Below are positions 1-64,000 of a DNA stretch of 64,000 nucleotides, one piece after another. A model generated the notes under the pieces. It was not told where the DNA came from. It was given only the letters and a program-made list of their open reading frames with translations, and searched no databases. A program made the translations under genes and the position numbers. How positions within the stretch are numbered: the first letter of the stretch is position 1; every line of letters begins with the position of its first letter. The stretch is from Gracilimonas sediminicola (GTDB taxonomy: Bacteria; Bacteroidota; Rhodothermia; Balneolales; Balneolaceae), in contig NZ_JANDBC010000001.1 in the NCBI RefSeq assembly GCF_024320785.1, positions 955,309 to 1,019,308 on the forward strand, written 5' to 3'.

Positions 1-50
1 AAGATAACACCCAACAAGGAACATTCAACATTGAGCGTTTAACCGTTAAT

Positions 51-212
51 TCATCATGGTAATCTCTTTAACCTGTAAATCAGGGTTCAAGTCTCTTCTT
101 TATAGAACACGGATGAGTGGATAGGGCTGACGTTCGCTGATAAAATCCAATCATGGTAATCCTAAAATCCCACAAATCAAGGTTCAACAACTGTGTTATG
201 AACCTTGATTTG
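51..212. repeat. Diverged direct and inverted copies of an intergenic repeat
   Basis: Two similar direct copies lie at 51-90 and 149-187; both begin TCATGGTAATC (after a short lead-in) and end in GGTTCAA. Between them is a tract with ACACGGATGAGTGGAT and GTTCGCTGATAAAATCC. A third, inverted piece follows: 173-186 (CAAATCAAGGTTCA) and 199-212 form a perfect 14-bp inverted repeat with a 12-base loop. From memory, sequence of this type is scattered through Bacteroidota intergenic regions; that is recollection, not a search. It looks like decayed repeat debris rather than a functional site. The ACACGGATG word recurs near 39714. Confidence 0.6.
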
Positions 213-288
213 AAGGATGACGGGATTTACTTGATGAGCAACGATTGCCGACACAACCAATTCTTCTTTAACATCGAGGCTATTTCAG

Positions 289-309
289 ATTCCGGCTCAG
301 GGCCGGAAT
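289..309. repeat. Small GC-rich hairpin
   Basis: Eight-base perfect arms ATTCCGGC (289-296) and GCCGGAAT (302-309) around a five-base loop. No run of T follows on either strand, so it is a poor intrinsic terminator. It may be a fragment of a dispersed palindromic repeat. Confidence 0.45.
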
Positions 310-541
310 GATGACAATGGTGTTAATGAATGAAGAAAGGCCGATATCCTAAACATAGTCCGCGAATATCATCCCTACCTGTTTCATCCGCGTTCTATTC
401 CTCACCTTGTTAATGGCAAACACTCCTTCTTACCTGCCTATGTCAATCAAAAAAACTTTCAATAAAACTATCACATAAAGGGTGCAGAATGTTTATTTTT
501 AAGGTTCACAAAATTTTGATTTAACCCTCTACTCAATCACA

Positions 542-1594
542 ATGATGAAAGTTGGAATTCTGGGCGCTACAGGCGCTGTTGGCCAAAAATTTATTCGCTT
601 GCTTCAGGGGCACCCCTGGTTCGAAATCGAGGCACTGGGTGCTTCGGAACGTTCGGCCGGAAAGAAGTATAAAGATGCTGCCAACTGGATTGAAGATGTG
701 GTATTGCCCGAGCACATCAAAGACACCATCGTCAAAAATTGTGAACCCGGCGAATTTAGTAACGTGGATTTTGTGTTTTCCGGGCTGGATTCATCCGTTG
801 CCGGTGATATCGAAAAAGCTTTTGCAGAAGCCGGGATTCCGGTCATTTCTAATGCAAAAAACTACCGGCAGGACCCAACGGTTCCGCTGCTGATACCGGA
901 AATCAACCCGGATCATACCGACCTTATTAAAACCCAGTCGTTTAGTAAAGATGGGAAGGGCTGGATTGTGACCAACCCGAATTGTGTGGCCGTGCCGTTA
1001 TCGCTGGCGCTAAAACCATTGTTTGATTCATTTGGAATTGAAGCTCTTATCCTTACCACCATGCAGGCGGTTTCAGGAGCCGGGTATCCCGGTGTAGCCA
1101 GCCTGGATATTCTTGGTAACGTGGTTCCTTTTATTTCCGGAGAAGAGCCTAAGGTTGGACCTGAAACACGAAAATTATTAAGCACACTGAACGAAGACTC
1201 CCTATCACTTCCGGATTTTGACGTACAGGCTACTGCAACCCGTGTCCCGTCCATCAACGGACATATGATTTCAGCTACCGTGAAGCTGGAAAATCCTCCG
1301 GCTGATTTGGAGGAGCTGAAAAAAGCCTACCAAAACTACCGGAATCCTGTTGCCGAATTGGGTCTGCCTTTCTCACCGAAAGCACTCTACAACCTTCACG
1401 ACAATGAGTATTACCCACAACCCCGCCTCCATGCAGATTGGGAGAATGGGATGCAGCTGCATTTAGGGCGATTGAGAAAGGCCGATGTATTTGATGTCAG
1501 CTTTGTGGCTATGGCTCACAACACCATTCGTGGTGCGGCCGGCGGTGCCATTTTAAATGCGGAATTGCTAACCAAAAAAGGATATTTAAAATAA
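542..1594 (+). CDS. asd: Aspartate-semialdehyde dehydrogenase
   Basis: Reduces L-aspartyl-4-phosphate to aspartate semialdehyde with NADPH, the branch point to lysine/diaminopimelate, threonine and methionine; cytosolic. The 350-residue protein opens with the nucleotide-binding loop GATGAVGQ (residues 9-15), has the active-site signature NPNC with catalytic Cys148, the QAVSGAGYPG segment (175-184) and the conserved His241 in NGHMISATVK. The length and the GAGYPG-type motifs fit the archaeal/fungal-like ASADH subfamily rather than the E. coli-like one. Two ATGs are adjacent (542 and 545) and either could be used. It stands alone, convergent with the gene ending at 1668, and no other lysine or threonine genes are nearby. 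Confidence 0.95.
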   Translation: MMKVGILGATGAVGQKFIRLLQGHPWFEIEALGASERSAGKKYKDAANWIEDVVLPEHIKDTIVKNCEPGEFSNVDFVFSGLDSSVAGDIEKAFAEAGIPVISNAKNYRQDPTVPLLIPEINPDHTDLIKTQSFSKDGKGWIVTNPNCVAVPLSLALKPLFDSFGIEALILTTMQAVSGAGYPGVASLDILGNVVPFISGEEPKVGPETRKLLSTLNEDSLSLPDFDVQATATRVPSINGHMISATVKLENPPADLEELKKAYQNYRNPVAELGLPFSPKALYNLHDNEYYPQPRLHADWENGMQLHLGRLRKADVFDVSFVAMAHNTIRGAAGGAILNAELLTKKGYLK

Positions 1595-1598
1595 ATCT

Positions 1599-1664
1599 CA
1601 AGCTCCAAATCCCAATTTACAATTAATTGATCATTGGATTTGGTACTTGGTACTTGGTGCTTGG
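1599..1664. repeat. Word-repeat palindrome between convergent genes (TACTTGG)
   Basis: Left arm CCAAATCCCAAT (1605-1616) pairs with ATTGGATTTGG (1633-1643) apart from one missing base. The right side continues into a 7-bp tandem run TACTTGG, TACTTGG, TGCTTGG (1644-1664), which partly complements CAAGCT at 1599-1604. It fills the gap between asd and the minus-strand gene ending at 1668, so a bidirectional terminator role is plausible. Confidence 0.55.
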
Positions 1665-1667
1665 AAT

Positions 1668-2066
1668 TTATTCCCCTTCCATATCCCCGAGGCGTTTCTG
1701 CGACATATACAGGTTTATTTTGGTGGAAAACCGGATCGCTTCGTTCTTGTCGTTTCGTTTGATATTCAATTTAATCTTTCCCTGCTCGCTGCCCGGCAAT
1801 GGTTCAAAAAACGCCCATTGGTTGGCTTCGATAATTAATTTGCCTCCGGTAAAAAACAGGAGTCCTTTCTTATACTGTATCTTTTTGATGTGGTCGAGCT
1901 GTATGGAAAACTTGCTCAGGTTACTCAATCCGTTCCCCATCATATCATACACTTTGTACTCAAATAGCAGCTCTCCATCCAGGAAGCTCAGAATTCCCTT
2001 TACCTCCTTAACCTCCACTTTTACATCTTCGGTTTCATACATCGAATAGTTAAAAGGAATGCTCAT
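1668..2066 (-). CDS. Unknown protein, paralogue of the gene at 2070-2447
   Basis: A 132-residue protein with no signal peptide and no membrane segment. It is rich in short beta-strand-like stretches, with the pattern VKGILSF...GELLFEY near residues 22-38, then QLDHIKKIQYKKG and GGKLIIEANQ near 56-82, and an LYMSQKRLGDME tail. The next gene upstream carries the same blocks (VEGILR, LEYKKG, GKLILHGK, LKLSEQKLNELE), so the two are tandem duplicates. The start is three bases after the neighbour's stop, so they form an operon. The strand pattern and terminal helix are reminiscent of bacterial pleckstrin-homology-like folds; this is a guess and I do not recognise the family. Confidence 0.75.
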   Translation of the reverse strand: MSIPFNYSMYETEDVKVEVKEVKGILSFLDGELLFEYKVYDMMGNGLSNLSKFSIQLDHIKKIQYKKGLLFFTGGKLIIEANQWAFFEPLPGSEQGKIKLNIKRNDKNEAIRFSTKINLYMSQKRLGDMEGE

Positions 2067-2069
2067 GGT

Positions 2070-2447
2070 TTAATCTTCCAGCTCGTTTAGTTTTTGTTCG
2101 GAAAGCTTCAGGTTCAGATTGGATGAGATGCTGGCTGCTACATTTCGGTGCTTCCTTTTTACTTTTAATACGCGTTCAGTTAATTCCTTACCCGGCAAAT
2201 CCCCAAAAGATGATGCCCTTTTACCATGCAAAATCAGCTTCCCGCTAAACCATCCCTTTTTATACTCCAGCATATCCAGCTCCGATAGCGGTATGGTTTC
2301 AGTCCGAAGTTCAGACTGATAGGCCTCAACCACAGCGTCTTTTTTCTGGAATTCAAACACCAGATTCTCTCCTTCCACGCGCAGAATTCCCTCCACTTTC
2401 ATGAATCCGCCGTTTAAATTTTCGATAGAAAAAGGAAGACTTCGCAT
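2070..2447 (-). CDS. Unknown protein, first gene of a duplicated pair
   Basis: A 125-residue, probably cytosolic protein. Blocks in order: MKVEGILRVEGENLVFEFQ (residues 16-34), ETIPLSELDMLEYKKGWFSG (50-69), KLILHGK, then a basic LKVKRKHRN segment and a C-terminal helix KLSEQKLNELED. All blocks align with the following gene, showing tandem duplication and divergence. It is divergent from the giant lamin-tail gene at 2718. An in-frame Met at residue 16, directly before the shared block, is an alternative start. No function is proposed; a PH-like small beta-barrel is the best structural guess. Confidence 0.75.
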   Translation of the reverse strand: MRSLPFSIENLNGGFMKVEGILRVEGENLVFEFQKKDAVVEAYQSELRTETIPLSELDMLEYKKGWFSGKLILHGKRASSFGDLPGKELTERVLKVKRKHRNVAASISSNLNLKLSEQKLNELED

Positions 2448-2577
2448 ATGCGTTACTGATTTTTAATGATTTAGGTGTGTTTTAAAAAACTTCTAAAAAA
2501 GTACAAAAAATCTGTAAGGAGTGCGCGTTTCATCGCTCTAACTAAACAGCTAACAAAAGAGAAAACTAATCATTGCC

Positions 2578-2649
2578 TTGAGAATGACACAACATTCTCA
2601 ATGTCCTTCCAGGGGTAAAAGGTGGAACATCCTTTTACCCTATTTTTTT
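2578..2649 (+). terminator. Hairpin followed by a strong intrinsic terminator in a divergent gap
   Basis: Two adjacent plus-strand hairpins. The first has perfect 9-bp arms TTGAGAATG (2578-2586) and CATTCTCAA (2593-2601) with a six-base loop. The second has perfect 10-bp arms GGGTAAAAGG (2613-2622) and CCTTTTACCC (2631-2640) followed at once by TATTTTTTT. This is a classic Rho-independent terminator reading rightward, but no plus-strand gene precedes it: the upstream gene runs the other way. It therefore ends either a small RNA starting around 2450-2570 or the leader of the gene at 2718 (attenuation). No clear TAnnTTTG promoter was found upstream. Confidence 0.7.
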
Positions 2650-2717
2650 ACCGGGAATATTTTTTCCTGCAAGTCATTAAACAATTGTTTTAATTGGCTA
2701 AATAAATATTCGGGAGC

Positions 2718-5700
2718 ATGAGGGTACTTTTACTTATGATATTGTGGGGATTGCCCTGTATCATTTTGGGGCAGTCGGCAAACTTTGAAGATGACTTTTC
2801 CGATCAGGATATTTCTGACTGGTCCGGAGATACCGGGAATTTCATCTTTACAGAAGAAAGCGGAAATACCCTGCTTCAGCAAAATGCTCCCGGTGCCGGC
2901 GTTTCTTACCTGAGCATTCCCTCCACCAATACCATCGGCTACTGGGAGTTCTTCGTTCGCTTTGACGGATTCGGCCCTTCTAACGGTAACAAAGCCGAAA
3001 TCTACCTGATGAGCGACAATCAGGATCTCACATCTTCTCTGAACGGATACAAACTAAGGGGTGGCGAAAATGGCAGCGCCGATGTATTCAGGCTATTCAG
3101 AATCACCAGTGGCAGTGAAGCAACGGAGGTACTTACCGGAACTACCGATATCAGTTCCGGCGGTGATTATCGGGTAAAAGTAACCCGCGATGCGTCCGGA
3201 AACTGGACGCTTGAAGTCGCTGAGGGTTATGCCGGCGTGCTTTCCGTGGAAGACACCGGAGCCGACAACACCTATACTTCCACCTCCTATTTCGGATTTA
3301 AGAACACATATTCTTCAACCCGTTCTGACCTGTTTTACTACGACTTCAAAATTGACATTCCCCCTGTTGAAGTTACTTCCGTTTCTTTGGTCAGTGATAT
3401 CGAAATAGATGTCATATTTTCCCGGGATATTGATTTTTCCTCCGTTCAAACCTCCGATTTTGTTTTGAATCCCGGCGGAATAACTCCTCAATCTGTGAGT
3501 CAGCAAAGTGGCGATACCACACGCATTACGTTTTCTTCAGCCATTTCCAGCGGACCAAACTCCCTTACTATTTCCGGTATTGAGGACAACGCCAATGAAA
3601 CCACCTTAGCCGATACCACCTTCTCGTTTTTTGTGTATGATGGTTACCAAACCGGGGATGTAATCGTCAATGAGTTCATGAAGGACCCGCCGCCGGGCAC
3701 AGCCGAATATCTGGAACTTCGAAATACTTCTTCCCGATTTTTAAATCTGAGGAACTGGCAGCTTGGAGATAATAACTCACTCAGTACCATTTCTTTTTCA
3801 AATTTTACTCTGCAGCCCGATAGTTTTGTAGTGGTATCATCCGATACTTCCGCCTTAAATACGTATTATGGTGATGCGGTATATCTTCAGGCTTCTCTCC
3901 CGGCCTTCAATAATGGCGGAGACCAAATTCGGCTTTTTGATGAATCCGGCAGCCTTATCGATTCCCTGCAATATGATGATGACTGGGGAGGGGAAGATGT
4001 GTCACTGGAACGCAGAAGCTCAACGGTTTCCTCTGTTTATAAAGAGAACTGGGGAGACAGCCCGAGCGCAGATTTCGGAACGCCGGGATTTCCCAACCAG
4101 GTTCAGCCCGACAACACACCGCCCTTTATTTCATCGCTGGAGGTGGAAGACAGCCAGACGTTATTATTGGTCATTTCTGAACGCGCAGAAGCTTCCTCAG
4201 CGCAAGACCTAAACAACTACTCCTTAAGCCAAAACCCGAAGGCAGGTGTAGTAACACCGCCCATTCCCGGAATATCTTCCATTCAGCAAATAGCGCCGGA
4301 TTCGTTGCGTATTTCTCTGGATACCGAACTTCAGGAATACGATGGCAGCTGGACATTAGCGGTCAGCAACCTCACCGATATTTTTGGGAATAGTACTGAT
4401 CGTGAAACGGACTTCAATTACTATGTGATTTTTTCTGCCGAGCCCAATCAGGTGGTGATTAATGAGTTTATGTATGATCCCGGTGACGGATTTTCGGAGT
4501 TTGTGGAGCTTTACAACCATTCGGACAGTTCATTCAACCTCCAAAACTGGACATTCAGTGACAATACCGGCGATGATGAAGTACTCACCACAAACAGCTT
4601 TGTTCTTCCCGCTGGCAAATATGTTGTTCTGGCTCCTGATAGTCTTTTAGCCGTTTCCTTTCCAAACATTTCGCTTATTGATATGGGAAGTCGTTTTTCA
4701 TCCCTGAACAACAGCTCCGATGCCATCGTCATCAAAAACCAAAATGGACTGGTTATTGACTCCCTGAGTTATGAAGACAATTGGGGTGGTGAAGAAATCT
4801 CCCTGGAAAGAAGAACGGAAACGGTGACCGGAATTTACCGGGAAAACTGGGGCGATTCTCCTTCTGAGAACATGGCCACACCCGGCAGGGAAAATGAAAT
4901 CCCGGCAGATTCATCCCCTCCACAAATAAACGATGTTTTCCTTACTTCTGAAGATGCCATCCGTGTTATCTACTCAGAGAGAATTATTGCACAAGCGGCT
5001 ACAGACACAGAAAACTACGATCTCTCTGCCGAATCTTCCTTTACCGGAGCCGTCCCGGGCATTCAATCAGCCATACTCTTTCCACCGGACACGGTATTGC
5101 TTCAGTTTGATAACGTTTTGGAGAGTGACCCTTCCGGCACCAACTATCAACTCGACATCTCCGGTCAATCCGATGTATTTGGTAATGTATCGTCTTCCCT
5201 GAGTTCCTCATTTTTCCTGATTGAATATGCACATCCTGATTCGGGAGCAGTAGCCATCAGCGAATTTATGTACGACCCCGCTGAAGGGTTTTCAGAATTC
5301 TTGGAATTGGTGAACCGCACCGACAGCGCCTTTAACCTGAAACAGTGGACCTTTAATGACAACACGGGAAACAGGCGAAGGATCTCAGATACCACCTATA
5401 CCTTCCCTCCCAACTCCTACCTGGTGCTTACCCCCGACAGTACCCTGCTTGAATCTTATCCCGGCATTCCTGCTCTCGTCATCGGCAGCCGGTTTTCTTC
5501 TCTTAATAATTCCACCGATGCCATCGTAATCCGAGACGCATCCGGGACACTTCTGGATTCCCTTACTTACACCTCCAGCTGGGGCGGAGACGAAGTTTCT
5601 GTTGAACGAAGGTCGTTCGGTTTCGCTGCAACTTTTAAAGAAAACTGGGGCACTTCTCCTGCCGTTGATGGAGCCACACCCGGACTTCCCAATCAAATCC

Positions 5701-8483
5701 CGGAAGATGAGAAGCCTCCCGAAATTCAATCGTTGTCAGTTGTAAATGACAGCACGCTTCAGCTTATTTTTAACGAACGGGTGCAGCCGGTGCCGGCCAC
5801 TAATCCCGAAAATTACGATTTCTCCGCCGTTTCAAATGCTACCGGTAATTCAGTCAGCCCTGATTCATTTAACTACCTTGCACCTGACACGGTAATCATC
5901 TCTTTCCCTGCTAAGATCCCCAAGGAAGAAACCGGAACTACCTATCAGCTCAGGGTTGGCAATCAAATGGATGTGTTTGGAAATACCTCCGGGGATTTGG
6001 TAGCTGAATTTTTCCTTATCGACCTGGCCGAAGCCGGAAGGGGTGATGTAGTTGTAAACGAGTTTCTGTATGAACCGGAAGAAGATTACACAGAGTTTAT
6101 TGAATTGTATAATCCAACCAACAAAAACTACGACCTGCGTAACTGGACGGTGAATGACAATACGGGAAATCGCAGGGAAATGACCTCTTCCGGCCTTGAA
6201 CTCACCCTTAACTCTTACCTGATTCTTGCCCCGGACAGTTCCTTTCTCGAACTTTTCCCGAACCGGCCAACTATCATCCTTGGCAGCCGGTTTCCTTCAT
6301 TAAATAATAGCACCGATGCCATTGTAATCCGCAACGCTGCCGGGGAATTGATCGACTCTTTAACCTATACATCCGACTGGGGTGGAGAAGGAGTTTCGCT
6401 GGAGCGCAGAAGTCCCGATTTCCCGTCGATTTATAAAGAAAACTGGGGCGACTCACCTGCCGAAGTAAAAGCCACCCCGGGGCTTGCTAACGAGATTGAA
6501 CAGGATAATGAAGCACCTGTACTTGAGAGTGCGTTCATCACTTCGGCGGATTCCATTCGGATGATTTTTGATGAACGGATTGATTCTGCGTTGGCCACAG
6601 ATATTTCCAACTATTCCATCTCTTCACCTTTATCAATTGCTGAAGTAGCAAACTATGGTGGGAACCTGGTGACCTTGGTTCTGAGCACTTCTTTATCCAG
6701 TGGCGACTCGTTCACCATTTCTGTTCAGAACCAACAGGATATTTTTGGGAACGCCATGACTTCAGCCTCGGCAGATTTGGAGTACACGGTTTTTTCTCCG
6801 GTTACCCGAAGGGATGTCATTATAAACGAAATTCTATACCGCAGGGCGAGTGCCGAATCAGCAGAGTTTGTCGAGCTCTACAACCGAACGGGCAATAATT
6901 TCAACCTAACCGGCTGGACTTTTTCTGATGCCACCGGTTCCGCCACTATTCCGGAAGGAACCATTATCAAAAGTAATGAATATGTGGTGCTTACCGATTC
7001 TGAAGATTTTGCCACAGGCAGCGGCAGCGCTCTTGCCAAAGCTATAGCAAATGGGAAAGTGGTTTATCTTTCAGGATTTCCTTCCCTGAATGATGATGAA
7101 GATGCCGTAGTCATCAAAGACGAAAACGGGATGATTGTTGACAGTTTGTTTTACAAGGAAACCTGGGGAGGAAATGAACCCGGCATTTCATTGGAGCGAA
7201 AAGATCCTGAATCGGCATCGAACGATGCCGGCAACTGGGCTTCCAATACTTCTGAATCAGGCAGCAGCGCCGGTGCACAAAGTTCGATCTATCAACCCGA
7301 CCAAACCCCACCTGAAATTGTATTCGCCAAACTGCAGACTGACGGTAAAATCTATGTGGCATTTTCAGAATTTGTTCGCTCCTCCGGTACGGGTCCAATA
7401 ACTGTAAATGATGAGCCCGCCACCATCACTGAATACAATGAAGAAAATGCGAATATCCTCATCATTGGGGATGTTGCCTACCCAACCGGAGAGCCTTTGA
7501 CCGTTGCCTTTGGGCAGGCAACTGATTTCCGGGGTAATACGTCCGGGGAGCTGGCAATTGAAGTGTCTCAGCCTCTTTCCAAAGGCAATGTGGTGATTAA
7601 TGAAATTCTGTTCGACCCTCTGGCTAATTCTGATGACAACCTCCCCGATCAAACCGAATATGTGGAATTCTACAATCGGGCGAATTATGCCGTTTCTCTG
7701 GAAGGGTTTTTTATTCATGATAAACCGGACGAGAATAACGAGATCCGGTCTGTGCATCCTTTCTCTTCTGAGTTCCGATGGATTCCGGCTGGCGGAACCG
7801 TTGTGTTTTATGCTGAAGATCAAACCCCGGTTTTCAGTGAAAGTCGGCTGGCCGAATATTTTGAGCTGGAAGGTGAAGGTGAATTGTTCTTTATCCGGGC
7901 TGATCGGACGAATTTAAGCCTGGCTTCTTCCGGAGATGCCATTTACCTGGCAGACAGTACCGGGACAACCATCGACTCGGTGTTTTATGATGAAAGCTGG
8001 CACAACCCGAATTTATATGATGTTGACGGTGTGGCCCTGGAACGTATTGATCCTGTCGGGCCAAGTAATGATGCAACCAACTGGAGCTCAAGCACCGCTG
8101 TAAGTGGCGGAACACCGGGGCAGCAAAACTCCATCTTTCAGCAAGCCGGAGCCGGCCCGGATGATGCCGGTATCACCTTCTCCCCAAATCCCTTTTCTCC
8201 CGATGACGATGGTTTTGAAGATAACTTGTTCATTAACTATAAACTGGAAGAACCGGACTACCTGTTACGTGTCCGCATTTTTGATCGTTATGGGCGGGAA
8301 GTCCGCAAGCTGGCTGATGGCAAACAAGCTGGCTTTGAAGGCTCCCTGATTTGGGATGGGTTAAAAGACAACGGCTCAAAAAACCGGGTGGGTATTTATA
8401 TCGTCCTTTTTGAAGCCTACAATAGTGCTGAAGGAAAGAATAAGACGTTTAAGAAGACGGTGGTGTTAGCAAAGAAATTCTAA
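2718..8483 (+). CDS. Giant secreted protein with six lamin-tail repeat units
   Basis: A 1921-residue secreted or surface protein. It has a signal peptide (MRVLLLMILWGLPCIILGQ), an N-terminal LamG/concanavalin-like region (about 25-210) and an Ig-like segment. Six units spaced about 255-267 residues follow, each opening with a lamin-tail domain start such as VVINEFMYDP (near residues 314, 579, 843, 1110, 1366 and 1624). Units carry a WTFSDNTG-like strand, SRFSSLNNS, a DSL.Y...WGG.E.SLERR block and KENWGDSP. Between lamin-tail domains sit Ig-like segments with an I..IYSERI...ATD..NYDLS pattern, like Big_5/SbsA Ig domains. The C-terminus (about 1815-1921, FSPNPFSPDDDGFEDNL ... FDRYGREV ... WDG...NG) resembles FlgD/CHU_C-type sorting domains, suggesting type IX export. 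Role unknown; adhesion or a matrix function is inference. Confidence 0.85.
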   Translation: MRVLLLMILWGLPCIILGQSANFEDDFSDQDISDWSGDTGNFIFTEESGNTLLQQNAPGAGVSYLSIPSTNTIGYWEFFVRFDGFGPSNGNKAEIYLMSDNQDLTSSLNGYKLRGGENGSADVFRLFRITSGSEATEVLTGTTDISSGGDYRVKVTRDASGNWTLEVAEGYAGVLSVEDTGADNTYTSTSYFGFKNTYSSTRSDLFYYDFKIDIPPVEVTSVSLVSDIEIDVIFSRDIDFSSVQTSDFVLNPGGITPQSVSQQSGDTTRITFSSAISSGPNSLTISGIEDNANETTLADTTFSFFVYDGYQTGDVIVNEFMKDPPPGTAEYLELRNTSSRFLNLRNWQLGDNNSLSTISFSNFTLQPDSFVVVSSDTSALNTYYGDAVYLQASLPAFNNGGDQIRLFDESGSLIDSLQYDDDWGGEDVSLERRSSTVSSVYKENWGDSPSADFGTPGFPNQVQPDNTPPFISSLEVEDSQTLLLVISERAEASSAQDLNNYSLSQNPKAGVVTPPIPGISSIQQIAPDSLRISLDTELQEYDGSWTLAVSNLTDIFGNSTDRETDFNYYVIFSAEPNQVVINEFMYDPGDGFSEFVELYNHSDSSFNLQNWTFSDNTGDDEVLTTNSFVLPAGKYVVLAPDSLLAVSFPNISLIDMGSRFSSLNNSSDAIVIKNQNGLVIDSLSYEDNWGGEEISLERRTETVTGIYRENWGDSPSENMATPGRENEIPADSSPPQINDVFLTSEDAIRVIYSERIIAQAATDTENYDLSAESSFTGAVPGIQSAILFPPDTVLLQFDNVLESDPSGTNYQLDISGQSDVFGNVSSSLSSSFFLIEYAHPDSGAVAISEFMYDPAEGFSEFLELVNRTDSAFNLKQWTFNDNTGNRRRISDTTYTFPPNSYLVLTPDSTLLESYPGIPALVIGSRFSSLNNSTDAIVIRDASGTLLDSLTYTSSWGGDEVSVERRSFGFAATFKENWGTSPAVDGATPGLPNQIPEDEKPPEIQSLSVVNDSTLQLIFNERVQPVPATNPENYDFSAVSNATGNSVSPDSFNYLAPDTVIISFPAKIPKEETGTTYQLRVGNQMDVFGNTSGDLVAEFFLIDLAEAGRGDVVVNEFLYEPEEDYTEFIELYNPTNKNYDLRNWTVNDNTGNRREMTSSGLELTLNSYLILAPDSSFLELFPNRPTIILGSRFPSLNNSTDAIVIRNAAGELIDSLTYTSDWGGEGVSLERRSPDFPSIYKENWGDSPAEVKATPGLANEIEQDNEAPVLESAFITSADSIRMIFDERIDSALATDISNYSISSPLSIAEVANYGGNLVTLVLSTSLSSGDSFTISVQNQQDIFGNAMTSASADLEYTVFSPVTRRDVIINEILYRRASAESAEFVELYNRTGNNFNLTGWTFSDATGSATIPEGTIIKSNEYVVLTDSEDFATGSGSALAKAIANGKVVYLSGFPSLNDDEDAVVIKDENGMIVDSLFYKETWGGNEPGISLERKDPESASNDAGNWASNTSESGSSAGAQSSIYQPDQTPPEIVFAKLQTDGKIYVAFSEFVRSSGTGPITVNDEPATITEYNEENANILIIGDVAYPTGEPLTVAFGQATDFRGNTSGELAIEVSQPLSKGNVVINEILFDPLANSDDNLPDQTEYVEFYNRANYAVSLEGFFIHDKPDENNEIRSVHPFSSEFRWIPAGGTVVFYAEDQTPVFSESRLAEYFELEGEGELFFIRADRTNLSLASSGDAIYLADSTGTTIDSVFYDESWHNPNLYDVDGVALERIDPVGPSNDATNWSSSTAVSGGTPGQQNSIFQQAGAGPDDAGITFSPNPFSPDDDGFEDNLFINYKLEEPDYLLRVRIFDRYGREVRKLADGKQAGFEGSLIWDGLKDNGSKNRVGIYIVLFEAYNSAEGKNKTFKKTVVLAKKF

Positions 8484-8500
8484 ATGATGAATTTTGAATG

Positions 8501-8530
8501 TTAAATTGGGCTTGAGCAAGCTCAATTTAA
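8501..8530 (+). terminator. Hairpin after the lamin-tail gene
   Basis: Arms TTAAATTGGGCTT (8501-8513) and AAGCTCAATTTAA (8518-8530) pair fully with one G-T wobble around the loop GAGC. It lies 17 bases after the stop codon. There is no T run after it, so termination is likely but not certain. The preceding bases (AATTTTGAATG) belong to the same word style as the palindrome at 38616. Confidence 0.5.
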
Positions 8531-8569
8531 ATGATATTAATGTAGTGACTTGAACCGAAAACCCTCATT

Positions 8570-9097
8570 ATGAAAAAAGCCAGGCTGCCCTTTCTGATTT
8601 TTGTTCTTGGGTTCACCTCTATTCATGCACAGGATTCTGTTCAAACATCTACTTCATGGCTCCAAATAGGGGTTGGCCGTGGTTTCATGGATAATATTGA
8701 TGATGCAACTTCGGCTCTTATTGGCTTTCAACTCCAACATAATCGCCATCTTTTTTCTTTCCGCACTTCGATTACCGGTAATATTATCGGTACTTCTTAT
8801 CAAGATTTTGGAATTTTATACGGCCAAATTCTGACACCCCCAAATTCCAGGTTTATGGGATCAATGAGTTTGGGAGCCGGATTTAGTTTAACCAATCAAA
8901 GTAATATTTGCCTTTTCGGGTGTGGTTCAAGCTCTTCTTCCACCAAGGCTAAGTTTACAGTACCTGTACAAGCCAGTTTCCAGTATCGACCATTCAAGTT
9001 TTTAGGTTTTGGGATTACAGGAATAGGTAATTTCAACACTTATCGAAGTTATTCAGGATTGCTATTTTCCATCCATTTAGGACGGTTCAGAGACTGA
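8570..9097 (+). CDS. Small secreted/outer-membrane protein of unknown family
   Basis: A 175-residue protein with a clear signal peptide (MKKARLPFLIFVLGFTSIHA, then QDS). The mature part alternates Gly/aromatic and hydrophobic residues, as in small beta-barrel or porin-like outer-membrane proteins (IGVGRGFM, GFQLQ, FSFRTSITGN, SMSLGAGFSL, VPVQASFQYRPFKFLGFGITG, LLFSIHLGRF). A short Cys motif CLFGC (114-118) followed by a Ser run could form a disulphide hairpin in a loop. It begins 86 bases after the lamin-tail gene, on the same strand, with a hairpin between, and is convergent with the TonB receptor. I do not recognise the family. Confidence 0.7.
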   Translation: MKKARLPFLIFVLGFTSIHAQDSVQTSTSWLQIGVGRGFMDNIDDATSALIGFQLQHNRHLFSFRTSITGNIIGTSYQDFGILYGQILTPPNSRFMGSMSLGAGFSLTNQSNICLFGCGSSSSSTKAKFTVPVQASFQYRPFKFLGFGITGIGNFNTYRSYSGLLFSIHLGRFRD

Positions 9098-9119
9098 AAC
9101 TAAATTCAATTAATTAACT

Positions 9120-9144
9120 CGCTCTGACGCTCTGCGTCGAAGCG
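9120..9144. terminator. Hairpin between convergent genes
   Basis: CGCT (9120-9123) pairs with AGCG (9141-9144), and GACGC (9126-9130) with GCGTC (9134-9138), separated by a 2x2 internal loop. It lies between the gene ending at 9097 and the receptor ending at 9164. There is no clear T run on either side; a bidirectional terminator is inferred from position. Confidence 0.4.
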
Positions 9145-9163
9145 AACCCCTATCAAATCCTTT

Positions 9164-11251
9164 CTAAAATTCAACATTCACCTTCACCCCGCCAAACCAA
9201 TTTCGGGGAGCGGCCGGCTGGTAGTAGCGTTCTCCAAAAGCATTCAGGTCGTTACCCAGGCTATACTTTTCATCCAGCAGATTGTCTATCCCCACAAAGA
9301 AATCGAAGGTCCAGTTGTCGATGAGTTCCTTTTTGAAACCTACTTTGGTCTGCACCAGGTGATAAGGGTTGGAATACACGGAATTGGCATCATTAAGGGG
9401 GATTTCATCGGTGAAGTTATAGGACAGGTTCCCGTAGAAGCCGGGTTCCGTTCCGGCTGTTATCGCTGACACAACGGTATGTGGAGCAACTCCCGTCAGT
9501 TTATTGCCAGAATAATCATTTCCGTCTTTCACGTAGTTCACAAATTCAAAATCGTGGTAGGTGTACGACAGGCTCCAATCAAGTTGCTGGAGAAAGGCCG
9601 CCGGATTTCGAATCATTTGCCAGTTTGCAGCCAGCTCCACCCCATACTGATCGGTGGCCCCGGCATTTCTAAAAATAACGGTTGAATTACGATCCGACTG
9701 CTGCTGTACAATGGTTTCTTCCAGCTTGAAATAGAAAGCTGTAACATCGTAGGTAAAGCGTGCGCTAACAACGGTACCACGGGCCCCAACTTCAAAATTG
9801 GTTCCCTGTTCCGCTTCTAAATCTAAAGCAATGCTGCCTTCATTGGTTCTGAACTCTTCGATGGTTGGGGGCGAGAATCCATAGCTGATACTCCCATGCA
9901 GGGAAAGCGCCGGGCTGAATTTCTTCAGCAACCCAATTCTTGGGATGATTTCCGGATCAAAAGTTTTACGCGCAAGGCCGGTGGTATCACCGGGAAGATT
10001 TGATACCAGTCGGTTCAAACTGTATTCCAGCCGGTTGTAACTGAGTCCGGCCGTGAGATAAAAGTCAGCGGGCAGGTCCATTTCAGTATTGAAGAACAGC
10101 AACGAAGATTCAATCTTAATTTCATCGTCAAAGTTTAACGCGCCCACTTTGCTGGTGTCATTTTCAAAATTTCGGGCCGCATAATTAGCCGCCTGAAATT
10201 CACCCCCAACCGTAAACCGCGTTCTCACCTCCCCGATATCTGTGTCAAAGTAAAAGCGGGTTCGTCCCCCGCCCGATTTCCGGCTGTCTTTTTTGTAATC
10301 CAGATTGAAGGGATTTTCAAAGGCACTGAAAGTTCCATACACATTAGTCAGATTTGAAATGTCATCGGTGATCTGCACATCATGACTAATGCCCGCTAAA
10401 AAAGATTGCTGATCAATACTCGCATTCGACTCTACACTTCCCAGTACAAAGGGATTGCCCGGCCGGGCCTGACTCGGATCATTTTGATATTGCTCCAGCG
10501 TCAATCCTCCCGGAATTCCGTAGTTCAGATCCGAATACAGGAAACTGGTCTTAATGATCTGCCTGTCATTCAGCTGAAAGCGTCCGGAAAGCTCAGCCGT
10601 CTGCCTGTTGAAAAACGTCTGATCCCGGTATCCGTCCGCATGCTGATTGGAATAGTTGAAACGAAGGCTTCCTTCATCAAATTGATTTTGGGCATAAGCC
10701 GTATAACGCTGCAATCCGTATGAACCCAGCATCAAGCCTGCTCCCACCTCATTTTGATTCGACTGCCGGCTTTCCAGCAAAAGAGCTCCTCCGTTTCCGG
10801 CTCCGTAAATACTGCCGGCCGGACCTTTAATCACTTCCACTTCCTGCATATTAATCACATCCAAAAGATTCAGGAAAGTGCTTCCGGAAGGCTCCGTAAA
10901 AGGAATACCGTTCCAGTAGACTTTCACATTCCGGACTCCAAAAGGAGCACGCAGGGAACTTCCCCGAATGGCTACCCGGTAACTTCCCGGGGCGCGCTGT
11001 TCAATCCGTACGCCGGGCACCGTATTCAAGCCATACAGCAAAGATCCCTCATCAAATCCACCGATAAGTTCGGGCTTCACATTGGTGATGGCTCCGGGTG
11101 TCTCCATCAGGCTTCGGTTCCCCTCATAGCCAACTACTACAATATCTCCGAGATCGGCTTTGAGAGTATCTAAATCCTGGCGGGCATAAAGCTGACTTGG
11201 GAATGATGAAATGAGAGAAAGTAAAAGAACCGCTGATGATTTTATGTGCAT
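9164..11251 (-). CDS. TonB-dependent outer-membrane receptor
   Basis: A 695-residue outer-membrane transporter that would bring a ligand across the outer membrane using TonB-ExbBD energy. A signal peptide ends near ARQ (about 23). A TonB-box-like segment DIVVVGYEG (36-44) is followed by the plug domain with GLNTVPGVRI, YRVAIRGSSLRAPFGVRNVKVYWNG, VEVIKGPAGSIYGAGNGG (about 75-160). The rest is a 22-strand-type barrel ending in the aromatic C-terminal residue F (VKVNVEF). The layout resembles FecA/CirA-type siderophore receptors, but the substrate cannot be read from sequence and no transport genes are adjacent. It is divergent from murI. Confidence 0.9.
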   Translation of the reverse strand: MHIKSSAVLLLSLISSFPSQLYARQDLDTLKADLGDIVVVGYEGNRSLMETPGAITNVKPELIGGFDEGSLLYGLNTVPGVRIEQRAPGSYRVAIRGSSLRAPFGVRNVKVYWNGIPFTEPSGSTFLNLLDVINMQEVEVIKGPAGSIYGAGNGGALLLESRQSNQNEVGAGLMLGSYGLQRYTAYAQNQFDEGSLRFNYSNQHADGYRDQTFFNRQTAELSGRFQLNDRQIIKTSFLYSDLNYGIPGGLTLEQYQNDPSQARPGNPFVLGSVESNASIDQQSFLAGISHDVQITDDISNLTNVYGTFSAFENPFNLDYKKDSRKSGGGRTRFYFDTDIGEVRTRFTVGGEFQAANYAARNFENDTSKVGALNFDDEIKIESSLLFFNTEMDLPADFYLTAGLSYNRLEYSLNRLVSNLPGDTTGLARKTFDPEIIPRIGLLKKFSPALSLHGSISYGFSPPTIEEFRTNEGSIALDLEAEQGTNFEVGARGTVVSARFTYDVTAFYFKLEETIVQQQSDRNSTVIFRNAGATDQYGVELAANWQMIRNPAAFLQQLDWSLSYTYHDFEFVNYVKDGNDYSGNKLTGVAPHTVVSAITAGTEPGFYGNLSYNFTDEIPLNDANSVYSNPYHLVQTKVGFKKELIDNWTFDFFVGIDNLLDEKYSLGNDLNAFGERYYQPAAPRNWFGGVKVNVEF

Positions 11252-11333
11252 GGGAACAAATTACAAAGCCTTGTATTAAGATTTAAGAATTGAATACCTT
11301 CTGGCAACAAATAATTCACTACCAGATACTCAT

Positions 11334-12143
11334 TTGCAAGATTTAAAGAACGCACCCATTGGAATTTTTGACTCAGGTATTGGCGGACTTACCGTAGCCA
11401 AGGCCGTGATTGATGCTTTACCCAACGAAGATATCATTTATTTCGGTGATACAGCCCGGGTTCCTTATGGTATCAAATCGGAAGAAACCGTACGTTCCTA
11501 TGCTCTTGAAATTACCCATTTTTTATTGAAGCGTGGTGTGAAGATGATTCTGATTGCCTGTAATACGGTTTCAGCCTCAGCCAAGGAAGAGATTATACAG
11601 GCTGCCGGCGACATCCCCGTATTAGATGTGATAACTGCCGGTACTAAAAATGCGGTTTCTCTGCCAAAGCATAATCACGTAGGAGTGATTGGCACATTAG
11701 CCACCGTTAACTCTCAGGCGTATTCCAAGTCCATTCATGCTTATGACCCAACCATAACGGTAACGCAACAAGCTTGCCCTATTTTAGTCCCATTGGCCGA
11801 GGAAGGCTGGATTGATAACGATGTGGCCCTGCAGACTTTACATCACTACCTGGATCATTTTGATGAAAGCGGTATCCAATCTCTTATTTTGGGATGCACG
11901 CATTACCCGCTGTTTAAAGACATTATCCCAAAGGTTCTGAAGGATGGAAACATTGAAATTATTGACTCGGCAGAATCTATCGCAGAATCGGCAAAAACTA
12001 AACTGAGTGAATTAGGTTTGCTGAATGAATCCGGTGGAGAGTTCCGTTGCTACGTGAGCGATCGCCCCCAGCGTTTTCATGAACTGGCCGAACGGTTTTT
12101 AGGCCGCAGCCTGAACGGTGTTGAAGTTGTAAGTTTGGGGTGA
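11334..12143 (+). CDS. murI: Glutamate racemase
   Basis: Interconverts L- and D-glutamate to supply D-Glu for peptidoglycan; cytosolic and cofactor-independent. The protein is 269 residues with GIFDSGIGGLTV (10-21), first catalytic Cys76 in ACNTVSASA and second catalytic Cys188 in ILGCTHYPLF. The start is a TTG: no in-frame ATG lies between the preceding sequence and the conserved core, and the core begins only about eight residues in, so TTG at 11334 fits family length. It is divergent from the TonB receptor with an 82-base AT-rich gap that must hold both promoters. Confidence 0.95.
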   Translation: MQDLKNAPIGIFDSGIGGLTVAKAVIDALPNEDIIYFGDTARVPYGIKSEETVRSYALEITHFLLKRGVKMILIACNTVSASAKEEIIQAAGDIPVLDVITAGTKNAVSLPKHNHVGVIGTLATVNSQAYSKSIHAYDPTITVTQQACPILVPLAEEGWIDNDVALQTLHHYLDHFDESGIQSLILGCTHYPLFKDIIPKVLKDGNIEIIDSAESIAESAKTKLSELGLLNESGGEFRCYVSDRPQRFHELAERFLGRSLNGVEVVSLG

Positions 12144-12165
12144 AAAGCTCTCAGCTTACAGGATT

Positions 12166-12201
12166 CAGCTGTCAATTTTCTATCCCCGAAACTGACAGCT
12201 G
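12166..12201. repeat. Word-repeat palindrome between convergent genes (CAGCTGTCA)
   Basis: Perfect 9-bp arms CAGCTGTCA (12166-12174) and TGACAGCTG (12193-12201), flanked on both sides by further imperfect CAGCT/AGCT words (12146-12165 and 12202-12214). It lies between murI and the OPT transporter, which converge here. Probably a bidirectional terminator. Confidence 0.55.
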
Positions 12202-12216
12202 ATTATTGATAGCTAA

Positions 12217-14265
12217 CTATTCTCCTTTCTTCACGGCCACTTTGTACAGCCAGATCATGAAGCATACAGCCGCTCCCACACCTAACACATCCGTTAACCA
12301 GCCAAAACCTTCCGGCATAAGGCGCAGGGCGTCCGTGCTTTCAAACAAGGCAAACGGTATTGCCAGAATAATTCCAATCAAAGCCTCCCCTGTTATCAAC
12401 CCTGATGAGAACAACAAGCCTTTACGCTCTGCTGTAGTCTCTGCCTCTTCGGGGCTTTCCCCATTTTCAATAGCACGATTTCTGACAAAGCGGGCAGCTG
12501 TCCAAGCTATCATTCCTCCTAAGAAAATAGGAACCGATAACTCTACCGGCAGATAAATACCAACCGCTACGGCCAGAACCGGCGTTCTGAATTCCGTTCC
12601 TTTTCGTTTTAGGATCTGATCCAGGATGATAATGGCAACAGCAATCAGCCCTCCAATGATGATCATTCCCCATTCCAGGTTTCGCGCAAACACACCCTCG
12701 GCTACCGACTGCATGAGGGTAGCCTGTGGAGCCGTCAGCATTTCTTCGGGATTCATTCCCTCCCGCGGGAAAACACCGCCCAAACCATAGGCATTAAACA
12801 AGAGACTGAGTATAGGTGCAATCACCAAAGCGGCTGCTACCACACCCACTACCTGCATAATCTGTTGTTTGTAAGGAGTAGCTCCCACCAGCTGGCCGGC
12901 TTTTAAATCCTGCAGGTTATCACCCGCAAGAGCCGCAGCACAAGCAATCATGGCACCAACAATAATCGCTGCAGCGGCAGCAGTGGTTGCTTTTTCCATA
13001 TCCGCGGTAAAATCAACCTGACTTCCCAAAATCGCCAGCAAACACAGAGAAGTAGCAAGAACAGTAGCAATAGTCACTCCTGAAATCGGGTTATTGGACG
13101 AGCCAACCAAACCGGCCATGTATCCGGCGACCGATGAAAACAAAAATCCTGCAAACAGTGAAAACACCACTCCGAATGTAATAGCCGTCCAATAAGCTCC
13201 CCCGCTCACAGCCAGGTGATCGATATCAATCACGTACATAAACACAATAAAAATCGGGATGGATAACCCTAAAATTCCCCACACAACAATATTGATTGGA
13301 GTATCCAACTCTGTCCGGGGGATATTCCCGCTGCCATTATTTTTCAACTCCTTCACTGCTACCATGGAAGATTTAATCCCATCCACCAGTGGCTTGGCCA
13401 AAGAAATAAGAGCCCATACACCACCAACAACCATAGCGCCTACACCCAGGTATCGAATTTTCTGACTCCAGATGGCAAGTGCGGCATCATAGCCTTCAGC
13501 AGCACCCACTATAGCTGAAATTTCTTCCGGGCTTGTAACTGCCATATAAATCGGGATTCCAAACAGCCAGGAAATCAAACCTCCTGCAAAAATCAGTACG
13601 GCGATATTCAATCCAACGATATAACCCACTGCAAGGAGCGCTACAGATAAATCGGCACCCATCCCAAAAATAGACTTTCCGGCTTTAACCGAACCGCCTA
13701 CAGATCCTGCAAAAACCTTTAACCCGGTTTGGCTAAGCTTAAACAATGCAGCGGCAATACCTGCTTGAATAATCGTTTTAATTCCGGCTCCGCCTTCGGT
13801 TCCTGCTTTCAGAACCTCACCCGTAGCCACCCCTTCCGGAAACTGTAGTTCGCTTTCCACAATTAAAGCCCGGCGTAGCGGAATGGTGAACAGAACCCCC
13901 AAAATTCCTCCAAACATCGCGATGGCTGCTGTTTCCATGAATGGAAAATCCAGCCAGTATTTAAGTAAAATCAATGCCGGAAGTGTGAAAATAACCCCTG
14001 CCGCCAGCGATTCCCCTGCCGATGCAGCCGTTTGCACGATATTGTTTTCGAGGATATTAGACTCTTTGAACAGCTTCAATACCGCCATCGAAATAACGGC
14101 TGCGGGAATAGAAGCGGACACCGTCATTCCTACTTTTAGGCCCAAATAAGCATTGGCGCCGGCCAGGATTGCTGATAAAACAAAGCCCAACACAACGGCT
14201 TTCACGGTAATTTGGGGGAGGTCGTCTTCGGCAGAAACAAACGGGGTAAATCCTTTCTTACTCAT
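12217..14265 (-). CDS. OPT-family oligopeptide/metal-chelate transporter
   Basis: A 682-residue inner-membrane protein with roughly fifteen hydrophobic segments. The N-terminus PQITVKAVVLGFVLSAILAG followed by NAYLGLKVGMTVSASIPAAV is diagnostic of the oligopeptide transporter (OPT) superfamily. Further landmarks are LKYWLDFPFMETAAIAMFGG, QFPEGVATGEVLKAG (about 140) and the C-terminal FLGGMIAW and GLITGEALIG blocks. Family members couple import of small peptides or metal chelates to the proton gradient; the substrate here is not known. It is a single-gene unit, convergent with murI and divergent from the small gene at 14432. Confidence 0.9.
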   Translation of the reverse strand: MSKKGFTPFVSAEDDLPQITVKAVVLGFVLSAILAGANAYLGLKVGMTVSASIPAAVISMAVLKLFKESNILENNIVQTAASAGESLAAGVIFTLPALILLKYWLDFPFMETAAIAMFGGILGVLFTIPLRRALIVESELQFPEGVATGEVLKAGTEGGAGIKTIIQAGIAAALFKLSQTGLKVFAGSVGGSVKAGKSIFGMGADLSVALLAVGYIVGLNIAVLIFAGGLISWLFGIPIYMAVTSPEEISAIVGAAEGYDAALAIWSQKIRYLGVGAMVVGGVWALISLAKPLVDGIKSSMVAVKELKNNGSGNIPRTELDTPINIVVWGILGLSIPIFIVFMYVIDIDHLAVSGGAYWTAITFGVVFSLFAGFLFSSVAGYMAGLVGSSNNPISGVTIATVLATSLCLLAILGSQVDFTADMEKATTAAAAAIIVGAMIACAAALAGDNLQDLKAGQLVGATPYKQQIMQVVGVVAAALVIAPILSLLFNAYGLGGVFPREGMNPEEMLTAPQATLMQSVAEGVFARNLEWGMIIIGGLIAVAIIILDQILKRKGTEFRTPVLAVAVGIYLPVELSVPIFLGGMIAWTAARFVRNRAIENGESPEEAETTAERKGLLFSSGLITGEALIGIILAIPFALFESTDALRLMPEGFGWLTDVLGVGAAVCFMIWLYKVAVKKGE

Positions 14266-14431
14266 AGGTTTTATTTAGGATAAATTTGGGTTTGCCGTAA
14301 ATAACGATTTTTCACCTTCTATGCATAATGTTTGATGGGGCATTAGATTTCAGAGATAAAATCATTAATGTCCCCTTTCCTGTGTGTAGATTGTTGTAAA
14401 GGTAACCAACTCATTTAAATACCTAACCGCT

Positions 14432-14917
14432 ATGAATAAACTTGTTGTATTACTTGCACTGATTTTAGGAAGCTTTTCGGTTTCTGAGTCATATGAAATC
14501 TTAGCACCCGAGAATCCTTCAAAAAACAAATTTGATATCGAAGATTTTAACTGGCTGGTTGGCTCATGGACCGGCGATGGCTTTGGCGGGATCTCCCACG
14601 AAACCTGGGCTGAACCGGTCAACGGGACCATGATGGGAATGTACCGCCATATTAATGCAGACGGGGAGCTGGTGTTTTATGAATTCCTACTGCTGGATGA
14701 AACCGGGCTTCGGCTGAAGCACTTCCATCCTGACCTGACCGGCTGGGAAGAAAAGGATGACATGCTCACTTTTGAGATGATCAGCTATACCACAGACAAA
14801 ATTGAACTCAAAGGACTGACTTTTGAAAAGAAATCAGATACAGAGATGACCATTTCCCTGAAGATGAAACGCAGTGATGGTATCCATACCGAAATATTTA
14901 ATATGAAACGGGATTAA
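14432..14917 (+). CDS. Secreted DUF6265-like protein
   Basis: A 161-residue protein with a signal peptide (MNKLVVLLALILGSFSVSES). The mature domain begins FDIEDFNWLVGSWTGDGFGG (residues 34-53) and continues with HETWAEPVNGTMMGMYRHI and FYEFLLLDETG. This WLxGxW...E.W....G.MxG pattern is typical of the small lipocalin-like DUF6265 family, whose function is unknown. It is probably periplasmic. It stands alone in its gap; the hairpin at 14977 may terminate it. Confidence 0.7.
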   Translation: MNKLVVLLALILGSFSVSESYEILAPENPSKNKFDIEDFNWLVGSWTGDGFGGISHETWAEPVNGTMMGMYRHINADGELVFYEFLLLDETGLRLKHFHPDLTGWEEKDDMLTFEMISYTTDKIELKGLTFEKKSDTEMTISLKMKRSDGIHTEIFNMKRD

Positions 14918-14976
14918 GATCACTTGTTCAACGAATCCCGAATTAAGATTAGCTGTTCCTTTTTTGAGAAGTTTAT

Positions 14977-15005
14977 GGGTATGAGGTTTCGTTAGCCTCT
15001 TACCC
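14977..15005 (+). terminator. Possible hairpin terminator after the DUF6265-like gene
   Basis: GGGTATGAGG (14977-14986) pairs with CCTCTTACCC (14996-15005) with one T-T mismatch and a nine-base loop. No T run follows; a T-rich tract precedes it. Weak support. Confidence 0.3.
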
Positions 15006-15062
15006 AAATCTGCGTTATTTTCAGGTGAACGTTTACTTTGAAATAAAATCATTAGTTCCTCT

Positions 15063-15305
15063 ATGAAAACCATTGCCCAGCTTACATACATCCCATTATC
15101 AGAAGAAGACCCCCGAGAAAAAGTACAGGACCTGCTGGAGCACCTGGCTCAATACGATGTAGAAATAGAGGTTGGCTACTTATCCACAACTATTATTGGA
15201 GCTCCCAAAACGGTTTTTGAAGTAATTGAAGATCTTTACGACACCATGTCTCTGGAAAGCGAGAAGTTTCGTTTTCATGTAGAGTTGCTAAGTCCGGAGA
15301 AATAG
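15063..15305 (+). CDS. Small thiamine-binding-like (MTH1187/YkoF) protein
   Basis: An 80-residue cytosolic protein with one compact ferredoxin-like domain. It has the order expected for the MTH1187/YkoF thiamine-binding-like family (DUF77): a first strand TIAQLTYIPLS, a helix REKVQDLLEHLAQY, a strand pair IEVGYLSTTIIGAP, a second helix TVFEVIEDLYDTM and a final strand FRFHVELL. Members bind thiamine or related hydroxymethylpyrimidines, or have unknown roles. Length and topology fit, but the assignment rests on pattern only. It is followed immediately by the TTAGGTGTTAGG palindrome. Confidence 0.6.
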   Translation: MKTIAQLTYIPLSEEDPREKVQDLLEHLAQYDVEIEVGYLSTTIIGAPKTVFEVIEDLYDTMSLESEKFRFHVELLSPEK

Positions 15306-15399
15306 GTAGGTAGGTTTTAGGGGCAAGGTGTTAGGTTTTAGTTGTTCTTGAACAAAACACTAAAACCTAACACCTAACACCTTACCTCTAATACCTACA
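15304..15399. repeat. TTAGG-word palindrome, copy 1
   Basis: A long inverted repeat between convergent genes. The core arms AGGTGTTAGGTTTTAGT (15326-15342) and its complement (15359-15375) are perfect over 17 bp around a 16-base loop. The outer arms continue imperfectly (TAGGTTTTAGGGGCA against TACCTCTAATACCTA). It abuts the stop codon of the 15063 gene and runs into the stop codon (TAG) of phoH. The same core occurs as an inverted pair at 37204-37264 and 55296-55420. Confidence 0.75.
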
Positions 15400-16726
15400 A
15401 CAGTTTTGAAGCCAGGTTAGCCAGTTCCGAACGCTCCCCTTTCTCAAGGTTGATGTGAGCATACATTTCATTGTTATTCATGCGGTCCACGAGGTAACTG
15501 AGTCCGTTACTTTGGGCATCCAGATATGGCGTATCGATTTGGAAGATATCCCCGGTAAACACAACTTTGGTGTTTTCGCCCGCCCGGGTGATGATGGTTT
15601 TCACTTCATGAGGGGTTAAATTCTGAGCCTCATCAATGATAAAAATCACGTTGGATAAACTTCGTCCACGGATATAAGCCAGCGGCACAATGCGCAGCTT
15701 CTCAGTCTGCAGCATTTCATCAATCTTCTTAAATGGCTTACTCGTTTCCTTATACTGATTTTTAATGAAGCTCAGGTTATCCCAAAGTGGCTGCATGTAG
15801 GGGTCAATTTTGGCATTGGCATCGCCGGGAAGAAAGCCAATGTCCTTATTACTTAGGGGAACAATGGGTCGGGCAAGATAAATTTGCTTGAAATTGCTCC
15901 GCTGCTCCAGTGCACTTGCCAAAGCCAACAGTGTTTTTCCCGTTCCGGCAGCTCCGGTAATGGTACAACACATAATATTCGGGTTCTGAAGGGCATGCAT
16001 AGCAAAGGTCTGTTCTGCATTTTTTGGCTGAATGCCATAGGCATTGTTCTTTTCCACCACTTCTACCTTTTTGCTCTTCGCATTATACCAGCCAAGTCCC
16101 GATGAGCCATGACTTTTCATTATGTAATAATGGTTGCAAATCGGATCGGCTTCCATCAGTTCTTCAGGCTTTATCTTCCCTTTTTCATAAAACTTACTAA
16201 CCACCGATGGGTCTTCAATTTCCAGAGACGTTTTGCCCTTGTATAAATGCTCAATATCCTGAATCCGAATGGTCTCGTAATCTTCCGACTCCAGGTTCAA
16301 TGCCCGGGCTTTAAGACGCAGGTTGATATCCTTGGAAACCAATATCACCCGCTGATTTGGATTTTCTTCTTTCAGGTGGAGAGCCGCATTAATAATCCGG
16401 TGGTCATTCTTATCGGAGCCGTACACTTTGGTGGCATCCATGGAGTTTTCACCATTTGTTATCACCCTGAGGTTTCCATGCGACCTTCCGTTTAGCGGAA
16501 TCCAGTTTTGCAGCATATTGGCATCCGAGATCCCATCCAGGTACCGGATAAATTCACGCGCATGCAGGTTAATGACGTTGTTCCCCTTTTTGAAAGTATC
16601 CAGCTCTTCAAGAACCGTGATGGGGATGGCTACATCGTTTTTTTCAAAGTTTCGGACAGCTTCATAATCGTAAAGTAGAACGGAGGTGTCGAGGACGAAG
16701 ATCTTCTTCGATTTCTTCTTAGGCAT
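15395..16726 (-). CDS. PIN-PhoH family ATPase (PhoH2-like)
   Basis: A 443-residue cytosolic protein. The N-terminal PIN nuclease-like domain has FVLDTSVLLYD (10-20) with its metal-binding Asp and later EELDTFKKG and GSDKNDHRIINAALHL. The C-terminal PhoH ATPase has Walker A GAAGTGKTLLAL (about 256) and Walker B IFIIDEAQN (about 362), then KTIITRAGENTKVVFTGD. PhoH2-type proteins are reported to couple RNA unwinding to PIN cleavage; its role here is inference. The ATG at 16726 is chosen because the PIN strand starts ten residues later; an in-frame upstream ATG at 16813 adds 29 residues with no matching family sequence. It is convergent with the gene at 15063. Confidence 0.9.
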   Translation of the reverse strand: MPKKKSKKIFVLDTSVLLYDYEAVRNFEKNDVAIPITVLEELDTFKKGNNVINLHAREFIRYLDGISDANMLQNWIPLNGRSHGNLRVITNGENSMDATKVYGSDKNDHRIINAALHLKEENPNQRVILVSKDINLRLKARALNLESEDYETIRIQDIEHLYKGKTSLEIEDPSVVSKFYEKGKIKPEELMEADPICNHYYIMKSHGSSGLGWYNAKSKKVEVVEKNNAYGIQPKNAEQTFAMHALQNPNIMCCTITGAAGTGKTLLALASALEQRSNFKQIYLARPIVPLSNKDIGFLPGDANAKIDPYMQPLWDNLSFIKNQYKETSKPFKKIDEMLQTEKLRIVPLAYIRGRSLSNVIFIIDEAQNLTPHEVKTIITRAGENTKVVFTGDIFQIDTPYLDAQSNGLSYLVDRMNNNEMYAHINLEKGERSELANLASKLL

Positions 16727-16851
16727 AGATGAGGATGTTTGATTAGTCTTGCCATATGTACCAGCCGGGTAGATGATTGTAAGAGCGGCTTTTATAATAA
16801 AGCTAAAGCCCAAACCATTTGCAATATGCAGCCCTTATTTAATGGAATCTT

Positions 16852-16966
16852 AATGAACAGTACGCAGTGAACAGTTTCACAGTGATCAGTTGTCAGATAC
16901 TTCTGAGCCTGTTATAAAACCAGGACTAACTTTGGATACTGTTCACTGAAAACTGATTACTGTAAA
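16852..16966. repeat. Word-repeat palindrome (CAGTGAACAGT)
   Basis: Perfect 11-bp arms CAGTGAACAGT (16865-16875) and ACTGTTCACTG (16938-16948). Around them are further related words: AACAGTACG and CACAGTGATCAGTTGTCAG on the left, AAACTGATTACTGTA on the right. It lies between the rRNA methyltransferase stop and the phoH start, both on the minus strand, and overlaps the last codons of the methyltransferase. It could act as a terminator for that gene's upstream transcription or simply be a decayed repeat. Confidence 0.55.
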
Positions 16967-17715
16967 CCCCACAAGGCAATACTAACCGCAATAGCCGCAT
17001 TCAGGCTCTCGACTTTATCCTGTCCCGGAGCTGATTCTATCCTTACTTTCTTTCTTTTGGAATGCAATAAGCTTTCACTGATTCCATTCCCCTCATTCCC
17101 GACAACAATGATTGTTTTTTTTGCGGGTTGAACCGATCTCAGATTTATACTTTCTGGCCCACCATCAAGCAGCAAAATTTGCCATCCGTTCGCTTCAAGT
17201 TCCGTGAATATTTCTTCCAGTTCGCCTGATAATACCGGGATGCTTCCGGTGGCTCCGGCCGTACTTCGCACTACTTTGGGGTGATACACATCTACGCTTC
17301 CCTTTCCGGCAATTAACGCTTTTGCTCCGAACCAAGCCGCTGTTCGCAGAATCGTCCCCATATTTCCCGGATCCTGGATTGCATCGATTGCAACGATGAT
17401 TCCGCTTTGTTCTCTCAATTCATTGGCACTGATTTCATCCGGCATCTTACAAACTGCCAGAATGCCCTGTGGATTTTCGGTATCTGCCACCTCATCAAGC
17501 ACATCCGCTTCTATGGAAGCGCTGAAAGCTGACCATTCATCACTGGCCGCTTTTCCTTCGACCACAAACACAGTCTCTACTTCCACCAACCCATTTTCAA
17601 GCACCTGCTCAACGGCGCGCTCTCCCTCAACCACAAACCGCTGCTCATTTTCCCGATATTTTTTGCGGGCTAACTTCCGAAGTAATTTAATTTCATTATT
17701 TGATGCGTTTCTCAT
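16957..17715 (-). CDS. SpoU/TrmH-family RNA 2'-O-methyltransferase
   Basis: Transfers methyl from S-adenosylmethionine to a ribose 2'-OH of rRNA or tRNA. The 252-residue protein has an N-terminal substrate-binding domain (KLLRKLARKKYRENEQRFVV, 10-29) as in RlmB/TsnR. The SPOUT core has motif 1 IQDPGNMGTILRTAAWFG (about 113-130), motif 2 VVGNEGNGIS (about 206) and motif 3 KVESLNAAIAVSIALWG (about 233) forming the knotted SAM site. The exact target nucleotide cannot be read. It ends in the CAGTGAACAGT palindrome and is divergent from the aldehyde dehydrogenase across a nested inverted repeat. Confidence 0.9.
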   Translation of the reverse strand: MRNASNNEIKLLRKLARKKYRENEQRFVVEGERAVEQVLENGLVEVETVFVVEGKAASDEWSAFSASIEADVLDEVADTENPQGILAVCKMPDEISANELREQSGIIVAIDAIQDPGNMGTILRTAAWFGAKALIAGKGSVDVYHPKVVRSTAGATGSIPVLSGELEEIFTELEANGWQILLLDGGPESINLRSVQPAKKTIIVVGNEGNGISESLLHSKRKKVRIESAPGQDKVESLNAAIAVSIALWGLQ

Positions 17716-17727
17716 GTGGGAAGAATA

Positions 17728-17869
17728 CAGAACTCAGCAGTCAGAATACAGTCTTCCCTTATAGTCAACCTTTCCAGGGTTAAACCAAATGAGCCTGATT
17801 CCGGGAAAGTGTAGTAACCCTGGAAAGGTTAACTGATGAAGACTTTCTCCTCTTGAATTCTGAGTTCTG
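17728..17869. repeat. Nested double inverted repeat in a divergent gap
   Basis: The inner arms AACCTTTCCAGGGTTA (17767-17782) and TAACCCTGGAAAGGTT (17815-17830) are a perfect 16-bp match, extending to 20 bp with one mismatch (17763 and 17834 ends). The outer arms CAGAACTCAG (17728-17737) and CTGAGTTCTG (17860-17869) are perfect over 10 bp and sit among CAGTCAGAATACAG-like words. Unlike most such palindromes here it lies between divergent genes, so it is not placed to terminate either. The inner arms resemble REP-like elements; that origin is inference. Confidence 0.7.
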
Positions 17870-17925
17870 TTTTCTGACTACTCACTTCCCTATCTTCACC
17901 AAAAAATAAGAGCTAAAATATCGTT

Positions 17926-19434
17926 ATGGAATTTCTGAAGACATTAGGCATTGAAGGTATTAATCCCGGAACCAGTACCGGACGTAAACATCACGAGAGC
18001 AAAGAAACCATCAGCAGCTTCACGCCAACCAATGGTGACAAAATAGCTACCGTGGGAGTAACTACCCGCGAGCAATACGATCAGGTTGTGGAAGAAGCTC
18101 AGAAAGCATATAAAGTTTGGAGTCAAATGCCGGCTCCTCAGCGCGGTGAGATTGTGCGACAGATTGGCCAAAAATTGCGTGAGTACAAAGAACCACTTGG
18201 TAAACTGGTTACTTACGAAATGGGTAAAATCTACCAGGAGGGGCTCGGTGAAGTCCAGGAAATGATTGATATCTGTGATTTTGCAGTGGGACAGTCGCGC
18301 ATGCTGTATGGTAAAACCATGCACAGTGAGCGCCCTCAGCACCGCATGTATGAGCAATGGCATCCGCTGGGGATTGTGGGAATTATCTCCGCGTTCAACT
18401 TTCCGGTTGCCGTGTGGAGCTGGAACGCCATGATTGCTGCCGTGTGCGGAAACGTAATGATTTGGAAAGGCTCCGAAAAAACGCCCCTTTGCGGAGTTGC
18501 CGTACAAAAGATTGTAGCCAAAGTGCTCAAAGAAAATAACCTGCCTGAAGGGATCTTTAACCTGGTTACCGGAGACCGCGAAGTAGGCGAATGGATGACC
18601 GAAGACGAACGAATCCCACTTATTTCCGCAACCGGCTCTATCAGAATGGGGAAAGAAGTAGCCAAAACCGTGGGCGGACGATTAGGAAAAAGCATTCTTG
18701 AGCTGGGAGGAAACAATGCCATCATCATTTCCGAGGATGCTGATATTGAAATGGCGATCAGAGCTACCGTTTTTGGGGCCGTTGGAACTTGCGGTCAGCG
18801 CTGCACAAGCACGCGCCGGCTTATCGTTCAGGAATCCGTTTATGATCAGGTAAAAGACCGGTTGCTCAGTATTTATGAAAATATCTCCATTGGCGATCCG
18901 CTTGACGAAAACACACTGGTTGGGCCGATGATAGATCAGGGCGCCGTTGACCAAATGCAGAATGCCCTGAAGGAAATTGAAAAAGAAGGTGGTAAAGTTA
19001 TAACCGGTGGTGAGCCTCTGGACGAAGATGGTTTTTACGTGAAACCAGCGATCGCTGAAGTTGAAAATCATTATGATATTGTTCAGGAAGAGACTTTTGC
19101 GCCTATCCTTTACCTCATCAAATACAAAACGCTGGATGAAGCCATCGAGCTGCACAATGGTGTGAAACAGGGACTCAGCTCGGCTATGTTTACCCTGAAC
19201 ATGCGGGAAGCTGAAAACTTCCTGAGTGCCCGCGGCTCCGATTGCGGAATTGCCAACATCAATATTGGAACCAGCGGGGCTGAAATTGGTGGCGCCTTTG
19301 GCGGAGAGAAAGAAACAGGTGGCGGACGGGAATCCGGTTCCGATGCCTGGAAAGCGTACATGCGCCGACAGACCAACACCATGAACTGGGGAGATTCGTT
19401 GCCACTCGCACAGGGCATCGATTTTGATGTTTAA
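17926..19434 (+). CDS. Antiquitin-type aldehyde dehydrogenase (ALDH7 family)
   Basis: NAD(P)-dependent oxidation of an aldehyde; characterised ALDH7 enzymes oxidise alpha-aminoadipate semialdehyde/piperideine-6-carboxylate in lysine breakdown. The 502-residue protein has general-base Glu259 in LELGGNN, catalytic Cys293 in GQRCTSTRR, and the ALDH7-specific C-terminal block TSGAEIGGAFGGEKETGGGR followed by ESGSDAWKAYMRR and LPLAQGIDF. This C-terminal block separates it from generic ALDHs. No other lysine-catabolic genes are adjacent, so the substrate remains inferred. TATCTTCA at 17891-17898 is a possible weak promoter box 28 bases before the ATG. Confidence 0.88.
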   Translation: MEFLKTLGIEGINPGTSTGRKHHESKETISSFTPTNGDKIATVGVTTREQYDQVVEEAQKAYKVWSQMPAPQRGEIVRQIGQKLREYKEPLGKLVTYEMGKIYQEGLGEVQEMIDICDFAVGQSRMLYGKTMHSERPQHRMYEQWHPLGIVGIISAFNFPVAVWSWNAMIAAVCGNVMIWKGSEKTPLCGVAVQKIVAKVLKENNLPEGIFNLVTGDREVGEWMTEDERIPLISATGSIRMGKEVAKTVGGRLGKSILELGGNNAIIISEDADIEMAIRATVFGAVGTCGQRCTSTRRLIVQESVYDQVKDRLLSIYENISIGDPLDENTLVGPMIDQGAVDQMQNALKEIEKEGGKVITGGEPLDEDGFYVKPAIAEVENHYDIVQEETFAPILYLIKYKTLDEAIELHNGVKQGLSSAMFTLNMREAENFLSARGSDCGIANINIGTSGAEIGGAFGGEKETGGGRESGSDAWKAYMRRQTNTMNWGDSLPLAQGIDFDV

Positions 19435-19450
19435 TTATTCCTATTGAAAA

Positions 19451-19484
19451 CACGTAGAGCCACAAGGTTTTGTATCTCTACGTG
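19451..19484. repeat. CGTAGAG hairpin between ALDH7 and the cupin gene
   Basis: CACGTAGAG (19451-19459) pairs perfectly with CTCTACGTG (19476-19484); inside, ACAA (19462-19465) pairs with TTGT (19470-19473) after a 2x2 mismatch. It lies 17 bases after the ALDH stop. No T run follows. It could terminate ALDH or be a dispersed palindrome; similar CGTAGAG palindromes are, from memory, common in Bacteroidota intergenic DNA. Confidence 0.5.
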
Positions 19485-19501
19485 GCATTCTAATAAACAC
19501 A

Positions 19502-20005
19502 ATGTCCACAATAGAAAAATTAATCACCCGCTTCGATCTGAAGGAACATCCGGAAGGCGGGTATTTCAAAGAGACTTATCGTAGTGAGGGTGTTATTCCC
19601 GAAACTGTTTTCCCTGAGGTATTTGAGGGGAGCCGCAACTACTGCACAGGCATTTATTTTCTTTTGACCTCAGATGCTTTCTCTGCTTTTCACAGAATCA
19701 GGCAGGATGAGATGTGGCACTTTTATCAGGGTTCGCCGCTTACTATTCACATGATCAGTCCTCATGGCGACTACTCTAAGCAAGTGGTTGGGTTGGATTT
19801 TGACAACGGAGAACTTCCTCAATTCACCGTACCCAAAGAATATTGGTTTGCAGCGGAAGTCAACCAACCGGACAGCTATTCATTTGTGGGCTGCACCGTT
19901 TCTCCCGGCTTTGATTTCCGGGATTTTGAATTGGCTGCAGAAGAAAGTTTAAGCCGTAAGTTCTCCAAACATAAAGACCTGATTTCCCGTCTTACCCGAG
20001 GGTAG
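19502..20005 (+). CDS. DUF985 cupin-family protein
   Basis: A 167-residue cytosolic cupin. Family landmarks: LITRFDLKEHPEGGYFKETY (7-26), the RNYCTGIYFLLTSDAFSAFH block (about 46-65), DEMWHFYQGSPL (about 70-81), then QFTVPKEYWFAAEV and YSFVGCTVSPGFDFRDFELA. These fit the Cupin_5/DUF985 family (YML079w-like), whose enzymatic role is unestablished; some members are annotated as sugar-nucleotide-epimerase-like. It lies 67 bases after ALDH7 on the same strand and may be co-transcribed if the hairpin between them is not a terminator. It is convergent with the CotH gene. Confidence 0.85.
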   Translation: MSTIEKLITRFDLKEHPEGGYFKETYRSEGVIPETVFPEVFEGSRNYCTGIYFLLTSDAFSAFHRIRQDEMWHFYQGSPLTIHMISPHGDYSKQVVGLDFDNGELPQFTVPKEYWFAAEVNQPDSYSFVGCTVSPGFDFRDFELAAEESLSRKFSKHKDLISRLTRG

Positions 20006-20007
20006 AT

Positions 20008-20031
20008 CCCTTATTAATTATTTGATAAGGG
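20008..20031. terminator. Bidirectional hairpin between cupin and CotH genes
   Basis: Arms CCCTTAT (20008-20014) and ATAAGGG (20025-20031) are perfect, with a ten-base AT-rich loop. The two genes converge with only 12 bases between stop codons, so the hairpin starts just after one stop and includes the last codons of the other gene. Confidence 0.45.
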
Positions 20032-22576
20032 TAAGCTTTCGAAACAGTGTTTGGTTACCGGTATCCAGTTTATACAAGTAAACCCCGCTCGAAAATTTTC
20101 CGGACGATGCATCCCATCTAAATGAATGGGTTCCTTGCGGCTTCATTCCATTCTCCAGCACGGCTACTTCTCTCCCCATTATATCATATACCGCGAGCTT
20201 TACCCTGTCCGGTTTATCTAACCGGTAAGAAATGGTGGTCGTCGGGTTAAAGGGGTTTGGATAATTTTGATACAGCTCAAAGCCTTTGGCAATTTCTTCG
20301 TCTTCCTCCTTTTCTATTCCCACCAGCACTCCACTGTTTTCTGCTCCCGGGGTTCCATGCCCCACCGAAGCCGCCCAATTTTCCGCTTGTGAGTTATCCA
20401 GCTTAGGATGGGTAAGGGAAAGGGTTGCCCCTTCTCCATCAGCCTCTGCCGGCCAGGGTGGGTCATCACTATAAGTAACCTGGTCCACGATTTCTCCGGT
20501 ATTGTTAAAAAGGCGAACAAGTTCACCGCTTCCGGCAAATCCAAAATCGAGGTCTCCTACATAATTATTCACTTCAGGAAATAGTGAAGTAAACATGGCG
20601 CTGTCTCTGGTAAGCACTAAAAACCCGCCACTTTCTACTATAGTGCCATCAGCGAAAGTGTAAATGTGCTCATCGTCGGAATCGGAGAAGTACCAGCCTC
20701 CTAAATCAATATTTGAGTCGGTATTATTATAAAATTCAATCCAGTCTTCGGGATCAAAATCTTCAGCTGAATTGTAGTTTATCTCATTGATCACGACCGG
20801 AGTATCATCGGATAGATCATTTCTTTTGAACACCGCCGTTAAAGATTCCTCACTTTCAATGGTAATATCTGCTTCAGTGTTGGTGCCCGACGCCTCACCG
20901 CTCCAGCCCACAAAAGTGTAGCCCGGAGCCGGAATCGCTTTAATAGTGGTTGGTATGGATTTATAAATCAAAACCCAATCGGTAGTATCCGAACGAACCG
21001 TTTCAACTGTCACTGCCCCACCCTCGGCAGGACTTGAAGAGACTTCCAGTTTAGTTACCCCCGAAACCTCAAAGAAATTCTGAAGATGTGTCCGCGCTTT
21101 TGTTTGCCTGCTCCTCACAAAAACCTTCATTCTTTCCAGATGTTTTTCCCAATTCATGCCCGAACCCAACCGGAATGACTTTTCCCATCGGTCCATATGC
21201 CGGGGAATTTCAGATTCTATAAGTGCGGCCGTACTGTCAATAACTCCCAAAAGCCGCCCCGGCGAAAAAGATGCCTGTATGTGAATACTATATCGCTGAA
21301 TAAATGTATTCCGAAAACGTTCATTGGTTAGCAAACTTCTGAATAGAAACGTCGACCATCCCGGATTTGCATAATAGATGTTGTTGGTCGTAGCCACCAG
21401 CTCCAGGCTGTTGGTATCATCCTGCCCAAAAGTGTGGCTGTTCATCGTCATATCCATGTCATACATTATCCAGCGCCACTTTCCTCCCGGAACCTGAGGC
21501 CTCCAGAATCGAATGTTATTAGCCGGCCAATCTCCATTCGCCATATAGATTTCAGTAAGCACATAGTCGATATACTGGTCGATATGCATTTGACGACTAA
21601 CCCACTCGTAATTTTCCTGTACCGACAGGTCGTTATTCTTCATGAAGTCAATCATGGCCTGGTAATGCGTATCTGATCCTTCTTTCACATTTGCATTTCC
21701 TGTGAGGATATCGAGTTCGTCTTCATCATAGCCGTAATTCGATTCAATGAAATCCTCATTTTGCTTTTCACGCAGGATGTGAATCCCCCAGTATTCACCA
21801 TTTAAGAAAACGACAACCGGCTTAAAAGCTTGGTATCCTAAATCCATCCGATCTTTCATCATGGCCTGTATGGATGCATTCCTGATCATAGCTCTGTACC
21901 AATCCTGCCCTCCACTTCTCAGGGCCAGCCGGTCAAACTCAGTAAAAGGTTTATCCTCAAAAAGGGGATAATTCAGCTTCTTGGGACCATACTCTTCCCG
22001 AAAATAGATATCCAGTGATTTTTGATCGTACAGCCGGGTACAACCTCCTCCAATTTTCACCCCGGCGTTTACGCTAAAACCGGGAGTGTGATCTTTTTCG
22101 AAGAAGGCCAGATGGACCGGACGTTCCCAGTCCTGATTCCAGTTTTTGGGAGTGCTTCTGCAGTATCCGGGAATGCCATTAGTACCTTCCACATAGATAC
22201 CGGCACTGTCTGAGAAAAACCCGGCAGGATTTGTGGTTACGGATAGAATGGGCAATTCGGTCGGTTCATCTATAAAATATGATCTGAAAAAGAACGAGGT
22301 GTCTGCACGATCATCGGATAAAATCATGACTCGTAAAACAGAATTTTGGGTAATAGACAATGAATCCTGAAAAAGCGCACTTGCAGAATCCGGGAAGGCT
22401 CCGTCAAGTGTATAGAAAATGGATGAAGAATCGGACACACCCTCAATTTGAACGATCACTGAATCTGAATAGAAGCCGCTGTCGGTAATATGGATTTCAT
22501 TTTGAGCCTGCACCTTAACTACAGAACAAATGATGATTAGAAATGCGACTGATTTTAGAAAATAGGCTCGGTACAT
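20018..22576 (-). CDS. Secreted CotH-kinase-like protein with lamin-tail and type IX sorting domains
   Basis: An 852-residue surface protein. The signal peptide ends near VQAQ (25). A chitobiase/hexosaminidase C-terminal-like domain follows (ITDSGFYSDSVIVQIEG ... IFYTLDGAFPD, about 29-110). The CotH-like kinase domain (about 150-500) has DQKSLDIYFREEYG, LNGEYWGIHILREKQ and YDMDMTMNS, the last resembling the metal-binding DxD of CotH. Next come a Gly-Trp repeat module (GYTFVGWSGEASG, about 560), one lamin-tail domain (PVVINEINYNS, about 600-730) and a sorting tail with YQNYPNPFNPTTTISY. CotH proteins phosphorylate spore-coat proteins in Bacillus; the target here is unknown. It is the second lamin-tail protein in the window. 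Confidence 0.88.
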   Translation of the reverse strand: MYRAYFLKSVAFLIIICSVVKVQAQNEIHITDSGFYSDSVIVQIEGVSDSSSIFYTLDGAFPDSASALFQDSLSITQNSVLRVMILSDDRADTSFFFRSYFIDEPTELPILSVTTNPAGFFSDSAGIYVEGTNGIPGYCRSTPKNWNQDWERPVHLAFFEKDHTPGFSVNAGVKIGGGCTRLYDQKSLDIYFREEYGPKKLNYPLFEDKPFTEFDRLALRSGGQDWYRAMIRNASIQAMMKDRMDLGYQAFKPVVVFLNGEYWGIHILREKQNEDFIESNYGYDEDELDILTGNANVKEGSDTHYQAMIDFMKNNDLSVQENYEWVSRQMHIDQYIDYVLTEIYMANGDWPANNIRFWRPQVPGGKWRWIMYDMDMTMNSHTFGQDDTNSLELVATTNNIYYANPGWSTFLFRSLLTNERFRNTFIQRYSIHIQASFSPGRLLGVIDSTAALIESEIPRHMDRWEKSFRLGSGMNWEKHLERMKVFVRSRQTKARTHLQNFFEVSGVTKLEVSSSPAEGGAVTVETVRSDTTDWVLIYKSIPTTIKAIPAPGYTFVGWSGEASGTNTEADITIESEESLTAVFKRNDLSDDTPVVINEINYNSAEDFDPEDWIEFYNNTDSNIDLGGWYFSDSDDEHIYTFADGTIVESGGFLVLTRDSAMFTSLFPEVNNYVGDLDFGFAGSGELVRLFNNTGEIVDQVTYSDDPPWPAEADGEGATLSLTHPKLDNSQAENWAASVGHGTPGAENSGVLVGIEKEEDEEIAKGFELYQNYPNPFNPTTTISYRLDKPDRVKLAVYDIMGREVAVLENGMKPQGTHSFRWDASSGKFSSGVYLYKLDTGNQTLFRKLTLIK

Positions 22577-22677
22577 CTTGATAAAGCTATTGGCATTTTA
22601 CGGCCTGCAATTAAAGGCCTTTTGAGAAAAAAGGTGTGAAATAAAATGTAATAAGATTTATCCCTGCCGGGGGTACG

Positions 22678-23544
22678 CTAACCAAAAAATTTCATCCAGC
22701 CTAAAGTGACAAACAATAAGATGAGGCGGTAAGATTGAATCAAGGGCACGAACGCCACATTCAACAGAACCACTTTAAATCCTTTTATCAGCAAATTTCC
22801 GGCAAAAAAATTCCTGTACAGGAAATAGCCATACACATTCAGAATCAACAATACGGTAACTGATAAGCTCATCTCAGTAACTAATTCCATCATCCCGTCA
22901 ATCTCAAAATATACTGCGATCAGCTTATACGACCCCGGAAGCACAGAACACAATACAAACACCAAGAAAGCACTTAAAACCAGGCTGTAATTGATATGAT
23001 AAAGTAATGGCTTTCTCTCCCTTTCACTCAGATTAAGCACCCACGTAGCCACAGAAAATAGCAAGGGAAGAATTACAAGCAGTGCTTTTGAAAGTATTTG
23101 GGTCAGCTCATTGTATTCCGGCGTAAACTCCGGGTAACTCATACCGGAAGCTGCGATAAAAGACATGATAAAACCTTCCGTGTACTCACTATAGGGAAGT
23201 CGGTTTAGCTGAGTATGCAAAGTGGTTTTAAAGGTATCTACTGCCGGAAATATGAAGTAAAAGGCATTAGCCAGAATGAAAAGCTTAATCGGTGAAATAT
23301 ACTTTTTCCGTGCCCCGGATAGGTACTCACTTACATACGTGTGGGGCTTACCCAGAAATACCTTTAGGGTGTTCAGGAAGCTGTTTTCAAAATTAAGCCA
23401 GCCGCTTATAAACTCATTAAAGAGAACTGTAACCCTGTGGTCTTTCTCCGATAATTTTCGCTGTCCGCATTTGGGGCAATACGAAGTAGTGAAAGGCTCA
23501 TAGCCGCAGTTTGGGCATTCGTGTGTATCAACCAATTCCGACAT
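22678..23544 (-). CDS. DUF3667 membrane protein with N-terminal zinc ribbon
   Basis: A 288-residue protein. A zinc ribbon is formed by Cys10, Cys13, Cys23 and Cys26 (CPNCGY ... CPKCGQ). The conserved segment after it, HRVTVLFNEFISGWLNFENS then LGKPHTYVSEYLSGARKKYISPIKLF (about 36-95), is typical of DUF3667. About five hydrophobic segments follow (near 92-108, 150-172, 185-205, 225-245 and 258-280). The function of the family is unknown. It is the last gene of the operon with the PLP decarboxylase; its ATG lies six bases past that gene's stop. Confidence 0.8.
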   Translation of the reverse strand: MSELVDTHECPNCGYEPFTTSYCPKCGQRKLSEKDHRVTVLFNEFISGWLNFENSFLNTLKVFLGKPHTYVSEYLSGARKKYISPIKLFILANAFYFIFPAVDTFKTTLHTQLNRLPYSEYTEGFIMSFIAASGMSYPEFTPEYNELTQILSKALLVILPLLFSVATWVLNLSERERKPLLYHINYSLVLSAFLVFVLCSVLPGSYKLIAVYFEIDGMMELVTEMSLSVTVLLILNVYGYFLYRNFFAGNLLIKGFKVVLLNVAFVPLIQSYRLILLFVTLGWMKFFG

Positions 23545-23550
23545 GGTTGA

Positions 23551-24891
23551 CTATATAGCTTTTTCAATCCTTTGGAGCAACTGCTTTGTGAAAGCTTTTT
23601 GCTCAGGCTTCATGAACACGCTCCTCAGAATGGTCACCTGCTCCGCATCCACTTTATATTCGGGGTGAAGTCGGCTAAACATTTTTGCCGGAATTTTATA
23701 CAGGGAAAGATAAAACGACTGCTCTCTCATCCCCGCATCGAACACGGCCTTGGATTTTGCAGAGATCTCTGAAGTCATTTTTGCTTGCGCAGGAAAGTAT
23801 CCCAGAATATCCAATTCCGGTTTTTTAAATGCCTTAAGTTTTTGGGACGAACCAAGCAGATCATACATATTCCGGGCAGCTTGCAGGCATTTTTTCAGGA
23901 TGGGCCCAAAGCCTTCGTTTTCTGTCAGGGGAAACATCTGCAAGGTAGCCCAAAGCGCTACTGCTGCAGCACCCGCCCGGGAACATTCCAAACTGATTTC
24001 CCCAAGGTGAAGATCTTCCGAAGTGAAATAGGTATAGGGAGAATCGTGCTTATAGAATTTCCCCACAGCCGGGTTTTTGAAAAGCACGCATCCACAACCA
24101 TATGGCTGTAACCCGTGTTTATGTGGGTCCACCACAATGCTGTCGGCTTCTTCCATCAGTTTCCAGGATGTACCGTCTATGATTCCGGAATCTTTGAGCG
24201 TTCTGAAGAAACCGCCATAGGCTGCATCGATGTGAATCCGGATTCCATGCTTTTTTGCCCAGGGCAGAATTTCATCCAGTGGTTCTACCTCTCCCAGTCC
24301 CGTGGTCCCCAGGGTAACCACCATCGTTCCGATTTTCTCAGGGTTCACCGCTTCTAAATCAAAAGAACCATCATGTTTAACCGGTACCTTCACTCCTTCC
24401 ACTCTTAACACTCCACACATTCGCTGATGGGTGTAATGGGAATTTTCAGAGAAGGCAATTTTTTTGTCGGGATGAGATTCCCGTGCCACCCAAAGAGCTT
24501 CCAGGTTCGCTATGGTTCCGCTTGCGGTAAGGTGACCCAAAAACTCCTCTCCATATCCAAAAAACTGAGCCAGCTCAGCTACCGCTTCTTTTTCCATTTC
24601 TGAGGATGGAGGTCCGCCATCCAGGGCATGGTTATTGGGGTTGATGGACATCGCCATGGCATAAGCCGCCCATGTAAGCGGATGCGGAGGCTTCAGCATT
24701 TGCCCCGCATAAACCGGATGGTGGAATGGGAAATTACACTTTAGCCTTTGTACCAAACGTGTGAAAACTTCCCGCTCTTTTTCTTCTGAAACAGAAAGCG
24801 AGGAATCCTGCTCCCAATCCCCAAAAGAAGACTTCCACTCTGAAAGCTGTTCCAGAGCCCGGCCTAACGCTTTTTGTGAGCTTTCATCCAT
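23551..24891 (-). CDS. PLP-dependent group II amino-acid decarboxylase family protein
   Basis: A 446-residue fold-type-I PLP enzyme of the glutamate/aromatic/tyrosine decarboxylase family. Landmarks: HPVYAGQMLKPPHPLTWAAY (58-77), LTASGTIANLEALWVAR (121-137), Asp222 in HIDAAYGGFF that contacts the PLP pyridine nitrogen, and the PLP lysine Lys258 in VDPHKHGLQPYGCG. The substrate (Glu, Asp, Tyr or aromatic amino acid) cannot be told from these motifs. Its ATG overlaps the stop of the DUF3078 gene (TAATG), implying translational coupling, and it is followed six bases later by DUF3667. Confidence 0.88.
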   Translation of the reverse strand: MDESSQKALGRALEQLSEWKSSFGDWEQDSSLSVSEEKEREVFTRLVQRLKCNFPFHHPVYAGQMLKPPHPLTWAAYAMAMSINPNNHALDGGPPSSEMEKEAVAELAQFFGYGEEFLGHLTASGTIANLEALWVARESHPDKKIAFSENSHYTHQRMCGVLRVEGVKVPVKHDGSFDLEAVNPEKIGTMVVTLGTTGLGEVEPLDEILPWAKKHGIRIHIDAAYGGFFRTLKDSGIIDGTSWKLMEEADSIVVDPHKHGLQPYGCGCVLFKNPAVGKFYKHDSPYTYFTSEDLHLGEISLECSRAGAAAVALWATLQMFPLTENEGFGPILKKCLQAARNMYDLLGSSQKLKAFKKPELDILGYFPAQAKMTSEISAKSKAVFDAGMREQSFYLSLYKIPAKMFSRLHPEYKVDAEQVTILRSVFMKPEQKAFTKQLLQRIEKAI

Positions 24892-25766
24892 TAGTAAAGA
24901 TTTACAGAAACACCGGCAGACAGCACCTGCTTAAGCTGTACTTCACTGGAAAAGTCGTTATCGTAGCGAAGTTCAAACTGAAAAGAGGCACTCACAATAC
25001 TGTTGATTTGCCCGACCAGTTCATTTCCCCACATTACGTCTGTTTCACTGACGGGGATCAGGAAATTGGTGAAGGTTTCGAGGCTGCTGCTGTACATAAT
25101 GTTTTCGGCCACTTGTTTTTCAAATGTAATGCCGGTCGTTAAACCACCTTCTGACCGGAAGTTATCGCCCGGATCAAGGCCATAAACGGCAGATAAGCTA
25201 TCATCATTTACAATGGTTTGCTTAAGCCCCAAACCTGCCTCAAAGGTAAAGGAATTACCGGGTTCGTATGCCAAACCAACGCCTTCATTAATATAAGCCG
25301 GTGCCATAAAATCTGATATCAACTCATCAGGAACCCCTTCTTCACTATTGTATTCGTACCCCTTATCAAACTGGGTTTGAAAACCTATCACCCCGTAAGC
25401 AGCAAGCGAACCGTCTTCCCTGAAGGTATAAGTAAATCGGTTTCTGATGGAAATAAGGTCATCTGTTTTACGGACCCCTTCGTTCTTAATTCTGGATTGT
25501 CCATACTTAACGTTGGTTCTGAATCCATAGGCAAATTGGTCCTGCCGGTAAAGTAAATTTAGGACGGATGAACCTGTTCCGCTTACTGAGCTTGCACCAC
25601 CCTGCGACCAGTTGCTGTAGGCTGCTTGTGAGCCATTGAAACTAGCCACCCATTTTTGCTCCCATCCGCTTAGAGTATCCGGGATGGTAATGGTTTGGGC
25701 TGAAACTGTTAGTGAAATAAAACTTAAAAAAAGAAAGGCTGTTAAAGCTTTAATTCTGATAGTCAT
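24891..25766 (-). CDS. DUF3078 outer-membrane protein
   Basis: A 291-residue exported protein with a signal peptide ending at VSAQ (24). The mature start WEQKWVASFNGSQAAYSNWSQGG (residues 35-57) is the characteristic DUF3078 opening, and the rest alternates in barrel-strand fashion (GFRTNVKYGQSR, DDLISIRNRFTYTF, FQFELRYDNDF), ending in a short aromatic strand VSVNLY. It is probably an outer-membrane beta-barrel; the family role is unknown. It starts 17 bases after the pyrR-like stop and overlaps the decarboxylase start by one base. Confidence 0.8.
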   Translation of the reverse strand: MTIRIKALTAFLFLSFISLTVSAQTITIPDTLSGWEQKWVASFNGSQAAYSNWSQGGASSVSGTGSSVLNLLYRQDQFAYGFRTNVKYGQSRIKNEGVRKTDDLISIRNRFTYTFREDGSLAAYGVIGFQTQFDKGYEYNSEEGVPDELISDFMAPAYINEGVGLAYEPGNSFTFEAGLGLKQTIVNDDSLSAVYGLDPGDNFRSEGGLTTGITFEKQVAENIMYSSSLETFTNFLIPVSETDVMWGNELVGQINSIVSASFQFELRYDNDFSSEVQLKQVLSAGVSVNLY

Positions 25767-25783
25767 TTTACAATTTTGATTGA

Positions 25784-26287
25784 TTAATTATTCTTAAAAA
25801 GTACGGCTTGGCTGAGGCTACCGTCTTTAAGCATTACCTCAATATGTTCTCCGGGCTTAGTCGGTACTGTTATTCCCATCAAGTCTGTTCGTAACGGGTA
25901 TTTGCGGTGTCCGCGATCCAATAAAGCAGCGATTTCGATACTTTCGGGTTCGTAAACACTGCAAACCGCCGACAGTGCGCTAAACATAGTTTTGCCAGAG
26001 AAAATCACATCATCAACAAGCAGTACAAACTTATCGTTGCAATCCGGGAGGCTGCTTTTGGAGGCTTTCCCTTGTACATCATATCGGTGAACCGCTATAT
26101 CTGTTCCCATTAATTCTTCGAGGCTCTCCCCAAGAAGCCGGGCCGTTGCTTCTCCCCGTTCATTCAAGCCAATCAATACCATTTCACCTTCATTCTCTTT
26201 ATTGATTCGCTCCCAAACCTGTATCGCCATTCGCTTAAGCGTGCGCTCCATCCGCGCCCGATCCATTAAAACAATCTGCTTTTTCAT
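25784..26287 (-). CDS. PyrR-like phosphoribosyltransferase
   Basis: A 167-residue type I phosphoribosyltransferase. The PRPP-binding loop is VLLVDDVIFSGKTMFSAL (about 88-105), and the PyrR-like tail LLDRGHRKYPLRTDLMGITV (about 122-141) is present with a C-terminal HIEVML strand. PyrR proteins in Firmicutes combine mRNA attenuation with weak uracil phosphoribosyltransferase activity; in Bacteroidota the role is less clear. pyrF in this window lies about 11 kb away and is not linked. It heads a four-gene operon with a promoter box at 26310-26317. Confidence 0.85.
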   Translation of the reverse strand: MKKQIVLMDRARMERTLKRMAIQVWERINKENEGEMVLIGLNERGEATARLLGESLEELMGTDIAVHRYDVQGKASKSSLPDCNDKFVLLVDDVIFSGKTMFSALSAVCSVYEPESIEIAALLDRGHRKYPLRTDLMGITVPTKPGEHIEVMLKDGSLSQAVLFKNN

Positions 26288-26309
26288 AACCTGACTTTAA
26301 AAATTTAGA

Positions 26310-26317
26310 CAAATGTA
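26310..26317 (-). promoter_or_regulatory. Bacteroidota-type -7 box for the pyrR-like operon
   Basis: On the minus strand the sequence reads TACATTTG, an exact match to the TAnnTTTG consensus of Bacteroidota promoters. It ends 22 bases before the ATG at 26287, giving a short leader. No good TTTG -33 element is visible upstream. Confidence 0.6.
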
Positions 26318-26410
26318 CCGTTTTCTTTACTTAGTGTTAAAAAATAACATAAAAAACATGGCACAATTTGTTATCTTAACAGTGTTAACCTCAACCCAAA
26401 AGAGAGAACT

Positions 26411-26722
26411 ATGAAACGTGTACTTGGAACATTATTAGTAAGTGCCACTGCCTTTGCCGGAGGCATGGTAACCGCGTTACTGCTATCCCCAAAAAGCGGT
26501 GAAGTAAACCGACGCTGGGTAAGCAAGCAGGGGAAAAAGACCAAAGGCATTCTGGAAGAAAAAAGCCGTAAATGGAAAGAAGACAGCGAGAAGAGAATTG
26601 ACCGCTTTTCCAAAGGCGTGAAAAGAACGCTGAAAGATTCCGTCCCCAATTTATACGAAGCCACTGAAAATCTTCATTTTTCTGAGGGGGAAGAAGTAGA
26701 AGAAATTACCCGACATGGCTAA
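26411..26722 (+). CDS. YtxH-domain protein
   Basis: A 103-residue protein. A single N-terminal hydrophobic segment VLGTLLVSATAFAGGMVTALLL (4-25) is followed at once by SPKSGEVNRRWVSKQGKK, the YtxH/gas-vesicle-GvpP-like signature. A strongly charged Lys/Glu helix then runs to the end. Such proteins are small membrane-anchored stress-associated factors of unknown mechanism. Its last eight bases overlap the DUF2851 gene, so the two are an operon. It is divergent from the pyrR-like operon. Confidence 0.8.
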   Translation: MKRVLGTLLVSATAFAGGMVTALLLSPKSGEVNRRWVSKQGKKTKGILEEKSRKWKEDSEKRIDRFSKGVKRTLKDSVPNLYEATENLHFSEGEEVEEITRHG

Positions 26723-27884
26723 ACCGGGCTTTGCACATTCTGAAGCCTTTTTGCAATGGATTTGGGAAAACCTGCTTTTTGATTTTTCGGACTTGCAAAC
26801 AACGTCCGGGCATGCTGTTACCATCCTGAATCCCGGGAAGAAAAACGTCTCAGACGGGCCTGATTTCAAGCAGGCTACACTTGAAATTGACGGGCTTCGC
26901 TGGCATGGTGATATTGAGCTTCACACTAAAAGCTCCAACTGGAGATCACACGCTCATCACACGGATCCAAATTTTAATAGCGTGGTTCTGCATGTTGTAG
27001 CCGACTCAAATCCTGAACAAGTTCAGACCCAAAATCGCAGCCGGCCTTACACGCTCAATATTTTACCCTATCTCTCTGAAAAATTACACGTATTCTTAAA
27101 GAATTTTGAAGAACACTCCCCTGAGTTACCCTGCACCTCCGGTTTTCATTTTATTTCTGAAGAAGCTTTTTACCGCCAGATAGAACAAGCACACCGGGAG
27201 TATTTTGAAAAGAAATCCGATGATTTTCTCACCTTTTTTGATCCTAACCTGCTTCCATCCAAAGCCTGGAAACAAGCCCTCATTATTTCTCTTTGGGATG
27301 GGCTCGGCATTCCGCACAATCGGGAAGCCATGGCTACCACTGCCGCAGAGCTGTTAAAAAAATGGGATGGGCAGGATATAAAAGAAGCTAAGGCAATGAG
27401 CCTGGAAATTGCAGGTTTCACAAACGCCGATTCAGATCTGAACTGGAATTATAAATCAGTCCGCCCCGCCAATCACCCTGAAAAGCGGATTGAACAGGCT
27501 GTAGAATTAAGTGCGGCTATTCTTCAGGAACCATTTAATCATTTTCTTGCTACTGAAGCGATTCACCTCTGGGAGCAATGGTTCCGGAAAGCGGCGCTCA
27601 ACCAAACCGCCCGCTTCGAGATTTTATTTGGCACGGTCTATCTTCCCGCACTCTTTATGCTGGGAAATTTATTTGCTTCCGGCCGGCTGAAATCTGCTTC
27701 ACTCTCAAGCTGGAAAAATTTAAGAACCCCGATACCGGCCTCTTTGCTCAAAAAGTTCCGGCCTTTCCATCTTCAGGACAAACGATATCGCAAAAAGCTG
27801 GGCTCAATCCACCAATTAAATTCATATTGCAAAGCTTCCCGATGCTCTGAATGTTTTGTACTAAAAAAAGCGATTCAGTCTTGA
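26715..27884 (+). CDS. DUF2851 family protein
   Basis: A 389-residue cytosolic protein. The N-terminal half has EAFLQWIWENLLFD (9-22), VTILNPGKKNVSDGPDFKQA (about 35-54), LRWHGDIELHTKSSNWRSH (about 61-79) and NSVVLHVV. These are hallmarks of DUF2851, found across Bacteroidota. The GDIELH...W pattern with conserved acidic and His residues recalls nuclease-like folds, which is inference only. It ends in a basic, Cys-containing tail (YCKASRCSECFVLKK). It overlaps the YtxH gene by eight bases and is followed by tRNA-Gln. Confidence 0.85.
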   Translation: MAKPGFAHSEAFLQWIWENLLFDFSDLQTTSGHAVTILNPGKKNVSDGPDFKQATLEIDGLRWHGDIELHTKSSNWRSHAHHTDPNFNSVVLHVVADSNPEQVQTQNRSRPYTLNILPYLSEKLHVFLKNFEEHSPELPCTSGFHFISEEAFYRQIEQAHREYFEKKSDDFLTFFDPNLLPSKAWKQALIISLWDGLGIPHNREAMATTAAELLKKWDGQDIKEAKAMSLEIAGFTNADSDLNWNYKSVRPANHPEKRIEQAVELSAAILQEPFNHFLATEAIHLWEQWFRKAALNQTARFEILFGTVYLPALFMLGNLFASGRLKSASLSSWKNLRTPIPASLLKKFRPFHLQDKRYRKKLGSIHQLNSYCKASRCSECFVLKKAIQS

Positions 27885-27911
27885 TTGCTTTTAAAGTGAT
27901 TTCTATCTTTG
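27881..27911 (+). promoter_or_regulatory. Promoter of tRNA-Gln
   Basis: TATCTTTG at 27904-27911 exactly matches the Bacteroidota -7 consensus TAnnTTTG. TTG elements at 27881-27883 and 27885-27887 lie 20 and 16 bases upstream, suitable for the -33 element. The mature tRNA begins 22 bases after the box. The promoter overlaps the stop codon of the DUF2851 gene. Confidence 0.7.
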
Positions 27912-27932
27912 GAGTCTGTCAATGACATGAAT

Positions 27933-28003
27933 TGCCCGGTCGTCTAATGGCAGGACAGCTGGTTTTGGTCCAGTCAGTGGGGGTTCGAATCCTCCCCGGG
28001 CAA
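27933..28003 (+). tRNA. tRNA-Gln (anticodon TTG)
   Basis: Acceptor arms TGCCCGG (27933-27939) and CCGGGCA (27996-28002) pair perfectly, with discriminator A at 28003. The anticodon stem GCTGG/CCAGT encloses TTTTGGT, giving anticodon TTG (27965-27967) for CAA glutamine codons. The T arm has GGTTCGAAT. No CCA is encoded. It has its own promoter and a terminator 12 bases downstream. Confidence 0.95.
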
Positions 28004-28014
28004 CATATTTAGCT

Positions 28015-28046
28015 AAAGGATGACTGTTAAGCCATCCTTTTTGTTT
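28015..28046 (+). terminator. Intrinsic terminator of tRNA-Gln
   Basis: AAAGGATG (28015-28022) pairs with CATCCTTT (28033-28040); the run TTTTTGTTT follows. A compact hairpin with a T tract, just after the tRNA. Confidence 0.8.
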
Positions 28047-28106
28047 ATTAGCTGTTGTTTACATGAGTAACTCACAGCATTAACCTGAACTGAAAGCCCG
28101 CGCAAA

Positions 28107-29039
28107 GTGGACACACCTCTGGCGATTTTTTCCGGAACAAGTAACCCGGCTTTGGCAAGAGCAATTGCTGAAGAATATGGCACATCATTAGGTGATGTGA
28201 CTATTAAAAAGTTTTCAGATGGAGAGCAGTACGTTAAGTACGAGCAAAGCATTCGGGGCGAAGACATTTTTGTGATACAGTCTACGCCTCCTCCCGGTGA
28301 TAACATTATCGAACTTTTGTTATTGCTGGATGCCGCTAAACGAGCTTCAGTGAAAAGGGTAACCGCCGTTATTCCCTATTTTGGATATGCCCGGCAGGAT
28401 CGTAAAGATCAGCCCCGGGTGTCAATAGGTTCAAAATTGATGGCTAACCTGCTGGTTAAAGCCGGTGCCGATCGCATCTTAACGATGGATTTGCACGCAG
28501 CTCAGATACAAGGATTTTTTGATATCCCGCTTGACCATTTATATGCAAGCCGGGCTTTTATTGATCATTTTACTTCCAACCCTATCGATAACCTGGTAGT
28601 GGTAGCTCCTGATGTTGGCAGCCTTAAAATGGCACGTGCTTACTCTAAAAAATTGGGCGCTACGCTGGCATTTATTGATAAGAGAAGGCCTAAAGCCAAC
28701 CAATCTGAAATCATGAACCTGATTGGGGAAGTAGAAGGAAAGAATGTGTTAATCGTCGATGATTTGATCGACACAGCCGGAACATTGACGAATGCTGCAG
28801 CAGCTTTGAAAGAACGAGGCGCGCTCAGTATTGTCGCAATTTGTACACACCCGATTTTGTCGGGTCCGGCATTTCAGCGAATCGAAGATTCGCCTATTGA
28901 TGAGTTGTTGGTAACGGATACCGTTCAGCTTCGCCAGCCTTCGGATAAGATTAAAGTGCTGAGCATTGCGAATATTTTTGCTGAAGCTATACAACGCATT
29001 CACACTAACGACACTATCAGTGCACTGTTTGATAATTAA
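28107..29039 (+). CDS. prs: Ribose-phosphate pyrophosphokinase (PRPP synthetase)
   Basis: Makes PRPP from ribose 5-phosphate and ATP for nucleotide, His and Trp synthesis; cytosolic hexamer. The 310-residue class I protein has the ATP-site region YFGYARQDRKDQPR (about 91-104), DLHAAQIQGFFDIP (about 129-142) and the PRPP loop LIVDDLIDTAGTLTNA (about 215-230). The start is GTG at 28107: no in-frame ATG follows the upstream stop at 28086 and the conserved IFSGTSNP begins six residues in. It heads the run prs-rplY-pth-hppA on one strand. Confidence 0.96.
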   Translation: MDTPLAIFSGTSNPALARAIAEEYGTSLGDVTIKKFSDGEQYVKYEQSIRGEDIFVIQSTPPPGDNIIELLLLLDAAKRASVKRVTAVIPYFGYARQDRKDQPRVSIGSKLMANLLVKAGADRILTMDLHAAQIQGFFDIPLDHLYASRAFIDHFTSNPIDNLVVVAPDVGSLKMARAYSKKLGATLAFIDKRRPKANQSEIMNLIGEVEGKNVLIVDDLIDTAGTLTNAAAALKERGALSIVAICTHPILSGPAFQRIEDSPIDELLVTDTVQLRQPSDKIKVLSIANIFAEAIQRIHTNDTISALFDN

Positions 29040-29058
29040 TGATTAAGGTAAACGCATT

Positions 29059-29778
29059 ATGGCATACCCAGAATTAGTAAAACTTGAAGGAAAGGTCAGA
29101 GAGACCAGCAAAAAGGCGAATAAAGCGCTCAGGGAAGAATTACGTGTCCCGGCTGTTCTCTATGGTCCTGATGTTGAGGAAAATGTTCACTTTTCTATTG
29201 ATGAACTTGAATTAGAGAAGATTTTAAGAAAGCCTCAAACCAAGCTTCAGGAACTCACTGTTGACGGCAAATCCTACAAAACTCTGTTAAAAAGAACGGA
29301 ATTCGACCCGGTTACAGACCGTCCGATCCATGCCGACTTTTACGTATTGGCTGACGATCAAAAAGTTACACTTCGTGTTCCTATCAAGATTTCAGGAAAT
29401 GCGAAAGGGGTTGTTGAAAATGGTGGTCGCGTATTCAAACCAATGAATTTTGTGCGAATTCGCGTACTTCCAGCTGACATTCCTGCAGAGTTTGAAATTG
29501 ACATTTCTCCACTCGAAATCGGCCAGTCTTTCCATATTTCTGATTTGGAACTGGAAGGTATTATTCCTTTGGATGACCTCAGCCGAACCATCGTAACCAT
29601 TCGTCCTCCGAAAGGTGCCGACTTCCTCGAAAATCTTGTGGCCGGTATTACTGAAGAGACCGAAGAAGAAGTTGTTGCTGAAGGCGAAGCGGCCGAAGGT
29701 GAAGAACTTGCTGAAGGCGAAGAAGCTCCTGAAGGTGAGGAAGGAGAAGATTCTTCTGAAGAAAAAACAGAAGAATAA
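29059..29778 (+). CDS. rplY: 50S ribosomal protein L25/general stress protein Ctc
   Basis: Binds 5S rRNA in the large ribosomal subunit. The 239-residue protein is the long Ctc-type: the N-terminal L25 domain (to about 95; LRVPAVLYGPDVEE, FDPVTDRPIHADFY) plus a C-terminal TL5-like beta domain (LRVPIKISGNAKGV, SFHISDLELEGIIPLDD). After about residue 195 it runs into a very acidic tail of repeated Glu/Gly words (EGEAAEGEELAEGEEAPEGE), a common but variable extension in this group. It lies 19 bases after prs and 44 bases before pth, an arrangement common in bacteria. Confidence 0.95.
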   Translation: MAYPELVKLEGKVRETSKKANKALREELRVPAVLYGPDVEENVHFSIDELELEKILRKPQTKLQELTVDGKSYKTLLKRTEFDPVTDRPIHADFYVLADDQKVTLRVPIKISGNAKGVVENGGRVFKPMNFVRIRVLPADIPAEFEIDISPLEIGQSFHISDLELEGIIPLDDLSRTIVTIRPPKGADFLENLVAGITEETEEEVVAEGEAAEGEELAEGEEAPEGEEGEDSSEEKTEE

Positions 29779-29822
29779 CATTTATTTGATACCCGAGAAC
29801 GGTAACGTGATCCCTGCTTGAT

Positions 29823-30380
29823 ATGTCCCTTATTGTTGGATTAGGAAATATCGGGCAAGAATATGAAGGAACACGTCACAACATCGGTTTTGAAATTGTT
29901 GACGCGATAGCTGAAACTCTTTCTACCACATTTAGGCCTGGAAACGGGCCTTTTGTGGTTGCAGAAGGAAGGCATCGCGGGCGGAAAGTGGTGTTGATTA
30001 AGCCAACTACTTATATGAATAGAAGTGGTGTCGCGGTACGAAAAGCACTTTCTGAGTACAAAACAGACAAACAGGACTGCCTTATTGTATATGACGACCT
30101 TAATCTTGACGTCGGTGACGTTCGGTTAAGGCCACAAGGCAGCGCCGGCGGTCACAATGGGATTGCCAACATCATTGAGTTATTGGGAACACGTGAGTTT
30201 CCACGACTTCGGTTTGGCATCGGAAATGATTTTCCGAAAGGCCGGCAGGTTGATTTTGTACTTTCGCCGTTCAACAACTCAGATCAAAAGTATTTGGAAG
30301 AGGGCATTCAAAAAGCCCATGATGCCTGCCTGCATTTTGCACGGGAAGGCATCGCAAAAACCATGAACAACTTTAATTAA
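29823..30380 (+). CDS. pth: Peptidyl-tRNA hydrolase
   Basis: Releases tRNA from peptidyl-tRNA that drops off ribosomes; cytosolic and usually essential. The 185-residue protein has VGLGNIGQEYEGTRHNIGFE (5-24) with catalytic His19, and KPTTYMNRSGVAV (about 60-72), YDDLNLDVGDVRLRPQGSAG (about 89-108) and GHNGI. All catalytic landmarks (Asn9, His19, Asp about 91, Asn about 111) are present. It follows rplY, a classical prs-rplY-pth cluster. Confidence 0.96.
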   Translation: MSLIVGLGNIGQEYEGTRHNIGFEIVDAIAETLSTTFRPGNGPFVVAEGRHRGRKVVLIKPTTYMNRSGVAVRKALSEYKTDKQDCLIVYDDLNLDVGDVRLRPQGSAGGHNGIANIIELLGTREFPRLRFGIGNDFPKGRQVDFVLSPFNNSDQKYLEEGIQKAHDACLHFAREGIAKTMNNFN

Positions 30381-30383
30381 TGA

Positions 30384-30417
30384 ATGTTGACTGAAGCCAG
30401 ACTTCAGCACATTGAAC
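30384..30417 (+). repeat. Imperfect hairpin between pth and hppA
   Basis: CTGAAG (30391-30396) and CTTCAG (30402-30407) pair, and the flanks GTTGA and ACATTGAACTT extend the stem imperfectly. No T run follows, so it is a weak terminator at best; it could form in the hppA leader. The ATG of hppA is 24 bases downstream. Confidence 0.35.
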
Positions 30418-30440
30418 TTAAACTAACGTAACGGGAAACA

Positions 30441-32624
30441 ATGCATACTTTAGTCTATCTAATACCGGTGGCAGGGGTGCTCGCACTTTTGTACACTGCA
30501 TTTAAATCTTCCTGGGTATCTAAACAAGATATCGGGACCGAAAAAATGGAACGCATCAGCAAGCATATTGCGAGCGGCGCCATGGCCTTCCTTAAAGCTG
30601 AATACAAAGTACTTTCTATCTTTGTAGCTGTTGTGGCTGTAATTCTTGCTTTCAGTGCCGACCCAACCACTTCCAGCTGGATGGTTGCTATCTCATTTGT
30701 AATTGGTGCCCTGTGCTCCGGTCTTGCAGGCTTTATTGGAATGAAAGTTGCCACTAAAGCAAATGTAAGAACAACAAATGCTGCTCGTACCAGCCTTGGT
30801 AAAGGACTTGAAGTTGCCTTCGCCGGTGGTTCCGTAATGGGACTTGGCGTGGTAGGCCTTGGAGTTTTAGGATTGAGCGGATTGTTTATCCTTTTTGGAA
30901 ACCTGTTCGGTCTTGAAGGCGCAGCTGCTGTAAATAAAGTACTCGCTATTGTAACCGGATTTTCATTCGGTGCTTCTTCTATCGCCCTTTTCGCACGTGT
31001 GGGTGGTGGTATTTACACTAAAGCGGCCGATGTTGGTGCCGACCTTGTAGGTAAAGTTGAAGCTGGTATTCCTGAAGACCACCCGTTAAACCCAGCAACT
31101 ATTGCTGACAACGTAGGTGATAACGTAGGTGACGTTGCCGGTATGGGAGCCGACCTTTTTGAGTCTTATGTAGGATCGATTATTGGTTCTATGGTATTGG
31201 GTGCTGCTTTCATGACTATTCCTGAGTGGAGTGATAACTTCAACGGGCTTTCCGCAGTATTGCTTCCTCTGGTTCTTGCAGGAACAGGTATCATTACTTC
31301 TATTCTGGGAACTTTCTTTGTACGCGTTAAAGAAGGCGGAAATCCTCAAACTGCACTGAATATTGGTGAGTTTGCTTCTGCAGCAGTTATGCTGGTAGCA
31401 TCTTTCTTTATCATCCAATGGATGCTTCCTGCTGAATGGACATTCGGTGGACAAACCCTTACCTCTATGGGTGTTTTCTGGGCCACTATTTTTGGATTGG
31501 CTGCCGGATTGTTAATCGGACTTATTACCGAGCATTATACCGGAACAGGCACAAAACCTGTTTGGTCGATTGTCAATCAGTCCGTAACCGGATCTGCAAC
31601 AAATATTATTGCCGGTTTAGGTGTTGGTATGATCTCAACAGCTATTCCAATTATCATTATTGCTACTGCCATTATCGGAGCTTATGAATTTGCCGGACTT
31701 TATGGTATTGCGATTGCTGCCGTGGGTATGCTTTCAAATACAGGTATTCAGTTAGCTGTTGATGCATACGGCCCAATTTCTGATAACGCCGGTGGTATTG
31801 CTGAAATGTCTGAGCTTGAGCCGGAAGTACGTGAGCGTACTGATAAGCTTGATGCTGTAGGAAACACTACGGCTGCTATCGGTAAAGGGTTTGCGATTGG
31901 TTCTGCTGCTCTGACCGCACTTGCTCTTTTTGCTGCATTCATTACAGCGTATAACGCAACTCATGAAGTAGCTCTTACCGGAATTGACGTTACCCGTCCT
32001 TCTGTAATGGCTGCTCTTTTTGTAGGTGCCATGCTACCATTCCTTTTCTCAGCTCTTTCCATGCAGGCTGTAGGCCGCGCGGCAATGAGTATGATTGAAG
32101 AAGTTCGTCGTCAGTTCAGAGATATTCCCGAGCTTACTGAAGCTCTGAGTGCGATGAACCGAAATGAAGGCAAGAAACTTGCTGACTGGTCAGATGAAGA
32201 TCGCGCTACTTTTGAAGCCGCAGACGGTAAAGCTGAATATGAGAAGTGTGTTGAGATTTCAACCACAGCTTCTATTCGTGAAATGGTACTTCCCGGCCTT
32301 CTTGCCGTGATCGTTCCTGTACTGTTTGGCTTTGTTGGCGGACCAGAAATGCTGGGTGGACTTCTTGCAGGTGTTACTTCTGCAGGTGTACTTATGGCCC
32401 TCTTCCAGTCTAACGCCGGTGGTGCATGGGATAATGCCAAGAAGATGATTGAAGAAGGCGTAACCATCGACGGTGTTGAGTATGGAAAAGGCTCTGAGCC
32501 TCATAAAGCCGGTGTTGTTGGTGATACGGTTGGTGATCCTTTCAAGGATACATCCGGTCCTTCACTGAACATCCTGCTTAAGCTGATGTCAGTAGTTGCC
32601 CTTGTTATTGCAACCATGATTTAA
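30441..32624 (+). CDS. hppA: Membrane-bound ion-pumping pyrophosphatase
   Basis: Hydrolyses pyrophosphate and pumps ions across the inner membrane. The 727-residue protein has about sixteen membrane segments. The catalytic region [20 protein letters not shown] and the following [20 protein letters not shown] (about 188-235) bind PPi-Mg. A second catalytic block near the C-terminus is [20 protein letters not shown]. The subtype motif [15 protein letters not shown] (about 473-487) has Ala where potassium-independent pumps have Lys (GNTTKA), so this belongs to the K+-dependent class; that class includes Na+-pumping and dual Na+/H+ enzymes, so the pumped ion needs experiment. It closes the prs-rplY-pth run and has a strong terminator. 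Confidence 0.95.
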
Positions 32625-32644
32625 GCTTAAAAAGCACGTATTTT

Positions 32645-32680
32645 AAAGCCCCGCCCATAAATTATGGGCGGGGCTTTTTT
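32645..32680 (+). terminator. Intrinsic terminator of hppA
   Basis: Perfect 14-bp GC-rich stem AAAGCCCCGCCCAT (32645-32658) with ATGGGCGGGGCTTT (32664-32677), a five-base loop and a T run to 32680. The clearest terminator in the window. Confidence 0.93.
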
Positions 32681-32711
32681 GTTATTTGAATCAATCAATT
32701 TGTTTTCTCAA

Positions 32712-32815
32712 GTCATCCTGATCCCGAGAATCGGGGGAAGGATCTTCAACTGCATAAAGTGATTGTGATGTACTATCAGACTCTTGAAGATTCTTCGGCA
32801 AAGCCTCAGAATGAC
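32712..32815. repeat. MITE-like element with terminal inverted repeats
   Basis: The left end GTCATCCTGA and the right end (complement GTCATTCTGA) are inverted copies; inside each, GAAGGATCTTCAA and GAAGAATCTTCAA on the complementary reading also match. The total length is about 104 bp and there is no coding capacity. From memory, GTCATCCTGA...GAAGGATCTTC is a frequent dispersed intergenic element in Bacteroidota and others. It ends only 29 bases before the start codon of the gene at 32845, so it may carry that gene's promoter or be a silent insertion. CCCGAGAATCGGG (32722-32736 region) is a small internal palindrome. Confidence 0.6.
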
Positions 32816-32844
32816 TCAATTATTAAAGAATGTTACCCTAATCA

Positions 32845-33519
32845 ATGAATACTTCGACCGACATCTTCAAACTCTTTTTTCATCATGACCAGCGGCTGGA
32901 TAAACTTCCCGAACGAACGCCCAACAAAAAGTCGGATGAGATGGAATCGACCCTCGAAGATTTCATGAAGCCCGACCCCACCTATTCAAAGTTTTACTTA
33001 ACGGGAACCGATCTGGCACAAGAGCGATTTGGGTTGAACATGATTTCCGGGTATGAAAAAGTAATAGCTGCCCTTGAGAAGGCCTTTCCTGACGAGAATG
33101 TGTTCACAGCAAATGGGAAGGCGACTTCAATTTCTAACGCAGTCTCTGTGCTGGAATTAGGTGAAGTATTTGTGCTTGCGGGTGCAGAATCAACAGACCT
33201 GGACATCGAAAGCCTGCACATTGATATCAATTCCAACGTGGGACATCTGAAGGAAGAGCTGAAAGAAGCTCTGGAAGACGGGCATATTGTTGTGTACAAA
33301 GAGCAGGCTAAAGACGGATTTGACCTGCATATTTTTTCTAAAGAAAACATATACACGGATATGTTCTATCCGTTTCAGGAGTTGGTTCCGGATACTTTCC
33401 GCTTCTTCAGCATTAACGGCAAGAAATTCAGATCTGAACGGCACTTCTATTTCGAAACCTGGACACTCGACCGGCCTCCCCACGGATTTGAAGAGGTTCA
33501 CCCTGAAAGCGTTCTATAG
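32845..33519 (+). CDS. Unknown protein
   Basis: A 224-residue, acidic, probably cytosolic protein with no signal peptide or membrane segment. Visible pieces: an N-terminal Lys/Asp-rich segment (DQRLDKLPERTPNKKSDEME), YEKVIAALEKAFPDENVFTA (about 70-89), a strand-rich middle (VSVLELGEVFVLAG, about 98-111), a helix HLKEELKEALEDGHIVVYKEQ and a C-terminal region with aromatic residues (FYPFQELVPDTFRFF, FYFETWTLDRPPHGFEEVHP). I recognise no family. It is bracketed by a MITE-like element upstream and a word-repeat palindrome downstream, and converges on the amidohydrolase. Confidence 0.7.
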   Translation: MNTSTDIFKLFFHHDQRLDKLPERTPNKKSDEMESTLEDFMKPDPTYSKFYLTGTDLAQERFGLNMISGYEKVIAALEKAFPDENVFTANGKATSISNAVSVLELGEVFVLAGAESTDLDIESLHIDINSNVGHLKEELKEALEDGHIVVYKEQAKDGFDLHIFSKENIYTDMFYPFQELVPDTFRFFSINGKKFRSERHFYFETWTLDRPPHGFEEVHPESVL

Positions 33520-33523
33520 TTGG

Positions 33524-33588
33524 AAAGTGTTAGAGTGTTAACGTGTTAAAGAGTAGTTTGATCTTAAACACGTTAACACTTAAACACA
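33524..33588. repeat. GTGTTAACGTGTT-word palindrome, copy 1
   Basis: Perfect 14-bp arms AGTGTTAACGTGTT (33534-33547) and AACACGTTAACACT (33567-33580); the outer flanks GTGTTAG and TAAACAC extend it imperfectly. It lies between the stop codons of convergent genes (33519 and 33589). The same word forms the palindrome at 43491-43530. Confidence 0.7.
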
Positions 33589-36500
33589 TTATTCCTTTTC
33601 GACACCGGGAACATTACTTGGTTCATTATCCTGCCACCAGAAGGTTGGTAGCTCTCGTTGATTCGGAAATACTTCGTCCAGCGTTTCAGCTTCGTACATA
33701 TACCCGTTTTTCATAATATGGGAGATATCAGCCGTATTTCTGATGTTATCCAGCGGATTGCTGTTCAGTATCACAAGGTCGGCCAGCTTTCCTTCCTCTA
33801 TAGATCCTAAATCCTGATCCAGCCCAATGCCATCAGCTCCCTGAATGGTGGCTACTTTCAGAATGTCATGTTCGGAAATTCCACCGGCCTGCATGGCCCA
33901 CAGTTCCCAATGGTACCCAAGGCCCTGTAGCTGTCCGTGACTTCCAACTCCGGCACGTCCACCCGCTTCCACCAGGTCTTTTACAACAACGGAGAGCTCT
34001 TCAAACACATGCTCTTCTTCCATAAACCAGCCGGCATTTCGGCGCCGGGTCCGCTCATCCAGGTTTTGGTGGGGCATAAACCGCTGAAGCTTGGGCTCAT
34101 CATGTGGTCGTTCGATAGCATAAAAGTAATTTTCTGCCCACGGGCCGCCATAAGCAACCAGCAAAGTGGGCGTGTAAACCGTTCTGGAAAACGCAACAAG
34201 ATCAATCACATCTTTATACAGGGGGAACACCGGAAAAGAATGCTCATGGCCCGGATAACCATCTATTACCTGCGTCAGGTTTTCCTTGAAATCGAGAGAA
34301 CCTTCCGTGGTTGGCATCAGCTCTTGCTCTTTCGCAGCCTGAATAATCCACTGTCGCTGTTCACGGTTTCCGGCACCATACATCTTTATGGTCTTGGTGT
34401 CATAATATTTACTATATCGGGTTAACACGTCCCGGGCATGATCCAAATCACTGATATCTTCACTGCTAAAAACACCCGGACCTGTTGAGTAAACTCTTGG
34501 ACCTAAAAGCTTACCTGCATGTACCAAATCCTGATAGGTAAGTACATCGGTAGTAGCTGTTTGCGGATCTCGCGTGGTGATAACACCATAGGCCAGATTC
34601 GTCAGGTACGACCAAAACTCACCACGGTGCAAGTTCACCGGATGCCGGAAATGGGCATGCGTATCCACAAATCCCGGGATAATGGTCTTGCCATTCATTT
34701 CCATGATCTCAGCACCCTCCGGGATAGTAACTTCTCCTTGTTTTCCAACCCCAATAATCCGGTTATCCTGAATAACCAAATCGGCGTTCTCAATAATTTC
34801 GTCCCCATTCATAGTGATGAGTCTTGCATCGCGAAGCACCAGAATACCTTCCGGGATATCACGGTCGGCCATTACGGTTATCTCTATTTCCTGAGGCTGG
34901 TATCCTTTGTCTTCTTCTTTCTCCTCTTCCTCTTCTTCGTCAGATTCTTCTTCTGAGTCAGCCTCCCCGGCTTCATCTTCTGCCTTCTCCTCTTCCATTT
35001 CTTTGGCAGCTTTTACACTGTCTTCATAGGCCTGCTCATCATCAAAATCATAAATAACGTGTGCATTCCCAATCGACCAGTGTACACGATTGGCATCCCA
35101 GCTCCATGCAGGGAACTGCCCTCCAATATCAGTAAGTTGTTTACTCGGGAATTGACTGGATGAACCGCCCACACGTATTTCCGGGGCCTCCCCACCAACT
35201 TTTGGCACAGTCACCACAAACAGGTCGTTGCGAACCTGAGCCAGCGCCTGATCTCCTTCGGGAGCCATCCTGATCCAGGAAGCAGTACCTCCTCCACTCC
35301 TGCTTACTTCCAGATGTTCTTTTTCATCGGTTCCATCCCAGCGAATGGAGGAAAGACCTCCCCAGCTCGACAGATAAATCCGGTCTGATCCTTTTACGAA
35401 ATGAGGATTTCCCCGACCATTTGTATAGGTAATAAATTTGTTTTCGCTTCCATCTGCATCAATCCAGATTAAATCGCTGGTTCCCTGAAAAGCCGTTCTT
35501 CGGGTTGCATTACGAAAGTCCTGAGGCTGCCCTTTGATCAACACAATGCGGCTGCCATCATTATTCCAAACAGGATCCTGGAATACCCCTTCCTCTTCAT
35601 TAAGTTGTTGCAGCCGGCGTCCATTTGGCCGAACTTTATAAACCTTTCCTGTTTCGGGCGTCCAGGTAACAAACGCAATCCATTCTCCATCGGGTGACCA
35701 AACGGGTTGAGCCTGAGTTTCGTCCAGGTCCACCAATTTCTTAGGCTCTCCATCGGGAAGCACCATGGTGTAAATTTCATTCAATGCAGTGAAGGCTATT
35801 TTCCGCCCATCCGGAGAAGGAACAGCATCACGAATCTGTGTGATTTCAAACTGGGGCGTATCTTCAATGGGATAGTCGAAATCCAGCTCAGGGCCAAGCT
35901 CTATGGTTGAGTTTACTGAAAACGGAATCTCAATGGCATCTCCACCATCAATGGGCAGCTTCCAGATTTTACCTCCATAAGAGGCAACCACATACTTGTT
36001 ATCCGGGGTGAACGACATTCCTGGCAGCACATCTCTGGAAGCCCGTGATTCCTGATCATCATGCTGAACCGGGTAGGCCAGCCAGCTTTCGTCTCCGGTC
36101 ACCAGATCTCTTTTTACCAATCCTGTATACTCATCATGGCGGGTACCATACACCAGCCACTTGCCATCGCTTGAAAGTGTGGGGCGGAATGAAGAACCAT
36201 AGCGATTGGACTGTACCGTAATATCCCCTGTTTCACGATCATAAGTAGCAATCTGATATTGGGGCAAACTCGCATTGTAATTCCAGGTTCCGAATCGTCG
36301 GGAGAACCACACATAGCGGTCATCAGCACCAAAAGCGCCTTCCAACATACGCAGGTTGCCGGGCTCATCAGTCAAAGCCACACCGGAGCCTCCGTCAATG
36401 TGATACATCCAAATCTTGTGGTTGCCGGGGTCATCTTTCGAGGCAATTACGTATTTACCATCAGGCATCCACTCCGGAGACTGATACTCGTCATCTTTTC

Positions 36501-36930
36501 CTTTTGTCAGCTGTTCTTTCTCCTCGGTTTCTAAGTCATAGATCCACACACCTTCTGCACCGGAAGCATCCGATATAAACGCAATCTTTTTTCCATCCGG
36601 GCTGAACCGTGGCTGGCTGTCGAACTGCATGCCTTCGGTTAATTGAGTAGCTTCTCCACCTTCCATCGGGATGGTATAGAGATCACCGAGGTAGTCAAAT
36701 ACTATGGTTTTGCCATCCGGGCTCACGTCAAGGGCAATCCAGGAACCTTCATTCAGGTTGAAAGAAAATTCACGACCGGGTTCCAGTGGTAAATCATTTT
36801 TCTTCTCTTCTTCGGTACTATCTGCTTCGGCTTCACCATCCTGAGCAACTGACAACTGAGGTATTGAAATTACCAGCAACCCGGCGAACAGTAATTTGAT
36901 CCATTTATTTACAAACGTATGCTTTTCCAT
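33589..36930 (-). CDS. Exported beta-propeller amidohydrolase
   Basis: A 1113-residue periplasmic or secreted protein. The start at 36930 gives a proper signal peptide (MEKHTFVNKWIKLLFAGLLV ... SVAQ); an in-frame upstream ATG at 37011 would add 27 residues before it. Residues about 60-650 are TolB/PD40-type propeller repeats (SPDGKTIVFDYLGDLYTIP, FSPDGKKIAFIS, WSPDGEWIAFVTW). A very acidic linker follows (about 655-700). The C-terminal part is an amidohydrolase of the imidazolonepropionase/prolidase type, with IIPGFVDTHAHFRHP (metal His pair near 755), then GVITTRDPQ and KLADLVILNSNPL. The same architecture occurs in predicted peptidases/amidohydrolases of Bacteroidota; the substrate is unknown. 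Confidence 0.9.
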   Translation of the reverse strand: MEKHTFVNKWIKLLFAGLLVISIPQLSVAQDGEAEADSTEEEKKNDLPLEPGREFSFNLNEGSWIALDVSPDGKTIVFDYLGDLYTIPMEGGEATQLTEGMQFDSQPRFSPDGKKIAFISDASGAEGVWIYDLETEEKEQLTKGKDDEYQSPEWMPDGKYVIASKDDPGNHKIWMYHIDGGSGVALTDEPGNLRMLEGAFGADDRYVWFSRRFGTWNYNASLPQYQIATYDRETGDITVQSNRYGSSFRPTLSSDGKWLVYGTRHDEYTGLVKRDLVTGDESWLAYPVQHDDQESRASRDVLPGMSFTPDNKYVVASYGGKIWKLPIDGGDAIEIPFSVNSTIELGPELDFDYPIEDTPQFEITQIRDAVPSPDGRKIAFTALNEIYTMVLPDGEPKKLVDLDETQAQPVWSPDGEWIAFVTWTPETGKVYKVRPNGRRLQQLNEEEGVFQDPVWNNDGSRIVLIKGQPQDFRNATRRTAFQGTSDLIWIDADGSENKFITYTNGRGNPHFVKGSDRIYLSSWGGLSSIRWDGTDEKEHLEVSRSGGGTASWIRMAPEGDQALAQVRNDLFVVTVPKVGGEAPEIRVGGSSSQFPSKQLTDIGGQFPAWSWDANRVHWSIGNAHVIYDFDDEQAYEDSVKAAKEMEEEKAEDEAGEADSEEESDEEEEEEKEEDKGYQPQEIEITVMADRDIPEGILVLRDARLITMNGDEIIENADLVIQDNRIIGVGKQGEVTIPEGAEIMEMNGKTIIPGFVDTHAHFRHPVNLHRGEFWSYLTNLAYGVITTRDPQTATTDVLTYQDLVHAGKLLGPRVYSTGPGVFSSEDISDLDHARDVLTRYSKYYDTKTIKMYGAGNREQRQWIIQAAKEQELMPTTEGSLDFKENLTQVIDGYPGHEHSFPVFPLYKDVIDLVAFSRTVYTPTLLVAYGGPWAENYFYAIERPHDEPKLQRFMPHQNLDERTRRRNAGWFMEEEHVFEELSVVVKDLVEAGGRAGVGSHGQLQGLGYHWELWAMQAGGISEHDILKVATIQGADGIGLDQDLGSIEEGKLADLVILNSNPLDNIRNTADISHIMKNGYMYEAETLDEVFPNQRELPTFWWQDNEPSNVPGVEKE

Positions 36931-37134
36931 AGTATTCGACTTATTTAATTTGAAGTGAAAGAAGCTAAAAAATTTAGCGAACCAGCCCAATCGTTTTACA
37001 AGTATATACAAGTAACGCTTCTGTTTTTGCCACTAAAACACGAAAGCGCAAAAGAGTTGTTCATCTGAGTTCGATTATAAAAAATTGAGAGTTTTTCCAC
37101 TTTGTGTATCGGTAAGTAAGTTGTCACCCCTGAA

Positions 37135-37154
37135 CCTGTCTGCCGACAGGCAGG
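37135..37154. repeat. Short GC-rich palindrome
   Basis: CCTGTCTGCCGACAGGCAGG folds by pairing CCTGTC with GACAGG or CCTG with CAGG in alternative registers. TGAAC before and GTTTCA after it add weak outer pairing. A dispersed-repeat fragment is likely. Confidence 0.4.
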
Positions 37155-37180
37155 CTTGTTTCAGGTCTGAGAAGAATGAT

Positions 37181-37287
37181 TTATAGGAAAGGTTTTAGTT
37201 CCAAGGTGTTAGGTTTTAGTTTTTGCCTTTTTTATCTAAAAGAACAAACTAAAACCTAACACCTAATACCTTGTCACTAACACCCAT
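37181..37287. repeat. TTAGG-word palindrome, copy 2
   Basis: Perfect 19-bp arms AGGTGTTAGGTTTTAGTTT (37204-37222) and complement (37246-37264), with a 23-base loop. Outer words GGTTTTAGTTCCAAGG on the left and TACCTTGTCACTAACACC on the right extend it imperfectly. It lies between divergent genes, so termination of either is not its role. Confidence 0.75.
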
Positions 37288-37341
37288 TTCAAATAAAACA
37301 TTGGGTTTTAGAAATGTTATCTTCAGCAAAAATTTTATGGT

Positions 37342-38181
37342 ATGACATTTACAGAAAAACTAAGAGCCTCAGTACAAGAAACCGGCTCTACCTTATGTGT
37401 AGGACTTGACCCCAACCTCGATCTTCTTCCTCAACCTGTTAAGCAGCAGTTTGAATCTCGTGAGGAGCAAGTCAGCTATTTCTGTAAACTCGTAATCGAT
37501 TACACCGCTGAGCACGCCGCTGCTTTTAAACCCAATCTGGCTTTTTTTGAAGCTCTGGGTAAAGACGGATTGTCTGTATTTGAGGAAGTGATCAGTCACA
37601 TCCCGGAAAATAAAATCATTATTGCCGATGCCAAGCGAGGAGATATCAGTTCAACAGCCGACCATTACAAAAAGGCGTACTTCGATGAGTTTAATGTGGA
37701 TGCCATCACCATAAACCCGCTGATGGGTTTCGAAACACTGGAGGCCTTTTCCAAAGATGAAACCAAAGGCCTGTATGTACTGGCCTTGACCTCAAACTCC
37801 GGGGCTTCCGACTTCCTCAAACAGCCCTATAAAAATTTCGAGTCCATGTCGGAGTACATTGCAGATCAGCTCTCGAAAAAATCACGTTTTTCAGATACTC
37901 ATTTAGGGATGGTTATTGGCGCAACGCAAGCGGAAGAGGCCTCTTCAGTGTTAAAGTATCATCCCGAAGGGGCTTTGCTTATTCCGGGCATCGGGGCTCA
38001 GGGCGGTTCTATTTCAGAACTTGAAAAGGCATTAACCCATCATACCGGAATTCCCCTTATTAACTCCAGCCGGGGCATTATTTACGCAGGAAAAGATGAA
38101 GGAGACTGGCCTGAATATGTTGCCGAACAAGCCAAATCGATGAAACAGAAATTAAGTTCAATCACGAAAAAATATGTCTAA
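37342..38181 (+). CDS. pyrF: Orotidine 5'-phosphate decarboxylase (type 2)
   Basis: Last step of UMP synthesis. The 279-residue protein is the longer type 2 form. Landmarks: [13 protein letters not shown] (18-30), [12 protein letters not shown] (62-73) and the catalytic [14 protein letters not shown] with Asp96 and Lys98. The C-terminal phosphate site is [10 protein letters not shown] and [11 protein letters not shown]. It overlaps rnhA by eight bases, so the two are translationally linked. No other pyr genes are nearby. Confidence 0.95.
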
Positions 38182-38617
38182 GAAGCCGGAAGTTATTGTT
38201 TATACCGATGGAGCCTGTAGCGGCAATCCCGGTCCGGGAGGATGGGGAGCCGTCCTTATTTGGAATGGAAAAGAGAAAGAACTGTCGGGAGGAGATCCGC
38301 AAACCACCAATAACCGAATGGAGATGCAGGCCGTAACTGAGGCCTTAAATGCATTGAATAAACCCTGCACGGTCATAATCCACAGCGACAGCGCCCTTAT
38401 TATTAACGCTTTTACCCAGGGATGGATTGACAGCTGGCAGAAACGCGGATGGCGCAAAGCCGACAAAAAACCGGTTGAAAACAAAGAGTTGTGGCAGGAT
38501 ATGCTGGAAGCTATGAAACCTCACGATGTAAAATGGGTGAAGGTAAAAGGCCATGCCGGCATTGAACTAAATGAACGAGCAGACCAACTCGCCGTAGCCG
38601 AATCGAAGAAATTCTAA
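38174..38617 (+). CDS. rnhA: Ribonuclease HI
   Basis: Degrades the RNA strand of RNA-DNA hybrids; cytosolic. The 147-residue protein has all four catalytic carboxylates: Asp12 ([16 protein letters not shown]), Glu50 ([13 protein letters not shown]), Asp72 ([10 protein letters not shown]) and Asp137 (NERADQLA). It keeps the basic substrate-handle segment [14 protein letters not shown], so it is the E. coli type. It starts inside the end of pyrF and is convergent with tsaD across a very long palindrome. Confidence 0.96.
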
Positions 38618-38685
38618 ATTAGAAATGCTGAATTTTGAATTCGCTTAGAGCCAATTCAAAATTCATAATCCAGCATTTCTAATTT
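38616..38685. repeat. Two-tier palindrome between rnhA and tsaD
   Basis: Outer arms AAATTAGAAATGCTG (38616-38630) and CAGCATTTCTAATTT (38671-38685) are perfect over 15 bp. Inner arms GAATTTTGAATT (38630-38641) and AATTCAAAATTC (38653-38664) are perfect over 12 bp. It overlaps the rnhA stop and ends two bases before the tsaD stop, so it fills the convergent gap. Probably a bidirectional terminator. Confidence 0.7.
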
Positions 38686-38686
38686 C

Positions 38687-39670
38687 TTAAAGCGAAGCGT
38701 AGGGAACCATATCCAGATCATCAAACTGACCGGCTTCGGCTTTCATTTTTCCGGTGATGGCAATCATGGCTGCGTTATCGGTGCAATAGCTAATTTTTGG
38801 AGAGAACAGCTGAACACCCATTTCCCTGGCCATTTTTTCTGATTTTTCTCTCAGCATGGAATTCGCCGACACTCCACCGGCCAACAGCACTGTTTTAACC
38901 CCGGTTTTCTTAATTGCGCGTTTTAACTTTTTCACCAACACTTCAGCAATCGCAAAGGAAACGCTGGCGCATATATCATTCATGTGCTCCTGAATCCAGT
39001 CCTCCTCTTTATCCTGCAGATAATACAATACACTGGTTTTTAAACCCGAGAAGCTGAAATCCAATCCCTCCTGAAGCAAAGCTTGTGGAAATTTATGGAA
39101 CTTAGGGTCCCCGTCTTTAGCCAAACGATCCATGTGAGGCCCGGCCGGATACGGCAGCCCAAGCAGCTTACCGATTTTATCGAAAGCCTCTCCGGCGGCA
39201 TCATCCCGTGTCTGCCCGATAATTTCGTGCTCAAAGGCCGATTGCACATGCACCAGCTGTGTATGCCCGCCCGACACCGTAAGCGCCACTAACGGAAACT
39301 CAGGGCTGTGGTCGATGAAGTTGGCATAGATGTGGGCATCCATATGGTTAATCCCAATCAGTGGGATGTTTCGGGAAAGGGAAAGTCCTTTGGCAAAACA
39401 GGTTCCAACCAACAATGAACCCAGCAATCCGGGGCCCTGGGTTACGGCAACGGCATCCACTTCATCCAGCGAAAGCTCTGCTTCTTTCAAAGCCTGGTTT
39501 ACGGTTTGCGTAATAGTTTTTTGATGAGCCCGCGATGCCAGCTCCGGTACCACTCCCCCGAATTTGAGGTGTATAGACTGCGAGGCAATCACATTCGATT
39601 TAATTCCTTCAGCCGTTAAAACCGCCGCTGAGGTATCATCACAAGAGGATTCAATTCCGAGTATATTCAT
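38687..39670 (-). CDS. tsaD: tRNA N6-threonylcarbamoyladenosine transferase
   Basis: Catalytic subunit for t6A37 formation on ANN-decoding tRNAs; ASKHA-fold, essential in most bacteria. The 327-residue protein starts MNILGIESSCDDTSAAVL, has metal-binding His109 and His113 in INHMDAHIYANF, the DDAAGEAFDKIGKLLGLPYP segment (about 165-184) and the C-terminal AGGVSANSMLR block. It converges with rnhA. Other t6A genes (tsaB, tsaC, tsaE) are not in the window. Confidence 0.96.
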   Translation of the reverse strand: MNILGIESSCDDTSAAVLTAEGIKSNVIASQSIHLKFGGVVPELASRAHQKTITQTVNQALKEAELSLDEVDAVAVTQGPGLLGSLLVGTCFAKGLSLSRNIPLIGINHMDAHIYANFIDHSPEFPLVALTVSGGHTQLVHVQSAFEHEIIGQTRDDAAGEAFDKIGKLLGLPYPAGPHMDRLAKDGDPKFHKFPQALLQEGLDFSFSGLKTSVLYYLQDKEEDWIQEHMNDICASVSFAIAEVLVKKLKRAIKKTGVKTVLLAGGVSANSMLREKSEKMAREMGVQLFSPKISYCTDNAAMIAITGKMKAEAGQFDDLDMVPYASL

Positions 39671-39787
39671 GCCTTAAAGATACGAATGTTGGGCTTGAAA
39701 GACATGAGAAATGGAACACGGATGTCGCGGATTACTTGACTTCGTTTATGCCACTTCGGGCTTAACTAAAATCTGCTATTTATTATA

Positions 39788-40729
39788 CTAATATCTTCTG
39801 ATTGGTCTGACACGGTGTTCATCCGTTTTACTATCAGTATCCTCATCTCCCCAGGAAATCATTATCACTGCTCTCAGTGAATCGACAGCATGTTCATTTG
39901 AACTCCAGTAGGTTTCATTATCTAAACCACCCACTAAGCCACCGTTTTTAAATTGATAGAGTTTTCTCAATTCTCTGATGGATGGTAAATACCAATCATC
40001 AAACCCATTTAATTCCAGCTCCAGAGCTAGTTTGTAAGCTGGTTTACCATTTTTTGAATCATCGCACTCAGCATTATTTATAGCTTGTGTGTTTTCCAAT
40101 CCATTTTCTCCGGAATAAGTACCAATTAAAACTGAATTACAACCCCATTCTGCCTTTGGGTCAATCTCCCCATTGTACCAGTTTGGTGGTGCAGCAACTA
40201 AATACCTCCATCCATCCGAGTACTCTCCTTTATCATAGAATACAATACCGCCTTGTTCATATAGCTGATCCTCTGTATTAAATTTTTTTGATTCTGAATA
40301 CTTTTCAAAACTATCACCATATTGCTTAAATAGAGCCTTAATGCGGTAAAAATATTCAGTTCCGGGGCTCAGTTCATAGATTACATTACTAATGATACCT
40401 TCATTTTTTTCTTTATTGTAGTAAACCAATCCCTCCATATCTGTTGCATCAGCAAACTCGATATTATTTGTTTCATCCGGCAAACTGTCAACAGAAATAA
40501 ATATTTGGTACCCGTAGCTAGAATTAAACTTTGTATAATTTGAATAATAAGGTTCATTGATGCTGAAGGTCGTAAATAAATTCACCGACCGTGTCTTTAA
40601 ATACCTTACCTCGGTCGATAAAATTTTAATGGCTTCTATTTTTTTCTCTTCAACCGATGACGATGAATTGCAGCTTATGACTAAGCCCGAAAAAAGGAAA
40701 AGTATAAAACAGATAAGACGGTAACTCAT
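39788..40729 (-). CDS. Lipoprotein with DUF1566 (Lcl-like) domain
   Basis: A 313-residue predicted lipoprotein: lipobox LVISC with Cys20 after a hydrophobic signal, then a Ser-rich linker. The N-terminal half (about 35-155) looks like a fibronectin-type domain with VIYELSPGTEYFYRIKALF. The C-terminal half carries the DUF1566/Lcl signature: GGIVFYDKGEYSDGWRYLVA (about 160-179), then NGFDDWYLPSIRELRKLY and TYWSSNEHA ... HRVRPIRRY. Such domains occur in surface lipoproteins of unknown role. The gene looks more AT-rich than its neighbours and has a repeat scar just downstream (near 39712), which suggests acquisition. Confidence 0.8.
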   Translation of the reverse strand: MSYRLICFILFLFSGLVISCNSSSSVEEKKIEAIKILSTEVRYLKTRSVNLFTTFSINEPYYSNYTKFNSSYGYQIFISVDSLPDETNNIEFADATDMEGLVYYNKEKNEGIISNVIYELSPGTEYFYRIKALFKQYGDSFEKYSESKKFNTEDQLYEQGGIVFYDKGEYSDGWRYLVAAPPNWYNGEIDPKAEWGCNSVLIGTYSGENGLENTQAINNAECDDSKNGKPAYKLALELELNGFDDWYLPSIRELRKLYQFKNGGLVGGLDNETYWSSNEHAVDSLRAVIMISWGDEDTDSKTDEHRVRPIRRY

Positions 40730-40803
40730 AATAGTTCCTTAAAGATTACTCCAAAGAATATAATAATTTACCGATTTATTTAGATAGAAGAATACCTCCA
40801 CAA

Positions 40804-40838
40804 AATAAAAAACCCCACACAGTTAAATGTGCGGGGTT
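40804..40838 (-). terminator. Intrinsic terminator of dnaK
   Basis: Reading the minus strand, AACCCCGCAC and GTGTGGGGTT (40829-40838 and 40811-40820) form a stem with one mismatch and an eight-base loop, followed by a T run (A run on the plus strand, 40804-40810). It lies 35 bases past the dnaK stop. Confidence 0.85.
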
Positions 40839-40872
40839 AATTTAATCTTCGAGTAAGTGAGCTATATGTTAC

Positions 40873-42828
40873 TTACTTCTTGTCTTCATCGTCAACTACT
40901 TCGTAATCTGCATCTACGGCGTCATCGCCTTCATCAGATTCTTCGGAAGCGGATGCACCATCAGCGCCGGGAGTTTGACCTCCGGCAGCTCCGGCTCCGG
41001 CTGCGCCACCTGCAGCAGCTTCTTCCTGAGTAGCTTTATAGATTTCTTCAGAAGCACCGGACCAAGCCTGATTTACAGCTTCGATCGCTGAATCAATCTC
41101 GTCCATGTTTTCTTCTTTATGTGCTTTTTCGAGGGTTTCAAGAGCATCTTTAATGGCTTTCTTATTGTCATCGGAGATCTTGTCGCCGTACTCGTCAAGC
41201 TGCTTGCGGGTAGAGAATACAAGGCTGTCGGCCTCATTAAGCTTCTCAACACGCTCTTTAATCTTCTTGTCTTCTTCTGCGTGTTCTTCAGCAGCTTTCT
41301 TCATTTTTTCGATTTCCTCATCAGACAATCCTGAAGAAGATTCGATACGAATACTTTGCTCTTTACCGGTTCCTTTATCCTGTGCCTTAATGTTCAGTAC
41401 ACCGTTGGCATCCATATCAAAGGAAACCTCGATTTGAGGGACTCCGCGTGGTGCCGGTGGAATTCCATCTAAGTGGAAACGACCGAGTGTTCGGTTGTCC
41501 TGCGCTTTAGCACGTTCACCCTGCAATACATGAATCTCTACACTGCTCTGATTATCGGCAGCTGTTGAAAATGTCTGTGACTTGCTGGTTGGAATGGTGC
41601 TGTTGGCTTCGATAAGAGGTGTCATTACACCGCCCATGGTCTCAATTCCGAGGGTAAGCGGAGTTACATCCAGAAGAACAACGTCTTCTACATCACCCGA
41701 CATTACACCACCCTGAATAGCCGCACCAACTGCGACTACTTCATCAGGATTTACACCTTTACTTGGGTCTTTACCAAAGAATTCTTTAACCGCTTCCTGA
41801 ATTTTCGGAATTCGGGTTGAACCACCCACCAGAATTACCTGGTCGATATCATTCTTGGTAAACCCGGCATCATCCAGTGCTTTCTTACAAGGATCGATAG
41901 ACCGTTTGATCAGGTCATCAGCCAGCTGCTCAAACTTGGCACGGCTCAGATCAATGTTCAGGTGCTTAGGTCCTGAATCAGTTGCCGTCACAAATGGCAG
42001 GTTGATGTTCGTTTTTTGAGAGCTTGAAAGTTCGATCTTGGCTTTCTCAGCAGCATCTTTCAGTCGCTGCATGGCCATTGGATCTTTGCGAAGGTCAATA
42101 CCTTCATCTTTCTTAAACTCATCGGCCAGGAAGTCGATGATGCGTTGGTCAAAGTCGTCACCACCAAGATGTGTATCACCGTTAGTAGATTTCACTTCAA
42201 ACACACCGTCACCTAATTCCAGGATGGACACATCAAAAGTACCGCCACCGAGGTCATACACTACGATGGTTTGATCATCATCTTTCTTGTCCAGTCCATA
42301 AGCCAGAGAAGCGGCTGTTGGCTCGTTAATAATACGCTTTACTTCGAGTCCGGCAATTTTCCCGGCTTCCTGTGTTGCCTTACGCTGGGCATCGTTAAAG
42401 TAAGCAGGAACTGTAATTACAGCTTCCGTTACTTTCTCGCCCAGATATTCTTCCGCAGTTTGCTTCATTTTTTGAAGCACCATTGCCGAGATTTCCTGAG
42501 GCGCGTATTTGCGATCTTCAATTTCAACACGTGCCGTGTTGTCATCGCCTTTTACAATTTTGTAGTTAACCTGCTTGGTCTCATCCTTAACCTCGTCAAA
42601 CATGCGCCCCATAAAGCGTTTTACGGAAGCAACAGTTTTATCCGGATTAGTAATGGCCTGACGTTTTGCAGGCGCTCCAACCAGTCGTTCACCGTCTTTG
42701 GTGAAAGCAACAACAGAAGGAGTAGTTCGCCCACCCTCACTGTTCTGAATCACCACCGGCTCGTTGCCTTCCATTACGGCTACGCACGAATTGGTAGTTC
42801 CTAAGTCAATTCCTATGATTTTTCCCAT
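40873..42828 (-). CDS. dnaK: Molecular chaperone DnaK (Hsp70)
   Basis: ATP-driven Hsp70 chaperone. The 651-residue protein begins [20 protein letters not shown] and has [17 protein letters not shown] (about 140), [14 protein letters not shown] (about 195), [11 protein letters not shown] (about 335) and the substrate domain with [16 protein letters not shown] (about 390). The tail is Gly/Ala-rich then acidic ([28 protein letters not shown]), a common DnaK ending. grpE and dnaJ are not adjacent, and no CIRCE operator is visible upstream. It lies downstream of hsp20 on the same strand with a 114-base gap containing a hairpin-forming palindrome. Confidence 0.98.
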
Positions 42829-42876
42829 TGGTCTAAAATCTGAGTTTTATTTGTTTGATTTAATATTCTTTTGTTC

Positions 42877-42936
42877 GCCACAAAAACTCTAAAACACAAA
42901 ATTAATTTTTCTTTCGTGGTTTAGAGCTTTCGTGGC
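42877..42936. repeat. Word-repeat palindrome between hsp20 and dnaK (GCCAC...CTCTAAAACAC)
   Basis: GCCAC (42877-42881) pairs with GTGGC (42932-42936), and CTCTAAAACACAAA (42887-42900) pairs imperfectly with TTTCGTGGTTTAGAG (42912-42926). It may terminate hsp20 transcription ahead of dnaK or fold in a read-through message. Similar words (GCCACTAAAACACGAAA) occur at 37030-37046. Confidence 0.5.
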
Positions 42937-42942
42937 CCTATT

Positions 42943-43407
42943 CTACTTAACCGGTATGGATTGTGAGTCCTTTAACGCCTCCGATTTAGGCATAGCGATG
43001 GTCAAAACACCGTTTCTGAAGCTGGCTGACACTTCGGCCGCATTCACATTTTGCGGTACCGCAAATGCCCGGGCAAAAGCCCCGCGACGTCGTTCCTGTC
43101 GCTTAAATTCTTCGCCATCTCCGGCAGTGATTTCACGCTCGCCTTTAACCGTCAGCACATTGTTCTTAAGGGAAATTCCAATCTCTTTTTTGGATAGTCC
43201 CGGAAGATCCAACAGAATTTTAAATTCTTCTTCACTCTCTACGATATCACAGTCAGGAGCAAAATCTTTGTCGTCGTTGGCCAGCGGCACAACTTTCTCT
43301 ACAAATTGCTGAATATCCTTACCCAGCTTTGAGAGATGTCTCTCTATTTCGATACCAAATTCTGTAAAATCTCCCATGTGCTTGCCGATTAATTCTTGTT
43401 CACCCAT
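42943..43407 (-). CDS. Small heat-shock protein (Hsp20/alpha-crystallin)
   Basis: Holdase chaperone that binds unfolding proteins without ATP. The 154-residue protein has a helical N-terminus, an alpha-crystallin domain (about 52-142) with DIVESEEEFKILLDLPGLSK, ISLKNNVLTVKGERE and the conserved FRNGVLTIAMPKSE, and a short C-terminal extension ending SIPVK, which supplies the I/V-P-V-type anchor motif. An internal ATG at residue 11 is an alternative start. It lies upstream of dnaK on the same strand. Confidence 0.92.
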   Translation of the reverse strand: MGEQELIGKHMGDFTEFGIEIERHLSKLGKDIQQFVEKVVPLANDDKDFAPDCDIVESEEEFKILLDLPGLSKKEIGISLKNNVLTVKGEREITAGDGEEFKRQERRRGAFARAFAVPQNVNAAEVSASFRNGVLTIAMPKSEALKDSQSIPVK

Positions 43408-43490
43408 AAGTAAGCAATAGCAATGCCAATCAGGGAGGGCGGTGGGAAAACTGACGTATTGACGGACGTATTGTCAGGAGTGGGAGGTGT

Positions 43491-43530
43491 TAACGTGTTT
43501 AAGTGCGAACGTTAATACTTAAACACGTTA
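43491..43530. repeat. GTGTTAACGTGTT-word palindrome, copy 2
   Basis: Perfect 14-bp arms TAACGTGTTTAAGT (43491-43504) and ACTTAAACACGTTA (43517-43530), with a 12-base loop. The word is nearly the same as in the palindrome at 33534-33580, about 10 kb away. It lies between the aroA stop and the hsp20 start, both minus strand. A tandem GACGTATTG repeat lies at 43453-43473. Confidence 0.65.
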
Positions 43531-43543
43531 CATAGCAATCAAT

Positions 43544-44833
43544 TTAAGAAGTTGATAGGTCTTCAAGATCATTCCAGAAGCCGGGATAGGAAACGGCCGC
43601 ACTTTCGGCATCTTTGATGAAGCTCTCTTGACTTCCTTTAAGTGATAGAACAGCAGCAGCCATGGCAATACGATGGTCATGATAGGATTCAAAATTCGCG
43701 GAGGAAAATGAAAAATCCGGGTCTCCATGAATAATTAAACCATCTTCTTTTTCCTCGAAGTTGGCCCCCACGGCATTCAGCATGTTTGCCATTGCCATGA
43801 TACGGTCGGTTTCTTTGTGGCGAAGTTCTTCCGCGCCCGATATAGTGGAAGTACCTTCTGCAAAAAGCATAGCCACCGAAAGAATGGGTAGTTCATCGAT
43901 ACAGTTGGGGATCATCTTCGGGTCGATCTCAATAGCTTTCAAATCGGAACCTTTTACGATAATATCCCCGGCCGGTTCGGCACCTTCCATACGCTCATTT
44001 TCTATGGTGATGTCTGCACCCATCTCATCCAAAATATCCAGCAGGGCATTTCGGGTAGGGTTCAGTCCCACGTTCCCGATCTTAATTTCCGCATCGTTTT
44101 GAATAGCGCCGGCAACCAGCCAGAAAGCTGCGGCAGAAAAATCTCCCGGAATAGTGTAGCTTTGATTGGGAATTTCATCCGCCAAACTTGCCGAAATGAT
44201 TTTGCGATCCTGAACCACCTTCTGGTCCAAATTCAGCAAGCGCTCGGAATGATCACGGCTTGGCAAAATTTCAATAACCTGCGTTAACTCTTCTCCAAAT
44301 AAACCAGCTAATAACACGCATGACTTCAACTGCGCGCTTGGAATCGGAAGTTCAAACTGCAGGGGCTTCAGCGGTTCATTCCTGTTAATGAAAAGCGGAG
44401 CATAAGCACCGTTCCGCGCCAGTATATGTGCCCCCATTTTCTCCAGCGGTTTGATAATTCGTGTCATCGTACGCCCGCAAAGGGATTCATCCCCTACCAG
44501 CTTCGCTGAAATATTGGCCCCAACCAATACTCCCGAAAGCAAACGCATGGCAGTACCGGAATTACCGCAATCAAGATCTTTAACCGGTGTTTTGATGTTC
44601 TTTCTTCCGGTTCCTTTTATAATGAGGGTGCCGTTTTCCTCTTTCACTTCAGCACCAAGCTGCTGGACGCAGCTTAATGTGCTTTGCGGATCCTGGGCTT
44701 GGGAATAATTTTTTACCTCCGAAACACCATCATACAATAACGAAAAAATGGCAGCGCGTTGAGAGATTGATTTGTCAGGAGGTAATGTGAGTTCACCTTT
44801 TAAAGATGAAGCCGAAGTAATCTTTTTAATCAT
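43544..44833 (-). CDS. aroA: 3-phosphoshikimate 1-carboxyvinyltransferase (EPSP synthase)
   Basis: Sixth step of the shikimate pathway: joins PEP to shikimate 3-phosphate. The 429-residue protein has LPPDKSISQRAAIFSLL (17-33), GNSGTAMRLLSGVL (about 90-103), PSRDHSERLL (about 190), the catalytic region IPNCIDELPILSVAMLFAEG (about 303-322) and ELRHKETDRI. Its start codon overlaps the stop of the TPR gene (ATGA), so it is the last gene of an operon running from 52527. Confidence 0.95.
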   Translation of the reverse strand: MIKKITSASSLKGELTLPPDKSISQRAAIFSLLYDGVSEVKNYSQAQDPQSTLSCVQQLGAEVKEENGTLIIKGTGRKNIKTPVKDLDCGNSGTAMRLLSGVLVGANISAKLVGDESLCGRTMTRIIKPLEKMGAHILARNGAYAPLFINRNEPLKPLQFELPIPSAQLKSCVLLAGLFGEELTQVIEILPSRDHSERLLNLDQKVVQDRKIISASLADEIPNQSYTIPGDFSAAAFWLVAGAIQNDAEIKIGNVGLNPTRNALLDILDEMGADITIENERMEGAEPAGDIIVKGSDLKAIEIDPKMIPNCIDELPILSVAMLFAEGTSTISGAEELRHKETDRIMAMANMLNAVGANFEEKEDGLIIHGDPDFSFSSANFESYHDHRIAMAAAVLSLKGSQESFIKDAESAAVSYPGFWNDLEDLSTS

Positions 44834-47826
44834 GAATCTGTTTGGCTTAGCAATCTCTGAGCTTTTTGCTCTGCTTCGGTACCCGGGTAATTATTGATAA
44901 TTGAGTTCAACACGGTCATAGCTTCACCACGGTTGCCCAGGCGAATATGGCATTCCGCCGTAGCGTACATCGACTCAGAAACCCAGTAGTCAAAAGCCTC
45001 AAAAAGAACCTTCACTTTGGCATATTCTTCAATGGCGGGGTTGAAGTCGTTTTGTTCCTGAAGAATTTTACCGAGATAATATTGTGCTTCAGCGCCAATT
45101 TCGGTAGTACTTCTTTCGGCAATTGGGAAGAGCAGGTCGCGGGCTTCGTCATAATTATTATTTGCCAGCGCTACTTTGCCCAGTCCCACTTTGGCAGCTT
45201 CGTTGTTCGCATTCACCTGCAGGGCCGACTCATACTCTTCCTTCGCCTGATCAATTTTTTCCCGGGCCAGACTGGCATTCCCCATTCCCACATAAGCTTC
45301 CTGCCTGAACCGTGGAGCGGACTCCAACAGCTGCGCATAGTTTGCGTGGGATAGGTCGTACTCACCCCGCTCAAAATTCAGCGTTCCAAGTGATGTAAGT
45401 GCTGAAGATGCCAAATCATCATTCGGGAATTCATCCACAATGGTTTGGTAGGCATTGATGGCATTATCAATCTGACCCAGCTGGCGATAGGCTTCTCCAA
45501 GGTTTGAGTAGGCTTCGGGCATGAGTCTTTCTGAATTGGTAACCCTCAGGTACTGCCGGAATTCTTTTATCGCATTTTCATAATCGCCTGACTGAAACAC
45601 ATTCAATGCTTGTCGGTATCGCAGTTGGTCGGCAGTGGAACTGGTTGGGTTATCGCTGAGGAATTCTTCCAAAATCACCGAACTACTGTCTGATCTTCCG
45701 GCTGATAATTGCGCATACTGAATACCGTTAATCGCCTCAATGATGTAACTGCTTCTCGGGTAATCGTCCAATACTTTTTGGTAAGCGGCTATGGCTCGCT
45801 CATATTCGCCGGCATTATAATAGGCATCCCCGATGTTGTATTGTGAACGTGCCGCCCAATCGGTGCCCGGATATTTGTTAATCACCGTTTGAAACTCTTC
45901 GACCGCCTGCGAATAATTGTTCGTATTCAGGTAGATGTAGGCCACATTATATTGAGCCTGTTCCCTCAGTCGGCTAAAAGGATAAATTCTCAGCATCTTC
46001 CGGAAGTTAGAAACTGCTTCAAAGGTGCGTCCGGCCCGGTAATAGCTGTTTGCTGTCTGGAACATGGCGTAATCGCCACCCGGCTCTGCACCGATGGCTT
46101 GGTTGTAACTGGCAATTGCCTGCCGATACTGACCCAAAGCATAATAGGCATCACCGACACGAAGCTGAGTATCCGTGTCATATGGGAACAGAGCTGTTTC
46201 CGGCTTTTCGTAATTCTCGAGGAAATCTTCCAGCGGGCCAACGGCCTTTTCGTATTGACCCATTTCAAAATAGCTCCAGCCCAGTGAATACAGCGCCGGG
46301 CCCATCATTTCATTATCAGGGTAGTTTTGGGTGTACATCTTGAAGCGTTGAGCGGCACTACTAAACTGGTTCATTTTGTAATAACTGTCGGCACTCCAGA
46401 ACAAGGCTTCCCGCCCTACCTCAGAATCGGGCGTTTCTGCATAAACCGACTCAAATATAGGCTGTGCTTGCTGATAAGCCTGATTTCTATATAAAATCCA
46501 GGCTTTCTGAAAACGTGCCTGTCGCTTAAGTGCGGGATCGATATTCCCTGCTTTCTCTGCTTCTTCAAAAGCCTGAATGGCACGAGTATATTCCGCATTA
46601 GCAAAAAAGGCTTCCCCAAGCATGGTATAAATTTTGGCCGGCTCCTCAAGTTCTACATCACTGCGCACCAAATCTAACAACACTTCAATAGCCTCTCCAT
46701 AAAGCGAAGCCTGAAAAGCCGACACCGACCATTCATAATAAGCCCTTTCAACCCATAGTCCGTCTTTGTAGCGCTCTCCAAACTCACGAAATGAATTGAT
46801 GGACTTGCGATACTGCCCGCCCAGCTTTTCATTTACCGCTTTATAGTATTGAGCCTTTCGAGCTATTTCATCGTCTCCGATGGCTGCTTTTCCAAACGAC
46901 TCTGCCGCCCAATGATAAATCTCCTGTTTGTTATACACCCATCCCAACCCATAATGAGCGATGCGTTCCTGCGGTGTTCCCTTTGTCATATTGATGTAGC
47001 GCAGGTATGATTTTGATGCTACATCATATTGTCCCAGGAAATTCTGACTTTCAGCAATCAGGAATACCGCTTTCTGTTGGGACTCCCCCTCCAGATAAGG
47101 TAAAGCACTATTTAATGCTTCGATGGCATCTTCATACTTGCCCTGCATATAATATGACTCACCCAGAGCAGTGCCCACTCTTCGGGTTATCTCGTTATTG
47201 GGATAACGCTCTTTGAGTACTTCAAATGCTATGGAGGCTGCATTATACTGCTGTTGGGACAGGTAGAGTCTCCCACGAGCGTACAATGCCTTTGGCGCCC
47301 ACTCAGAATCCGGAAAATCATTAGCCAGTTCCATAAAGTAAACGCGGGAATCGGCATAGTCTTCGTTTTCAGCTGCCGCTTCCGCTATCCAGTATTTCGT
47401 TTTTGCAGACTCGGTGTCTTTCATCCATGATTTAATAGCCTGCTGATAATAGCCGATGGCTTCCTCGTACTGTCCCTTTTCCGTAAACCGATGCCCCAGA
47501 TCTTTAAGCAGTTTCTCGGAGAGATCACTTCCGGGATATTCTTGCACAAACTGTTTGTAGTAGGTTTCTATGCCGGAAGAATCAACCCCGGTTTTAGCTC
47601 TCACTAAATAATAGTCCGCCGAAATGCGCATTTCATGGTTAGGATATTCGGAGCTAAACTGCTCAAATCGTTCAATGGCTTCTTCAAAAAAACCACTCTC
47701 GTACAGATTTATCCCTTTTTCATACAATTGGGTGGACGGTGAGGGTATATCTTGTGCGGGGAGCACATTCACCAGAATTAATGTAATAAGAAAAGTAAGA
47801 AGGCTGCTTTTGGGGACGACGTGCAT
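44830..47826 (-). CDS. Giant exported tetratricopeptide-repeat protein
   Basis: A 998-residue protein with a signal peptide (SSLLTFLITLILVNVLPAQD). Almost all of the rest is TPR/Sel1-like repeats of about 35-37 residues, with Gly-Ala-Tyr consensus patterns such as YEKGINLYESGFFEEAIERF, AQYNVAYIYLNTNNYSQAVE and YNIGDAYYNAGEYERAIAAY; roughly 20-25 units. Such proteins scaffold envelope complexes; no specific partner can be read. It sits between the CBS gene and aroA, and overlaps aroA by four bases. Confidence 0.9.
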   Translation of the reverse strand: MHVVPKSSLLTFLITLILVNVLPAQDIPSPSTQLYEKGINLYESGFFEEAIERFEQFSSEYPNHEMRISADYYLVRAKTGVDSSGIETYYKQFVQEYPGSDLSEKLLKDLGHRFTEKGQYEEAIGYYQQAIKSWMKDTESAKTKYWIAEAAAENEDYADSRVYFMELANDFPDSEWAPKALYARGRLYLSQQQYNAASIAFEVLKERYPNNEITRRVGTALGESYYMQGKYEDAIEALNSALPYLEGESQQKAVFLIAESQNFLGQYDVASKSYLRYINMTKGTPQERIAHYGLGWVYNKQEIYHWAAESFGKAAIGDDEIARKAQYYKAVNEKLGGQYRKSINSFREFGERYKDGLWVERAYYEWSVSAFQASLYGEAIEVLLDLVRSDVELEEPAKIYTMLGEAFFANAEYTRAIQAFEEAEKAGNIDPALKRQARFQKAWILYRNQAYQQAQPIFESVYAETPDSEVGREALFWSADSYYKMNQFSSAAQRFKMYTQNYPDNEMMGPALYSLGWSYFEMGQYEKAVGPLEDFLENYEKPETALFPYDTDTQLRVGDAYYALGQYRQAIASYNQAIGAEPGGDYAMFQTANSYYRAGRTFEAVSNFRKMLRIYPFSRLREQAQYNVAYIYLNTNNYSQAVEEFQTVINKYPGTDWAARSQYNIGDAYYNAGEYERAIAAYQKVLDDYPRSSYIIEAINGIQYAQLSAGRSDSSSVILEEFLSDNPTSSTADQLRYRQALNVFQSGDYENAIKEFRQYLRVTNSERLMPEAYSNLGEAYRQLGQIDNAINAYQTIVDEFPNDDLASSALTSLGTLNFERGEYDLSHANYAQLLESAPRFRQEAYVGMGNASLAREKIDQAKEEYESALQVNANNEAAKVGLGKVALANNNYDEARDLLFPIAERSTTEIGAEAQYYLGKILQEQNDFNPAIEEYAKVKVLFEAFDYWVSESMYATAECHIRLGNRGEAMTVLNSIINNYPGTEAEQKAQRLLSQTDS

Positions 47827-47862
47827 GAACTCGTCAGGATAAATAAGGTTAATTGTTACTTC

Positions 47863-48528
47863 TTATATGTCAAGATAACGAATAAGTTCATCCGCGCGGT
47901 CAGAAAAATTATGCTCCAGCACCTCGCTATTGGCTTCAGATGTAATTGTGTATCCAAAGCGGCGTAATCCTGCGCTTACTACGGAAGAGTCTTCGAGGTT
48001 TAATTTAAAGGATACACGGTAGGCCTGATTTTTGGCATTGGGTTGTTGAACAGCCACTCCCAATATCTTTGCCCCTTCCATTTCGATGATGCGAACCAAA
48101 TCAGAAAGGGTAAAATCTACCTGGTCCAGCTCCACAGTTATAACAGATCCAAAACTTGAAAGGTTGAATACATCACCAAGAGCACTTAATACATCCCGTT
48201 TTTTAATCATGCCCTGGAATTTCATTTCCTCATCGGTGACGGGAAGCAGAAATAACTCTTTAGCCAGCATAATTCGGGAGGCCTCAAATAAATGCTGATT
48301 GTACGGTACAAAAATAGGGTCTTCCAACTCTACGTCCGAGAGCAGGGAATTTTCATCTACTACTTCAATCAGCTTGTCCAGCGAAGCCATGCCCACCACC
48401 TTGTTGTCGGCATCCACAACGGTAAACTTTGTGGTGTGCAACAAATCGATTTTCATCAGTGCCGTAGCAACCGTGTCTTCGATATGAAGGGGTGATATGT
48501 CTGTATTCAGGATTTCGTTTATTAACAT
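47863..48528 (-). CDS. CBS-domain protein with C-terminal ACT-like region
   Basis: A 221-residue cytosolic protein. A CBS pair is at about 1-125 (TDISPLHIEDTVATALMKI, KFTVVDADNKVVGMASLDKL, FLLPVTDEEMKFQGMIKKRD). The rest (about 126-205) looks like an ACT-type ligand-sensing fold (SVITVELDQVDFTLSDLVRI, VAVQQPNAKNQAYRVSFKL). CBS pairs often bind adenine nucleotides. It starts six bases after the hflX stop and precedes the giant TPR gene. Its regulated partner is unknown. Confidence 0.8.
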   Translation of the reverse strand: MLINEILNTDISPLHIEDTVATALMKIDLLHTTKFTVVDADNKVVGMASLDKLIEVVDENSLLSDVELEDPIFVPYNQHLFEASRIMLAKELFLLPVTDEEMKFQGMIKKRDVLSALGDVFNLSSFGSVITVELDQVDFTLSDLVRIIEMEGAKILGVAVQQPNAKNQAYRVSFKLNLEDSSVVSAGLRRFGYTITSEANSEVLEHNFSDRADELIRYLDI

Positions 48529-48534
48529 AAGTGA

Positions 48535-49824
48535 CTATACAACTTCGCCGTTAGCACCAATAGTATCCAACAAATGGGATAATTGCTTAAAATCTTTTTT
48601 GGCGATACTGAACGTTAATTCAACATCGGTACCATCGTACGTTTCCTCTTCAACGTTGGCGTTTTCATGAATAAAAGCAACTGCCTTGTATTTTGAAACC
48701 GGAATTTGCAGTGTATGGCGGCTGTAATCGAGCTCAATCATCTCCTCGATGCTGTTTTCCAGCTCTTTAAGGCCAATTCGCTGTTCAGCAGATACAAACA
48801 CTGCATTCGGATACATCCTTTTCATATCTGCAACCTGGTGTGCATCCATTTTATCCACTTTATTGAACACTAAAATGGTTCTTTTATTCGTGGCTTCAAT
48901 CTCTTCCAGGGTCTCTTCCACCACTTCAATATACTCCTGAGCCATTTTGGAAGATGCATCCACTACATGTAACAGTATATCGGCTTCCCGAACTTCATCT
49001 AAAGTAGATTTAAAACTCTCTACCAGATTATGGGGCAGCTTTCGGATAAATCCTACAGTATCAGACAGAAGTACCGAATGGTTTTCAAGCTCATGACGGC
49101 GAACGGTAGAATCAAGCGTTGCAAATAGCCGGTCTTCGGCAAACACTCCTGTTTCAGTCAGGGCATTCATCAGGGTGGATTTACCGGCATTGGTATATCC
49201 AACCAACGATACTCTGTTCATTCCCTCACGACCTTTACGCTGTGTGGTTCGCTGCTTGCTTAGCTTTTCGAGCTTATCCTTTAGCACAGAAATGCGCCGG
49301 CCAATCAGCCTTCTATCGGTCTCAATCTGGGTTTCCCCCGGACCTTTTGTTCCAATCCCTCCTTTCTGTCGGGAAAGGTGAGTCCAGTATCGGGTAAGTC
49401 GCGGGAGCAGGTATTCCAACTGGGCAAGTTCCACCTGTGTTTTAGCTGCAGCTGTTTTAGCCCGGGCTGCAAAAATGTCAAGAATCAGTGAACTTCGATC
49501 CAGTACTTTAGCATCCGTGCCTTTTTCTACATTTCGTATTTGCGTGGGAGAAAGGTCATCATCAAAAATTACGGTATCAATGCGCTCCTCTCCCATGATG
49601 CGCTTCAACTCACTAAGTTTACCTTTACCTACATACGTGGAAGGGTCGGGGTGCGTTTTGTTCTGAAGTACTTTTTCTACCGTAATTCCCCCGGCTGTAT
49701 CGGCAAGTAGTTCGAGCTCGTCTAAATATTCTTCGGCCTGAAATCTCGTGGTTTCAGGTCCATACAAACCTACCAATACAACTCGTTCTCGTTCTATATC
49801 GGAATTTTTAACGTCGTCTAACAA
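48535..49824 (-). CDS. hflX: Ribosome-associated GTPase HflX
   Basis: Splits or rescues stalled and heat-damaged ribosomes. The 429-residue protein has the HflX N-terminal domain (HPDPSTYVGKGKLSEL, LDRSSLILDIFAARA), the linker RQKGGIGTKGPGETQIETDR (about 154-173) and the G domain: G1 GYTNAGKS (about 208), DTVGFIRKLPHNLVESF (G3 and switch region), G4 FNKVDKMD. The C-terminal domain is short. It is in an operon downstream of the BatA-like gene and a small membrane protein, and upstream of the CBS gene. Confidence 0.94.
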   Translation of the reverse strand: MLDDVKNSDIERERVVLVGLYGPETTRFQAEEYLDELELLADTAGGITVEKVLQNKTHPDPSTYVGKGKLSELKRIMGEERIDTVIFDDDLSPTQIRNVEKGTDAKVLDRSSLILDIFAARAKTAAAKTQVELAQLEYLLPRLTRYWTHLSRQKGGIGTKGPGETQIETDRRLIGRRISVLKDKLEKLSKQRTTQRKGREGMNRVSLVGYTNAGKSTLMNALTETGVFAEDRLFATLDSTVRRHELENHSVLLSDTVGFIRKLPHNLVESFKSTLDEVREADILLHVVDASSKMAQEYIEVVEETLEEIEATNKRTILVFNKVDKMDAHQVADMKRMYPNAVFVSAEQRIGLKELENSIEEMIELDYSRHTLQIPVSKYKAVAFIHENANVEEETYDGTDVELTFSIAKKDFKQLSHLLDTIGANGEVV

Positions 49825-49840
49825 ATGGGTGTCTTCTTAA

Positions 49841-50425
49841 TTAGTCTTCCTGAATTCTCTTGAGGTCGATATCGGGTATCGCTTGTCCTTCAATCTTATT
49901 TTCCAGTTTTAAAGATACAATTTTTTTCACTGCTTTATATCGGTTCCGTGGCACAAATAGTTTTAGCTGTTTATACCCTTCAATCAGCGATTTGTCCATT
50001 TCTGAGTAGTTAAACAGGTATTCAACCCCGTTTTTTTCCGGCCTTTCCACATAATCCAGAATTTGAAACCATGGAATAGTTTGAGAGGGTTCATTTATGT
50101 TCTTCACAATACCGTAGTCGGTGATATAATACTTGGAAGCCAGGTAACTTGAAATGAACCACATCGTGCCGATCCAGGCGTAGGCAAAGAAAATCGGGAA
50201 CCGGGCGATGTCGCCGGTAAATACCACAATGGCCGACAGACCCAGTACAATTCCCAGAAAAACTGTGGCAAATAGCGGATACCCCCGCAGCTTCCCGGCC
50301 CGCCAGCTCAGGCGTACTTTCCGTAACCGTAGTTTATTCTGAAAGGAATATCCTGCCAGTAAAGTGGATGCAATGGTAAACATCACAATCACACCGCGAA
50401 AAAAAAGTGAGAGTATCTCTTCCAT
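49841..50425 (-). CDS. Unknown membrane protein
   Basis: A 194-residue protein with hydrophobic segments near residues 7-25, 49-70 and 74-94, and a mostly soluble C-terminal part (about 95-194). The soluble part looks PH-like, with YYITDYGIVKNINEPSQTIP, PWFQILDYVERPEKNGVEYL and KQLKLFVPRNRYKAVKKIVS. This layout resembles DUF5673-type or YdbS/PH-domain membrane proteins, but I would not assign a family. It overlaps the BatA-like gene by one base (TAATG), which implies coupled translation, and precedes hflX by 16 bases. Confidence 0.7.
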   Translation of the reverse strand: MEEILSLFFRGVIVMFTIASTLLAGYSFQNKLRLRKVRLSWRAGKLRGYPLFATVFLGIVLGLSAIVVFTGDIARFPIFFAYAWIGTMWFISSYLASKYYITDYGIVKNINEPSQTIPWFQILDYVERPEKNGVEYLFNYSEMDKSLIEGYKQLKLFVPRNRYKAVKKIVSLKLENKIEGQAIPDIDLKRIQED

Positions 50426-52527
50426 TAACTTACGGTTTCAGCTTTATACCATATAGACACTAACGATTCCATTATTAAAAATAACAAGCCTGCCAACATA
50501 AACCAGCTCCATATTTCTTTACCGAATCCTGAGGCCATAATTTCATTCTGTAACTCTTCCTCATTGAGCTCGGCTGTTTGAACCCAGCTTATTTCTGCGT
50601 CTTCAATCAAATTCTCAAGCTGCTGCTCATTGGTTTCTGAAAAATCAGATTCATCGGCGCTGAGGTTTGCCGACAATACGTATTGTTTTTCACCATCGGT
50701 AACCGTAATCCAGCCGGGCGTCCATTCTTCGGCAGGGTACCGGAGCCGAATGCCCGATGAAACTACATCTACGGTCGGCTTAATTTCGTCTTCACCTACT
50801 TTAATAACGGCATTTTCTCCGTCAATGTTTCCTCTCCAGCTAAATGTATTCCCCAATTGATGATTAGCAAACCCACCCTGGTCGGATGAAGCCGAATACA
50901 GCAGTATGCGATAGTAAAAAGGGGCAAAAAGTGGCTTAACCGGAAAATTAGACCAGCCCGGATCGTTGCCTATGGTTGCAATAAGCAGACTTCCCTCGCC
51001 AAATCGTTTTTCATGAACCAAAACATCCCCGTTGTTCAAGCTCAATAAATCGAATCCGGTGCCCGAAGAGTTCGTCACTAACTTCAGGTAATAATAAATA
51101 TCGGGATTGGTAAACCGCAGCTGTTCGTTCTGCTCCCGTTCAAACAGTCCGGTAAATGCGGGATGATCTTCCAGCAATTCATCTGCCGTTGCCACAGCGC
51201 TGAAGGAAGCATATTCTCCCTGAATACCCGCAAACCTTCCGGCATTGAACTGTGCAAATAAACTATTATAATTATTGATATTTCCGTTTTCAGAAGGGAA
51301 AAACATCACTCCCCCGCCATTTTGCACATACTCTTGCAGGGCTTGAAAGCTGTATTCGGGGATGGATTCTACTCCATCCAGCAGCACCGCATCAAATTCG
51401 CTGAGGTTTGCGGTTTCAAATATGTCCGGTGTTGCTTCCTGATAAGAGAGCTGTGCGTCATTTTCTCCTGCCACACGGAGCATGGCCCCGGTATAAGAAA
51501 TAAACTGTGGATTTCGGCTCTCCTCACTTACCCACAACACATTTCGCGTTTCCGGAACCTGAACGGTAAAATAATACTCATTATCAGGTTGAAACTCATC
51601 TCCTTCAATAACCAACTTCCCTTTGGATGAACCTGTTTGTGATGGAGTGATTTCAAAAGTGTAGGTTTTTCGCTCGTTGGGAGCCAAAGCAATGGAGTAC
51701 TGTCCGGCATTTTGCTCTTCAAATTCCAGCGACACAAATTGATTTACCGCTGCCACATCACTTTCATTTGCCAGCTCCACATTCAGGGTAAATGGGATAT
51801 TGGTACCAATCATATTAGTGGAAGTAGAAATATCAGAAATCATCGTGTTTTGAACCTCTACTTCTCCCACATCAATAATGCTCACAGAAACATCTTCCAT
51901 GTCCAGATCACGTAAGTCATCCAGCTGACTGAGTTGCCCATCCGTAATCACAAAAATATTCTTGTTCTGATAGGGGGCTTCTTTGACTGACTCAATCAAT
52001 CCCGTCAGCCTGTTCAGCGTAAAATTGCCGGAGGATTTAATCTCAACTTCATCCACGGTTCTAAGCAGGTTGGCCCGGCTCAGAATATTGCTGTATTCTC
52101 CTTCTCCGTTTGTAAGCTGCAGCATAAACCGGTCCTCATCTTTGGCAGAACTTTCGATATCCCCTATAATTTCCCGGGCATATTCAAATAAGGGACCTTG
52201 CTTCCCGATTCTCGACATGCTTATACTATTGTCCAGCAAAATTGCGTTTAATGCCGGGGCTTGGGTAGTTCCTCCACCCGATAATCCGGGCGGTAAAAAA
52301 GGTCGTGCCAGCACCAGCGCCAGGCAGGCAATAGCCCATAATCGCAATATCAAAAGCAGGTAACGTTTGATACGGATTCGCCGGATGGTGGTGTTCTTCA
52401 GTTCCTGAAAAAATGCCAGTGTAGAAAAGGCTACTTTTTGCGGACGCTTGAGATTAAGCAGGTGAATAAGCAGGGGCAAACCCACCGCAATTAAGGCAAA
52501 TAAAAAAATTGGATTTAGAAAACTCAT
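50425..52527 (-). CDS. BatA/VWA-domain membrane protein
   Basis: A 700-residue membrane protein. The N-terminus FLNPIFLFALIAVGLPLLIH and NLKRPQKVAFSTLAFFQ (about 3-40), followed by a basic segment and a second membrane helix, is the BatA/DUF4159-associated start. A VWA domain follows with a MIDAS motif DNSIS (Asp99, Ser101, Ser103). The middle holds Ig-like CARDB and glutamine-amidotransferase-like segments (YTGAMLRVAGEN ... LDGVESIPEY ... YVQNGGGVMFFPSE). A final membrane helix lies near the end. In Bacteroidota such proteins occur in Bat/MoxR loci; here no MoxR or other Bat gene is seen. It heads an operon divergent from the gene at 52636. Confidence 0.85.
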   Translation of the reverse strand: MSFLNPIFLFALIAVGLPLLIHLLNLKRPQKVAFSTLAFFQELKNTTIRRIRIKRYLLLILRLWAIACLALVLARPFLPPGLSGGGTTQAPALNAILLDNSISMSRIGKQGPLFEYAREIIGDIESSAKDEDRFMLQLTNGEGEYSNILSRANLLRTVDEVEIKSSGNFTLNRLTGLIESVKEAPYQNKNIFVITDGQLSQLDDLRDLDMEDVSVSIIDVGEVEVQNTMISDISTSTNMIGTNIPFTLNVELANESDVAAVNQFVSLEFEEQNAGQYSIALAPNERKTYTFEITPSQTGSSKGKLVIEGDEFQPDNEYYFTVQVPETRNVLWVSEESRNPQFISYTGAMLRVAGENDAQLSYQEATPDIFETANLSEFDAVLLDGVESIPEYSFQALQEYVQNGGGVMFFPSENGNINNYNSLFAQFNAGRFAGIQGEYASFSAVATADELLEDHPAFTGLFEREQNEQLRFTNPDIYYYLKLVTNSSGTGFDLLSLNNGDVLVHEKRFGEGSLLIATIGNDPGWSNFPVKPLFAPFYYRILLYSASSDQGGFANHQLGNTFSWRGNIDGENAVIKVGEDEIKPTVDVVSSGIRLRYPAEEWTPGWITVTDGEKQYVLSANLSADESDFSETNEQQLENLIEDAEISWVQTAELNEEELQNEIMASGFGKEIWSWFMLAGLLFLIMESLVSIWYKAETVS

Positions 52528-52635
52528 TTAGCGCTCAAAAAATGTTACCTTTATTTCTTTGATACGGAACTTTTTATGGTTCCGGAAATTAGCCAATACA
52601 GAACCAAGACCTAAACAGCTTATTATTTCTTATTG

Positions 52636-55269
52636 ATGCAACGCCTTTTTCAACTCTTAATTACTTTTTTTTCCATTAGCCTTATAGCTGCCTGCTCATC
52701 CGCACCGGATAACGAATGGTTTGCATTAATTCCTGAGGAAGCCACTTTTTTGGTAGTACCCGAGGATGGACTGAATGTACAAGAAATCATTACCAAAGAG
52801 TATGCCACTTACCTTGATGATTTAACGCCATCGGCCCTGCAGCAAGTGGCCGGCATCGATGCTGAAATGGATAACCCCTTAAGTATAAAAGCGGTGGCTC
52901 TGTATCCAGCTACCTCCCTTCACTCAAATTTTTTGTGGATTACGGGTTCGCCTTCATCAGATTTGAGCCAATGGGCATCCAGGTTTTATCAGCCGTTCAC
53001 TCAGAATAATTACGAATTTAAAGGTTTCATCATTCATAAATTATTCTTCAATAAGACGGAAATTTATGCAGCTCAGGTAAACGACTACCTAATTTTGTCG
53101 GAATCGAGCCTGATTATAGAAAACTCATTGCGCGCTTTTCTTGATGAAAAACCTTCGATTCAACTTCAGCAAAACCCGCCGGCTTCCACGCTGGTGTTGA
53201 ATACCCCGCAATTAGATCATTGGGTTGAACAGTTTGCAACGGTCATCAATCGCCCGGCCGTAATGTCTTCTTTCTCGGGCACTCAACCCACTGCCTTTAC
53301 TTTCGATTCCTATTCAGACTCCACCAACAACATCCAGCTTTCCGGAAATATCGAACTAGCCGAAGACCGGCATTCCGTTTTAGTGGACGCATTCTCTTAT
53401 GAGAACAAACCCATCACTCTCGACCGGCATATAGCCAGCAATGCCGCCGCTTTTGCCCTGTTTCGGCTGCCTCCCGTTTCGGTTCCTGTAGAGCCAACCA
53501 ATACCATCACCACTAAACTTGATTCGGTATTGCTTCAGAATATCAGCATGTACCAAAACCTGGCGAATACCCTGGCATCAGAATTTGCTTTCGAGGCTTT
53601 CCCTGAATCCGGGCTACTATCTACCGGAGAGTTTTTATTTATGCGAAAGCTTAAAGACCGAAATTCTTTCCGGAGCCAACTGAATCGATTGGTACGCGAT
53701 GGCCTGATTAATTTTCAGGATAACACGTATCAAATCAGCAGCAGCGTGATGGGTAAGCTGATCGGATCTGAAATGAGTACACTGCGGGATTTTTACCTTG
53801 CCTTTTCAAATGATGTAGTGGTGATCGCAAAGCGAAAAGGACTGGCTGAAAGCGTGAATGCAGATCGAATTCGTCGGCGGGTTATCTATTATGATGAAAC
53901 CTATTCAAATGTCCGAGATAACCTTCCTGAGGAAGTGAGCGGATTTGTATGGTCGGCCTCTAACGACTTTCTGCAGTTCATCCGACCCTATGTGAAAACG
54001 GAGACTTCTATTGCCGGTTTACTCAGTCGCTTCGACATCACAACGATGACGATGACTACCCAAAACAGTGCAATAGACCTGACGCTGAACACCTACTCAA
54101 AAGAAGGGTCGAGCCTGCCATATGAAGAATTATGGGTGATGCCACTATCCAATTTTGAGCTAAGTGGCAAACCGGTATTAGGTGATTTGGTTGGAAGCAG
54201 CACGGATGAAATTATCTTTTCAACTCAGGACGGCCGGGTGATGGCTCTTGCTTTGGACGGCACCATTGCTATGCAAACATCAACCGATGGACTCGCTCCC
54301 ATTGGAGGGCCTCAATTATACGATTGGTACGGAAACGGGCAACAAATCATTTTCCTGGCGGCCGGCTCTAAAATCTTTGCCTGGAACGAGAACGGAAACC
54401 TGCTTCCGCGTTTCCCGCTTGAAATGAACGAGCCGATTACAGCTCCTATTTTAGTTCAGGATGTTCTTAGAAATGGTGTCCCTGAAATTGTTGTAGCCAC
54501 CGAAGACCGGAAAGTTCATGTTCTGGACGGGAGAGGTGAAAACGTACGCGGATGGCCTCAAAACACCAATGCAACTGTTCAGTCACAACCGGTATTTTCA
54601 CTTCTGGATGATGTTTGGTCGGTTTGGGCTTTTTCTGAAAATGCCTTGCATAGCTGGTTGCGAAGCGGAAACACGCGCCCGGGATATCCACAATTTGTAA
54701 ATGCTCGATTCACCCACTCCCCACTTGTTTTCGAAAACCAGGTAACCGCCAGTGCAGCTGATGGCTATCTTTATTCGTTAGGGATTAACCCGGTTTTCAG
54801 TGATTCTCTGGCAACTACTATTTCTGAAGACTCCGTTTCCATACGTTCACTTTACATAGCCAATAATGAGCTTTCATCGGTTGACTATCGGGAGAACATT
54901 TTGCTCAGAGACAGTACCGGGTTTTATCGGAATGACTTACTTATCACCCAAAGTTTGAATGGGTCATTATTTTTATACAACAAGGAAGGAGAGCTCCGGT
55001 TTACAAAAAGTTTGGGTCAGCCTGCTTCCACAACATTTGCTCCACAACTTATCGATATAAATTCGGATAACACTCTTGAGCTGGTTGCACTGGCTGAGTT
55101 CGGCCGGCTTTACGCCTGGGAAGTGCTGACCGGAGAACGTTTATTTGGAATACCCACATCCGGAATGAAGTATCCGATTATTACAGATTTAAACGGTGAT
55201 GGACAAAAAGAACTGATTGCTCAAACAAGAGAAGGCCTTCGCTGCTGGACGATTAACAGGGAGAATTAG
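52636..55269 (+). CDS. Lipoprotein with C-terminal beta-propeller repeats
   Basis: An 877-residue predicted lipoprotein. The ATG at 52636 follows an in-frame TTG; the lipobox LIAAC has Cys20 after a short basic signal. Residues about 25-490 form a DUF3352-like region with no clear enzymatic motif. From about 500 there are propeller-like repeats of the PQQ/VCBS kind (SNFELSGKPVLGDLVGSSTD, DGRVMALALDGTIAMQTSTD, VPEIVVATEDRKVHVLDGRG, GDGQKELIAQTREGLRCW). It probably sits on the outer membrane; the ligand is unknown. It is divergent from the BatA operon. A very long palindrome separates it from the next gene. Confidence 0.82.
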   Translation: MQRLFQLLITFFSISLIAACSSAPDNEWFALIPEEATFLVVPEDGLNVQEIITKEYATYLDDLTPSALQQVAGIDAEMDNPLSIKAVALYPATSLHSNFLWITGSPSSDLSQWASRFYQPFTQNNYEFKGFIIHKLFFNKTEIYAAQVNDYLILSESSLIIENSLRAFLDEKPSIQLQQNPPASTLVLNTPQLDHWVEQFATVINRPAVMSSFSGTQPTAFTFDSYSDSTNNIQLSGNIELAEDRHSVLVDAFSYENKPITLDRHIASNAAAFALFRLPPVSVPVEPTNTITTKLDSVLLQNISMYQNLANTLASEFAFEAFPESGLLSTGEFLFMRKLKDRNSFRSQLNRLVRDGLINFQDNTYQISSSVMGKLIGSEMSTLRDFYLAFSNDVVVIAKRKGLAESVNADRIRRRVIYYDETYSNVRDNLPEEVSGFVWSASNDFLQFIRPYVKTETSIAGLLSRFDITTMTMTTQNSAIDLTLNTYSKEGSSLPYEELWVMPLSNFELSGKPVLGDLVGSSTDEIIFSTQDGRVMALALDGTIAMQTSTDGLAPIGGPQLYDWYGNGQQIIFLAAGSKIFAWNENGNLLPRFPLEMNEPITAPILVQDVLRNGVPEIVVATEDRKVHVLDGRGENVRGWPQNTNATVQSQPVFSLLDDVWSVWAFSENALHSWLRSGNTRPGYPQFVNARFTHSPLVFENQVTASAADGYLYSLGINPVFSDSLATTISEDSVSIRSLYIANNELSSVDYRENILLRDSTGFYRNDLLITQSLNGSLFLYNKEGELRFTKSLGQPASTTFAPQLIDINSDNTLELVALAEFGRLYAWEVLTGERLFGIPTSGMKYPIITDLNGDGQKELIAQTREGLRCWTINREN

Positions 55270-55275
55270 GTTATA

Positions 55276-55443
55276 GGTTTTAGGTGTTAGGGGCGAGGTG
55301 TTAGGTTTTAGTGGGAACTTGGATCGTAAGCAAAGAATCGTCGCGCATATCCTCCAGTACAAATCTCTTAATTCAAATCTACCCGTATGATGAAAGCTAC
55401 CCCACTAAAACCTAACACCTAAAAACCTTGCCCCTAACACCTC
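55276..55443. repeat. TTAGG-word palindrome, copy 3, with 85-base spacer
   Basis: The inner arms AGGTGTTAGGTTTTAGTGGG (55296-55315) and complement (55401-55420) are perfect over 20 bp. The outer arms AGGTGTTAGGGGC (55282-55294) and complement (55430-55442) are perfect over 13 bp. The loop is 85 bases (55316-55400) and unrelated to the loops of the other two copies. The right arm abuts the stop codon of the next gene on the minus strand. It lies between convergent genes. Confidence 0.75.
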
Positions 55444-56340
55444 CTACACAATGTCAGCGAGGGCTTCTTCCAAATATTCAAAATGAAACTCAAAATCCGC
55501 AACTTGCAGCTTCTTTGGTTGCATGCGGATGCTGTCGGTTACCGGCTTGGCGGCTTCACCCAATACAATATCCAGGGCAAACTTAGGTACCCGGAATATG
55601 GACGGACGATTCATCACATTACCCAGAGTCTCGGCAAACTCATTCATCGTAACCGGGTTAGGTGAACATAAATTATAAGCACCGGTGAACTCTTCATTCA
55701 CTAATGGAAAAGTAAGTGCTTTGCATAGATCCGATCGGTGAATCCAACTCATATATTGCTTACCGCTGCCAATGGGCCCGCCTACCAAAAACTGAAAGGG
55801 CGGGATCATTTTTCCAAGAGCTCCTCCTCCTTTTTCCAGCACAATGCCAATACGCGGGTTAACCACACGAACACCAAACTCGGTTGCCTTTTGAGACTCC
55901 GCCTCCCACGCCTCACATACGTCAGCTAAAAAATCACTTCCATGCGCTTCTTCTTCATCCAGAATATCATCACCACGGTTTCCATAGATTCCTGAAGCCG
56001 AGGCGGATACAAATACATCCGGCTTTTGATCGGCTTCACGCATGGCATCCACCAACTGTTGTGTGGATTGAACCCGGCTATCCATAATTCTCGTCTTCAC
56101 TTCATCGGTCCAGCGTTGACCGAATAGGTTTTCTCCCGCCAGGTTTATCACCCCATCTATTTCATTCATCTCGGTGGCAAGATCATCATCCCACCCAATA
56201 AACCGCTGGTTTTTGGCCGCTTCGTCTTCATATTTTTTGGGGCTGCGACTCACAATTACCAGGTTATGACCTTGTTTGAGAAGCATAGTTCTCAATTCTT
56301 CGCCAATAAAACCTGTTCCGCCCGTAATAAGAATATTCAT
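55444..56340 (-). CDS. TIGR01777-family NAD-dependent epimerase-like protein
   Basis: A 298-residue short-chain-dehydrogenase-like protein of the SulA/YfcH type. The start at 56340 gives ILITGGTGFIGEELRTML as the NAD loop; an in-frame start at 56373 would add eleven residues with no match to the family. Other landmarks are GVINLAGENLFGQRW (about 73-87), VSASASGIYGNRGD and GAYNLCSPNPVTMNEFA. Family members are of unknown function, possibly cell division- or sugar-related. It is the last gene of the minus-strand run from 64000, with a 51-base gap after the epimerase. Confidence 0.85.
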   Translation of the reverse strand: MNILITGGTGFIGEELRTMLLKQGHNLVIVSRSPKKYEDEAAKNQRFIGWDDDLATEMNEIDGVINLAGENLFGQRWTDEVKTRIMDSRVQSTQQLVDAMREADQKPDVFVSASASGIYGNRGDDILDEEEAHGSDFLADVCEAWEAESQKATEFGVRVVNPRIGIVLEKGGGALGKMIPPFQFLVGGPIGSGKQYMSWIHRSDLCKALTFPLVNEEFTGAYNLCSPNPVTMNEFAETLGNVMNRPSIFRVPKFALDIVLGEAAKPVTDSIRMQPKKLQVADFEFHFEYLEEALADIV

Positions 56341-56391
56341 AATCTTGGTTTCTTTGTTTTCATACCAAACCACATCCAGCTACAAAAACAT

Positions 56392-57423
56392 TCACTTACT
56401 AACCCCGAAACCCGGTTTCTCCGATAATTCAATTTCTCCTGATTCCAGCACTGTTAAACCACTAAACGGATCATTCCCAATCAAAAGGTGGCCGTCCAGG
56501 TCGGCGTAGTCTGCTTCAAGGGCCAATAGTGTTCCTGCAGCGTTCGCCAAAGAGCTTTCGATCATGCACCCTATCATGACTTCCATGCCCAAAGAACGGG
56601 CTTCTTTCAGAACCTGTCTCGCTTTAACCAAGCTTCCTATTTTCATCAGTTTGATGTTAATCACATGGAAAGCTTCTTCTATTTCCCGGAGGTCTTCATT
56701 TCCCCGAAAGCTTTCATCAGCAGCCAGTGGCAATGGTGACCATTGCTTCAATTTTTTCATGAGCTCAAACTCATCAGCAGGCATGGGTTGTTCAATCAAT
56801 TCTACATTTTGGGTGGCTAAAAACTCGATCTCTCTTTTGGCTTGATCAAGGGTAACCCAGCCTTCATTGGCATCCACCCGAAGGGGTTTGTCTGTGACTT
56901 CTCTGATAGCCTGAATAATCTCCCTGTCCCTGTCCGTTCCCAGCTTGATCTTGTAAACCGGATACTGACCGGCTTCCTGAATTTTCTTCTGCATTCTTTC
57001 AGGCGTATCCAAGCCGATGGTATAAGAGGTTACGGGACCTGTCGGAGAATCTATCCTCCACAACCTCCACAACGGTTGATCCTGAGATTTTGCCCACCAA
57101 TCCAGCCATGCCATTTCGATTGCGCATTTTGCTGACTGAATGGAGGATAGATTCAGGCCTTCCAGCTTTTCAGTTATTTCTTCAGCATGTTCAATTTCAT
57201 CAAAAAAGTCACCGGGTAGCGAATCAAAGTACTCTTCTACTTTTTCCGGAGTCTCATTGTATCGCGTATTTGGACCAGCCTCTCCATAACCGGTAAATCC
57301 ATCTTTGGTTAAAGACAGAAATACATTGGGTACCTGAGATTTTGATCCTCTTGAGATGGTAAAAACTTCTTTTAGCTTGAGCGGGAATACTTCCCAATCG
57401 ACCTTAAAATGAGACATATCCAA
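56392..57423 (-). CDS. L-Ala-D/L-Glu-type dipeptide epimerase (enolase superfamily)
   Basis: Muconate-lactonizing subgroup enzyme that epimerises dipeptides such as L-Ala-D-Glu during cell-wall recycling. The 343-residue protein has the KxK motif Lys158-x-Lys160 (YKIKLG), metal ligands Asp184 (RVDANEGW), Glu211 (ELIEQPMPADE) and Asp236 (LAADESF), and the second-side Lys258 (NIKLMKIG). All catalytic residues are present. The start may be at 57423 or 57417; either way it overlaps the end of cdsA by 14-20 bases. The exact dipeptide is not readable. Confidence 0.88.
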   Translation of the reverse strand: MDMSHFKVDWEVFPLKLKEVFTISRGSKSQVPNVFLSLTKDGFTGYGEAGPNTRYNETPEKVEEYFDSLPGDFFDEIEHAEEITEKLEGLNLSSIQSAKCAIEMAWLDWWAKSQDQPLWRLWRIDSPTGPVTSYTIGLDTPERMQKKIQEAGQYPVYKIKLGTDRDREIIQAIREVTDKPLRVDANEGWVTLDQAKREIEFLATQNVELIEQPMPADEFELMKKLKQWSPLPLAADESFRGNEDLREIEEAFHVINIKLMKIGSLVKARQVLKEARSLGMEVMIGCMIESSLANAAGTLLALEADYADLDGHLLIGNDPFSGLTVLESGEIELSEKPGFGVSK

Positions 57424-58225
57424 ATTTCTGAATGAGCTGTAAATAAATATAAACGGCGGGTGCTACCAGTAGCAGTGCATCAAAACGATCGAAGAAACCT
57501 CCGTGCCCCGGAAGTAAATCAGAAGAATCTTTTACACCGGCTTTTCTTTTGATTTTGCTTTCAATTAAATCCCCGACGGGACCAAAGGTGCCCACCAACA
57601 AAATTAACGGAAGAGTCAGAGTCATCGTTACACTCGTTTCAAATGGGATGGCATATAAGGCAATGGCCAGCCCCACAAAGCACCCAAAATAACCTGATAT
57701 AAAACCTTCCCAGGTTTTATTGGGACTGATGGAAGGAGCCAGTTTCCGTTTCCCGAATGAACGTCCACCGAAGTAGGCAAACACATCCCCGCCCCACACC
57801 ATAAGTACGGCTGCCAGGGTTAGAAGAAATCCGGTTTCGTTAGTGCCAAGATCCCGAATCAGCATCAGGCAAAGCAGGCCAACGGGAGCATACAATCCCG
57901 CAAAAAAGGAAGTGCTCAATTTAGTGATACTCTCTTCGGAGACATCAAAAGTTTGAATGGCAATGAAGAGAAGTAGAATGCCCAGTCCAATTTCAAAAGC
58001 ATAAGGAAGTACCGGGAACAGCATAATCCACAAACCTATGGTGTAGGGAAAGTATTGATCGGTGGGATTGCCCGCACTACTCATCAACCGCATCACTTCC
58101 TGCTGAATAAAAAATCCTATAAAAATGATGAAGCCTTTGAAGTACCAGCCTCCCATCCATGTTAAGGAAATGAATAAAATTGCTGCAGGTACCGCAAAAA
58201 GAATGCGTTTTACAAGTTCACTCAA
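57404..58225 (-). CDS. cdsA: Phosphatidate cytidylyltransferase
   Basis: Makes CDP-diacylglycerol from phosphatidate and CTP in the inner membrane. The 273-residue protein has seven or eight membrane segments and the CdsA signature near the C-terminus: SPNKTWEGFISGYFG then GPVGDLIESKIKRKAGVKDS and LLPGHGGFFDRFDALL. It starts 12 bases after the DUF2007 gene and overlaps the epimerase. It fits with accA in a phospholipid-linked operon. Confidence 0.93.
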   Translation of the reverse strand: MSELVKRILFAVPAAILFISLTWMGGWYFKGFIIFIGFFIQQEVMRLMSSAGNPTDQYFPYTIGLWIMLFPVLPYAFEIGLGILLLFIAIQTFDVSEESITKLSTSFFAGLYAPVGLLCLMLIRDLGTNETGFLLTLAAVLMVWGGDVFAYFGGRSFGKRKLAPSISPNKTWEGFISGYFGCFVGLAIALYAIPFETSVTMTLTLPLILLVGTFGPVGDLIESKIKRKAGVKDSSDLLPGHGGFFDRFDALLLVAPAVYIYLQLIQKFGYVSF

Positions 58226-58237
58226 GTCAGGCTCCGG

Positions 58238-58519
58238 TTATTCGGTGTCAGGATTGAAATCGGGATTTTCTTCTTCAAGATCTTCCAGTGCCTTACGGGC
58301 TTTTTTTTCAAACTCTTTGGGCACGTATAAATAGACCATCGCCATCTCACTTACATTCAGGCTGTAGGCTGAATCACGCTTGGATAAGATATTGGAAGGA
58401 ATCTTCAGATTAGACAGGTAGTTCTTAGCCATTTCGATTTCGAGGTCTGTGCTGCCTTCAAGCACACATACCCAATTATCGATATCGTTTGGCTTGGGGG
58501 ATTTGGAGAAAAAACTCAT
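58238..58519 (-). CDS. DUF2007-type small protein
   Basis: A 93-residue cytosolic protein. WVCVLEGSTDLEIEMAKNYL (16-35), then LKIPSNILSKRDSAYSLN and MVYLYVPKEFEKKARKALED (60-79) fit the DUF2007 (putative signal-transducing) family, a small beta-alpha fold with a final helix. The function is unknown. Its ATG overlaps the CPBP stop (ATGA), and it directly precedes cdsA. Confidence 0.78.
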   Translation of the reverse strand: MSFFSKSPKPNDIDNWVCVLEGSTDLEIEMAKNYLSNLKIPSNILSKRDSAYSLNVSEMAMVYLYVPKEFEKKARKALEDLEEENPDFNPDTE

Positions 58520-59472
58520 GCTTCCTGCTCTTTTGGTTTCAACGTGTACAGGTAATAAAGCAAACCTGTGGTTAAAACGACACTGCCAATTACCAAAAGA
58601 ACAGGGATGTCCATTTCAGGGGTAATTTTCTCATCCAGCATTTCCGGGTAAAAGCTGCTGGCTACTACTTGTCCGCCGTTATTTACGAAGTGAGCAACCA
58701 TAGCCGGAATCAGACTATCAGAGATGTAGGTAACATAGGCCAGGAAAACACCTAAAGTGGCCAGCGGTAAAAAGTTTGAAATTTGAAGGTGATAGGCTCC
58801 GAAGATAGCCCCTGATATTAAGATAGCAGCCGTTATGCCCCAGCTTTTTTCAAAAGCCCGCTGCACATATCCACGGTACATAATCTCTTCGCACACCGCC
58901 GGTACCAACCCAATATGAAATACTCCCAAAAGCAGGGCATTATCTGATTTCAGAAAGTTTGAAATCATTTCGGCCATGGTCTCCTGCATTTGAGCCATAG
59001 CTTCCGGAACCGGTAGAAAGGAATTCAGCCACCCTAAAAACAAAATAGTGGGCTGAGCAACAACAAAAAGAACGGCAGCCAAAGCGGTTACCTGCCACAC
59101 ATTCCCGGAAAGCTTCATTCTGAGAAATTCTTTCCGGTCTCCCTTTACTGCGTGAAGTTTGACAACCAGCAGTGTAGCAAGGGCCATGATGAGAATTTGA
59201 CCCGAGGAGTTTGCCAGAAAAAGGATGTCAAAGTTGGTGGAAAGCTCGTCCAGCATGGTTTGCACATCCAGGCTTTCAGCGGTAGCTAAAATTCCTACGA
59301 ACCCAACAATTCCTCCAACAATGTTAAACGCGATTAGTGCTACAAAAACCCAGGCAATAGCCATTCCCCAGTGGGCAAAACCGTTACGTTCTACCCACGG
59401 GGCCGGCTTATGGTTTTCATATACTTGCTGGTATTCACTGTGCGAAGATGCCGTCTCTTTTTCCTGATTCAT
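58516..59472 (-). CDS. CPBP-family intramembrane metalloprotease
   Basis: A 318-residue membrane protein of the CAAX-protease/bacteriocin-processing (Abi) family. Glu195-Glu196 and Arg200 (CEEIMYRGYVQ), His228 (FGAYH) and His261 (VAHFVNNGG) give the EExxxR...FxxxH...HxxxN motif set, so the active site is intact. About eight hydrophobic segments. The substrate is unknown; in bacteria such proteins process peptides or modulate envelope proteins. It lies between DUF4199 and DUF2007. Confidence 0.9.
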   Translation of the reverse strand: MNQEKETASSHSEYQQVYENHKPAPWVERNGFAHWGMAIAWVFVALIAFNIVGGIVGFVGILATAESLDVQTMLDELSTNFDILFLANSSGQILIMALATLLVVKLHAVKGDRKEFLRMKLSGNVWQVTALAAVLFVVAQPTILFLGWLNSFLPVPEAMAQMQETMAEMISNFLKSDNALLLGVFHIGLVPAVCEEIMYRGYVQRAFEKSWGITAAILISGAIFGAYHLQISNFLPLATLGVFLAYVTYISDSLIPAMVAHFVNNGGQVVASSFYPEMLDEKITPEMDIPVLLVIGSVVLTTGLLYYLYTLKPKEQEA

Positions 59473-59481
59473 TAACTTCTT

Positions 59482-60039
59482 TTACTCTTCTGATGCGAAA
59501 ATTTTAGCGCCGATTAAGCCCGAGATTACGTTCAAAAGTCCAAGACCGATAAAAGTAAATAAAGCCTGAAGACCTATATTTTTAGCAGAATTAGGATTCT
59601 CCATCCCGGAAATAGCTTGCTCTTTTGCCTCTGCCGGCATTTGCATAGCTTCGATATTCTGAATGTTCCAGTCTACAAGAGCTTGCTGAAAACTTGGATC
59701 AATAATATTCCAGATTTGTCCTAAAATAACAGAAACAACGGTAGCACCCAGACCAACGAAAAGTCCAATTAATGCACCTTTGCCGATTTTATAGGTAACG
59801 TCATACTCTTTAGCGTAGTGCCAGTTTGCAAGCACTCCACCAATGGCACCGACCAAACATCCGATGGTTCCAAGAAGTTGAGCTGAACTAAAAAATGATC
59901 CTGATGGCTCAGAACCTAAAGTCATATACCCGCCGATAATTGCAAAGGCTGTAACGATAATCCCTACCACCAGTGAGGCTATTATTACTGAATTCCAATA
60001 ACTTGGGTTTTCTTGTATCTGTTCGTTTTCCATATCCAT
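59482..60039 (-). CDS. DUF4199 membrane protein
   Basis: A 185-residue protein with about four hydrophobic segments (near 17-40, 50-68, 88-110 and 160-182) and the DUF4199-like pattern NPSYWNSVIIASLVVGII, VTYKIGKGALIGLFVGLG and the acidic helix QNIEAMQMPAEAKEQAISGM. DUF4199 is widespread in Bacteroidota with no known function. It starts two bases after the DUF2085 stop. Confidence 0.75.
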   Translation of the reverse strand: MDMENEQIQENPSYWNSVIIASLVVGIIVTAFAIIGGYMTLGSEPSGSFFSSAQLLGTIGCLVGAIGGVLANWHYAKEYDVTYKIGKGALIGLFVGLGATVVSVILGQIWNIIDPSFQQALVDWNIQNIEAMQMPAEAKEQAISGMENPNSAKNIGLQALFTFIGLGLLNVISGLIGAKIFASEE

Positions 60040-60041
60040 TG

Positions 60042-60512
60042 TTACTCCGAATTATTAATTGTGAAAAATTCATGTACCAAGATAAATGCGAGCGGTAATC
60101 CAAATAAGGCACCCATAATAAATCTTGAGGTAAGGGTATTCGTCCAAAGGCCGAAATAGTTTCCCGAAACATCAACTAAATTTAACAGAATAGCAGCAAT
60201 TAACCAGCCCTTTTCTATGTTTTGTCCCCGCTTTTTTAACAGGGCATACACAGGCAGTAAAATCCAGCCGGCAAACAATGCCCCATAGATACCAAAACAT
60301 CTTGCACAAACAGCCATTTGAACACCGGAAAGAGTATATGAGCGGGCAGGATCCTGATGGCATAGCACATCAAATATGGCAAATTGCCAGCTGTTTATAG
60401 CTGTGGGTGAAGATGAAAACAGACCGGGGCCCAAGGCTGCAATAACCAGAAACACCAGTGCCGGCAACAAACTCCAGTACAATAGCTTGTTATGTGCCTG
60501 CAGGCTCCACAC
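60042..60512 (-). CDS. DUF2085 membrane protein
   Basis: A 156-residue protein with about four membrane segments. The Cys-rich signature is CHQ (51-53) and AVCARCFGIYGALFAG (67-82), which defines DUF2085; Cys51, Cys69 and Cys72 with His52 could bind a metal. The function is unknown. It begins three bases after the thioesterase stop. Confidence 0.8.
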   Translation of the reverse strand: MWSLQAHNKLLYWSLLPALVFLVIAALGPGLFSSSPTAINSWQFAIFDVLCHQDPARSYTLSGVQMAVCARCFGIYGALFAGWILLPVYALLKKRGQNIEKGWLIAAILLNLVDVSGNYFGLWTNTLTSRFIMGALFGLPLAFILVHEFFTINNSE

Positions 60513-60515
60513 ATT

Positions 60516-60953
60516 TTACCCGTTTAGCTGTCCTTGGATACCCTGTAGAAAAGATTCGGGTGCGCGCAATGGCTTTCGGGATTCACGATCCATAAAACAA
60601 AGGCTGACTTCACCAAACACATGCACCTTATCGGATGCTGAAGTTCTTACTTCATAAAAGGTTTGAAGCCGAACGGTAGGCATATCATATACCATCACTT
60701 TAATACGCATTTCCTCGTCATAGGTGATGGGCATTTTATATTCCAGCTCGGCATGAATCACCGGGAGCATCACACCGGAGTCTTCCATTTCCCGATAAGA
60801 AAGCCCGTAAGAGCGAATCATCTCTGTACGGGCTACCTCAAAATATTCCAGGTATCGGCCATAATACGCGTATCCCATCCTATCGGTCTCACCATACCGG
60901 CTTCGGAGTCGGTGCGTATATTCAATGATGGGCTGCTTGTCCGGGAATTCCAC
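60516..60953 (-). CDS. Hotdog-fold acyl-CoA thioesterase (YbgC/FadM-like)
   Basis: A 145-residue hotdog protein. The catalytic region RSRYGETDRMGYAYYGRYLE (18-37) carries the Asp and aromatic residues of the 4HBT/YbgC group, followed by FEVARTEMIRSYGLSYREME and a strand LEYKMPITYDEEMRI. The usual His of the FadM-type VVYHANYL motif is replaced by Tyr (YAYYGRYL), so activity may differ. It lies five bases after accA. Confidence 0.85.
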   Translation of the reverse strand: MEFPDKQPIIEYTHRLRSRYGETDRMGYAYYGRYLEYFEVARTEMIRSYGLSYREMEDSGVMLPVIHAELEYKMPITYDEEMRIKVMVYDMPTVRLQTFYEVRTSASDKVHVFGEVSLCFMDRESRKPLRAPESFLQGIQGQLNG

Positions 60954-60958
60954 AATCG

Positions 60959-61915
60959 TTACTTAACTACCTTCCACTCACCCATGGCAGCGTACTTGTC
61001 GATGCGTTGTTCGATGAGTTTCTCAGGTTTAAGTTTTTTGAGACGCTTGAGGCTCTGCAGAATTTGTTTTTTGAGAGCGGCAGCGGCTTCATCATGATCA
61101 CGGTGAGCTCCTCCCATAGGTTCGGGTATCACACCGTCAATCACATCAAGTTCTTCAAGGTCAACGGCTGTCAGTTTTAAAACTGCTGCAGCCTGCTCTT
61201 TGTAGTCCCAGGTTTTCCATAAAATGGAAGAACAGGATTCCGGAGAAATAACCGAATACCAGGTATTCTCCATCATATAAACTTCATTCCCCATGCCTAT
61301 ACCAATCGCTCCGCCACTTGCTCCTTCACCAATTACAATGGTCACGAAAGGCACTTTCAGCATCGCCATCATTTTCAGGTTTTTAGCGATGGCTTCAGCC
61401 TGACCGCGTTCTTCCGCTTCCAGGCCTGGGAAGGCTCCGGGTGTATCCAACAGCGTGATGATGGGAATATCAAACTTTTCGGCAAGCTTCATCAACCGGT
61501 GGGCTTTTCGATATCCCTCCGGATTGGCCATTCCAAAATTGCGGTATTTACGGCTGTTGGTATCCCGACCTTTTTGGTGGCCGATAATCATAACCGACTG
61601 CCCGTCAATAGTAGCAAGTCCGCCCACAATAGCTTTATCATCAGCGTGATAGCGGTCTCCGTGAAGCTCTACGAAATTCTCCGTGATTTTGTAGATGTAA
61701 TCCAATGTGTAAGGCCGATCAGGGTGGCGGGCCAGCTGTACTCTTTGCCAGCGGGTGAGATTACTAAAGATAGATTCTCTGAGCTTATCAACCCTTTTTT
61801 TCAGGCTTTGAATCTCTTTATCCAATACGCCATCGCTTACATTTGAAAGTTCTTTGAGTTCTTCAATTTTACCTTCGAGTTCGGCAATGGGTTGTTCAAA
61901 ATCTAAATACTGCAT
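60959..61915 (-). CDS. accA: Acetyl-CoA carboxylase carboxyltransferase subunit alpha
   Basis: Carboxyltransferase alpha subunit of acetyl-CoA carboxylase, the first committed step of fatty-acid synthesis. The 318-residue protein starts [20 protein letters not shown] and has [18 protein letters not shown] (about 61-78), [20 protein letters not shown] (about 113-132), [20 protein letters not shown] and [20 protein letters not shown]. accD is not nearby. It is followed five bases later by the thioesterase. Confidence 0.96.
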
Positions 61916-61956
61916 ATCTGATTTTTAATTTTTTATCAGCAATAATATAAGGAATC

Positions 61957-61971
61957 CTCACCTGAGGTGAG
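61957..61971. terminator. Small hairpin after the glycosyltransferase
   Basis: CTCACC (61957-61962) and GGTGAG (61966-61971) form a 6-bp stem with a three-base loop, between the DPM1-like stop and the accA start. No T run follows it on the minus strand, so termination is doubtful. Confidence 0.3.
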
Positions 61972-61986
61972 AGTTTCAATTAGGAG

Positions 61987-62715
61987 TTACAGAGCACCAA
62001 AAATACTGCGGAATTTAAGCGCCCAAACCCGCCAGATGGCCTCTCTTACAATGGCCTTCGACATTTTTGAGACCCCTTCTTCCCGCTCCCGGAATACAAT
62101 CGAAACTTCTTTCAGTTTAAAACCGGCTTTCCAGGCTCTGAAGTGTAGCTCTATCTGAAAAGCATATCCGTTCGATTTTATCCGCTCAATGGAAATGGAT
62201 TCCAGCACCTTGCGGTGAATACATTTAAAACCGGCGGTAGTGTCAAAAATGGGCAGCCCCGTAATGGTGCGGGCATAAATGTTAGCACAGTAAGATAAAA
62301 TCAAACGGCTTAGCGGCCAGTTTATAATACTGATTCCGTTTGCATACCGCGAGCCTACGGCCACATCAGCTTTACCCGATTTAACCTCGTTAATCAGCCT
62401 CTCTGCATCATCGGGATCGTGGGAGAAATCGGCATCCATTTCACATACATAATCATAGCCTTTATCCAGGGCGTACTCAAAACCTTTTACGTAAGCCGTG
62501 CCTAACCCCAGTTTGCCGGAACGTTCGATAAGCGCCACACGGCTGGAATATTCTTTCTGGGCCTTCCGTACAAAATCAGCGGTTCCATCCGGTGAACCGT
62601 CATCAATCACAAGAATATCCACTTGGTTCTCAAGATTCATAACGCGCTCAATCAGTCTGGTTATGTTGTGCGCTTCGTTGTATGTGGGGACAATAATTAA
62701 GGTATCTGAAGCCAT
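61987..62715 (-). CDS. Polyprenol-phosphate mannosyltransferase-like glycosyltransferase (DPM1-type GT2)
   Basis: A 242-residue GT2 enzyme. IIVPTYNEAHNITRLIERVM (7-26), VIDDGSPDGTADFVR (37-51), the DxD-region CEMDADFSHDPDDAERLI (about 91-108) and DVAVGSRYANG are those of dolichyl/polyprenyl-phosphate mannose synthase. It lacks a C-terminal membrane domain, as in the single-domain type, and would make polyprenol-phosphate mannose (or another sugar) for surface glycans. It starts one base after the stop of the sugar-phosphate transferase. Confidence 0.92.
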   Translation of the reverse strand: MASDTLIIVPTYNEAHNITRLIERVMNLENQVDILVIDDGSPDGTADFVRKAQKEYSSRVALIERSGKLGLGTAYVKGFEYALDKGYDYVCEMDADFSHDPDDAERLINEVKSGKADVAVGSRYANGISIINWPLSRLILSYCANIYARTITGLPIFDTTAGFKCIHRKVLESISIERIKSNGYAFQIELHFRAWKAGFKLKEVSIVFREREEGVSKMSKAIVREAIWRVWALKFRSIFGAL

Positions 62716-62716
62716 G

Positions 62717-64000
62717 CTACTGTCCCTTTCCTTTTATGACGGTAATCATAGTGTTAATCAGGATTTTCGCATCCATTCTTAGTGATGCGTTTTCAATATA
62801 AAACAGGTCGAATTTTGTTTTCTCTTTTACATCATCGAGTGATGCATCGTATTTCCACTTTACCTGAGCCCAGCCGGTTATCCCCGGGCGAACTCTCAGC
62901 CTGCGGGTGTACAGGGGAATTTGTTTACTGAACTGTTCGACAAAATGAGGGCGTTCCGGTCGGGGGCCCACCAAACTCATATCACCTTTCAATACATTTA
63001 TAAACTGTGGTACTTCGTCAACCCGAAGCTTTCTTAACCAGTAACCAAGCTTGGTTACGCGAGGGTCATCTTTCTTTGCCCAGGTGGGTCCGCTGTGCTT
63101 TTCCGCATTATCCAGCATGGTTCGGAATTTATAGATGGTGAAAATCTTACCGTTTCTCCCCACTCTTCGCTGCCGGTAAATAGCCGGCCCCGGTGATGTA
63201 AGGCGAACGGCCAAACCTATCAAAATCAAGAAGGGGAAGGTGAGCAGTAAAACAACCGCAGAGACAATGATATCAAATGCCCTTTTAATCGTTTTTTCCC
63301 AAAGAGGCATCGGTTCCGGGGAAATTTCAACCAGCGGCATTCCAAAAATCTGGTTGGTTTTACTGAGTCCGCTCACCAGCTGATAAAAATCGGGTAATAA
63401 TTTGAGTGAGATCTCTGGAGCATCCACTTTAGAAATGACGTCCACCAAATCCTGACGGCGGTCGGGCTCCAGGGCCACTAAAATATCCTGAACCTGCCGT
63501 TCTTCCAGTATTTCTTTAATCTGATCGAGGTTCCCGATTACGTCCTCTTCGGTAATACCTGTTTCGGGGTCGGGTGCTTTTCCATTCACCTGTATAAACC
63601 CGAGCACCTGCATCCCCAGTATTTTATTACGGTTCAAATCATCATAGGCCGCTTTTGCTGTTTGGCCGGTACCTATAATCACCGTACGGTGCAGTCCTTT
63701 TCCTCTTTGCGCATAGTATTTCTGGATGGTACGAACGATAAACCGGTTCAACGCCAACAGCACAAAAATGGTAGCCCAATAGGTGATGATAATCATCCGC
63801 TGTTCGCTGATAGATATACTCTCGTTGATATTAATGATGAAGTATAAGATGAGCGCCCCAAGCACACTGGCTTTCAGTACTTTTATAAACTCATCGAGGC
63901 GGGATACGAGATATAGCTTTTTATATGACCCCATCACCACAAAAATAGCCAGCCAATAAAAGCTTATAATGATACCGCCGGAAATAAAATCCAGGTTAAA
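62717..64000 (-). CDS. Undecaprenyl-phosphate sugar phosphotransferase (WbaP/WcaJ-like), 5' end cut by window edge
   Basis: Starts lipid-linked surface-polysaccharide assembly by moving a sugar phosphate (usually glucose or galactose) to undecaprenyl phosphate. The frame stays open to base 64000: the translation above the GTG at 63940 reads FNLDFISGGIIISFYWLAIF, continuing the membrane helix, so the start lies outside the window. A CoA-binding-like Rossmann segment (RTVIIGTGQTAKAAYDDLNR) precedes the transferase core: KRAFDIIVSAVVLLLTFPFL, YRQRRVGRNGKIFTIYKFRT, RVTKLGYWLRKLRVDEVPQF and LKGDMSLVGPRPERPHF. It ends one base before the DPM1-like gene. Confidence 0.93.
   Translation of the reverse strand, partial: FNLDFISGGIIISFYWLAIFVVMGSYKKLYLVSRLDEFIKVLKASVLGALILYFIININESISISEQRMIIITYWATIFVLLALNRFIVRTIQKYYAQRGKGLHRTVIIGTGQTAKAAYDDLNRNKILGMQVLGFIQVNGKAPDPETGITEEDVIGNLDQIKEILEERQVQDILVALEPDRRQDLVDVISKVDAPEISLKLLPDFYQLVSGLSKTNQIFGMPLVEISPEPMPLWEKTIKRAFDIIVSAVVLLLTFPFLILIGLAVRLTSPGPAIYRQRRVGRNGKIFTIYKFRTMLDNAEKHSGPTWAKKDDPRVTKLGYWLRKLRVDEVPQFINVLKGDMSLVGPRPERPHFVEQFSKQIPLYTRRLRVRPGITGWAQVKWKYDASLDDVKEKTKFDLFYIENASLRMDAKILINTMITVIKGKGQ

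Follow-up and report, generated by a model that had tools for sequence, protein, structure and literature searches.

Organization of the Locus

The analyzed window, a stretch of 64,000 nucleotides (64 kb) of Gracilimonas sediminicola, contains a gap of 270 bases (2448–2717) between two divergent genes. The gene on the minus strand (2070..2447) has no Pfam family, and the gene on the plus strand (2718..8483) encodes a lamin-tail protein with six LTD stretches and a CHU_C type IX secretion signal. Both are the usual neighbors of the RNA described below, and, by analogy, the lamin-tail protein may be a surface DNA-uptake protein. Upstream on the plus strand, asd ends at position 1594 and is followed, up to the hairpins, only by mechanical ORFs lying opposite two minus-strand genes. 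The flanking genes thus agree with the preliminary description.

The same description placed two perfect hairpins in the gap, and a scan for perfect stems with loops of 3–8 bases found both of them there. Hairpin 1 (2578..2601, plus strand) has 9 bp and a loop of six bases (ACACAA). The intrinsic terminator (2613..2649, plus strand) consists of a 10-bp hairpin (2613–2640), or 11 bp if the G-U pair 2612–2641 is included, with a loop of eight bases (UGGAACAU) and a tract of seven T (2643–2649). In 2000 dinucleotide-shuffled versions of the gap, two such hairpins together arose twice; a perfect stem of at least 9 bp on the plus strand occurred in 46, and a perfect stem with a T tract on either strand in five. 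The fold of 2480–2655 had an energy of −39.8 kcal/mol vs. −27.5 ± 3.4 in shuffled sequences (z −3.58), and none of the 200 shuffles was equally low. A looser consensus terminator scan of positions 1–12000 revealed no excess of terminators (13 found vs. 13.4 expected), and the terminator at 2613–2649 was its top-ranked match. Elsewhere in the 64 kb, the sole other perfect stem of at least 9 bp with a T tract was located at 32645–32677, where it reaches up to 15 bp. As for known RNA families, one tRNA alone reached the Rfam gathering threshold in the whole window, and around the gap only chance-level Rfam matches were obtained at E up to 5.

Conserved Structure and Distribution of the RNA

A small RNA gene of about 100 nt was assigned to 2548..2649 on the plus strand. 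Both ends are predicted: the start lies 5–7 nt past a −10 element, and the end corresponds to the T tract. A search with the gap sequence in 57 relatives returned 18 clear homologs, including that of the window itself. The conserved part extends from about 2491 to 2650; it stops at the T tract and excludes the stretch before the lamin-tail gene. All 18 nearest homologs contained the promoter box, hairpin 1, an invariant linker core GUCCUU and the terminator, and each of them, folded alone, formed the same two hairpins. The single-stranded linker (2602..2611, plus strand, UGUCCUUCCA) carries this core, which did not vary among the first 18 homologs and was retained in most of the others; it was altered in G066, G076, G077, G079, G086 and G104 and in some extra copies of the RNA.

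A first covariance model, built on the RNA alone without its promoter, matched 43 of the 92 Balneolaceae genomes at E up to 0.01. The asd locus was then read in 20 genomes without a model match (asd was found in 19 of them), which yielded 10 more RNAs that could be aligned to the model. In G020, the RNA was recognized by eye at the asd locus; it gave no match to the rebuilt model and stands outside the final count. A weaker look-alike in G030 was also left out of the counts. The rebuilt model of 53 sequences detected the RNA in 70 of the 128 genomes of the order, i.e., in 70 of the 92 Balneolaceae genomes and in none of the 36 genomes outside the family. The same search gave 16 extra matches, and a clear box was present in five of the nine that were read. 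Five model matches without a box in the upstream bases read (L132, L135, L255, L256 and L257) were excluded as homologs, and another (L240) had a degenerate box. Two near-identical extra copies of the RNA lie 18 kb apart in G099, and in G098 an extra boxed copy (L242, contig C72) precedes a gene that by eye resembles a ComEC metallo-hydrolase domain.

Covariance of the two stems in relatives, which had been proposed as a check of the hairpins, was examined, and both stems passed. In the 53-sequence alignment, standard pairs made up 95.3% of the paired cells, and 18 of the 19 pairs were changed on both sides, namely all 8 modelled pairs of hairpin 1 and 10 of the 11 of the terminator. The covariation score was 0.728 vs. 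0.231 in shuffled alignments (0 of 500 as high) and at most 0.164 in slid controls, values which refer to an alignment fitted to the covariance model. An unfitted alignment of the 18 closer sequences was weaker and pointed in the same direction, with covariation of 0.200 vs. 0.161 (5 of 500 shuffles) and 90.4% paired cells (2 of 500 shuffles). These data support the prediction that the hairpins are the body and the terminator of a previously undescribed, free-standing RNA of about 100 nt.

The Promoter Box

Upstream of the RNA, a −35 element of the ECF type (TGTAAGG, 2513..2519, plus strand) is separated by 16–17 bases from a −10 element (GCTCTAAC, 2535..2542, plus strand), which is lineage-specific and common to the box at a sigma factor gene considered below. 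On the 5′ side, the box is preceded by an A-rich element (AAAAAAGTACAAAAAATC, 2495..2512, plus strand), which according to the alignment is conserved beside the RNA gene in the nearer genera. In the upstream sequences of 43 homologs, this element was replaced by plainer A/T runs in the lineages g6 and g19. TGTAAG was found at about the same distance from the main RNA copy in all 70 genomes (43 + 10 + 11 + 6), and this represents an independent check, because the covariance models never saw the promoter. Imperfect boxes, with deviations in the −10 element or after TGTAAG, were observed in G022, G083, G085 and G098.

When the box was searched for as TGTAAGGAAT-N12-GCTCTTACT with up to three mismatches, 25 sites were found in the genome of the window, all with fixed spacing within the box, and none in the reversed control. 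A stricter form, TGTAAGGA-N16-TCTnACT, was found in 25 of the 57 relatives, with no reversed matches in all 57; in the other families of the order it was not detected (0 of 23). The −10 element differs by lineage: it is GCTCTnAC in the genus of the window, GGTCTTAC in g6, TTCATAC in g19 (20 sites in G027 and 18 in G099) and GGTCATAC in G019 (10 sites), with no sites in the reversed controls.

The −10 elements of the RNA box and of the sigma gene box agreed at 97 of 112 positions vs. 74.8 in permuted pairs (0 of 20000) in 14 genera represented by one genome each, in a permutation test that ignores phylogeny. The spacers of the two boxes also agreed above expectation (101 of 182 positions vs. 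74.3 permuted); therefore, shared descent contributes to the agreement of the −10 elements. With the same box present at the RNA and at the sigma gene and the −10 elements drifting together, the promoter of the RNA is predicted to be of the ECF-sigma type.

The Linked ECF Sigma Factor

One of the boxes in the genome lies 4 bases past the last codon of a gene for a 181-aa protein and ahead of a TPR-protein gene. Judged by its sequence and its modelled structure, the 181-aa protein is an ECF sigma factor. TIGR02937 matched 23 of 23 sigma members at E up to 1 (best 1.4e-15), although the first member scored 36.8 bits, under the cut-off of 42.9. In Pfam, Sigma70_r2 was matched by 22 of 23 members at E up to 1, in weak or sub-threshold hits, and region 4 by five of 23. 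The predicted structure (mean pLDDT 82.8) matched ECF sigma factors in the PDB with a best E of 4.9e-4. The nearest named relatives of the protein came from Gracilimonas, Balneola, Fodinibius/Aliifodinibius and Rhodohalobacter, which are all Balneolaceae.

In the strict search, the box was located directly 3′ of the sigma gene at 19 of 30 loci. Reading of the remaining loci revealed variant boxes in most of them, including those in other families of the order; the sigma locus of G020 had no box. Based on this neighborhood and on the co-variation of the −10 elements, we infer that this sigma factor reads the box. The one-helix TPR protein encoded beside it is probably its anti-sigma partner. 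It should be added that the leader of the TPR gene, 3′ of the sigma gene, holds an inverted repeat at the loci L061–L076 (CAGAATGTATTTATAGAATACATTCTG in the genome of the window). Its loop varies in most relatives, and the repeat may act as an additional element in regulating the sigma operon.

Genes Behind the Box

According to Pfam, the first genes behind the boxes in the genome of the window encode ComM, RecF, RadC, ComEC, a phage-type integrase, RecQ and SSB, and the second genes encode RecA, RecN and exonuclease VII. RecF, RecN and RecQ were named by domain content and length, as Pfam gives only shared SMC_N, AAA_23 or helicase domains for them. The other genes behind boxes encode IS200-like transposases, 23S-IVP proteins and GIY-YIG proteins. 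With the RNA site excluded, 10 of 24 sites lead to genes of DNA uptake and recombination.

In a wider set of 95 sites from eight genomes, comM recurred in six genomes, radC in six, recN in five, recA in four, comEC in three, the integrase gene in three and the TPR partner gene in five. This set was complete for G000 (25/25, RNA included), G019 (10/10) and G022 (1/1), complete except for the own RNA, which was excluded, for G014 (12/12) and G025 (13/13), and partial for G002 (15/17), G099 (10/18) and G027 (9/20). No dprA was encountered at the sites read. ComF at L155 was identified by eye and had no Pfam match at 1e-8. In all three genomes with comEC behind the box (L042, L154 and L168, two genera), the gene starts exactly 4 bases past the box, a distance that suggests a leaderless comEC message.

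Thus, genes for DNA uptake and strand integration (comEC, comM, radC, recA and ssb) have a common box, and on this gene content the regulon is proposed to serve natural transformation. Since transposase-like, 23S-IVP and GIY-YIG genes are numerous among its members, its role may extend beyond transformation to recombination in general.

Several further observations concern individual sites. Small transposase-like or 23S-IVP genes are situated between the box and xseA, recN or recA at L031, L036, L060, L189 and L203, a pattern that looks like insertion of mobile genes behind these promoters. Many IS200/REP-type transposase genes have the same sigma box (L043–L045, L049, L055, L058 and L059), by which their expression would be coupled to DNA uptake; Pfam confirmed the transposases at L031 and L043, and the others were assigned by similarity or by eye. 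Upstream of recA (L060), the stretch 3′ of the sigma box by eye resembles the published LexA direct repeat, so that both the sigma factor and LexA may control recA. In G014 (contig C11), a sigma box at 21459–21489 and a LexA-like gene at 21562–21729 are divergent and about 70 bases apart.

Nature and Proposed Action of the RNA

Based on the above results, we consider it highly probable that the locus encodes a free-standing regulatory RNA of about 100 nt that belongs, as a noncoding member, to a regulon of DNA uptake and recombination under an ECF sigma factor. At the level of comparative sequence, the RNA structure, the terminator, the promoter box, the sharing of this box with the regulon, the parallel drift of the −10 elements at the RNA and at the sigma gene and the existence of the RNA at other loci are established. 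We suggest the following scheme. The ECF sigma factor, encoded elsewhere in the genome beside the TPR protein, would transcribe the RNA from the box at 2513–2543 and would also drive the genes of DNA uptake and homologous recombination. Upon release of the sigma factor, the RNA would be made together with the DNA-uptake proteins. Acting after transcription, it would then use the conserved linker (core GUCCUU) between the two structural hairpins to pair with mRNAs or to bind a protein. Two hairpins around a conserved single-stranded linker, with a terminator, are the anatomy of a pairing or protein-binding small RNA.

The searches for targets were negative, and therefore the mechanism after transcription is inferred. 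A 10-mer complementary to the linker had four sites in this genome, one being the RNA itself, vs. eight for the reversed sequence, and was not enriched. Among the genus loci, of which 30 of 58 places were read, complements of the linker at translation starts were shared by no more than two close genomes. Pairing with the mRNA starts of 24 regulon genes was no better than with mononucleotide shuffles (mean z 0.07). An anti-Shine–Dalgarno role of the linker was considered and rejected: the start-site targets were not recurrent beyond two close genomes, and no such motif was seen in the A-rich leaders at the four recA starts read. In G006, the linker has a perfect complement at the start codon of a gene that is radical-SAM-like by eye, and this match did not recur in the loci read. 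A pseudoknot between UUCCA of the linker and UGGAA of the terminator loop was likewise discarded; the two are complementary in the nearest homologs, but the pairing is broken or weakened at L008, L011, L012, L015 and L016.

The preliminary description had offered two readings of the terminator, a short untranslated RNA of roughly 80–200 bases or a leader of the 5.8-kb lamin-tail gene. The former is supported: a promoter box and a terminator belong to the RNA itself, its stems covary strongly, and copies of it exist at other loci. A leader or attenuator would imply a transcript from 2548 that stops at 2649 and continues into the lamin-tail gene only when read-through is allowed. The RNA lies on the same strand as, and upstream of, the same gene in most genomes: a lamin match was found downstream at 43 of 43 loci of the first-model set and at 8 of 11 and 5 of 6 loci of the later main-locus sets, and in the 43 loci the lamin gene usually starts within about 60–200 nt of the 3′ end of the RNA. 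However, a cis-acting leader is expected always upstream of one co-oriented gene, and this is not what was found. The start of the lamin gene lies about 1.4 kb farther downstream in G001 and G009, with a 413-aa gene in between in G001; G076, G077 and G079 carry the RNA at a different locus, where no lamin gene was located within about 2 kb; and G098 and G099 contain five extra boxed copies without a lamin gene nearby. The attenuator reading fails because such copies exist away from the lamin-tail gene. Moreover, single-sequence folds of the 18 nearest homologs gave the same two hairpins with no common alternative pairing seen, and the conserved core stops at the T tract, whereas the following stretch is not conserved. 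Hence, we regard a leader of the lamin-tail gene as quite improbable. Even less credible, to the point of being nearly negligible, is a short structured mRNA for a peptide. In its favor, a 45-aa frame opens within hairpin 1 and runs past the terminator. Against it, the longest ORF closed inside the RNA was 0 to 22 aa in the 43 homologs, with no conserved coding sequence, and the loop and stem lengths vary freely.

The other two explanations accept the RNA and assign it differently, and we give each of them only a very small chance. According to one, the box is the operator of a DNA-damage repressor and the RNA is a small RNA of the SOS response. The presence of recA, recN, ssb, recF and recQ within the regulon and a loose dyad in the box (GTAAG-N19-CTTAC) are in agreement with this, as are LexA-like domains in 29 of 31 relatives, obtained in a search that also matches archaeal controls and is not strictly specific. 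However, the published LexA motif of the Balneolaeota, established by gel shift, is the direct repeat TTACACATATTTTWTACATA (PMC7739468); it differs from the box at our sites. Neither the RNA (CTCTAAC) nor the TTCATAC lineages have an intact dyad, as expected of a promoter and not of an operator, and comEC, comM and the sigma operon would be unusual SOS members. According to the other explanation, the RNA titrates a protein (the sigma factor, its partner or RNA polymerase) rather than pairing with mRNAs. The linker UCCUUCCA resembles TCCTTACA, the complement of the −35 element, and the linker and hairpins are conserved, yet no mRNA target was found. Against this, the likeness comprises eight letters spotted by eye, and the last bases of the linker vary between genera, while the −35 element does not.

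Comparison with Known Systems and Biological Meaning

For the regulatory RNA of an ECF-sigma regulon proposed here, the closest kind among described systems comprises the sigma-E-dependent RNAs RybB and MicA and FoxI/FoxJ of Fusobacterium, in which an ECF-sigma promoter controls a noncoding arm of the regulon (PMC1804206, PMC11005410). FoxJ was also once taken for the 5′ UTR of its neighbor (PMC11005410). The sigma-E RNAs deal with envelope stress and envelope proteins (PMC1804206, PMC11005410), whereas the genes here are those of DNA uptake and recombination.

RocR of Legionella pneumophila is similar as a small RNA tied to natural competence; it pairs with the 5′ UTRs of DNA-uptake mRNAs via the chaperone RocC (PMC7973641). 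In contrast, the present RNA and the DNA-uptake genes have a promoter box in common, and no pairing between them was detected. The csRNAs of Streptococcus pneumoniae resemble it as competence-control small RNAs with several copies, but they are driven by the response regulator CiaR and not by an ECF sigma factor, and they belong to a different phylum (PMC4507080). The Balneolaeota LexA/SOS regulon shares with our regulon the control of recA in the same family; it includes recA and translesion polymerases and uses another DNA motif and a repressor, in contrast to the sigma factor here (PMC7739468).

In a natural-transformation screen of Riemerella anatipestifer, a ComM-type (YifB) protein and two envelope proteins were obtained (PMC8459023); by analogy, this makes a DNA-uptake role of the regulon, and perhaps of the lamin-tail surface protein, plausible. 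In the open-licence literature, we found no small RNA or competence regulator in this phylum, and a text search with TGTAAGGA gave nothing related among the matches listed.

Taken from the shared box, it appears that the Balneolaceae, a family of marine bacteria, switch the RNA on together with genes of DNA uptake and recombination. The best reading of the motifs is that this regulon is distinct from the published LexA/SOS regulon of the phylum, which offers a ready contrast, since recA belongs there too (PMC7739468). It is possible, at slightly less than even chances in our estimation, that the whole family runs natural transformation by a dedicated, LexA-independent ECF sigma factor, and that the RNA, as its noncoding arm, is produced along with the uptake machinery and silences or activates genes so as to bring the cell into a DNA-uptake state. 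If true, this would be an ECF sigma factor that, together with its RNA arm, is dedicated to DNA uptake and recombination, not to envelope stress. The sigma factor, its promoter, the gene set and the conserved RNA form one testable system, which opens the control of DNA uptake in these bacteria to direct testing.
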